Virus record (IMG/VR): IMGVR_UViG_3300030107_004466
Coordinates: 3,647 to 34,572 of that record
Direction: 5' to 3' (one strand)
DNA: 30,926 bases
Source of the DNA: a virus
Shown: positions 1-30,926 of the stretch, one piece after another
Layout of the letters: the number at the start of each line of letters is the position of its first letter
Numbering within the stretch: position 1 is the first letter of the stretch
Notes under the pieces: model-generated
The model's input: the letters and a program-made list of their open reading frames with translations, nothing else
Told to the model about the DNA's origin: nothing
The model's database searches: none
Translations under genes and position numbers: made by a program

Positions 1-884
1 GATTTCAAATGTAGCATAGTGGTTGGGTCACTCGTACCAATCCCGACATTGCCTGAACTATCAATTCTCATTCTTTCAGTCCAACTACCAGAACCATCAG
101 CAGTGGTCAGGAATCTAATCCTACCCGGCATATCATTCGCTCCGGGTGTACCATCTACCTGTATTTGAATACCACCAGCAAATGAATTAAAATCCCCATC
201 TCCGTCATAACCATATCCTTGAGCTTGCCACAAAGTGTCTCCATCCTGAACAATCGCTGGAGAAGCCTTTGAACCGCGTGCGTGTCTCCCAGCAAAATTA
301 GGTTGACCAGCATCATTTCTATACGATGTAATAAATATTTCTGATGGCCCTCCATCCTTTACTAATTCCAGTTCAGCCGCTGGAGAGGTCGTTCCAATCC
401 CCAGATTCGATGTAAAATAACTACTTGTCTCATTAACAACAAATCTTTCAGTTCTATTTGTACTGCCTGTAGAAAATCCAAGAGTATCACCATTATGCTT
501 ATAAACAATAGCACCTTGTAATGTACTGCCCTCAACAAAGTCAATTAACGCACTTCGATTAGCCGTTGCTGTAAATTTAAGTTTCGGATCACCACTTGAA
601 CTTGATTCAATAATCAATGTTGAATCTGCTAATGAGGAACTACCAACTGTTACATCATTATTTGTGGTATCTACTATAAAAACATCCCCACCATCAGAGT
701 TTTTTCGGACAAGAAATGCTTCTGTATCGGTTACATCTATTACCTGAGTTCCTTCTAATATCTCATCAAAGCTAAGTGAACCACCGCCACTTACGGTCAA
801 ATCTCCCGATATTGTTAGATCACCATCTATTGTACCCCCATTACCGAAATCTTCAACAATGGCTTTTAACATTGAACTCTGCAT
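1..884 (-). CDS. Tail-fibre-like protein, 3' part missing (runs off left edge)
   Basis: An open frame starts at an ATG at 884 that shares one base with the stop of the preceding gene (TAATG). It stays open to the window edge, giving 294 codons without a stop. Near the N-terminus is a beta-rich repeat (DGDLTISGDLTVSGGG). Further on are two copies of the NxGIGTxxP motif, at about residues 156-161 and near the edge (GNVGIGTSDPTTMLHLK). This motif usually precedes the C-terminal S74-type intramolecular chaperone of phage fibres and is common in receptor-binding proteins. The chaperone itself would lie outside the window, so its presence is an inference. Its position after the capsid and two small structural-like genes suggests a virion appendage. 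It could instead be a head fibre. Confidence 0.75.
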   Translation of the reverse strand, partial: MQSSMLKAIVEDFGNGGTIDGDLTISGDLTVSGGGSLSFDEILEGTQVIDVTDTEAFLVRKNSDGGDVFIVDTTNNDVTVGSSSLADSTLIIESSSSGDPKLKFTATANRSALIDFVEGSTLQGAIVYKHNGDTLGFSTGSTNRTERFVVNETSSYFTSNLGIGTTSPAAELELVKDGGPSEIFITSYRNDAGQPNFAGRHARGSKASPAIVQDGDTLWQAQGYGYDGDGDFNSFAGGIQIQVDGTPGANDMPGRIRFLTTADGSGSWTERMRIDSSGNVGIGTSDPTTMLHLK

Positions 885-1228
885 TATATCTCCACAGTTT
901 TAACTGCACCAGTTGTGGTGCTAGTAGAATTGTAATTAAAATAAACTGTATTGCCCAACCCTCTTGGAACAGTTAGAAATGTTAAAGTGTTCTTTGGAAT
1001 CAATAGGTCATTAGCTGCTGAAACATCTGTAGTTGTTGTAGAGAAATTAAAATAGATCTCCACTGCTGAATATACTCCTAATGTAGAGGTCATTGTTGCC
1101 AATGCTAAGTGAGTTGTGTTCCCTGTACTGGCACTTGAACCAGCCGTTCCTGCTGAATTAACTGTCCATTCACCACCTACTGTGGCATTTAAGGCTTCTT
1201 GAACTGATCTTTTATGTAATTTTCCCAT
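884..1228 (-). CDS. Hypothetical small virion-associated protein (114 aa)
   Basis: This 114-residue protein is rich in Thr, Ser, Gly and Val and has no transmembrane segment or catalytic motif that I recognise. It begins MGKLHKRSVQEALNATVGG. That start resembles the start of the gene just upstream (shared pattern LH+ x S/T x QEA x N), so the two are probably divergent paralogues. The composition suggests an all-beta structural protein. It sits between the capsid region and the fibre-like gene and overlaps the latter by one base (TAATG). A head decoration or fibre-attachment protein is a reasonable guess, but this rests on position and composition only. Confidence 0.7.
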   Translation of the reverse strand: MGKLHKRSVQEALNATVGGEWTVNSAGTAGSSASTGNTTHLALATMTSTLGVYSAVEIYFNFSTTTTDVSAANDLLIPKNTLTFLTVPRGLGNTVYFNYNSTSTTTGAVKTVEI

Positions 1229-1230
1229 GA

Positions 1231-1515
1231 TTAACTCGATTTCCTGTAAACTATTGCAAAATCACCACTAGCCACAGTAACAGCAGACCACTCACCGTAA
1301 ATGGTTTGACCTGCTAAAACTGTCACTGATGATAAACTATCCCAAATGTCTGTATCTAAACTTGTCGCAGATATGACACAATCAGTAGATAGTGCCTGGA
1401 TTGCAACATATGTGTGTGAATTAACTGTAGCGTTTGTGACATAATCATAGCCACCGCCACCTAATCGGTTGGATGCTTCTTGCTCTGTATATCTATGTAA
1501 ATTTGATGTTGCCAT
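1231..1515 (-). CDS. Hypothetical small virion-associated protein (94 aa), paralogue of the next gene
   Basis: The start is an ATG at 1515 with a good ribosome binding site (AGGAGA, about 4 bases upstream). The product is beta-rich and Gly/Ser/Thr/Val heavy. Its N-terminal motif (LHRYTEQEASN) matches that of the 114-residue protein encoded two bases downstream. There is no signal peptide and no membrane segment. The position directly after the capsid genes suggests a decoration or stabilisation protein. Function is not established from sequence. Confidence 0.7.
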   Translation of the reverse strand: MATSNLHRYTEQEASNRLGGGGYDYVTNATVNSHTYVAIQALSTDCVISATSLDTDIWDSLSSVTVLAGQTIYGEWSAVTVASGDFAIVYRKSS

Positions 1516-1573
1516 GTCTTCTCCTATCTCTCTAAGGTGTTGGCAGACCGTGAACGAGTCCAGCTAATAAGCG

Positions 1574-1744
1574 TTATTTTTTCTTCTTAGCGAACATTTT
1601 CTTTTTTGGTGCTGCTTCTTGTTTGACGATCTTTGGACCGCCATGTGAATTCTTTACCACTTCAAAACCATCATTGACCTTCGCTTGAGCCACTTCTCGT
1701 GATTCAGTATGCTCGTAATGGTTTCCTTTTCTTAATACTATCAT
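1574..1744 (-). CDS. Small basic hypothetical protein (56 aa)
   Basis: The open frame extends upstream to 1777, but a strong AGGAGA ribosome binding site lies 4 bases before the ATG at 1744, so I choose that start. The longer version would also begin inside the hairpin at 1761-1789. The product starts MIVLRKGNHYEHTESREVA and ends in a lysine-rich tail (KKKMFAKKKK). It sits directly after the major capsid gene. Small head-associated proteins are often found there, but no family is recognised. The basic tail would suit contact with DNA or an acidic capsid surface; this is inference. Confidence 0.65.
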   Translation of the reverse strand: MIVLRKGNHYEHTESREVAQAKVNDGFEVVKNSHGGPKIVKQEAAPKKKMFAKKKK

Positions 1745-1760
1745 AATATCTCCTATAAAT

Positions 1761-1789
1761 ACCCTGGGCGATGACACACTGCCCAGGGT
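1761..1789 (-). terminator. Hairpin after the major capsid gene (terminator or attenuator)
   Basis: A perfect 9-base inverted repeat (ACCCTGGGC / GCCCAGGGT, 1761-1769 and 1781-1789) encloses an 11-base loop. It lies between the capsid stop (1806) and the ribosome binding site of the next gene. There is no clear U-tract on the minus strand, so it is not a textbook rho-independent terminator. It may be a partial terminator or an RNA-stability element that sets high capsid expression relative to the downstream genes. Confidence 0.6.
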
Positions 1790-1805
1790 AAATATTCATC
1801 AAGGT

Positions 1806-2687
1806 TTACGGATTAAGGAATTCGATTCCCTTTACATGGTTACTTGTAGTGATAACTGCACCATAAATGATGTCAGCTACGACTTTGGTTCCCAAGTAGT
1901 CTACAGAATATTCTGACTGAACTCGAATATCTTGCTGCACAGCTACAGCTATCGCTGATTTGTGGACAAGATATGCTGCTTCGATTCCAGTTGAAGTTGT
2001 AGTCGGGATCAAACTAGATGTCATCACTGGGATGCCAAATAATCTTCCTACTTCACCAGTTTGCATGACTGCATTGTCATTACCAAAACCAACACCAGCA
2101 CCAGAATTATTGGTGACGAATGCTTTGGAGTTCAACAGATCAGCATAGATCAGTGGATTCACGAAGAATGCACATTCATCTGCTGGAATGTCGTTACTCA
2201 TCAAGGTTCCAAGAGCAGTCTCAACATCTGCGTTAGACATAGAATTGTCTGCGGCCAATGTTTGAGTTGTACCTAAAGTTTGAAGAAGAGCTTCAATCTT
2301 TGTGTCGACAGCCTTGGCAAGTCCATAGGCCATTGACTGAGCGTACTTGTCAAACAATTGCTCGTTGGATTGAATCATTGCCAAATCTTCAAAAAGTTTG
2401 GCGGCATATTTGTGTTGATCAATTGCAAGATCGATGTCGGTTTCAGTTGCTACACTATAAGCCACACCAGTGTTCACTGCTTTGTCATCAGTAGACACTT
2501 CTTGAATCGTGGGTATGTGCAGGACATCGCCTGCTCCTCGGACCAAACTTGAGTAATCGTCAAAGAATGGTTTAAGAACTAGGTTTTTTTCAAAGTAGCG
2601 ATAAACACCATCGGCCCACAGTTCTGGGATAAAGACATCCAGCTGTGTTCCTCTCGTTGTATCACCACTAAAGGCGGTATAGGCCAT
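1806..2687 (-). CDS. Major capsid protein
   Basis: A 293-residue protein that starts MAYTAFSGDTTRGTQLDVFI and follows directly after the scaffold-like gene, in the usual capsid position. Features typical of HK97-fold coat proteins are visible: the phrase IPELWADGVYRYFEKNLV near the N-terminus, a long central alpha/beta region, and a C-terminal segment ending in a beta-rich domain. The start has a consensus ribosome binding site (AAGGAG, 7 bases upstream). No prohead protease or N-terminal delta domain is seen, in keeping with a separately encoded scaffold. The assignment rests on length, order (terL, portal, minor head, scaffold, capsid) and general sequence character, not on a database match. 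Confidence 0.88.
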   Translation of the reverse strand: MAYTAFSGDTTRGTQLDVFIPELWADGVYRYFEKNLVLKPFFDDYSSLVRGAGDVLHIPTIQEVSTDDKAVNTGVAYSVATETDIDLAIDQHKYAAKLFEDLAMIQSNEQLFDKYAQSMAYGLAKAVDTKIEALLQTLGTTQTLAADNSMSNADVETALGTLMSNDIPADECAFFVNPLIYADLLNSKAFVTNNSGAGVGFGNDNAVMQTGEVGRLFGIPVMTSSLIPTTTSTGIEAAYLVHKSAIAVAVQQDIRVQSEYSVDYLGTKVVADIIYGAVITTSNHVKGIEFLNP

Positions 2688-2698
2688 TAATTAACTCC

Positions 2699-3283
2699 TT
2701 ATGAAGGTGATCGCCTGTACGATTCCACGATCTTATCCCAATGTTTAGCTCTGTCTTTCCTGTCCATCTTTGTCCAATCTTCAGGAACCTCATTCGCTGG
2801 AACAGCAGGATTATTGGCGATCGCAAGGCGAGGATTATTTTGATTAAATTTATTATGCAAGGCTCGTAATTTCGACAATGGTAGATCACCAAAGGTTTCA
2901 CGATCCTCTTCACTGAAATCTGAGAGTATTTGTTCTCTCATTTGGTTCTCATCATTCCTGGCTTGTTCTACAACAGGCTCAAGCTCTGCAATTCGCAATG
3001 CTCGCTCTTCTGCTAACTTTTGCCATTCATTCTGTTCTTCCATCTGCTTCTCACGATCAGTTGCGATCTGTTTTTGCAACTTCGCAAGTTCAGTCTCAGC
3101 GGCCTGACTTCTTTTACGATACTTTTTGCTTTCAGCAATTAACTGATTAACATCAGACATTTGTTCATCAGTTGTTTCTTGACTTTCAGGTGTCACCTCT
3201 GTCGATACTTTTGGTTCTACAGGCGATCGAGTTCCTTCCGCGATCTGCGGTGCTTCCGTTGGTGTGGTAGCTTCTTCAGACAT
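2699..3283 (-). CDS. Scaffolding protein
   Basis: A 194-residue, highly charged protein. The N-terminus (1-45) is disordered and acidic, rich in Pro, Thr and Glu. Residues about 50-120 form a strong predicted coiled coil rich in Glu, Lys, Gln and Arg. The C-terminal part contains short basic stretches (KMDRKDRAKHWDKI), which in scaffolds typically contact the coat protein. It lies 11 bases upstream of the capsid gene and has a good AGGAG site before its ATG. A coiled-coil acidic protein immediately before the capsid gene is the normal signature of an assembly scaffold. No protease motif is visible. Confidence 0.82.
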   Translation of the reverse strand: MSEEATTPTEAPQIAEGTRSPVEPKVSTEVTPESQETTDEQMSDVNQLIAESKKYRKRSQAAETELAKLQKQIATDREKQMEEQNEWQKLAEERALRIAELEPVVEQARNDENQMREQILSDFSEEDRETFGDLPLSKLRALHNKFNQNNPRLAIANNPAVPANEVPEDWTKMDRKDRAKHWDKIVESYRRSPS

Positions 3284-3295
3284 ACTGTCTCTCCT

Positions 3296-3841
3296 TTATA
3301 GGTCTATTTTTGTTCTGTAAGGGCGTAATGCCCTTCCTATATTCTTATTGATTTGGTTTACAAGATCCTTTATAAGCATATCTCTTGTTTCATTATGAAT
3401 TGCTTTTTGTTGAGAAAAACCTGTTGATCCAGCCTTTCCTGTAATTGGTCTGAATTTGTTTGGCGGAACAGCTTCTGCATGAAAGGTCAATAGATCGGCC
3501 GTTCTTATTTGGTCACCCTTATTTCGTGGATGCATTGCACCATCCTTTACACCATAAGATAATTGCACATCACTATTCCACCTTGCTCTTTTTGGTTTCT
3601 TTGGCATTATCTGTTTGAACATTAGACCTGATGCAAAAAGATTAGGGTCAGAATTTCCATATTTCCTCTTTTTTTCCTTTGCATACTTAGGAGTTAATTT
3701 TGGAAACCTTCTTCCATCAGGGCTTCTCATCTTATGTTTTATTATATCTAGATGCATTACCCTTGCTTTAATTGTTAAACTATATAAGAACCCAGTGCTA
3801 AATCGCATGATCTCTTCTAATTTTGGCAGTTTAAATTCCAC
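3296..3841 (-). CDS. Virion morphogenesis protein (Mu gpG-like tail/head completion)
   Basis: The start is a GTG at 3841 with GGAG 7 bases upstream, overlapping the previous gene by 11 bases. The product is 181 residues and basic. The segment from about residue 38 (SPDGRRFPKLTPKYAKEKKR) through a following ASGLMF resembles the conserved part of the phage virion-morphogenesis family, in which 'W/F-x-L-x-x-x-Y-x-x-x-K' precedes an 'L-x-x-S-G-x-L' strand. Its position after a Mu F-like gene fits that family, as Mu gpF and gpG are also adjacent. I infer a role in head completion or head-tail joining. Confidence is moderate because the match is by eye. Confidence 0.6.
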   Translation of the reverse strand: MEFKLPKLEEIMRFSTGFLYSLTIKARVMHLDIIKHKMRSPDGRRFPKLTPKYAKEKKRKYGNSDPNLFASGLMFKQIMPKKPKRARWNSDVQLSYGVKDGAMHPRNKGDQIRTADLLTFHAEAVPPNKFRPITGKAGSTGFSQQKAIHNETRDMLIKDLVNQINKNIGRALRPYRTKIDL

Positions 3842-4601
3842 GACTATACTCCAATAGTGTTTTTGCTTTTTTGAATTTCTTTGGATTCTCTGCTATCTGA
3901 GAACTTGCAGCAGACGATACCCTAGGATCAGACCTTTGTGGTAACCATCTATGTCTACAATTGAATCCACCACCATCTACCAATGCACCAGGGAATTGAG
4001 ATTCAACCTCTGCTTTGGTCAATCCACCCACACTTAACATAACTCTGCATATTGGTCTTGTCTTTCCATCTAATGGTCCGTGATAGTACCATGACTCATC
4101 ATTTGGAAGATCTTCTCCCATTACCATTACGATGCTTCTGTTATAAGATGCCAATGCCGTTGCTACAACACTTTCAACCCTTCTGGGTGTCAATGATACC
4201 TTTGTAGCGATCCTCTCCCTCAATTCATTTCCTTTCAATCCCTGAGAAAGACCTTCGGATAATCCAAGTCTCACTTCCTCGCCAAGTCTGGTACTGTAAG
4301 TAATGATCGATGATTCCTGCACTTTTCTAAATGCCAGTAACTCTATTTCACTTATCTTTCCAAACTTGACCATGTCATCCAACATGAATCCTGTCGCATT
4401 CAAATAAGAATCAATAGCACCTTGCATCAATAGGTCTTGGATCCAATAATCTGCAATTGAAAGTCCTGCAATGATCGCTAGTATCTCTTCCGTAGAAAGA
4501 CCTTCGTTCTGTAGTTCTTCTACATCCTTGTAGAATTCTTCTTGGGATAACTCCAGTTGTGATAGGTAGTCAGCAACCGCCTGGTCGATGATCTGTTCCA
4601 T
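3831..4601 (-). CDS. Minor head protein, Mu gpF / SPP1 gp7 family
   Basis: A 256-residue protein with a helical N-terminal half and a C-terminal domain typical of the Mu F-like/SPP1 gp7 family. The diagnostic part is about residues 170-218: WYYHGPLDGKTRPIC, then a spacer, then GGGFNCRHRWLP, with the conserved Cys and His residues. Members are minor capsid proteins associated with the portal and with DNA or internal proteins. It lies 4 bases downstream of the portal gene, the standard location. The C-terminus (about 220-256) is basic. No toxin or ADP-ribosyltransferase extension is present, unlike in some homologues. Confidence 0.85.
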   Translation of the reverse strand: MEQIIDQAVADYLSQLELSQEEFYKDVEELQNEGLSTEEILAIIAGLSIADYWIQDLLMQGAIDSYLNATGFMLDDMVKFGKISEIELLAFRKVQESSIITYSTRLGEEVRLGLSEGLSQGLKGNELRERIATKVSLTPRRVESVVATALASYNRSIVMVMGEDLPNDESWYYHGPLDGKTRPICRVMLSVGGLTKAEVESQFPGALVDGGGFNCRHRWLPQRSDPRVSSAASSQIAENPKKFKKAKTLLEYSRGI

Positions 4602-4605
4602 TGAT

Positions 4606-5958
4606 CTAACTCTCTAAACGAGCCAATAAACGATTCTGAGGTGCTTGTTCCTCTGCTTCAACTTGTTGTTGTTGTGTCTGAAACTCTGCTCTCTGCTCTG
4701 GAGATGCATCAGGATTCATATAATCAAAATAATCTTGTTTCGTTGCAAGTCCTTGCTCAAATCTCCAGGTCCATAAAGCGATCTCTGTATCTGGAGTAAG
4801 TGCGTAATTAGGTTCTAAGAAATCAACAGAATATTCATTAGGCAATCTTGTGCCTGTCTCAACCTCCAGTATGGCTCTATCCACATCATACCTCTTTTTC
4901 TCCCAAGGTCTCCAAGTATCCTCTTTCTCTCCTGTTGCAATATCTCTCATTTCCATTTCAAGTATACTTAATGAACTTGCACTTGGTGCATTCCCAGCAT
5001 CATCCCTAGCATACTTTGCACGAATATGATTATTGTTCAATGTGGATTCAACCAAAAATCTTGTAGAATCAACGATCTCTTGTAAACTTCCACCCGAATT
5101 GGTTACTCCAAAATTCGCACCCTCTGGTAAATAAAGCACCTGATCGGTTCCAATGGTGATCCGACTTGCATCATCCACGCCAGAAATGAATTTGATACCC
5201 AAAGCAGAATAGCGTATGGCCAGTTGTAGTTCTATCTGTGCCACATTTACTGCCAGGTCAACTTGAGCAACATCCATCGCATTTGCCACCGAGTGATAAT
5301 CACGGATCGGTTGGTATCTATTGCAGAAAGTGACTGGCAATACCCCATAAGGGTTAATGTCCTGTTCATTCACCGATACTTTTTGACCTTGCTCATCAAT
5401 GAGATAGTGTTCTCCCTGATATCCAGGCCTACTCTCGGTCCAGACAGCATGAACTGGTGTGTTTATCCTTGCATTGCCCTGATATTCTATGGGATAACAT
5501 ATGCCGATTGGCTTTTCTCTACTATCACCTGCCAAGAACAATGGAGTAAAGTGACTCAAGGTCTCATATTCCAATTTTCCTATCAACTCATTCCACCTAG
5601 ATCGTATCGCCATCGTACCTAATAAAAATGTCAATCTCTCCAAAAGCCTTCGATTCGCATTGAGACTTTCAACATCAAGTAAATTCAAATATGATTCAGA
5701 AACTCGCATTCTGGGCGGTCGTTTGTAGGTCATAGACCTCACGGCACAAACTCTGCGAGTAATGTTCTGATTCAATACAGGAACCTGACTAAGTGTCTCT
5801 GGGCGAAAGAATTTGCCGATATACTGATCTACATTGACCCCTTCATACCAATCCATGAGATAATCACGCTCACGAGTGCGTGTATCTTCAATATATTTTA
5901 AAGTTTCTTTTAATGCTTTATTTACACTACTCTGTGCTAAATCAGGTATGGTTACCAA
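4606..5958 (-). CDS. Portal protein
   Basis: A 450-residue protein placed between the large terminase and the Mu F-like gene. It begins at a TTG (5958) with GGAG 7 bases upstream, overlapping terL by 7 bases. The pattern is that of a portal: an N-terminal helical part with a conserved approach to the clip region, a central beta-rich domain (HAVWTESRPGYQGEHYLI), a long helical stem containing VDLAVNVAQIELQLAIRYSA, and a Gln/Glu-rich C-terminus. The portal forms the dodecameric channel at the capsid vertex through which terminase pumps DNA. Identification rests on order, length and overall architecture. Confidence 0.85.
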   Translation of the reverse strand: MVTIPDLAQSSVNKALKETLKYIEDTRTRERDYLMDWYEGVNVDQYIGKFFRPETLSQVPVLNQNITRRVCAVRSMTYKRPPRMRVSESYLNLLDVESLNANRRLLERLTFLLGTMAIRSRWNELIGKLEYETLSHFTPLFLAGDSREKPIGICYPIEYQGNARINTPVHAVWTESRPGYQGEHYLIDEQGQKVSVNEQDINPYGVLPVTFCNRYQPIRDYHSVANAMDVAQVDLAVNVAQIELQLAIRYSALGIKFISGVDDASRITIGTDQVLYLPEGANFGVTNSGGSLQEIVDSTRFLVESTLNNNHIRAKYARDDAGNAPSASSLSILEMEMRDIATGEKEDTWRPWEKKRYDVDRAILEVETGTRLPNEYSVDFLEPNYALTPDTEIALWTWRFEQGLATKQDYFDYMNPDASPEQRAEFQTQQQQVEAEEQAPQNRLLARLES

Positions 5959-7283
5959 TCTATGACTCCAGCGGTTCTTCTTTTAATAGGGAATTGGTTT
6001 ACGATGAAGTACCTAAAGGCATCATTCATGTGATCTACCCTACCATCCTTCAATGGCTCTTCTTTCAGTCTCTGGTCCACTCTATGCTCTGGATATCGAT
6101 AGTTCTCATAGCACTCGATGGAACCCTTACACTTATCACTTACATAAAAATGACTATCCCCATTGGCATCCTCTATGAATGAACGAACATGAGATACACC
6201 ATTGGCAATATTCCTCGATACCTTATCTGTCCTATATCTAACCCTGATCCCTTTTCTTCTGAATTGTTCTATATCTCCCATACCACTCTGTGCCTGAACA
6301 CCACCACCTGCTGGGTCTCCAAAATATGCCTGGACAGGATAATCCTTCCTTAGGATCATACTTGCAAGTTCATCGGTCTTGATGTTCTCCTCAAAACAGA
6401 TCTCATCTATTTGATAAATTCGAGTGTCAGATTCCCTTTCTTCCACCTGATACCATCCCACCGCTGGCATCCTAAAGCCGAAATCGATGGAGCAGAATGT
6501 GGGTAGATCGGGGTTGAATCGAAGTCCTTTAATGACATTCGTGTACCTTGAGAATGGGTATACACGACCTGTGAAACTGACGAAGGATGCTCCGTACTCC
6601 TGTTCCCATGTCTCTTTAGTAAGTGTTTTTTTGATGTCATCTATATTCTCCTTGAAATAGGGTGATTCCCATGAAGGATGTTGCCATGATGCCCAATCTG
6701 GGAATTCCTTTGATTGTCCTCTGGTGTAACAATCGTACATCCAATTATGCCCCTCTGGCGTTGTGGTCATCAATGCCCAACCTCTTCGATCTGACAATGT
6801 TGGCCTTAAATATTGTTCCCATATGATCTTCTTTATCTTGGCAGCTTCATCTATGATCAGCCAGTCCAAACCTTCCCCAACAAGAGAATCTGCATTGTCT
6901 GCTGATTTGATCCATACTTCTGAAGCAAGTCCTGCTATTTTAAAGTAATATATCTGACCACTGATCTCTTTCTTTGCTTCTACAGGAAGTCTGAGTTTTA
7001 ATAGCAGATCATCCTTTACAATTCTAGCGATCTTATCACATAACTCATAATTAGGTGCAACGATCCACCCTCTCGTCTTAGGTGATAAGATCCATGGCTC
7101 AACTTCCCTCGCAGCACTAAAACTCTTTCCTGATCGTCTTCCTTGTATGTTCACACGGAATCTCGCAGGGCTATTATGTACTACCTCTTGATTAGGCGTT
7201 GGCTGATATTGTATTATGTTCCAGAATTTCTTCTTGTTGAGGATTCGTTTCGTCTTTTCCAATGTTGCTATCTTCGTAACCAC
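5952..7283 (-). CDS. terL: Terminase large subunit (packaging ATPase and nuclease)
   Basis: This protein drives DNA packaging. The ATPase domain has Walker A GRRSGKS (48-54), Walker B WLIIDEAA (141-148) and a coupling motif TTTP (173-176). The C-terminal RNase H-like nuclease shows D267 (CSIDFGF), D323 (FGDPAGGG) and the HMNDAFRY region (418-425), the expected acidic triad area. The start shown is a GTG at 7283 with AAGGAG only one base upstream. A start before about residue 30 is needed to keep the QPTPNQEVVHNSPARF lead-in to Walker A, so a long overlap with terS (92 bases from this GTG) seems real. It overlaps the portal gene by 7 bases. Confidence 0.95.
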   Translation of the reverse strand: MVTKIATLEKTKRILNKKKFWNIIQYQPTPNQEVVHNSPARFRVNIQGRRSGKSFSAAREVEPWILSPKTRGWIVAPNYELCDKIARIVKDDLLLKLRLPVEAKKEISGQIYYFKIAGLASEVWIKSADNADSLVGEGLDWLIIDEAAKIKKIIWEQYLRPTLSDRRGWALMTTTPEGHNWMYDCYTRGQSKEFPDWASWQHPSWESPYFKENIDDIKKTLTKETWEQEYGASFVSFTGRVYPFSRYTNVIKGLRFNPDLPTFCSIDFGFRMPAVGWYQVEERESDTRIYQIDEICFEENIKTDELASMILRKDYPVQAYFGDPAGGGVQAQSGMGDIEQFRRKGIRVRYRTDKVSRNIANGVSHVRSFIEDANGDSHFYVSDKCKGSIECYENYRYPEHRVDQRLKEEPLKDGRVDHMNDAFRYFIVNQFPIKRRTAGVIDW

Positions 7284-7599
7284 ACTCCTTGAGTACGGTC
7301 TCCAGGTTGCCTGTCAGGTCAATAGACTGACGGTCTGTTTGTCCCAAATAGTTCTTGCCAAGAAAAATACTCATTGCAGCATTGCTCTCAGCAAGTTTGA
7401 ATTGTATCTGTCGCAGTTTGATCTTCATCTTCTCTTTTCCCCTAGACATCTCTGGCTTGAACCTCTTCCTAATGGTCGATTCATCACATTTAAAGAATTT
7501 CGCTATCTCTAATGTGGTACAACCAAACTCTGCCAAGTTCTCAACCTGTTCAGGGTCTACCTTTATCTTGGGTCTACCTACCTTCTTTTTCTCAGACAT
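7192..7599 (-). CDS. terS: Terminase small subunit
   Basis: A 135-residue protein with a basic N-terminus (KKKVGRPKIK) and a helix-turn-helix at about residues 14-48 (AEFGCTTLEIAKFF, then CDESTIRKRF). A coiled region follows, ending in FLGKNYLGQTDRQ, a phrase typical of terminase small subunits. It recognises packaging DNA and loads the large subunit. It starts at an ATG sharing one base with the stop of the upstream regulator gene (TAATG) and lies directly before terL. The C-terminal 30 residues, acidic and Asn/Gln-rich, are encoded in the region shared with terL. Confidence 0.88.
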   Translation of the reverse strand: MSEKKKVGRPKIKVDPEQVENLAEFGCTTLEIAKFFKCDESTIRKRFKPEMSRGKEKMKIKLRQIQFKLAESNAAMSIFLGKNYLGQTDRQSIDLTGNLETVLKECGYEDSNIGKDETNPQQEEILEHNTISANA

Positions 7600-7943
7600 T
7601 ATTCTTCCTCATCTTCTACTAATAGGGGATCGGATGACTCCCAAAGGTCTGCACACTTCATTAACGCCCTTCTCCAATATGTCTTGGCAGACGAAGTGGA
7701 TATCTTTAACTGCTCTCCGATCAATGGGAATGTGAGCATCTTGCATCTCAATTTAAATACCTGTAGCTCTCTCTGGGAGAGATTGTCGTATGCCTTGTGT
7801 GCTGCGTGTTGGAGCCATCGTTGTTCTGGTGGAATCAGACCACTGTTGAAAATGTTTAGTTTGAATCTGAAGGATGCGGAAAGGGTTATTGCGTTTTCAA
7901 GTCGCTCTTGGTCTGAGTCTGTGAGTAATGGGAACTCTTCCAT
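7599..7943 (-). CDS. Sigma-region-4-like / late transcription regulator
   Basis: The C-terminal half holds a helix-turn-helix of the sigma-70 region 4 or LuxR type: LSQRELQVFKLRCKMLTFPL followed by IGEQLKISTSSAKTYWRRAL. This matches the 'L-S-x-R-E-x-x-V-x-x-L' and 'I-x-x-x-L-x-I-S-x-x-T/A-V/K' pattern. I choose the ATG at 7943 (114 residues). The frame is open to an ATG at 7991, but neither start has a ribosome binding site, and a TATACT -10 element lies just upstream of 7943. As first gene of the terminase-head operon it probably controls late transcription. It could equally be a non-activating accessory packaging protein; I rate regulation as likely but not proven. Confidence 0.65.
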   Translation of the reverse strand: MEEFPLLTDSDQERLENAITLSASFRFKLNIFNSGLIPPEQRWLQHAAHKAYDNLSQRELQVFKLRCKMLTFPLIGEQLKISTSSAKTYWRRALMKCADLWESSDPLLVEDEEE

Positions 7944-7959
7944 ATTTGTGCGAGAATTT

Positions 7960-7965
7960 AGTATA
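7960..7965 (-). promoter_or_regulatory. Possible -10 element for the late (head) operon
   Basis: TATACT (5 of 6 to consensus) lies on the minus strand 17 bases upstream of the ATG at 7943. The sequence about 17 bases further upstream (TCATCA) is a poor -35, so an activator would be needed. Transcripts from here would have a very short leader, in keeping with the lack of a ribosome binding site. Confidence 0.25.
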
Positions 7966-8316
7966 TAAATGCTCAATATAGGTGATGACATTGTGTGTCC
8001 AAAATAGTGGAAATATCTTAGAGGGACATACCCCCCCAGGTTTTTCGGTGTCCTTGTGGTATGAGTGTCTCAAATTGATACGGATAAATTTATGAGGATT
8101 TAAACGGACTATATGCGTTTTAAGCATTCATTCTATGGAGTATCATTTAAAAATCTGTGGTAAATGTAGGGAATTGAATTTCTTTTTTCTTTTATCCGTT
8201 TGTGTTCTTTTGTTTGTTTAGACTCGTCAAAATTATTATTAAAATATCACTAGGAAACAATCTGTATACATATTAAAATAAGGGGTAGTTAATGACATAT
8301 ATATATAGGAGCAGAA
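7966..8316. other. Divergent non-coding control region between head operon and plus-strand accessory operon
   Basis: About 350 bases without a convincing gene separate the leftward head genes from the rightward small genes. The half next to 8316 is very A+T rich. A run of seven C residues at 8031-8037 stands out. A small inverted repeat (AAACG / CGTTT) lies at about 8102-8120. It presumably carries promoters for both directions and may carry operator or packaging sites, but none is proven. Open frames across it lack coding character. Confidence 0.6.
8214..8242 (+). promoter_or_regulatory. Candidate promoter for the plus-strand accessory operon
   Basis: TTGTTT (8214-8219) and TATTAA (8237-8242) are spaced by 17 bases, 75 bases before the first plus-strand start at 8317. 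The hexamers match consensus only partly (3 and 4 of 6). In such A+T-rich DNA chance matches are common, so this is a weak call. Confidence 0.22.
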
Positions 8317-8514
8317 ATGAGCACAGATAAACAGATTAAACTTTTGAAAAAATATGCGGATTTGATAGCCAAGGGAGTTCATAAGTGGGACGAAAAAGAT
8401 TTTTCAGAGACCAGGCAGATAACAAAAGATCTATCTGCATTTTTAGGCAAGGAAAAGGCTTTGTTTGCATTGGCAGAAACAAAAAAATATATAATGAGTA
8501 AGGGAGTAAAATAA
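8317..8514 (+). CDS. Small hypothetical protein (65 aa), first gene of accessory operon
   Basis: A 65-residue, lysine-rich and mostly helical protein (starts MSTDKQIKLLKKYADLIAKG). It has an AGGAG ribosome binding site about 6 bases before the ATG. Its stop overlaps the ATG of the gp88-like gene by one base (TAATG), so the two are probably translationally coupled and may work together. No family is recognised, and there are no cysteines or membrane segments. Its small, charged helical nature would fit an adaptor or inhibitor, but no function can be assigned. Confidence 0.7.
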   Translation: MSTDKQIKLLKKYADLIAKGVHKWDEKDFSETRQITKDLSAFLGKEKALFALAETKKYIMSKGVK

Positions 8515-9167
8515 TGAATAAATCAGAATTATTAAAACATCATAAACAGATCGTAGGATCTGGCCTAAGTGATACGAGTAAAATGCCATCGTATAGTTTT
8601 AATCTATCCGCTTTGGATTGTAAAACGGGATCTAAATTAGTTGATGTCGAAGGATCCGTTTGTGAGGGTTGTTATGCATTGAAGGGAAATTATGTTAGAT
8701 ATAAACATACTACCAAATTGCAACCCAAGACACAAAAAATAAATGACCCTAAATGGGTTGATTCGATGGTATGGTTGATCTTGAATCAGGATAACAAAAA
8801 AGATAAGGGATATTTTAGATGGCATGATTCGGGAGATCTACAAAGTATAGAACATTTAAAAAAGATTGCAGAAGTTTGTGAACTTACACCTAATGTAAAA
8901 CATTGGCTCCCCACTAGGGAATATAAAATAGTAAGATCTTATATAGTGAATTTCGGATCATTACCTAAGAATCTGATCGTTAGGTTATCCGCTCATATGA
9001 TCGACACCAAACCGCCAAAAATGGACGATCTCCCTACTTCATCCGTTAATAAAGATTTAAAACCAATTGGAATAGAATGTCCTAGTTATAAGAATTCTGG
9101 CCAATGTGGAGATTGTCGTATGTGTTGGGATCCATCAAATAAAAATATTTCGTATAGGTATCATTAA
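8514..9167 (+). CDS. Gp88-family protein (cysteine-rich, unknown function)
   Basis: The 217 residues show the hallmarks of the phage 'gene product 88' family. These are CEGCYALKGNY (C50, C53), the block FRWHDSGD (101-108), WLPTRE (131-136), and a C-terminal cluster C189 ... C198-x2-C201-x2-C204. The C-x-x-C pairs strongly suggest a bound metal or iron-sulfur cluster, and the conserved H-D-S-G-D and T-R-E blocks look like an active site. Its biochemical role is not, to my knowledge, known. It sits in an operon with a small helical protein and ends before a strong terminator, so these two genes form their own unit. Confidence 0.8.
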   Translation: MNKSELLKHHKQIVGSGLSDTSKMPSYSFNLSALDCKTGSKLVDVEGSVCEGCYALKGNYVRYKHTTKLQPKTQKINDPKWVDSMVWLILNQDNKKDKGYFRWHDSGDLQSIEHLKKIAEVCELTPNVKHWLPTREYKIVRSYIVNFGSLPKNLIVRLSAHMIDTKPPKMDDLPTSSVNKDLKPIGIECPSYKNSGQCGDCRMCWDPSNKNISYRYH

Positions 9168-9214
9168 AGGAGGATCTAAAATGAGATAAAATAAAAACCA
9201 AGGGAATACATCCG

Positions 9215-9253
9215 CACCTAGGAAAGCCGTTCATTTAACGGCTTTTTTAGGTG
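9215..9253 (+). terminator. Rho-independent terminator after the gp88-like gene
   Basis: A perfect 9-base stem (AAAGCCGTT 9223-9231 / AACGGCTTT 9237-9245) with a 5-base loop is followed by T residues. An outer arm (CACCTA 9215-9220 / TAGGTG 9248-9253) extends it. The A-run on the left would let it act in both directions. It splits the accessory block into two units. Confidence 0.85.
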
Positions 9254-9278
9254 AAAAGATTAATTAAGGAGTAAGATA

Positions 9279-9575
9279 ATGAGTTTTATAATTAATGACA
9301 TGAGCAAGGAAGATAAAAAAATGTATACTGATTTCGGATTATTAGGATTTAATCTAGATCATCATTTTGACTGCGGAACAGATTTTTTCTTTTTTGAGTC
9401 AATTTTTGGATATGAATTACATATTGATTTTTATGATGAGTTTATTTGCTTGGGTTTTTATGAGGGCTTTAATACTGATCCAATATTTGAAAGTACTGAT
9501 ATAAAAGAAATTTGGAGTTTGATCAGGAGTAATCTCGATATTTTAGGCAATATATATAATGAGAGGGTTGAATAA
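9279..9575 (+). CDS. Hypothetical acidic, Phe/Tyr-rich protein (98 aa)
   Basis: A 98-residue protein that is strongly acidic and rich in Phe, Tyr and Asp (FNLDHHFDCGTDFFFF; YELHIDFYDEFICLGFYEGF). It has a ribosome binding site (AAGGAG) before the ATG and overlaps the next tiny gene by one base (TAATG). No family is recognised. The acidic, aromatic surface recalls DNA-mimic or inhibitor proteins encoded in phage accessory regions, but that is only an analogy. Its codons are very A+T rich, like those of its neighbours. Confidence 0.65.
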   Translation: MSFIINDMSKEDKKMYTDFGLLGFNLDHHFDCGTDFFFFESIFGYELHIDFYDEFICLGFYEGFNTDPIFESTDIKEIWSLIRSNLDILGNIYNERVE

Positions 9576-9670
9576 TGAATAATATAATCAAATATCTTAA
9601 TATCTATTTATATCTGGTGTCCATCGTTTGGATTTTTTTGTTTTTAATTAGAATAATAAAGGGAGTTTAG
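9575..9670 (+). CDS. Tiny membrane peptide (31 aa)
   Basis: An ATG sharing a base with the previous stop (TAATG) opens 31 codons and ends TAG at 9668-9670, two bases before the next ATG. The product is nearly all hydrophobic in its centre (LYLVSIVWIFLFLIRIIKGV at residues 12-31), a single transmembrane helix with a basic end. Exact packing between two genes argues that it is real. Tiny phage membrane proteins act in lysis, exclusion or host takeover, but nothing here selects one. Confidence 0.55.
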   Translation: MNNIIKYLNIYLYLVSIVWIFLFLIRIIKGV

Positions 9671-9672
9671 TA

Positions 9673-9876
9673 ATGTTTAAAATTAATTTTTGGAATTATA
9701 AAAACATTCACAATAAGAATTGTATTTTTTGGTTTAAATCTGAATATGGATGCGAATGCGGATGCGGAATGCGAGATTTTAACGAATACATACAAGAGAA
9801 CTATTACGATGAATATTTCATTAGTATAGTTTTTTTTAATTTTGGTATCACTATAACTAAACTAGTAGAATTTTAA
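9673..9876 (+). CDS. Hypothetical Cys-containing protein (67 aa)
   Basis: A 67-residue protein with a cysteine cluster (YGCECGCGMRDF, residues 25-36; a further Cys at 17) in an aromatic, Asn-rich context. The four or so cysteines could bind a metal. Its C-terminal part is hydrophobic with beta character (FISIVFFNFGITITKLVEF). It starts 2 bases after the tiny membrane gene, and a 19-base spacer with AAAGGAG follows before the next gene. No known family is recognised. Confidence 0.6.
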   Translation: MFKINFWNYKNIHNKNCIFWFKSEYGCECGCGMRDFNEYIQENYYDEYFISIVFFNFGITITKLVEF

Positions 9877-9895
9877 TAATAAAGGAGCAATCACA

Positions 9896-10660
9896 ATGAA
9901 ACTAACACTACCTAATAATAATATGACATCAGGCAGAAAAACGACTTGCAAGGATGCCAACGGAATAGTATCCGAGCAATTATTTGTTATTCCTAATAAC
10001 GATAAGAATAGGAAAGCAATTAAGCACATGAATAAACTTGCAAAGGAGCAAGGATCTAAGTATCGTTTTCAAAGCAGATGGAGACTACCAAAAAAAGGTG
10101 CAAAATATGGTGACTTTGGAAAATTGAGTCCTAACGATGCGAGAGGTATAGGGTTGTATATAATTGGAGCACAGAACAATAGTGCTTGTGGATATTATAC
10201 ACCTTCATATATAAAGAAGGTAATTAAGGAAAATGAAAAATTAAAACAAGGCCTAACAGAGTCCACACATCCTAATTTTGATGGGGAACGATACGATTGG
10301 CAATATGCCAAGGATAAGATCAGTGAACTACAAGAGGATAATGAGGATCTAAGAGAATTAAAAAATAGATTACAAGATAATGTCCGTAAATTATTTGATA
10401 AATCTGAAATCACCTCTAATCTATTAGAAGAGAAAGAAAAAGAGATTGAATCTCTAAAAAAGATGCTCAAATTTAGTCAGGAGACTGCTGAAGGTAGAGC
10501 AGTGATGATCATTCGCGATCAAATGAAAAAATGGAAATCATATCCTCATTCTGGTGAAGATTATGAAGAGTATGATGATGGTAGGTGGGAGGATGTGAAT
10601 TATGAGATCGATACTATAATCTCTAAACTAGAAAAAGAATACTTTGTGGAGAGCGAATAA
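9896..10660 (+). CDS. Hypothetical protein with C-terminal coiled coil (254 aa)
   Basis: There is an AAAGGAGC ribosome binding site before the ATG. Residues 1-100 form a basic, compact region (RFQSRWRLPKKGAKYGDFGK) of unknown fold. Residues about 108-200 are a long coiled coil rich in Glu, Lys and Leu. The C-terminus is acidic (EDYEEYDDGRWEDVNYEI). The architecture suggests an oligomeric binding protein, perhaps DNA-binding at the N-terminus with an acidic tail, but no family is recognised. It overlaps the next gene by one base (TAATG), so it is part of a coupled operon. Confidence 0.7.
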   Translation: MKLTLPNNNMTSGRKTTCKDANGIVSEQLFVIPNNDKNRKAIKHMNKLAKEQGSKYRFQSRWRLPKKGAKYGDFGKLSPNDARGIGLYIIGAQNNSACGYYTPSYIKKVIKENEKLKQGLTESTHPNFDGERYDWQYAKDKISELQEDNEDLRELKNRLQDNVRKLFDKSEITSNLLEEKEKEIESLKKMLKFSQETAEGRAVMIIRDQMKKWKSYPHSGEDYEEYDDGRWEDVNYEIDTIISKLEKEYFVESE

Positions 10661-11223
10661 TGAAACTATATGACATACAAAACAATGCAATACAAGTGGC
10701 GATTGATACTTGTATTCAAAATCTCTATGAATTAAGGGATCTATTTGAATCTCCTCATGATCTAGAGGATCATTCATTATGGACATTAAATCTATTGTAT
10801 GAGTATCTAACAGATGAAGTAGTAGTCATTAAGGATGTGATGAATGATACAGAATATCCAGAAAGCTATCAAGAGGATTATGATGCAATGATAGATGGAT
10901 TAAATAGAATAAGGTCTGTTATGATAAAAAAATTGGCAGATGGAGAGGAATTATTTCATACAGATTTCAAACACCTAGTTGAATTAAAAATGAAGTATGA
11001 TGGTGACGAATTTCCTAAGATAGAATTTGATGCAGATGAATATAGTATACTTGAATGTGCATTAGAGCAGTATCAAAAGAATCGAGAATATAGAGACAGT
11101 CATAATGATGAATTTGCAAAAATGACTATTGGGCCTATTAAGGATTTGAGAAAAAAATTAGAACAATATTGTGAAGATTGTTTTGACTATGTGTGTGATA
11201 ATATAAAAAAGGAGAGCGAATAA
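10660..11223 (+). CDS. Hypothetical acidic helical protein (187 aa)
   Basis: A strongly acidic, mostly helical protein with many Asp, Glu and Tyr residues (DECALEQYQKN-type helices) and no evident catalytic motif. It is coupled to both neighbours by TAATG junctions; the upstream one is at 10660 and the downstream one at 11223. Its composition is unlike that of the minus-strand replication genes and matches the rest of the accessory operon. No function can be assigned. An inhibitor or decoy role is only a possibility. Confidence 0.68.
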   Translation: MKLYDIQNNAIQVAIDTCIQNLYELRDLFESPHDLEDHSLWTLNLLYEYLTDEVVVIKDVMNDTEYPESYQEDYDAMIDGLNRIRSVMIKKLADGEELFHTDFKHLVELKMKYDGDEFPKIEFDADEYSILECALEQYQKNREYRDSHNDEFAKMTIGPIKDLRKKLEQYCEDCFDYVCDNIKKESE

Positions 11224-11882
11224 TGATATATGATAAAGAAGGAAACCATCAAAAGTGTTTAGTAGCCACATCTGGTGATATGTCTAAAAATGGTATGGGA
11301 AATACAAACACGATCTATCTTTTTAAAGAAGAGCACTTAGTCGATGTCAATGAATTCCTTAGATGTCAATTGGAATTCAATCTTGCGACATTTATGTATC
11401 CACTTGATCTAGGCAATAAATATTGCCAAAGTAAACTTCGGAAGTACTACGATGCATTCGACAAACTATTCAAGTTGAAAGTGTTTACTTGTAAATATGA
11501 CTCTAGAACTCAATGGAATATGGAAATGTATAACGAGGAAACAATCATTCAAGAATATGGACCCTCTAAGGTTGATGATCATCTTAATATTTTAAGAGAT
11601 CGTAAGAAATCATATGCAATAATGAGAGCATCAAAAGAATTTGTATTGAACTGGTTTGAAAAGACAAGTTATTTTGAAGGTAAAATACTTAGGCATAAGA
11701 TCATCTATAATCCATTTAAAAAGCAATCTTGGTTATTTGTTAGAACCTATGACTTTGTTGGGTATGGAGAGGAAGTTGAATTGTATTGTATGAATTCGGA
11801 ATTTGCAGAATGTTATGATGCTTGGGATGCTTCTGATTTTGACTGGAAGAAAAAAGCCTTGATCGATTGTATTCCTGAATGA
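11223..11882 (+). CDS. Hypothetical protein (219 aa)
   Basis: A mixed alpha/beta protein with scattered cysteines (at about residues 12, 48, 68, 90, 189, 196 and 216) and aromatic residues. Near the end is a motif-like stretch (WDASDFDWKKKALIDCIPE). I recognise no family. It follows the acidic 187-residue gene with a TAATG overlap, and its stop overlaps the ATG of a 23-codon membrane gene (ATGA). Nothing in it resembles an enzyme family that I know. Confidence 0.68.
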   Translation: MIYDKEGNHQKCLVATSGDMSKNGMGNTNTIYLFKEEHLVDVNEFLRCQLEFNLATFMYPLDLGNKYCQSKLRKYYDAFDKLFKLKVFTCKYDSRTQWNMEMYNEETIIQEYGPSKVDDHLNILRDRKKSYAIMRASKEFVLNWFEKTSYFEGKILRHKIIYNPFKKQSWLFVRTYDFVGYGEEVELYCMNSEFAECYDAWDASDFDWKKKALIDCIPE

Positions 11883-11950
11883 CATACCTCATATACCTGG
11901 TCATACTCTTATTGATCTTTATCATTAGTATGATCGAGGATAACTCATAA
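11879..11950 (+). CDS. Tiny membrane peptide (23 aa), last gene of accessory operon
   Basis: An ATG overlaps the previous stop (ATGA) and opens 23 codons ending TAA at 11948-11950, just before a strong terminator. Residues 3-17 are a run of Leu, Ile, Val, Phe and Tyr (YLIYLVILLLIFIIS), then a Met and an acidic end (IEDNS). This is a minimal single-span membrane peptide. The coupled start and its position directly before the terminator support it being real, but short hydrophobic frames occur by chance in A+T-rich DNA. Confidence 0.42.
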   Translation: MTYLIYLVILLLIFIISMIEDNS

Positions 11951-11957
11951 AACAGAG

Positions 11958-11982
11958 AGCCCCACGAAAGTGGGGCTTTTTG
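11958..11982 (+). terminator. Rho-independent terminator closing the accessory operon
   Basis: The stem AGCCCCAC / GTGGGGCT (11958-11965, 11970-11977) with a GAAA tetraloop is followed by five T residues. It is a textbook terminator for the plus strand. The minus strand lacks the matching T-run. Confidence 0.9.
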
Positions 11983-12082
11983 TTTCTGGCAGCGATCGTC
12001 ATTTTCGCCTAAAATCACCTATACTTACTATCACCTCTCATTGAGTTGTGTCCATCTCGCTTAAATATGGGACTCGTTTTTT

Positions 12083-12301
12083 TCACTTTTTGATCTTATT
12101 CAACTTTCTAGCCAAGGAATGCTGATCTCTAGGTTGCATCTCATTAAAACAACTTGGTAGTAATTCCACATCATCATTTTCTGAATAAATTGGATAAATA
12201 AGTTTACAAGATATAGAATTATCTGATTTTCTTTTAGCAAACACACAAAGTTTATCTGGGTCCCCAGAATGCTTACATTTTTCTAATATTAAAAAACACA
12301 T
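12083..12301 (-). CDS. Small Cys-containing hypothetical protein (72 aa)
   Basis: I choose the ATG at 12301. The open frame reaches a GTG at 12394, but its first 30 codons would run through the palindromic repeat at 12327-12382, giving a low-complexity leader (VSLLSLLSLWGSESVNSD). The 72-residue product begins MCFLILEKCKHSGDPDKLCV, so four cysteines come early, and it ends basic (RKLNKIKK). This is a possible small metal-binding protein. It is the last gene of the replication operon and converges on the plus-strand terminator. No family is recognised. Confidence 0.55.
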   Translation of the reverse strand: MCFLILEKCKHSGDPDKLCVFAKRKSDNSISCKLIYPIYSENDDVELLPSCFNEMQPRDQHSLARKLNKIKK

Positions 12302-12326
12302 AACATACCCCACGGTGTGCGTATAG

Positions 12327-12382
12327 GTGTCACTATTGACACTTTCAGAGCCCCAAAGTGACAATAGTGACAATAGTGACAC
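12327..12382. repeat. Long palindrome with tandem GTGACAATA repeats beside the helicase gene
   Basis: Arms at 12328-12345 and 12355-12372 pair at 17 of 18 positions around a 9-base loop (mismatch 12339/12361). In addition, GTGTCACTATTG (12327-12338) is perfectly complementary to 12371-12382. On the right the unit GTGACAATA is repeated twice in tandem, then GTGACA. This is too regular for chance and lies in the gap between the helicase gene and the small gene after it. It could be an operator array, origin iterons, or a transcriptional hairpin. Confidence 0.75.
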
Positions 12383-12407
12383 AATATACCACACTGCCCC
12401 ATATTGC

Positions 12408-14285
12408 TTATGCTAATAAATTCCAGAGTTCATTTTTCATGATTTTATACTTTCCATGAGACTTTTTTACAATAGTTCCAAGCTCAGATTGTCTATTTAT
12501 CCATCGAAATACAGATCTTCTTGTCATCCGATGGTCACCCAGAACACCTTCAATTTGAATAGTAGAGACCTCATGTTCCTTACCACTAATATTCAACAAC
12601 TCCTCTAATATCTCAAAATTCTTATTCTTTTTCGGCTCAAGATAATAAATTTCTTCTTTATTAGGTAAAGGTCCTAGCCAATCAAACTTTAACTCCCCAT
12701 CATCCCCTTCTAATTTCATCCCACAAGCCACATGAGTGAATTCAGATGCCATCCTGGACTTCGTTATCTTGAATATCCTCAATTTCTCATCAGGATCTAT
12801 CTCTGCTCTGGCAATTTGAATGCAGAACTCCAGGTTATCCGTTAATAGCTTCCCACCTCTAATATGTTCCTTGCGAAGGGTAAATGTATCTCCTCTGGGT
12901 TTGTTATTATGGTTGATCACCATGAATGAGACACCAAAAGTATCGATAAGACCTCTAATAATTGCCACCACATCCTTAACTTCATGATTCTTGCTAATAT
13001 CCTTCCCAGTGCTTGTATATAAATTATCAACCACTATCAGATCATATTGATCTTTCCTATTCGCCTGGAGATTCCCTCTAAGACTCTCCCACTTATCATT
13101 GAACAACTTCCCAAGGTCGCTCTTGAGTACGGTCTTGAGGTTGCTGATGTTCGCCCTAAGTTCATCTGGGTGATTTGTCTGATAATATTTTAATATCTTT
13201 GGCACTCTCTGCTGTACCATTCCATCATCCATCTCAAATTGTATCAATAGCACCTTCCTGGGCCTTGGGACTTCAAAGTGTAGGAAGGGAACACCTATTG
13301 CCACGGATACTGCTAATTGCATTGCTAATATTGATTTTCCTGTATTATCTGTTCCCGCGATCATGGATAATCCTTTTGTACAGACAATATCCTTGCATAT
13401 CCATTCAACGGGATCAATATCCAATTGCATATAGTCTGCCAGAGATATCTCACCCCATCCACCGAAGTCGCTAGGATCCTCACCAAATTTATAGCCATCA
13501 TTGTCCAGGCACAGAAATAATTGGTCTACCGTGCCACCATCCCTAAAGAAATCTGTCAGGTCATAGCCATCGCCTTTACCTACCCAGTTGAATATCTTTA
13601 TATTAATATTAGGAAACTGAAGGTTCAATTCCCTTGCCACCTTCATCGCTCCATCTCTTCCTGGGGTGTCATTGTCGTAGCAGATGACGATGTTCTTGAA
13701 TCTTTCCATCTTGCTCACATCCTTTGGCACAGCTCCTGCACCCGATGTGAATGTAACTGCCTGGAGAGAGTGACAAAGGGCCGTTATCGCATCTTTTTCT
13801 CCTTCGGTCACCCATAGATAGGTATTGGCCATTCCTTTATCTAGTACGGCTTCTGGGTATATCTTATTACTTGCTTTCCCGAACTGTCTTCCTTTGTGAT
13901 TCTTTATATGTTGTAGGTCCCCATTATAATATATTCCAAATTGCAGTTTACCAGTGCTTGTATATCCTACTGCCATTTCTGGGTTCAATGCAATGTTAGA
14001 CCAGACACCCACTAGATTCTCACGCTCCAATACTTTCCCAAAGTTCTCCTTTAATCTCTCCTGGGCAGACTGATGACTTGCTTCGATAACGGCAGCACTC
14101 TTTTTTATCTCGCCATTGCTGATCCTTCCCTGGTGTCTACAACTTTGTTTTTTGCAATGGTATGAACCACTCTCACCTGAGATCGCCAGAGAGCCAGGTG
14201 TGGCACACTCTGGGCATACTGCCTTGTACCATCCCTGGGTCCCACTAGGCTTTGCATCTGGGAATGTGTCAGTTATGTTGATCAT
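12408..14285 (-). CDS. DNA primase-helicase
   Basis: About 625 residues, with start ATG at 14285; one codon upstream a TTG is also possible. Residue numbers here count from that TTG, so subtract one for the chosen ATG. The domains in order are a zinc ribbon (C25, C28, C45, C50), a TOPRIM domain with EGEKD (162-166) and DND (205-207), then a RecA-fold ATPase of the RepA/AAA_25 type. The ATPase has Walker A GTDNTGKS (312-319), Walker B LIVVDN (417-422) and the sensor-like MVINHNN. A C-terminal winged-helix segment (TRRSVFRWINRQSELG) follows. It primes and unwinds DNA at the phage fork. There is no separate polymerase in the window, so the host replicase is probably recruited. It overlaps the PP-loop gene by 17 bases. 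Confidence 0.92.
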   Translation of the reverse strand: MINITDTFPDAKPSGTQGWYKAVCPECATPGSLAISGESGSYHCKKQSCRHQGRISNGEIKKSAAVIEASHQSAQERLKENFGKVLERENLVGVWSNIALNPEMAVGYTSTGKLQFGIYYNGDLQHIKNHKGRQFGKASNKIYPEAVLDKGMANTYLWVTEGEKDAITALCHSLQAVTFTSGAGAVPKDVSKMERFKNIVICYDNDTPGRDGAMKVARELNLQFPNINIKIFNWVGKGDGYDLTDFFRDGGTVDQLFLCLDNDGYKFGEDPSDFGGWGEISLADYMQLDIDPVEWICKDIVCTKGLSMIAGTDNTGKSILAMQLAVSVAIGVPFLHFEVPRPRKVLLIQFEMDDGMVQQRVPKILKYYQTNHPDELRANISNLKTVLKSDLGKLFNDKWESLRGNLQANRKDQYDLIVVDNLYTSTGKDISKNHEVKDVVAIIRGLIDTFGVSFMVINHNNKPRGDTFTLRKEHIRGGKLLTDNLEFCIQIARAEIDPDEKLRIFKITKSRMASEFTHVACGMKLEGDDGELKFDWLGPLPNKEEIYYLEPKKNKNFEILEELLNISGKEHEVSTIQIEGVLGDHRMTRRSVFRWINRQSELGTIVKKSHGKYKIMKNELWNLLA

Positions 14286-15075
14286 CAAATTTATTTATTG
14301 TTAAATGGCAATCTATTCCACATGATATCTGAGGATCCTTCTGCATATTCCCTGCTGTAGGATCTAGTTCATCTAAATACATTCTCTCGCCCTCTTTTTC
14401 TCCAGATCTATACTTTAGTATGGTCACACCTATCTCTCTTTCGAGTTCTGACATTTTTTTAAATGTATCTGGAAAGTCTATTCTGATCCTATTCCAATAT
14501 CCAATGCCACCTTTTACACACCCTACGCAATTATTATGACTATATCCTAACTCATACATTCTGGGCATTTTTATTCCTTGCTGCCATATGACCCCTAGAC
14601 ATTCATCCTTAGTGACCTGATTTTCAATAAGAGGAAATTCACATCTCATGTCAATATTATGTTCTTGTAGTTTTTCTGCTCTTTTTTTTTCTTCAAAAGT
14701 ATATCCAAATATGTTCACTGCATCGCAATAACCAGCATCATTCCTCATTTTCATCTTTAGTTCATGTGTACAATATGCAAATCCATATCGATTTGTGATG
14801 AATTTTTTCTTTCTCACCACATCAAAATGGTCAATGTAGTCAGGATTCTTTAATATCTTTATATCCTTATCATACCATTTTTCACATTCACGAAGGAACA
14901 CCATATTACTCTCATGTTCTCCACCTGTGTCGCAATATACCAGATCTACATCATCGCCATATTTTTTTATAGCAAACTTTCCTGCGACTGCTGATGCAGC
15001 ACCACATGAGAACCAAACTACTGCTTCATTAACCCTTCCACCCTTACTCACTATAATATGCCTTGACCTTTTCAT
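14269..15075 (-). CDS. PAPS-reductase-like PP-loop ATPase (possible DNA/nucleotide modification)
   Basis: The N-terminal part carries a PP-loop-type nucleotide-binding motif (VVWFSCGAASAVAG, about 19-32) and a following DTGGEHES (50-57), the pattern of PAPS-reductase/DndC-like adenine nucleotide alpha hydrolases. A conserved C-x-x-C (NCVGCVKGGIGYWN) near residue 183 would fit metal or sulfur handling. In known members the group activates sulfate, or substrates for sulfur transfer onto RNA or DNA. Its substrate here is unknown. Starts at the ATG (15075) or a GTG at 15051 are both possible; it overlaps the small membrane gene. It sits between a methyltransferase gene and the helicase, suggesting a role in modifying phage DNA, which is inference. 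Confidence 0.78.
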   Translation of the reverse strand: MKRSRHIIVSKGGRVNEAVVWFSCGAASAVAGKFAIKKYGDDVDLVYCDTGGEHESNMVFLRECEKWYDKDIKILKNPDYIDHFDVVRKKKFITNRYGFAYCTHELKMKMRNDAGYCDAVNIFGYTFEEKKRAEKLQEHNIDMRCEFPLIENQVTKDECLGVIWQQGIKMPRMYELGYSHNNCVGCVKGGIGYWNRIRIDFPDTFKKMSELEREIGVTILKYRSGEKEGERMYLDELDPTAGNMQKDPQISCGIDCHLTINKFDDQHN

Positions 15076-15199
15076 CGATGTATCTCTTTGCGATACTGCA
15101 TATGGTCATAAACACTAATGTACCTAGTGCAAAGAAAAAGAATGCTAATGCCAAGACCAATAATTCCACACACCATTCTGCTACATCAATTAGAAACAT
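15044..15199 (-). CDS. Small membrane protein (51 aa)
   Basis: An AGGAGG ribosome binding site 6 bases before the ATG at 15199 supports this gene. It overlaps the upstream 71-residue gene by 14 bases and the PP-loop gene by up to 32. The centre is one long hydrophobic run (VELLVLALAFFFFALGTLVF, 11-30), followed by a basic end (AKRYIDEKVKAYYSE). Two adjacent small single-span proteins with overlapping frames recall holin/antiholin or spanin-type pairs, but no lysozyme or endolysin gene is nearby to support lysis. Confidence 0.6.
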   Translation of the reverse strand: MFLIDVAEWCVELLVLALAFFFFALGTLVFMTICSIAKRYIDEKVKAYYSE

Positions 15200-15401
15200 C
15201 CTGATCCTCCTCTTTTAAGTTCATTACTTCAAGAAAGATGTCCATTTTCTTGTTTATCGCTAATAATAATAACCATATCCTTTTGAACCATTTCCACATA
15301 TACCACTTCCCCAGGTAATAAAATGCCAGAGCAAAGGGAACGAAGATCAGAACATCCATCACTCCTGACACTGCGATCTCATGTAAGTACCATTTTGTCA
15401 T
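15186..15401 (-). CDS. Small membrane protein (71 aa)
   Basis: An AGGAG site precedes the ATG (15401). A hydrophobic span at about residues 13-31 is flanked by aromatic and basic residues (KWYMWKWFKRIW), and a second weaker hydrophobic stretch follows. The C-terminus is acidic (EEDQDVSN). It lies after the methyltransferase gene and overlaps the next small membrane gene by 14 bases. No known family is recognised; the aromatic/basic segment would sit at the membrane surface. Confidence 0.65.
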   Translation of the reverse strand: MTKWYLHEIAVSGVMDVLIFVPFALAFYYLGKWYMWKWFKRIWLLLLAINKKMDIFLEVMNLKEEDQDVSN

Positions 15402-15451
15402 GTTAACTCCTTATTAATTCTTTCGCCCACTTGGCAGCCAACCATCATTTG

Positions 15452-17014
15452 TCAAACTCTTTCGTTATCTTCAAATAGTGGGCGAATTCTTTCTGCAACT
15501 GCTTGGACCACATCCACGGTCACTGCATTACCTGCCTGTTTATATCTTTGTGTGTCGCTCATCTCAACCACTTTACCATCTATCTCACCATACTTGTTGT
15601 GGTTATCGCTAAAGCCCTGAAGTCTCATACATTCCACTGGTGTGAGCCTGCGTATAAAAGTATTGCTGTTTATAATTGGTGAGTTTTGTCCTGTTTTTTC
15701 CCCACGAGATGGTAAGGTTGGTGCTAAACCATAGTCGTTGTATATGCGTTTGGTTTGTGTTTTATGTTTTTGATGGTAGTTTATTTTCACCATGCTATCT
15801 TTCGTGGCACTATTGGATACATTATCATCTCGTTCTTCTATAATGACCTTGATACCATTTTTTCTGGCGGATCTACTGCAATGTTGAGTGACTGTAGGTG
15901 TTACACCATCCTCTCTAATCTTATTGTTATAATCATCTAATATTTCTATTTTCACCATACTCTCTTTACTTTGACCAGTCGTTAGTGCTGATGTTACTCC
16001 ATCGTCTCGTTCTTTTAGTTTCTTTAGCCTTCTAGGATCCTTTCCATATTTTCTTCTTAATTCTTTTGCTTCATTGGTTCTGACCTCTGTCATTGCTCGT
16101 ACCTCTACAGCTTGACTATTGCCAGTATCTAGACAATAAGTATTTCCATCATCTCTTGATAACGGACCATGCCCACCTTTGCTTGGATCACCACTTCTTG
16201 GTTGAGTTGTATGTACACGAACATTTCCTTTCTTCGTGGCTTCTGGAACTTTATACAAACCAGTTTTTGCTCCCATACCGCCACCTAACGCTTTCAATGT
16301 ACAAGCGATCCCATCTGGGTCGAACACTCTTCCCGCATCGCCATTGTTTAATTTCCCGATCTGTTTTATCATTGTTCTTTTTCCATCTGCTCCTTTGTAG
16401 TAGGATGCATCAATACAGGAGACGGCATCCCTCGATCCGCACTCACTTCCAATTGCTTCACCATTTTCTCCGATAGGAAATACTTGTGATCTACCTCGGT
16501 TTCCAATATATCCGACAATGTATATCCGCTCTCTATTTTGGGGTAGCCACCAGCGAGTATTGAGTAGCTGAAACTCAATGGTATACCCAAGGTTACTAAG
16601 AATTCTGTAGATGACAGCAAATGTTCTTCCATTGTCGTGACTAAGTAGGCCTTTAACATTTTCGAGTACCAGACAGGATATTGGGTTCCCAATATCTCTG
16701 TAATGTCTAAGAATCCGTGCGATTTCAAAAAATAAAGTACCTCTGGTGTCATCGAATCCTTTTCGCTTTCCAGCCACGCTAAATGCTTGGCACGGAAATC
16801 CGCCACAAACGATGTCAATGTGATCTGGGAGATCTCTTCCTGGTTGAATAAGTTTAATGTCACCTAGTTCCTCTGCTTTTGGGAATTTATGTTTATAAAC
16901 TGCACTGGCATATTTATCTATCTCACTGAATCCCACCCAGTCAAATGTATATCCTGCCTGTTCAAAGCCTTTATGAAAACCACCGATACCACTGAATAGA
17001 TCTAGCATTCTCAT
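15452..17014 (-). CDS. DNA (cytosine-5) methyltransferase
   Basis: All C5-methyltransferase motifs are visible: I FSGIGG (7-12), IV GGFPCQAFS with catalytic C75, VI ENV (118-120), VIII QNRER (159-163), IX RRLTPVECMRLQGF (455-468) and X GNAVTV (495-500). It methylates cytosine in host or phage DNA and may protect phage DNA from restriction. The variable target-recognition region (about 180-450) is long, and it contains several imperfect copies of a 'D/G-x-x-x-T-L-x' style block (see findings). The start ATG shares a base with the stop of a PD-(D/E)XK nuclease gene. Target sequence cannot be predicted. Confidence 0.95.
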   Translation of the reverse strand: MRMLDLFSGIGGFHKGFEQAGYTFDWVGFSEIDKYASAVYKHKFPKAEELGDIKLIQPGRDLPDHIDIVCGGFPCQAFSVAGKRKGFDDTRGTLFFEIARILRHYRDIGNPISCLVLENVKGLLSHDNGRTFAVIYRILSNLGYTIEFQLLNTRWWLPQNRERIYIVGYIGNRGRSQVFPIGENGEAIGSECGSRDAVSCIDASYYKGADGKRTMIKQIGKLNNGDAGRVFDPDGIACTLKALGGGMGAKTGLYKVPEATKKGNVRVHTTQPRSGDPSKGGHGPLSRDDGNTYCLDTGNSQAVEVRAMTEVRTNEAKELRRKYGKDPRRLKKLKERDDGVTSALTTGQSKESMVKIEILDDYNNKIREDGVTPTVTQHCSRSARKNGIKVIIEERDDNVSNSATKDSMVKINYHQKHKTQTKRIYNDYGLAPTLPSRGEKTGQNSPIINSNTFIRRLTPVECMRLQGFSDNHNKYGEIDGKVVEMSDTQRYKQAGNAVTVDVVQAVAERIRPLFEDNERV

Positions 17015-17448
17015 TAATATACAGGGAAGTCTAGATAGTTATAAAATGAATCTCTTCTTTTGCTCTGATTGTTCTTCGCCCTTTTGAATGCTAACTGCAT
17101 TCTCGCCTGACCTTCCCAAGAGATATACGCTATTTTTCTTATGGGAGTAAAGAATATCGCAAAAATATCTATCTCATGCTTTGCCTTTAGGTGTTTTCTA
17201 AAGTCTACTTCCAAAGAAGTAGAGGTTTTGGATGTATTGATCGTCTTAACCTGTACTTTTTGGTATGCTTTACCTGTATAAACCAAAATATCCACACCTT
17301 TGTCATCTACGATCGGTTTATAGACCTCATATTCTGGGTAATTGATGGTCAGATCGTGAATAACTGCCGTTTCGCCAATAATTCCAGTCTTTAGGGTAGA
17401 AACTTGTCCCTTATCTTTCGTATTTGGAGCTTTTTCTTTCGCAGTCAT
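17014..17448 (-). CDS. PD-(D/E)XK nuclease (144 aa), coupled to methyltransferase
   Basis: The motif layout is E26 (GIIGETAVIHDL), D53 (KGVDILV) and Q66-x-K68 (VQVKT), the catalytic signature of Hjc-type and PDDEXK-family nucleases. The product is 144 residues with a basic C-terminus (RAKNNQSKRRD). It overlaps the methyltransferase start by one base (TAATG), so the pair is translated together. It could be the endonuclease of a type II restriction-modification unit, a Holliday junction resolvase, or a phage resolving enzyme. The small size and Q-x-K fit resolvases and PDDEXK_5-like proteins. Sequence alone cannot decide. Confidence 0.72.
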   Translation of the reverse strand: MTAKEKAPNTKDKGQVSTLKTGIIGETAVIHDLTINYPEYEVYKPIVDDKGVDILVYTGKAYQKVQVKTINTSKTSTSLEVDFRKHLKAKHEIDIFAIFFTPIRKIAYISWEGQARMQLAFKRAKNNQSKRRDSFYNYLDFPVY

Positions 17449-17450
17449 AC

Positions 17451-17666
17451 CTAACTATACCCATAATTAGGCTCTGGAATAGGTAATTCTATACCACAAT
17501 CGGCACATACCATCCCTTCGATCACATTATTCTCAGGTTCTGCTGCTTGATACTCCTCATTATCATGTTCACAATAATTCTGATACAAGCAATCCTCGCA
17601 CATTCTCTCCTCGGGATCTCCTGTGAGAGCATCGTATTTATGCTCACATCGGATGCAAGTAAGCAT
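17451..17666 (-). CDS. Small double zinc-ribbon protein (71 aa)
   Basis: Two C-x-x-C-type pairs are seen in each half: CIRC at residues 4-7 with CEDC and C32 (residues 23-32), then CADC at 54-57. The rest is acidic. It starts at a TAATG overlap with the exonuclease gene and ends two bases before the nuclease gene, so it belongs to that operon. It is likely a metal-binding structural or adaptor protein; partner and role are unknown. Confidence 0.65.
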   Translation of the reverse strand: MLTCIRCEHKYDALTGDPEERMCEDCLYQNYCEHDNEEYQAAEPENNVIEGMVCADCGIELPIPEPNYGYS

Positions 17667-18319
17667 TAGAGTTCTTTTTTTAGTTTATATATTTCCAGGG
17701 CATGAATAAATATTTTCGCACCGATATCCAATGTATCTCTGCTAATGGCATGATAGTGAAAATCACCAGTCTCTTTGTCCAATCTTAATATCACGCCACC
17801 ATCTACCTTCGCCTTTGGTTGTATCTCTTCATACATTGCCGTATAAAATCCTAATTGTGGCTTCATTTCGTCATAAACATCCTTACTGGTTTTAATATCG
17901 TATATATATAGTTTCTTCCCGATCTTAAAAACGCCATCGGCAGTACCACCTACTTTATGCTTTTCTGAGACAAGTTTCATCTCTGCTGCCACAAACTTAG
18001 GTTTGGTTTGAGATCGCCATTCTTTGAATGCCATCAATGCTTTCATTGCTCTGGTCGTTTGGTTCTCGGTCCAATCTTCACCGATCTCATAGTCAACACC
18101 ATTAATATCTGCTTCACATAGAGCATGAGCCAATGTTCCAGTATCGGCAGCATCTTTTGTATATGCATGAGGATCCTTCCCTTCTTTGACCATTCGGATT
18201 CCCCAATTCATCAATATCGATTTATTCCATCCCAATTGACTATTCAGGATAGTTGTCACAGATGGCACTACTGTTCCATCCTTTAGTTTATATTTAGTGT
18301 GTACTTTGAATTTTCCCAT
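17666..18319 (-). CDS. RecB/Cas4-like PD-(D/E)XK exonuclease
   Basis: I choose the ATG at 18319, which shares a base with the stop of the DUF1599 gene (TAATG). The frame continues to 18331 without a ribosome binding site. The RecB-family nuclease order is clear: GxxxH (H65 in GTLAHAL), E113, GGTAD with D128, DIKTSK with D141 and K143, then QLGFY (155-159). The protein would degrade or process DNA ends, giving substrate for the SSB-like protein nearby in phage recombination. It lacks the C-terminal iron-sulfur cysteines of true Cas4. A single-strand annealing protein is not evident in this window. Confidence 0.87.
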   Translation of the reverse strand: MGKFKVHTKYKLKDGTVVPSVTTILNSQLGWNKSILMNWGIRMVKEGKDPHAYTKDAADTGTLAHALCEADINGVDYEIGEDWTENQTTRAMKALMAFKEWRSQTKPKFVAAEMKLVSEKHKVGGTADGVFKIGKKLYIYDIKTSKDVYDEMKPQLGFYTAMYEEIQPKAKVDGGVILRLDKETGDFHYHAISRDTLDIGAKIFIHALEIYKLKKEL

Positions 18320-18642
18320 TATTTCCCCCATTTGTCATTACTGACGATCTGTGCGATCACACCATATACAGAAAGGTCTTGAAAAGTGTCCTTTAGACTT
18401 TCTTCTACGGCTGTCTCGCCTTTGTTATTGTGTAATATGTTCAATAATCTTTGAACCTTGTCATTCATCCTAATGGCCAGTGCCAATAGTGATAATTCTT
18501 TATTTCCACCCATAGATATATTGCCTGGGCCATAGTCATGTTGTTTTTTAGCGAACAATTCATACTGCTCTTTATTGATCCGTTGAAATTCTTTCATTGT
18601 TTCTGGGAACTTTAACTCAACTGTTTTCGTTATATCTTGCAT
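18319..18642 (-). CDS. DUF1599 protein (nucleotide modification-associated domain 1)
   Basis: The 107 residues match the DUF1599 pattern: YELFAKKQHDYGPGNISMGG near 28-47, then IRMNDKVQRLLNIL, and the C-terminal ESLKDTFQDLSVYGVIAQIV. The family is tentatively linked with modified-nucleotide pathways in phages. Its biochemical reaction is not established. A well-spaced AAGGA site precedes its ATG, and it overlaps both neighbours. Together with the nearby PP-loop gene and methyltransferase it suggests DNA or nucleotide modification, which is inference. Confidence 0.8.
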   Translation of the reverse strand: MQDITKTVELKFPETMKEFQRINKEQYELFAKKQHDYGPGNISMGGNKELSLLALAIRMNDKVQRLLNILHNNKGETAVEESLKDTFQDLSVYGVIAQIVSNDKWGK

Positions 18643-18772
18643 CCATTTTCCTTTTCATGTGTTTTCTCCACCAGAGATCTAACCGATGGAAATCGTGTAT
18701 TACAAACCAGGTCCGTATCATTTCTCCAGATGTATAATCTGTATGTAGCAACCAATCTCTAACCCATCTCAT
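18617..18772 (-). CDS. Small basic hypothetical protein (51 aa)
   Basis: The frame is open to 18817, but the ATG at 18772 overlaps the stop of the SEC-C gene (ATGA), so I choose it. The product is rich in Trp, Arg and His (MRWVRDWLLHTDY; FHRLDLWWRKHMKRK). It overlaps the DUF1599 gene by 26 bases. The Trp/Arg richness might serve nucleic acid binding. Weak call, because overlap with both neighbours could mean it is a non-translated frame. Confidence 0.4.
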   Translation of the reverse strand: MRWVRDWLLHTDYTSGEMIRTWFVIHDFHRLDLWWRKHMKRKMDARYNENS

Positions 18773-19056
18773 TTTAAACAGCATCGTTTGTATTTCTTCT
18801 GTGAACCGCAAAAGCATTCTTGATTCCTGCCCACCAACTTTTTGGCTTGTTCTGTTGTGATGGTGAATGGGTTCTTTTTATATTTTCTGATAAATCCACC
18901 GTATCCACCTTCTTTTCTGATGAGCCTTGTCTTGATGCTAACTTGGCCTGAAGTCTCCTGATGTTTCTTCTGCGTACCCATTCTGAATTGGGATACTTCT
19001 TCTTGTGGTGTTTTGTCTTTGGCATTACTCATCTCCTTCGCCATATTCATTATCAT
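18769..19056 (-). CDS. SEC-C motif protein (95 aa, start uncertain)
   Basis: The C-terminus carries a clear SEC-C zinc motif (GRNQECFCGSQKKYKRCC) with the C-x-C-x(8)-C-C arrangement found in SecA and many small DNA- or protein-binding proteins. The preceding region is Gly/Lys-rich (KEGGYGGFIRKYKKNPF). Start choice is unclear. ATGs at 19056, 19044 and 19032 are all in frame, and none has a well-spaced ribosome binding site. A second frame (18774-19025) begins at a TAATG junction with a good site, and may compete or be linked by frameshifting. The motif shows this frame is coding. The molecular partner is unknown. Confidence 0.7.
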   Translation of the reverse strand: MIMNMAKEMSNAKDKTPQEEVSQFRMGTQKKHQETSGQVSIKTRLIRKEGGYGGFIRKYKKNPFTITTEQAKKLVGRNQECFCGSQKKYKRCCLK

Positions 19057-19315
19057 AAATATTTTCTATACCGCAGATAATACAAGCATAAACACCTTTA
19101 TATGGCTTAGTGATCCCATGTTCTTTATGTGTGACATCCCTTACTCTTTTAAAAATATGAGACTTTGGTCTTTCTAATACTTTCAGTTTAAAGCCAACCT
19201 TTTTTAAAGTGTGCCATGCTTTAATGGTATTATCTCTGCAATTAGAACAAGTCCTTTTTAATTTTTTATACTTATTACCTAATAGGTCATATTCTGCTGA
19301 AGTGTCATTTGGCAT
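19025..19315 (-). CDS. Small zinc-binding hypothetical protein (96 aa)
   Basis: Two C-x-x-C pairs, CSNC (near 23) and CIIC (near 78), are spaced like a split zinc ribbon. Between them is a basic region (KKVGFKLKVLERPKSHIFKR). It starts three bases after the previous gene and ends with a TAATG junction. Such proteins often bind DNA or form zinc-dependent complexes. It belongs to a row of small metal-site genes in this operon. Exact function is unknown. Confidence 0.65.
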   Translation of the reverse strand: MPNDTSAEYDLLGNKYKKLKRTCSNCRDNTIKAWHTLKKVGFKLKVLERPKSHIFKRVRDVTHKEHGITKPYKGVYACIICGIENIYDNEYGEGDE

Positions 19316-19318
19316 GAC

Positions 19319-19522
19319 TCATTTTCCCCCATGCATCCTACAGTATGCTCTTTTTTTCCCAATAGTTGGAATACCTCTTGGGTAATATTTATATTCTCTC
19401 TCTCCGAATAATGATATGTTTGACCAGACACCGTTACATTCTGGGCATACCATTAAGTAGTCATCCGTTTTTCCTGCTGAACGACCTCTTTTTTTCTTTG
19501 TTTTGACCTCGGTAATGGACAT
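19319..19522 (-). CDS. Small zinc-binding hypothetical protein (67 aa)
   Basis: A consensus AGGAGA site lies before the ATG (19522). The N-terminus is strongly basic (TKKKRGRSAGK). A CPEC pair (about residues 26-29) and C...H near the end (YCRMHGGK) may complete a zinc site. It overlaps the upstream Cys-rich frame by 70 bases. Role unknown; DNA- or RNA-binding is plausible from the basic head. Confidence 0.62.
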   Translation of the reverse strand: MSITEVKTKKKRGRSAGKTDDYLMVCPECNGVWSNISLFGEREYKYYPRGIPTIGKKRAYCRMHGGK

Positions 19523-19647
19523 GAGTGTAAGTTCTCCTGTATTTTATTATTTGATCTAGCACGAGAAGCACCACAGTAAATGTGGCCCTTGTAATGTGTA
19601 CAAAATCCGCAACTTTTGTGATCTCTTAGTGGACACGGCTCAAACAT
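19453..19647 (-). CDS. Small Cys-rich hypothetical protein (64 aa)
   Basis: The first half holds five closely spaced cysteines (CPLRDHKSCGFCTHYKGHIY then C), with a sixth further on (SCPLP), as in small zinc-finger proteins. The C-terminus is basic. It overlaps the nuclease gene upstream by 22 bases and the next gene by 70. The start has only a weak ribosome binding site. The Cys spacing argues that it is real, but the large overlap lowers confidence. Confidence 0.5.
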   Translation of the reverse strand: MFEPCPLRDHKSCGFCTHYKGHIYCGASRARSNNKIQENLHSCPLPRSKQRKKEVVQQEKRMTT

Positions 19648-19937
19648 TTCAAAAAGAATTCGTAGTCCATGACCACTTTGTTTCGTTTTCTATCTCCTCG
19701 GAATACCAATATATCAGCATTACCGAGTTTAAAATATTTTGGTTCAGACTTTCTTCGCTTGGCCTGGCCCTTTATCCTTAGTTCATTATGCTTAATGACA
19801 AAGTCGACATCAGATGGCAGACCAAGTGATCTGCCATCTGAACCAAAGGCACGAATAGCACTTAGACCTTGCTTTTTAGCAAGATCCACGCATTCCGTTT
19901 CGTGGCGATACCCTTTTTGTTTAGGTGATTTTAGAAT
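19626..19937 (-). CDS. Hjc-like Holliday junction nuclease (about 103 aa), apparent ATT start
   Basis: Counting from the upstream ATT (19937), the expected PD-(D/E)XK resolvase residues are E13/E15 (YRHETECVDLAK), D43/D45 (LPSDVDFV) and Q58-x-K60 (KGQAKRRK), with the preceding RAFGSDGR a typical hallmark. It would resolve branched DNA during phage replication or packaging. A GTG at 19889 also opens the frame but would drop the catalytic Glu. Between that GTG and the upstream stop pair (TGA TGA) there is no ATG, GTG or TTG. ATT, with GAGG 8 bases upstream, is the best candidate. It overlaps the SSB gene by 7 bases. Confidence 0.68.
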   Translation of the reverse strand: MLKSPKQKGYRHETECVDLAKKQGLSAIRAFGSDGRSLGLPSDVDFVIKHNELRIKGQAKRRKSEPKYFKLGNADILVFRGDRKRNKVVMDYEFFLKCLSRVH

Positions 19938-20425
19938 GGTAGATCCTCTTGCTCTTCTTCTTCATCAGGCTCTGTTCTATCAAAAGGACAATCATTTCCG
20001 CTATTATCTTCAAGTAACTGCACGGCATCTAGGTACATGGATATGTATTTCTTTCCATTGACATCTGTTTGCTTTGCAACAAATCTGACATTAACAACAT
20101 CACCAAAGTCAGGCACTTCTGCTATTTTTTCCTGTTTACCATTCCATATCTCAGGAAATGTTGTTTTATCTCTATATAGAGTTGACTTGAATGTCTGTTG
20201 CTCTCCGTATGTGTCATGTATCTTATTCCCAGAAAGTTCTCTTGTTTTGCCGAATTCTGTTTTGATCTTCGACAAGGTAGCTTTAAAAGTTCCTTCCACG
20301 CTCACAGTGATATTGTGATTTCCTTGTTTATCGAATTGAGTATCCAATGATGCAAGGTGTGAAAAGACAACTGGCACTGGTCCAGTTTTGAATACCTTTT
20401 TCATGGGCTTTGCTTTAGCTGCCAT
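19931..20425 (-). CDS. Single-stranded DNA-binding protein-like
   Basis: The 164 residues end in an acidic tail finishing EEEEQEDLPF, matching the conserved C-terminal hook (DIPF/DLPF) of SSB proteins that recruits partners. The body has beta-strand-rich segments (ITVSVEGTFKATLSKIKTEF, VVNVRFVAKQ) and aromatic residues consistent with an OB fold, as in the T7 gp2.5-type group. It coats single-stranded DNA during replication and recombination and would work with the helicase and exonuclease. A good AAGGAGTC site precedes the ATG. The next gene (Hjc-like) begins inside its last codons. Confidence 0.85.
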   Translation of the reverse strand: MAAKAKPMKKVFKTGPVPVVFSHLASLDTQFDKQGNHNITVSVEGTFKATLSKIKTEFGKTRELSGNKIHDTYGEQQTFKSTLYRDKTTFPEIWNGKQEKIAEVPDFGDVVNVRFVAKQTDVNGKKYISMYLDAVQLLEDNSGNDCPFDRTEPDEEEEQEDLPF

Positions 20426-20434
20426 ATTGACTCC

Positions 20435-20539
20435 TTATTGTATGTGTATTATTGAATTTATTGTTACCATTGCAAATAGTAACGATAGCATTATGATGAC
20501 CGCATTCTTCCATATTATATATGCAAGTGATCTAATCAA
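20435..20539 (-). CDS. Possible tiny membrane peptide (34 aa), TTG start
   Basis: A TTG at 20539 overlaps the previous gene's stop and opens 34 codons ending TAA at 20435-20437. The product has one hydrophobic span (NAVIIMLSLLFAMVTI, 12-27). It fits the pattern of tiny membrane frames elsewhere in the window and the packing of this operon. The start codon is weak and there is no clear ribosome binding site, so confidence is low. Confidence 0.3.
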   Translation of the reverse strand: MIRSLAYIIWKNAVIIMLSLLFAMVTINSIIHIQ

Positions 20540-20747
20540 TTATCTCATACTCCAGACCATATTGTTCGCATTTTTTAACGACAATGGTCTTTATAAAATC
20601 TTGGCCATCAGCATCAAGTGATCTCACACCAAAAGATGCTCCACCTTTATTATATATATCATATTCATTTCGTTCGATCAATGATGATATCAATTTCTTA
20701 ATATGATACATCGAATGTTTTTCATTTGGTCTAATGATCAATTTCAT
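20532..20747 (-). CDS. Hypothetical protein (71 aa), first gene of the replication operon
   Basis: The 71-residue product (starts MKLIIRPNEKHSMYHIKKLI) has a basic N-terminal half and alternating beta/helix character, with a short Gly-Gly-Ala-Ser-Phe turn. No family is recognised. The ATG at 20747 directly abuts the 3' arm of a strong hairpin (20748-20794), and the expected ribosome binding site is absent, so translation may be controlled by that structure. Its stop is overlapped by a possible TTG-started tiny frame. Confidence 0.55.
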   Translation of the reverse strand: MKLIIRPNEKHSMYHIKKLISSLIERNEYDIYNKGGASFGVRSLDADGQDFIKTIVVKKCEQYGLEYEIID

Positions 20748-20934
20748 GAGGGGGAAAGGATTTTGGTTTGGATAGAACGGGATCTTTCCCCCTCTGATGC
20801 GGAGTTCCCAAAGGATTGTAGTTGTAGGCGGGAACTCTTAGGGAGCAATCTGCCAGATGGCAGAATCGATAAATGATCTGAATGCAAATTTTGTTGTCCT
20901 TTGGCTATGTGGTAGCATTTTTAAAATTCTTTTA
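20748..20934. other. Structured intergenic element: three hairpins and a possible pseudoknot
   Basis: This is a gene-free gap. Hairpin 1 has an 11-base perfect stem (20748-20758 / 20784-20794) with a 25-base loop. Hairpin 2 has an 8-base perfect stem GAGTTCCC / GGGAACTC (20802-20809 / 20830-20837) with a 20-base loop. Hairpin 3 has TCTGCC / GGCAGA (20849-20854 / 20859-20864) with an AGAT loop. AAAGGATT occurs at the start of both large loops (20755, 20810). CCAAAGGA (20808-20815) is complementary to TCCTTTGG (20897-20904), permitting a pseudoknot or switch. The plus strand ends in a weak GCTA/TAGC hairpin with T-rich sequence. It could be a leader of the leftward operon, a plus-strand small RNA, or an integration-related site. 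Confidence 0.65.
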
Positions 20935-21126
20935 TTAATTATTGAATAGATCTGTATATCTAACCTTCAAAGCATCCGCACACTTATTCTTATAAAGAAG
21001 GCTAAAATTCCTCTTACCATATATCATTTTATGCATATATGCCCTGGTTATATCGAGTTGTCTAGCAAGCCATGCGATGGATCGTTCTTGCGTTTTCAAT
21101 TCGTTCAGGAGTTCTTGGTTTTCCAT
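20935..21126 (-). CDS. Cro/XRE-type repressor-like protein (63 aa)
   Basis: The 63 residues hold a helix-turn-helix (SIAWLARQLDITRAYMHKMI, about 17-36) of the XRE/Cro type; the scaffold 'I-x-x-L-A-x-x-L-x-I-x-x-x-x-x-x-x-M' is present. It is divergent from the integrase gene and lies next to an operator-like palindrome, so it most likely controls lysogeny or early transcription. The length equals that of Cro-like repressors with a single DNA-binding domain. A TTGTTT / TATACT promoter lies upstream (21174-21203), and AAGG is the ribosome binding site. Confidence 0.75.
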   Translation of the reverse strand: MENQELLNELKTQERSIAWLARQLDITRAYMHKMIYGKRNFSLLYKNKCADALKVRYTDLFNN

Positions 21127-21173
21127 TTAAATACCTTTACATCTAATTAAATTTGTTATCAAAGTGTTGCCAG

Positions 21174-21203
21174 AGTATATTAATACCATCACTAAAAAAA
21201 CAA
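21174..21203 (-). promoter_or_regulatory. Candidate promoter of the repressor-like gene
   Basis: On the minus strand TTGTTT (21198-21203) and TATACT (21174-21179) are 18 bases apart, followed by a short leader to the ATG at 21126. TATACT matches consensus at five of six positions. Strength is uncertain. Confidence 0.4.
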
Positions 21204-21228
21204 CTATTATTTTATACTTGTCAACATA

Positions 21229-21257
21229 TTGTTACCTATTGTAACTTACGATAGTAA
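21229..21257 (+). promoter_or_regulatory. Candidate integrase promoter with overlapping operator palindrome
   Basis: On the plus strand TTGTTA (21229-21234) and TAGTAA (21252-21257) are spaced by 17 bases. The palindrome GTTAC-CTATT-GTAAC (21231-21245) overlaps the -35. This is the arrangement expected for repression of integrase by the divergent Cro/XRE protein. The ATG (21273) has AAAGG about 7 bases upstream. Confidence 0.4.
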
Positions 21258-21272
21258 TAAAAAGGTAATAAA

Positions 21273-22340
21273 ATGGCATACATAGAACCACATCCAACCG
21301 ACAAGAAAAAGCATCGTATCAGATGGTATGATCACCAGAATGGTGTCCGTGCCTGTGAGACATTCATAGGTACTAAAAAAGAAGCTGAAAAGGAGTGTCA
21401 ATATTGGACACGAAAGGAACAAGAGATAAAGAATGGGTTCCTTCCAGGTCGTGTGAATATGGTTGCAACACTTGGTGTTTTGGAAGAATGGTTCTTTAAT
21501 ATAGGATTAAGGTGGAAGAATGACCATCGTGAAGAACCTATTGATGAAAAGACAATATATTTGTATAAAAAATCCCTCAAACAATTCATAGATGTTTTTG
21601 GAAAAGATTGCCTTGTTAGTGCTATATCATCTGCCAAATACAGAGAATATTTTCCTAATAGAAAATTAAATGGTCTCAATGTGGATATTAGAGCAATGAT
21701 CACCATTATCAATACTGCTATCAGACATAAGAATAAATTGATCACGGAAATGCCAACAGACCTATTCACATATAATATAAAGCACAAGACACCATTCTTT
21801 TTAGAATTTGATCAGGTCAATAAGATATTATCATTGGATATGGATGAGTATTATCAGAAAAAGCCTTGGGATTTTGATAGGGATGAGACAATGAAGATAT
21901 TCATGCTTTATTTGTTCACAGGATGCCGTTTAAATGAACTTTTATCACTTACTTGGGACAATGTTAACTTCGAGGAAAATAGCATCGTAGTGACAGGAAA
22001 AAGAAAAAAGGTTCGTAAGATATTTGTGACCAATACCACGATGGAAATATTAGCATCACTAAAGGATAGGGAAAGGCCAATGCCCTATAGTCCTCATAAA
22101 GTAAAGACCAGATTAGATGATATCAATGAGTTCTCTGGAATAAAATTCACCACACATAATCTTAGGTCTACTTGTGGTTCATTCATGCTATCCGCAGGAT
22201 GTTCCATAGAAGAGGTATCAGAACATCTAGGACATGAGGATATTCAGACCACTAGAAAGTGGTATGCTAGGATCATAGAGGATAAGAGAAAGGATGCTAC
22301 AAAAAAGATGGAGAAATTGACACTTGGTCTGTCTATTTAG
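21273..22340 (+). CDS. int: Tyrosine integrase
   Basis: The 355 residues show the catalytic set R219 (TGCRLNELL), the beta-hairpin lysine area (TGKRKKVRK), H295-x-x-R298 (THNLRS), H321 (LGHED) and the nucleophile Y331 (RKWYARI). The N-terminal SAM-like arm/core-binding region is present (about 60-170). It catalyses site-specific integration and excision, marking the phage as temperate. It is on the strand opposite to both neighbours; its stop overlaps the stop of the tail gene (22337-22340). No excisionase gene was recognised; the XRE-like gene could play that role. No attachment core could be recognised. Confidence 0.94.
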   Translation: MAYIEPHPTDKKKHRIRWYDHQNGVRACETFIGTKKEAEKECQYWTRKEQEIKNGFLPGRVNMVATLGVLEEWFFNIGLRWKNDHREEPIDEKTIYLYKKSLKQFIDVFGKDCLVSAISSAKYREYFPNRKLNGLNVDIRAMITIINTAIRHKNKLITEMPTDLFTYNIKHKTPFFLEFDQVNKILSLDMDEYYQKKPWDFDRDETMKIFMLYLFTGCRLNELLSLTWDNVNFEENSIVVTGKRKKVRKIFVTNTTMEILASLKDRERPMPYSPHKVKTRLDDINEFSGIKFTTHNLRSTCGSFMLSAGCSIEEVSEHLGHEDIQTTRKWYARIIEDKRKDATKKMEKLTLGLSI

Positions 22341-23419
22341 AATTCTTCTTCTATTCTCATTTTAATGCTATAATAATCATTTGCGACTTGTCTCATTTCA
22401 AGTGAGCCTTGTGCAAACCTAGCAAATACATATTCACTTTCTGCACCAGTAGCTGTAGAGTCCTTATCTACACAAAAGATCATTGGCCGATGTGGTCCAT
22501 CTGTCATGTTCCAAACATCTGTTATTACAGAATCATCTGAATGTTGGAATTCTGAATATTCATCAGGCAATAGATCTGTATTTGCTAAAAATGAGAACGA
22601 CAGATCATAGGCTAATCTGCCACCAAACTTATTTTGCTCATAAGTACCTAATGCAAAAGGACTTTTTGATGTAGAACTTGCAGTCCTGCCTAATGATGTT
22701 GCAGATGCAAATCTATTTCCACCTACAGATTCATTTATTTTTACTTTATCATATATTATACTACGAGTGAGATCCATGTCTGGGCTATATGGCATTTCAT
22801 ATGCTTCACCTATCATCAATCCACCTACGGTAAGATCGGTTGAACCCCATGTTCCATTTGTCGCATTACCAGTATTAGTTGTATTACCTTCAAATTGAAT
22901 TGCCCAATATCTTAGATCTTGTTCTGGAAATGTAATAATGGTTGTTCCATCTGTCGCAGGCTCTATTACCATACTTTTACCATTAGATGCAGCCGTTCTT
23001 GTATCACCATTAACTGCTTCACTCACGGTCACACTACCCCAATTAATATCTGCTGTATCTGCATTTGCACCATCAATTGCAGTTACATCGGAAGATGCAT
23101 CACCAGCAAAAATCCTTATTTTCCCTACAGCCGTTGCAAGGTTATGATTTAATATTGCAATATAATTTTGCTTATAAGATGCGGTTGCAAATGAAAAAGT
23201 ACACAAAACATGAGAATCTGTATCTCTTGATGTAAGAAATTCAACTGTATTCAATGGTCGTAGGTCCAATAGATCTGCTACTGTGTTTTGTGATTGCAGA
23301 CCTGTGAAATAAGTTCCACCATCCGTTGCCGTTACTGCTCCAATAGCAGAACCTCTTGCTCTGTGATAACTAATTAGATCTGGAAAAAATTTTGGTGTTC
23401 TTATGTTTTGATTGGCCAT
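22337..23419 (-). CDS. Tail protein (360 aa), probably distal tail/tip component
   Basis: This 360-residue, beta-rich protein begins MANQNIRTPKFFPDLISYHR. Segments such as VEFLTSRDTDSHVLCTFSFA and SFSFLANTDLLPDEYSEFQH suggest a beta-sandwich structural protein. It follows the LamG-bearing tail-tip gene with a one-base overlap and ends the tail operon. It may be a baseplate or fibre-attachment component. No exact family is recognised. The stop overlaps the integrase stop on the other strand, without a terminator between. Confidence 0.7.
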   Translation of the reverse strand: MANQNIRTPKFFPDLISYHRARGSAIGAVTATDGGTYFTGLQSQNTVADLLDLRPLNTVEFLTSRDTDSHVLCTFSFATASYKQNYIAILNHNLATAVGKIRIFAGDASSDVTAIDGANADTADINWGSVTVSEAVNGDTRTAASNGKSMVIEPATDGTTIITFPEQDLRYWAIQFEGNTTNTGNATNGTWGSTDLTVGGLMIGEAYEMPYSPDMDLTRSIIYDKVKINESVGGNRFASATSLGRTASSTSKSPFALGTYEQNKFGGRLAYDLSFSFLANTDLLPDEYSEFQHSDDSVITDVWNMTDGPHRPMIFCVDKDSTATGAESEYVFARFAQGSLEMRQVANDYYSIKMRIEEEF

Positions 23420-26262
23420 TATCCTACCTCTCGTGCCTTTATGCTCACTTTACCCATAGAGCGTTTTGTTTCTATTACCATATAATACTTACTTGTTGAA
23501 AAATTTGTGCCAAACATCTCTACTGGCATATCTGTAAATGTTATGATGTCTCCTGTTTCTAGTTGACAACCTTTCATCGGATTTACCACATCACAGGAAA
23601 CCAATATTTTCATGTCTCCCATAATGTTATTATAATATGAATACCAATCTGCATTGCAATCAGAGTCTGCTGATGATGGTATTGTGCCAATATTATAATC
23701 TAGATTTATTGTTCTGATACCTTCCTTATCACCAAGGTTAAACTTTACTCGATTTGTATTTGATATTGTATTAAAAGTATAATAACCAGACTTCCTTCCA
23801 CTTGTTTCAGAAACAGTATCAGATTTATTATCTGGTGCTGGGTGTTTATTATTTGCTATTTCCCATTTTGTTATTACACTGTCCAATCCTGTCGTTTTCA
23901 AAGATACCTTATCTATGTCTTGACTTGTAAGATTAACACTAGCACTTAATTCACTACTTTTCTTTAAATGGATATATTTTAACTTTCCACTAGCATCTAT
24001 CTTGTAATTAAATCCAAATTCCATTGCAAGTTTATCTAAATTCTCTTTTAATGATGTTGGCTCCAACTGCCAATATCGTATTTTCCAATTATCAATTGCC
24101 CTATCTGTATTTAAAGAACTCCAATTTTCAGGATCATCACCTGATATCCCTGCAAATCTTTGTAAAAGGTCTCTATGTGCATCGTGACCATGAAGAATCG
24201 CACCCGAATCCCAAGATGCAGTTAAGCCTGGGCCACCACAATAAAAGAATTTTATTTTATTAAGATTGTTATAATCTTCTGCATTATTGGAATTACCACC
24301 ACCAGAATAATCTTTCCAAAATCTAATTGACACAAATATCTTTACACCAAATAATTTTAATGTATGTGCTTCTGATACATGCGAAGGTGCGGCAGTATCA
24401 TTAATATAATTAAGATTTATTTCCGTAGGACAAGTCGCTGCTGTTTGTAATGCGTATTCAATATTTGAGCCAGTTGATGCTGTTCCTATTACTGTTCCTG
24501 TAGTACCGTCTGTGCTGTTGTCATAAATTCTATTACCAGATACTGAACTACCATCTTTAAAAAAATCCACTTGATAAAACTGCCCTGATCCTGAACCATC
24601 AGTATGTACTACACCATGCCTTAATTTTATTTTTCGTATTTTAGTATTCTCTGTAATTGCTGGCACTGTCATCATTTGTAAGTATCTATTAACGCCTGTA
24701 CTAGAACCTGGATGCGTATAAGACGAAAAAGAATCTGTATCCCAATCTCCACTTGATGTTTTTTTAAAAGCATTCTCAGGATCGGTTAATTCTGTTCTGC
24801 CATACAGGTCATTGCCATGCTGTGGAACCATGTATCCCTTTGCATAATAATTCACAGGTGTACTTAAAACATTAACTCCACCATCTACTGCTGTTGCTTC
24901 TGCTTCTGTGCCACCAGATGTAGATGCTGATGCCATAGATAAAAAATAATCTTGACCAACATAATAATGTAGGTAATTATTATCCCCAGAGGTATAAGAC
25001 CTTGGCATTAAAGTCTTTATTTTTAAGTCTTCTGTTATAATTAAAGGAACTGGGTATAATCCACCATAAGATGCATCTGCGTGATCTGAATAGTTAAAAG
25101 CACCGTAAACAACTGGCTCATATATATATTCAGTAGAGTGTCTTTTTTGTGGAAAATCTATACCATCCCAAGGTCTGTGTGTGTTGATCTGCATCGTGAC
25201 ATTTTGATTCTGATCTAAAGTGACATCAACTATGCGACCTGTAAAAATTCTTTGACAATTACTTAAAGTGCCTTCTCCATGAAATTGAGCATATACACGA
25301 ACTTCTTTGTTGTGATAATTATTAGTACCATTGAAGAGTAATTTATAAACATCAGTACCGTGTAGATCAAAGTTTGCACTTGTGACACTTATGTTACCTG
25401 TCTTCGATGTGCCATTAGTAATATCAATACTATCTCTAATGGTTATGTTCTGATTTAATATTGATCCATGATAGAAATTAGAACTAACTGTTGTGTCTCT
25501 AAATGACAATCCAAAAGCATGAATGAATTGGTCAAATCCACCAATTGACCAGGTAGCTCCACTTATTGTTCCAGTATTGCTATTGGAGCTTGAGTCGTAT
25601 GCACTTGTGCTAGAGCCTTCATCTAATTTCCAATAACCAACCAATCCACTATCATCACTATCAACAAGTCTGTTATAGTAGTTAGATATTTCACTAGCAT
25701 TTCTAGCCGTATTCCAAACACGAATGTGTGCTAATTCACCATTGTACCCATTGTTATTTAAAAAGTTATTACCAATGGTCATATTTGCATCTGAACTTGT
25801 ACCGCCAGTTGGATCATTGCTTGCAGATTCTGTTTCTACCAATGTACCATTCTTATAAAAATACGCTTCACCACTTGAATCATCCCTTACAACCGCTACA
25901 TGAGTCCAAGTATCTGCACTAAGGTTAAAAGATGATGTAGTATTTGACTCATTACTACCACTGCCGTATTCGTAAAACAATTGAAATTCACCACCACTTT
26001 GCAAGTTCACATTAAATGAAACATTTTCAGCTTCTGATTCTCCAGATCCAGATGAAAGACCAATCACTACACCACCACCTACTGCATCAGCTTTACACCA
26101 AAACTCAATTGTAAAATTAACAAATGGTGTTGAAAGTATATTGCCAAAGTTTATAGTGTCATTTGAGCCATCAAAGTCTAAACAATTGTTATTATCAGCA
26201 GTAAAATCAAATAACCAATTCTCATCTACATTTGCATTGACTGGTGGGTTACTCAATGCCAT
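23419..26262 (-). CDS. Tail-tip protein with N-terminal LamG/ConA-like domain (947 aa)
   Basis: Residues 1-23 introduce the protein. A LamG/concanavalin A-like jelly roll covers about 24-228 (start CLDFDGSNDTINFGN; middle TWTHVAVVRDDSSGEAYFYK; end GLVGYWKLDEGSS), a fold that commonly binds glycans. From about 240 (FIHAFGLSFRDTTVSSNFYH) runs the larger tail part, beta-rich with a C-terminal segment (about 780-947) resembling tail-hub proteins. It is placed straight after the tape measure, where tail-tip or hub proteins sit in siphoviruses. It probably recognises a cell-surface sugar, which is inference from the LamG fold. It overlaps the next gene by one base. Confidence 0.82.
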   Translation of the reverse strand: MALSNPPVNANVDENWLFDFTADNNNCLDFDGSNDTINFGNILSTPFVNFTIEFWCKADAVGGGVVIGLSSGSGESEAENVSFNVNLQSGGEFQLFYEYGSGSNESNTTSSFNLSADTWTHVAVVRDDSSGEAYFYKNGTLVETESASNDPTGGTSSDANMTIGNNFLNNNGYNGELAHIRVWNTARNASEISNYYNRLVDSDDSGLVGYWKLDEGSSTSAYDSSSNSNTGTISGATWSIGGFDQFIHAFGLSFRDTTVSSNFYHGSILNQNITIRDSIDITNGTSKTGNISVTSANFDLHGTDVYKLLFNGTNNYHNKEVRVYAQFHGEGTLSNCQRIFTGRIVDVTLDQNQNVTMQINTHRPWDGIDFPQKRHSTEYIYEPVVYGAFNYSDHADASYGGLYPVPLIITEDLKIKTLMPRSYTSGDNNYLHYYVGQDYFLSMASASTSGGTEAEATAVDGGVNVLSTPVNYYAKGYMVPQHGNDLYGRTELTDPENAFKKTSSGDWDTDSFSSYTHPGSSTGVNRYLQMMTVPAITENTKIRKIKLRHGVVHTDGSGSGQFYQVDFFKDGSSVSGNRIYDNSTDGTTGTVIGTASTGSNIEYALQTAATCPTEINLNYINDTAAPSHVSEAHTLKLFGVKIFVSIRFWKDYSGGGNSNNAEDYNNLNKIKFFYCGGPGLTASWDSGAILHGHDAHRDLLQRFAGISGDDPENWSSLNTDRAIDNWKIRYWQLEPTSLKENLDKLAMEFGFNYKIDASGKLKYIHLKKSSELSASVNLTSQDIDKVSLKTTGLDSVITKWEIANNKHPAPDNKSDTVSETSGRKSGYYTFNTISNTNRVKFNLGDKEGIRTINLDYNIGTIPSSADSDCNADWYSYYNNIMGDMKILVSCDVVNPMKGCQLETGDIITFTDMPVEMFGTNFSTSKYYMVIETKRSMGKVSIKAREVG

Positions 26263-26263
26263 A

Positions 26264-28549
26264 CTAAGCTAATCCCTGTTTTGATGCTTTTGCTATTTGT
26301 GGAATAAGAGTATCTCTTACAAATTCATCGTTAGCGATCATGTTGCCCTGAATATTTAATGTCACACCACCACTTTGTCCTGATTGATTCATGTCTGCAA
26401 GATTCTGTACACCAATATTCTGCACTGCTTCTCTTCTCATAATGAACTCTCCAGCTTGAGCAAGAATTGGCACATTGTCTTGTCCTTGAACCATGCCACC
26501 ATGAGCAAATCTTTGAATACCATTATTTTTGATCAAGCCACCAGTGTGGCCTACAAACATTCCTGCTGATTGTAATACTGCACCAGGTACTTGTCCACCA
26601 GGGAATAGCATCATCATTGCACCAATGGTCTGTAATATTTGACCTTGAGTAACTTCACTACTATCTCTCAATGAAACCATAGCTCTTGATGCTGCCAAAA
26701 TGCCATTTGCAAATGTTCTAGTAGAATCTGATGCTTTATCTGTTTCATCTTTTGTAACAACCATACCAGCGGCCATCATTGCATTTTTTTCTAAAAGTTG
26801 TATCTGTCTATCTAAAAGAACTTCTTCTATTGGAATCCTTGCTTCAGCCTGTTCTTTTGCTCTTCGTTGAGCTTCTGCATTCGCATTTAAGGTATCATTA
26901 TATATTTGCATGGTTTGAGCAGATAAAATGATCTTTTCTACTAATTCATTATTTTCCTTACCAAATGTTATTATGTCTCCGTTTGCTAGTTTAAAATTAT
27001 TAGCATTTTTGTCTAGTTCGGTATTCATTATATCTAAGCCATTTACAAGTGGAGCAATACCAGTAGCACTAAGATCTAATGCATCTTGTATCTGAGATAT
27101 GGTATCAAGTCTTAATGTTTCTTTTTGTATATTTTCTTCTATTTTATCGTTCTCACTTTGTCGTAAAACACTCATTAATCTAACATTCCTACTAATATCA
27201 GCATCCAGAGATAGGCTTAATGCTTTACGATCACTTAACATTTTTTCTCTTTCTTCTCTTTCTTTAATCGCCTTATTCATATCCTCTATGGCTTTTTTTA
27301 GTCTATCAATGGTTTTTATATTATCAAGATCTTGAGCACTTAATTTCCCACCACTCTCCACTAATGCCAGTGTCTTTGTATCTGCACCATCCAATGCCAT
27401 TGCTTGAAGTGTAAGTGACATAACCTTTTTCTGTAAAGTCTCAGTTATGCCATCAGTTTCTTCTTCTAAATCTTTTGTAGCTTCCGTTACATCACTTAAT
27501 GACTTTTTATATTCATCTAATTCCTTTACCTGGTCTTCTAATTCTTTTTGAAAATCTTTTGCTTCATCACTTACACTTTCAAATGCTCCTGTGGCTTCAA
27601 GCATCTTATCTATTGCAACTCCTAATATCATTGCAAGTCCAGCCAAGCCTATTCTTTTAAGTGATTTTTGAAACTTCAATGTAGCACCAGCGGCAAGATC
27701 TGCTGCTATTTTATATATACCAAATGTGGTTGCTACTATAGATATTGCAGTTGCCGCTTCCAATATCTCTTTCTTATTAAAACCTCTTATGAATTTTTCT
27801 GCCCACTTTACTGATTCTGTTAAAGTTGGAATGAGTATATCGCCAACAGTTGCCTGAAATCTTACAACGGCATCCTGCATATTGCTAACTGCACCTTGAT
27901 ATGTATTTGAAAGTCTTTTTGCACTACCAGATATACGACCATCTGGATCTGTCAATGCACTAACTAATGCTTTTCTAAATTCTGGAAGTGTAAGATCGGT
28001 AAGGTCTTCAATACCTTCAGAATCCTTGATCAATTGAAGGATTCCTCTCTCCCTGAGAATGTCAGCCGCACCAGCTCCCCCAGCGAAAGCACGGCCCATT
28101 GCACTTGCTGCTTGTGTTGCTGTGGTCCCCATAAATGCAGCAAGATCAGTAACAGCAGAAAGAGTTGCTTTGGAATTAACACCAAACGCTTCTAATTGAG
28201 CACCAGCATCAACCACATCCTGTAGTTGAAATGGAGTAGTACCAGCAACTGCATTAAATCTATCAAATGCCTTATTTGCTTCAACGACACCACCAGTAAG
28301 TCCAACTAATCTTGCCCTTACTGATTGAAACCCTGCCGATGCCTGTACAAACTTATTAACAACTACTGCTGCACCACCAACTGCGAAAGAAAATAACAAG
28401 ATATTATTTCTTAATGCACCAACCTGCCTTCTGAGACCAGATGTGGATCCACGAAGTCGGTCCATACCATCCTTGGTCTTGTTTAGTTCTTGGTGTGCTT
28501 TTGGAAAACCTTTTAGGTTTATGTTAATATCGAAACTATTTCTTGACAT
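26264..28549 (-). CDS. Tape measure protein
   Basis: The 761-residue product has the tape-measure design: basic N-terminus, long helical stretches and hydrophobic patches (NNILLFSFAVGGAAVVVNKF, 47-66; ISIVATTFGIYKIAADLAAG; IGLAGLAMILGVAI). A coiled region runs at about 330-470 and the C-terminus is glycine-rich (MVQGQDNVPILAQAGEFIMR), common in phage tape measures. It sets tail length, and the C-terminus enters the cell during injection. It sits between the tail chaperones and tail tip, as usual, and overlaps the upstream gene by 14 bases. Confidence 0.93.
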   Translation of the reverse strand: MSRNSFDININLKGFPKAHQELNKTKDGMDRLRGSTSGLRRQVGALRNNILLFSFAVGGAAVVVNKFVQASAGFQSVRARLVGLTGGVVEANKAFDRFNAVAGTTPFQLQDVVDAGAQLEAFGVNSKATLSAVTDLAAFMGTTATQAASAMGRAFAGGAGAADILRERGILQLIKDSEGIEDLTDLTLPEFRKALVSALTDPDGRISGSAKRLSNTYQGAVSNMQDAVVRFQATVGDILIPTLTESVKWAEKFIRGFNKKEILEAATAISIVATTFGIYKIAADLAAGATLKFQKSLKRIGLAGLAMILGVAIDKMLEATGAFESVSDEAKDFQKELEDQVKELDEYKKSLSDVTEATKDLEEETDGITETLQKKVMSLTLQAMALDGADTKTLALVESGGKLSAQDLDNIKTIDRLKKAIEDMNKAIKEREEREKMLSDRKALSLSLDADISRNVRLMSVLRQSENDKIEENIQKETLRLDTISQIQDALDLSATGIAPLVNGLDIMNTELDKNANNFKLANGDIITFGKENNELVEKIILSAQTMQIYNDTLNANAEAQRRAKEQAEARIPIEEVLLDRQIQLLEKNAMMAAGMVVTKDETDKASDSTRTFANGILAASRAMVSLRDSSEVTQGQILQTIGAMMMLFPGGQVPGAVLQSAGMFVGHTGGLIKNNGIQRFAHGGMVQGQDNVPILAQAGEFIMRREAVQNIGVQNLADMNQSGQSGGVTLNIQGNMIANDEFVRDTLIPQIAKASKQGLA

Positions 28550-28910
28550 CTTGCTGTTTCCTTAATATTGCTTGATATTCATCATCTATAGCAGAAAAGA
28601 TGACTACTCTTTCATAGTCTGCATCATCTATGTTATTTGCCAAAGGGATGTTGAATTTCTTCATGGACATATACTCTTCTATGAACATATATGTCTCTTG
28701 GTCCATAAAGTAAGATGAATCGGCACATAGGATCAGATTATAATATAGATCTGTACCAGGAGTGTAATCAGTGCCTTCATTCTCAGCAAGAATCCTATTG
28801 ATCTCTCCCCATAACTCATTCTCATCATAAGTTATCATTTTGCGAAGAGTTGGACTCTTGGCTTTGTACGGAAAGGTCAATCCCCTGGACTTGATATTAT
28901 GATAACTCAT
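28536..28910 (-). CDS. Tail assembly chaperone, -1 frameshifted part (gpT-like)
   Basis: This frame is the continuation of the upstream chaperone gene. The ATG at 28910 has no good ribosome binding site. The frame remains open upstream to the slippery site at 28937-28943, so the natural product is probably a fusion (86 residues, then nine linking residues VIKARVSIW, then these 124), about 219 residues in all. In lambda the homologous G and GT proteins chaperone the tape measure during tail assembly. The 124 residues are acidic, helical and of no known catalytic type. Independent translation from 28910 remains possible. Confidence 0.82.
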   Translation of the reverse strand: MSYHNIKSRGLTFPYKAKSPTLRKMITYDENELWGEINRILAENEGTDYTPGTDLYYNLILCADSSYFMDQETYMFIEEYMSMKKFNIPLANNIDDADYERVVIFSAIDDEYQAILRKQQDVKK

Positions 28911-28933
28911 CCAGATGGAAACCCTTGCTTTAA

Positions 28934-29194
28934 TTACTTTTTTTTAGATGGTGCTTTATATTGATTGTAGATAGCAAGAAGAACTTCATCAACCTGATTG
29001 TCATCCAGATCTTGGAGTGACTCTTCTGGTTTTTCAAAAGCATGGTTCATAACCCAATCCAATACATCGTAAAATGTTGAAAGGTCAATGTCACCATTCT
29101 TAACAGATCTAACTTCCAAACCATGAAGTTTTCTTCTATCTTGGAAAGTTAAAGGTCTGACCTCAAACTCACCATGATCGGTTTTTACTGTCAT
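28934..29194 (-). CDS. Tail assembly chaperone (gpG-like)
   Basis: An 86-residue protein (start MTVKTDHGEFEVRPLTFQDR) with the 'R-P-L-T-F-x-D-R-R-K-L' type opening common in small tail assembly chaperones and an acidic, helical body (EKPEESLQDLDDNQVDEVLL). It lies between the tail tube and tape measure genes, and its last sense codons (AAA AAG just before TAA) form the slippery sequence for -1 frameshifting into the next frame. As in lambda, the short form and the fused form would be made in a fixed ratio. Confidence 0.88.
   Translation of the reverse strand: MTVKTDHGEFEVRPLTFQDRRKLHGLEVRSVKNGDIDLSTFYDVLDWVMNHAFEKPEESLQDLDDNQVDEVLLAIYNQYKAPSKKK
28937..28943 (-). other. Programmed -1 ribosomal frameshift site (A AAA AAG)
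   Basis: The heptamer A AAA AAG is the last part of an eight-A run (28938-28945) followed by G (28937), directly before the TAA stop (28934-28936). Slipping back by one base on AAA AAG leads to reading GTA ATT AAA GCA AGG and on into the downstream gene with no stop. A AAA AAG is known from E. coli dnaX as an efficient -1 site. No strong downstream hairpin is visible. Confidence 0.88.
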
Positions 29195-29195
29195 A

Positions 29196-30185
29196 TTATG
29201 TTGCTATAATTGTTACCAATGCACCTGAACCATCTGCTGTAGCAGTAAATGGTAATTCAACAAATACTCCAGACTCTGTAGTTGTTTGCGAATATCCTGT
29301 ATATTTTGCGGTAGGCACATCAAAATCTAATTCAGAACCATCACCTATGCTAATATTTACTGAAGTTCCCGAATAAAAATCTGATACTGTATCTACCACA
29401 TTATCATCTAATTTTGCAGTAACAGCACCTGTAACAGAAATTTGCCCACCTCTGTTATATGCAGATGGTTCGTGAGATATGCTATTTACTGTTGAATAAC
29501 CTACTCTTGTAGCAGGATTGGATATTGTTAAGTTGAAATTATTAAGAACGACATCATCTCCACCAATACTCATAGTTGTGCAATCAAAAAATGAATATGT
29601 CTTATCTGCTGCTGTTGCATCAGGTGATGTTGATTCAGCACCTATGACTGGTTGATAACCGCTAAAAAAAGTACCACTTGCAGTTAATCTTCCACCATTT
29701 GTACCAGGATCCATTGACAAAGTTAGTTCTTGCAATATTGCACTATGCATTAATCTATCTTCGTCTGCATCAGGAGAAGAAATAACTACACAAGCATATT
29801 CACCAGTTGTTGCAGCTTCATTGTAGGCTACAGTTGCTTGATTCCCTATAATTACAGCCGATCCTGATGGGCTAGTATCTTCGGTTACTAATTGCAATAG
29901 CAACTGGACTAATGCTTCATTCTCAATAACAAGATTGTCAAATGACCAAGTAAAAGTTCCACCCTTATACACTTTAATATGATCAGTTGGCCTTAAAACT
30001 CTTTGACCTACTCTTTCAACATCTGCTGTTTGAAATCCAGCAGAAAAATCAATATCATTCACTTCTGTCAATCTCATTTTATACAATGTTCCACTTACAT
30101 CGTTTGTCCCTAATGCATCTGATTGTAAAGATACATAAGCTTCAAATTGTTTACCAGAATATACCTTTTTATCTAGTGCAGCCAT
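29196..30185 (-). CDS. Major tail (tube) protein
   Basis: A 329-residue, beta-rich protein located just upstream of the tail chaperones, the standard site for the tail tube gene. Stretches such as MRLTEVNDIDFSAGF, KVYKGGTFTWSFDNLVIENE and GGRLTASGTFFSGYQP are typical of tube-fold proteins with alternating beta-strands. It forms the hexameric rings of the tail tube. Its length suggests one tube domain plus an extra C-terminal domain (about 200-329: VRYTVNSI-type and tail-end strands), possibly Ig-like. The ATG shares a base with the previous stop (TAATG). Confidence 0.85.
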   Translation of the reverse strand: MAALDKKVYSGKQFEAYVSLQSDALGTNDVSGTLYKMRLTEVNDIDFSAGFQTADVERVGQRVLRPTDHIKVYKGGTFTWSFDNLVIENEALVQLLLQLVTEDTSPSGSAVIIGNQATVAYNEAATTGEYACVVISSPDADEDRLMHSAILQELTLSMDPGTNGGRLTASGTFFSGYQPVIGAESTSPDATAADKTYSFFDCTTMSIGGDDVVLNNFNLTISNPATRVGYSTVNSISHEPSAYNRGGQISVTGAVTAKLDDNVVDTVSDFYSGTSVNISIGDGSELDFDVPTAKYTGYSQTTTESGVFVELPFTATADGSGALVTIIAT

Positions 30186-30364
30186 TATTTTTTCTCCTTA
30201 GTTGATGCAGGCTCTATCCACCCACCATCCACCAATGCCTTTGGCGGATTCTTTAATTCAACGGATTCTCCGTTCTCAAGTTTTTTTGCATTTTCAACAC
30301 CAAGACCTTGAAAGTCATTTATAGCTGAAAAGCTCTTTAATTTATTACTCATTTTGTATTTCAT
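30185..30364 (-). CDS. Small tail-associated protein (59 aa)
   Basis: I choose the ATG at 30364, which shares a base with the previous stop (TAATG) and has GAGG 7 bases upstream. The open frame continues to 30388 but the upstream part lacks support. The 59-residue product is basic and includes VELKNPPKALVDGGWIEPAS. It lies between tail-completion and tail-tube genes. No family is recognised; a neck or tail-tube accessory role is inferred from position only. Confidence 0.65.
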   Translation of the reverse strand: MKYKMSNKLKSFSAINDFQGLGVENAKKLENGESVELKNPPKALVDGGWIEPASTKEKK

Positions 30365-30798
30365 TAAAACACCTCTGTAGATGTGCAATTGAATTGCATT
30401 ATTACATTAGAAATGGTTGGATCATCCTCAGACCTTTCAAAGGTTGTATTTATTATACGACCATCATGCCACTTATAATTTCCACTTGGACTGTATGCAG
30501 TATTGTTATGTACCAATCTTTTCATCCTTTCTGCAATCTCACTTAATTGCTTATAACTATTTTTAGTATAGTTTCCACTTAATGTCAATTGATAATCAAT
30601 ATCGATCGTGTATTCTCTAGATTGACCATCCACTAACAACTCTATCAATGAATCAGATGATGGAATGATCAAAAAGCTCTGATTTGGTCTTTCTTCATCC
30701 ACATCAAGTGATATAGAGATTGAAAATTCGTTTGCTATTAACGAATGTAAATTATCAATGATCCTATCATAGATGACATTCTCATATGTGATTGCCAT
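30364..30798 (-). CDS. Tail terminator / tail completion-like protein (144 aa)
   Basis: AAGGTG 7 bases before the ATG (30798) is the ribosome binding site. The 144 residues mix strands and helices (YENVIYDRIIDNLHSLIANE; FLIIPSSDSLIELLVDGQSR; a helix SYKQLSEIAERMKRLVHN). The order connector, this gene, small gene, tail tube is that of siphovirus tail-completion genes, whose product caps the tail and joins it to the head. Fold-level similarity to the terminator family was not tested. Role is moderately likely. Confidence 0.65.
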   Translation of the reverse strand: MAITYENVIYDRIIDNLHSLIANEFSISISLDVDEERPNQSFLIIPSSDSLIELLVDGQSREYTIDIDYQLTLSGNYTKNSYKQLSEIAERMKRLVHNNTAYSPSGNYKWHDGRIINTTFERSEDDPTISNVIMQFNCTSTEVF

Positions 30799-30822
30799 CT
30801 ATCTACACCTTAAAAGTTGACA

Positions 30823-30926
30823 TCATCGGTATATCTGACCTGATCTTATCTGGCCAACAGGTATCTCTGAACTTTGAAATGTTACTGCCCATTCATCATT
30901 TACCGTATAAACTCCAGCTTGGAATC
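30823..30926 (-). CDS. 3' end of a head-tail connector-like gene (5' part off right edge)
   Basis: One minus-strand frame is open from the right edge to a TGA at 30823-30825, giving 33 residues ending QIRSGQIYR. Upstream residues include FQAGVYTVNDEWAVTF. The position just before the tail-terminator-like gene suggests a head-tail joining protein, but the fragment is too short for a family call. The other two minus-strand frames have stops. A short spacer with a ribosome binding site leads to the next gene. Confidence 0.55.
   Translation of the reverse strand, partial: FQAGVYTVNDEWAVTFQSSEIPVGQIRSGQIYR

What the first reader, a model, noticed from the sequence alone, without database searches (positions are those of the whole stretch)
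20748..20934. Undescribed structured intergenic element between repressor and replication operon
A gap of about 190 bases contains three hairpins, two of them with long perfect stems (11 and 8 bases). The same octamer AAAGGATT opens both large loops, and CCAAAGGA (20808-20815) is complementary to TCCTTTGG (20897-20904), a pairing that would form a pseudoknot or compete with hairpin 2. The leftward gene start at 20747 abuts the first hairpin and lacks a ribosome binding site. The region is clearly more G+C rich and structured than its surroundings. It could be a riboregulator of the replication operon, a phage small RNA, or a recombination site near the integrase. I know of no RNA family with this form.
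Basis: partly seen in the sequence, partly recalled or inferred. Interest (0 to 1): 0.65.

Follow-up and report, generated by a model that had tools for sequence, protein, structure and literature searches.

The report
Conserved two-hairpin RNA before phage gene
In an apparently temperate phage known only from environmental DNA, the RNA just upstream of a small early gene folds into two hairpins that nine related phages keep in place and eight keep in detail, and it probably controls when that gene is translated; the RNA motif appears undescribed, although control of this general sort is familiar.

Summary
The hairpins are real, but the element is smaller than stated, lies on the other strand and is not a pseudoknot. 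Eight phages (window plus seven relatives) share a ~100-nt two-hairpin element on the MINUS strand, window 20748-20845, between a Cro-like gene and a 71-aa gene. Of 20 base pairs, 12 show compensatory changes; 96.9% of pair cells are intact; no shuffle (0/500) reaches this. A covariance model built without the window finds it at 82.8 bits, E=1e-18. A ninth phage has two hairpins there, but without the invariant loop. Hairpin 3 and the proposed pseudoknot fall in the remnant of an upstream ORF and are not conserved. No Rfam family matches.

Best-supported mechanism (moderate confidence): a cis-acting translational gate. The second hairpin ends at or within a few nt of an AUG that has no Shine-Dalgarno. 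In all eight, one frame runs stop-free through the element and ends in the overlap A-UGA, yet its amino acids are not conserved. So ribosomes probably read through the hairpins and restart at the AUG, as in phage f1 VII-IX. The loop CAACUACA is almost invariant and may bind a factor. Rivals: antitermination (put/nut-like) or protein-binding leader. A new, small RNA family of a known kind.

The parts
20748..20845 (-). conserved two-hairpin RNA element (operon mRNA, immediately 5' of the 71-aa gene)
   Evidence: covariance model R1 from 5 relatives: window 82.8 bits, E=1e-18; 12 of 20 pairs with compensatory change
   Evidence: 3 of 8 pairs with changes on both sides, 96.9% cells paired
20817..20824 (-). 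almost invariant single-stranded loop motif CAACUACA of hairpin A
   Evidence: identical in all 8 aligned phages of A9/A6; predicted unpaired with p near 1 in nearly all; absent in L035
20795..20801 (-). linker CGCAUCA; part of it can pair with the UG of the AUG in some members
   Evidence: alignment; base-pair probabilities
   Evidence: 9 of 12 pairs with changes on both sides
20532..20747 (-). 71-aa downstream gene, ferredoxin-like beta-alpha-beta-beta-alpha-beta fold, AUG flush with hairpin B, no Shine-Dalgarno
   Evidence: homologues in all 9 phages
20935..21126 (-). 63-aa Cro-like HTH gene, upstream gene of the same operon
   Evidence: conserved in all 9 phages; weak match to HTH_26, E=0.003, below its cut-off
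20744..20887 (-). candidate leader ORF (frame B, possible UUG start) through the element, ending A-UGA over the AUG of the 71-aa gene
   Evidence: frame open in 8 of 8 phages; no amino-acid selection
20897..20902 (-).
   Evidence: sequence; inferred, window only
20838..20918 (-). 26-codon remnant (MLPHSQRTTKFAFRSFIDSAIWQIAP*) of a ~61-aa excisionase-like ORF that is intact in L014 and L035; contains hairpin 3

Best explanation
A cis-acting, two-hairpin element in the polycistronic leftward mRNA of a temperate-type phage family, working as a translational gate for the 71-aa gene. Shown: conserved, covarying hairpins A and B; hairpin B ends 0-1 nt (5-6 nt in L014) before an AUG without a Shine-Dalgarno; one frame is open through the element in 8 of 8 phages and ends at UGA overlapping that AUG (AUGA). 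Inferred: ribosomes cannot start at the AUG on their own because hairpin B and the missing SD block it. A ribosome that has translated the Cro-like gene (and the leader ORF or excisionase gene after it) opens the hairpins, terminates at the overlapping UGA and restarts at the AUG. Expression of the 71-aa protein is thereby tied to translation of the regulator gene. The almost invariant loop CAACUACA of hairpin A is probably a contact site (ribosome or protein) that tunes this.
For: Structure: 12 of 20 pairs with compensatory changes, 0/500 shuffles, and slid controls far lower; the model recovers window, L031 and L014, none of them in its training set, at 82.8, 61.1 and 48.2 bits. Strand: internal G-U pairs 5 to 0 for minus. 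Translation: worst SD of 35 genes and weak in all relatives (-3.0 to +2.9); U and G of the AUG are mostly paired in window, L013, L034 and L014. The leader frame is stop-free in 8 of 8, with element lengths 95, 98 and 101 all equal modulo 3, always ending A-TGA. In L007, L008, L009, L013, L031 and L034 it starts at an ATG/GTG overlapping the HTH stop. There is no amino-acid selection in that frame (syn/nonsyn 35/161, like the other frames; HTH 26/12), so the act of translation, not the peptide, would matter. Precedent: f1 VII-IX, -4 overlap with a long hairpin ending just before the gene IX start (PMC12548453).
Against: In the window the leader ORF needs a UUG start, and in L014 an AUG inside the excisionase gene. 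Open frames of this length are not rare by chance (0.13-0.41 per sequence), and the sequences are related. The near-invariant loop is not required by plain coupling. L035 has a terminator-like hairpin B and no such loop or frame. There are no transcript or ribosome-profiling data, and the host is unknown.
Confidence: 0.45

Rival explanations
1. A transcription-level element: a cis-acting antitermination or attenuation signal (put/nut-like) after the cro-like gene. Hairpin A (conserved loop) is recognised by RNA polymerase or a factor, and hairpin B is, or was, a terminator.
For: Position right after a Cro-like gene at the head of the early operon, like nutR/putR; putRNA is a ~70-nt pair of stem-loops (PMC9378689). 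In L035 hairpin B is a proper terminator-like site, stem plus TTTTTATTAT, and L031 has a TTTT after its stem.
Against: Only one copy per record, whereas HK022 has putL and putR. Most members have no U-tract and 22-27-nt loops in hairpin B; no terminator-like site in the window. It does not explain why hairpin B abuts the AUG or why the leader frame stays open.
Confidence: 0.22
2. A protein-binding leader: a phage or host protein (perhaps the 71-aa product itself, as in ribosomal-protein autoregulation) binds the CAACUACA loop and represses or activates the downstream genes.
For: The loop is almost invariant while the stems change; the 71-aa protein always follows the element and has a ferredoxin-like fold, pLDDT 94, an architecture shared by RRM-type RNA-binding proteins (general knowledge).
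Against: No RNA-binding family match. PDB fold matches are generic: Foldseek E over 0.07, Z at most 8.3 and mostly to designed proteins. No RNP-type signature was seen by eye.
Confidence: 0.22
3. A DNA site, such as attP for the neighbouring integrase or a replication-origin hairpin, rather than an RNA.
For: Integrase gene ~430 bp away on the other strand; inverted repeats; excisionase-like gene or remnant adjacent.
Against: Arms change sequence while keeping pairing, which a protein-bound DNA site would not readily tolerate; internal wobble pairs fit only the minus-strand RNA; no bacterial chromosome match was available for testing.
Confidence: 0.05
4. One reading: a 190-nt pseudoknotted riboregulator with three hairpins, or a plus-strand phage small RNA.
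For: All pairings exist in the window sequence.
Against: Hairpin 3 and the pseudoknot partner lie in a decayed ORF and are absent from every relative; no terminator on the plus strand.
Confidence: 0.03

Closest known systems
Phage f1 gene VII - gene IX translational coupling (Blumer et al. 1987, via review PMC12548453)
   Same: -4 overlap (AUGA) between upstream stop and downstream start; a long hairpin ends just upstream of the downstream AUG; poor independent initiation site.
   Different: Here there are two hairpins, the first with a nearly invariant loop; the upstream reading frame has no conserved peptide; the phage family is unrelated. Coupling itself has not been tested.
HK022 putL/putR antitermination RNA (PMC9378689)
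   Same: Two tandem stem-loops of similar total size in an early operon mRNA, after a cro-like gene.
   Different: One copy only; simple perfect stems; abuts a start codon; a conserved 8-nt loop instead of the put triplex and bulges; no shown effect on polymerase.
lambda nutR / tR1 arrangement
   Same: Position between cro-like gene and replication genes; in L035 a hairpin plus terminator-like hairpin.
   Different: No boxA was recognised by eye; hairpin A has a 20-nt loop, unlike boxB; no N-like gene identified.

Membership tests
any described RNA family (Rfam 15) | score above the gathering threshold | tested here: not met
   0 matches in the window; with relaxed E only chance-level snoRNA/miRNA matches
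f1 VII-IX type hairpin-gated translational coupling | upstream frame stops at or over the downstream start (-4 overlap) | tested here: met
   A-TGA junction in 8 of 8 phages
f1 VII-IX type hairpin-gated translational coupling | hairpin ending just upstream of the downstream AUG and lying inside the upstream frame | tested here: met
   0-1 nt in 7 of 8 and 5-6 nt in L014; inside open frame B in 8 of 8
f1 VII-IX type hairpin-gated translational coupling | weak independent initiation (no SD) | tested here: met
f1 VII-IX type hairpin-gated translational coupling | a usable start codon for the upstream frame | tested here: inconclusive
   ATG/GTG overlapping the HTH stop in six relatives; only UUG in the window and an internal ATG in L014
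f1 VII-IX type hairpin-gated translational coupling | downstream expression depends on upstream translation | not testable with these tools
   needs a reporter experiment
HK022 put RNA | two stem-loops of about 70 nt in the early transcript | tested here: met
   two hairpins, about 83-101 nt in all
HK022 put RNA | two copies, in both early operons | tested here: not met
   one match per record in 8 records, apart from one at E 1.3; records may be incomplete
HK022 put RNA | put sequence conservation and binding to the polymerase beta-prime zinc domain | not testable with these tools
   no put alignment at hand, no assay
intrinsic terminator | G+C hairpin with short loop followed by a U-tract | tested here: not met
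   none in window 20400-21400; met in relative L035 only
RRM RNA-binding protein (71-aa product) | RRM profile match | tested here: not met
   no RRM match in nine homologues up to E=5; the fold is ferredoxin-like, which alone does not decide

The most novel reading that the evidence does not exclude
The element is a new phage RNA switch: the almost invariant CAACUACA loop is the receptor for a phage or host factor that decides whether ribosomes (or polymerase) pass from the Cro-like regulator gene into the replication operon, adding an RNA checkpoint to the early lytic/lysogenic programme.
Probability: 0.25. Interest if true: 0.62.

Novelty: new member of a known kind. Interest (0 to 1): 0.42.

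Why it matters
It turns a by-eye observation into a covariation-supported RNA family at the head of the replication operon of a group of environmental, apparently temperate phages whose early regulation is unstudied. It gives a precise test case for hairpin-gated coupling (a leader frame kept open without a conserved peptide) and a defined loop for finding a binding partner. The mechanism class is familiar, so the surprise for a specialist is moderate.

Tried and rejected
1) The 17-mer pattern scan gave five loci, L002-L006, at about the number expected by chance; none matched the covariance model. 2) L017 from the degenerate scan is a chance match inside a GC-rich coding gene. 3) blastn of the region against isolate phages: no match; tblastn with the ssb, the 71-aa and the HTH proteins: no match. 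4) Prophage or host search with the HTH alignment in bacterial genomes gave only short, weak Bacteroidales HTH matches and no element. 5) Coding hypothesis: that the element simply encodes a conserved peptide in frame B. Rejected because substitutions are flat over codon positions and nonsynonymous changes are as frequent as in the other frames. 6) +1 frameshifting from the excisionase ORF into frame B at CCC-UAA (window) or CCU-UAG (L014): possible, but six relatives do not need it, so not adopted. 7) SD in the 5' arm of hairpin B with a UUG in its loop: seen in L013, L031 and L034 only. 8) A second copy of the element in the same phage: none. 9) PDB fold searches for the 71-aa protein: only generic ferredoxin-like matches. 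The absence of a family there is not evidence against one.

Full report
What is in the sequence. Both strands fold better than dinucleotide shuffles, the minus strand more so (z -3.17 against -2.39). The region lies in a 34.6-kb virus record. On the leftward (minus) strand the order is a 63-aa Cro-like HTH gene (20935-21126), this region, a 71-aa gene (20532-20747) and, further on, an ssDNA-binding protein, an exonuclease and a primase/helicase. A phage integrase gene lies divergently at 21273-22340.

Relatives. Scans with the integrase, the ssDNA-binding protein, the 71-aa protein and the HTH protein gave eight related loci with the same synteny: L007, L008, L009, L013, L014 (with its near-identical sister contig L018), L031, L034 and L035. 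Two scans by DNA pattern alone returned no true match outside this group. So the element travels with this operon in this phage group and was not found elsewhere in the viral collection at that sensitivity.

The conserved element. Aligned in the minus orientation, a ~100-nt block is shared, from CTCC..TAA to the ATG of the 71-aa gene (window 20845-20748). I built a covariance model from five gap-free relatives, without the window. It finds the window copy at 82.8 bits (E 1e-18), L031 at 61.1 and L014 at 48.2; L035 is marginal at 16.0. There is one copy per phage record (a second hit in one record has E 1.3). On the resulting alignment 96.9% of pair cells are standard pairs. Twelve of the 20 pairs have changes on both sides. 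No shuffle of 500 reaches the observed values, except for the number of pair types. Sliding the partners by one to three columns drops paired cells to 43-68% and double changes to 0-4 pairs. RNAalifold on its own predicts the same two helices. The alignment was fitted to this structure, so the counts lean towards it. But the five training sequences were aligned without gaps or structure, and they already show compensated changes such as GATGGGG/CCCCATC, GACAGGG/CCCTGTC and GATAGGG/CCCTATC. The longer stem therefore does not depend on the fitting.

What is not conserved. Hairpin 3 and the far half of the proposed pseudoknot lie in 20838-20918. In the window this stretch reads MLPHSQRTTKFAFRSFIDSAIWQIAP*, a remnant of a ~61-aa ORF that is intact in L014 (MSDYWIPFSALPKYTGHSRTWCQRLLIHTKGLKIKVANPKSNRTTKLVLKSSLDDAIWQTTP*) and in L035. 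Its position before the operon's DNA genes and beside the integrase suggests an excisionase, but no family matched. In the other relatives the ORF is gone, and with it hairpin 3 and the pseudoknot partner.

Which strand. Pairs that are G-U on the minus-strand RNA occur six times, and pairs that would be G-U only on the plus strand occur twice. Looking only inside helices, the ratio is five to none. The count is small, so I treat it as support and not as proof. It agrees with the co-oriented genes on both sides, with the stem ending at the AUG, and with relative L035, where the second hairpin is followed by TTTTTATTAT on the same strand and scores as an intrinsic terminator.

The start codon. 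The second hairpin ends 0-1 nt before the AUG in seven of eight phages and 5-6 nt before it in L014. The gene has no Shine-Dalgarno. Its duplex with the anti-SD is +2.2 kcal/mol, the worst of 35 window genes, and the homologues give -3.0 to +2.9. In several members the U and G of the AUG are themselves predicted to be paired with the linker.

The open frame. In all eight phages with the full element, one frame is stop-free through it and ends at a UGA overlapping the AUG (A-UGA). The element lengths (95, 98, 101) are all equal modulo 3. In six relatives this frame begins at an ATG or GTG overlapping the HTH stop codon. In the window it could begin at a UUG (20887) nine bases after AAAGGA, and in L014 at an ATG inside the excisionase ORF. 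Yet substitutions are spread evenly over the codon positions of this frame, and nonsynonymous changes are as frequent as in the other two frames, unlike the neighbouring HTH gene. An open frame of this length is not rare by chance in one sequence (0.13-0.41), and the sequences are related. The joint pattern is suggestive, not decisive.

Interpretation. These facts fit translational coupling: ribosomes pass through the hairpins, stop at the UGA and restart at the AUG that is otherwise closed. The closest published arrangement is f1 gene VII-IX, with a -4 overlap and a long hairpin ending just before the gene IX start (review PMC12548453). What this does not explain is the almost invariant loop CAACUACA. 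It suggests a contact with the ribosome, polymerase or a protein. The 71-aa product is predicted with high confidence as a ferredoxin-like beta-alpha-beta-beta-alpha-beta fold, but no fold or family match makes it an RNA-binding protein. The position after a cro-like gene and the two-stem form also recall HK022 put RNA (PMC9378689). Against membership stand the single copy and the fit to the start codon.

Verdict. The element is a real, small, so far undescribed RNA family of a familiar functional kind. That the two hairpins are conserved RNA structure I hold at about 0.95; the translational-gate mechanism at about 0.45. The interest lies in the clear covariation, the near-invariant loop and the peptide-free open leader frame. 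It is limited by the narrow distribution (nine phages, no isolate) and the lack of any expression data.

Noticed in passing
window 18769-19056 and 18774-19025 (minus); L031 4721-4984 and 4728-4979; L034 4758-5012 and 4765-5007; L014 2338-2649 and 2343-2738: Two overlapping ORFs in different frames, both recognisably kept in relatives: one starts MPKTKHHKKKYPNSEWVRRRNIR, the other ends with a SEC-C-like CFCGSxKKYKxCC motif. Possibly one gene read through a programmed frameshift, or a dual-coding pair.
   Followed up: no
window 20838-20918 (minus): Decayed remnant of a ~61-aa excisionase-like ORF that is intact in L014 and L035 and lost in the other relatives.
   Followed up: partly
window 21201-21226 (minus), upstream of the HTH gene: TTGACAAGTATAAAATAATAGTTG is largely conserved in relatives between the HTH and integrase genes; likely a promoter or operator.
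   Followed up: no
window 1028, 20817, 28221, 29277 (minus): The loop motif CAACTACA occurs four times, all on the minus strand, against 1.1 expected; the other three copies lie within the leftward structural-gene regions.
   Followed up: no
L035 3408-3447: At the place of hairpin B this relative has an intrinsic-terminator-like site right before the 71-aa homologue; its first hairpin has a different loop.
   Followed up: partly
window 20532-20747 (minus): The best viral structure match of the 71-aa protein is A0A1B1IVT8 (53% identity, TM 0.95), an unnamed viral protein, so a named record of this group may exist.
   Followed up: no
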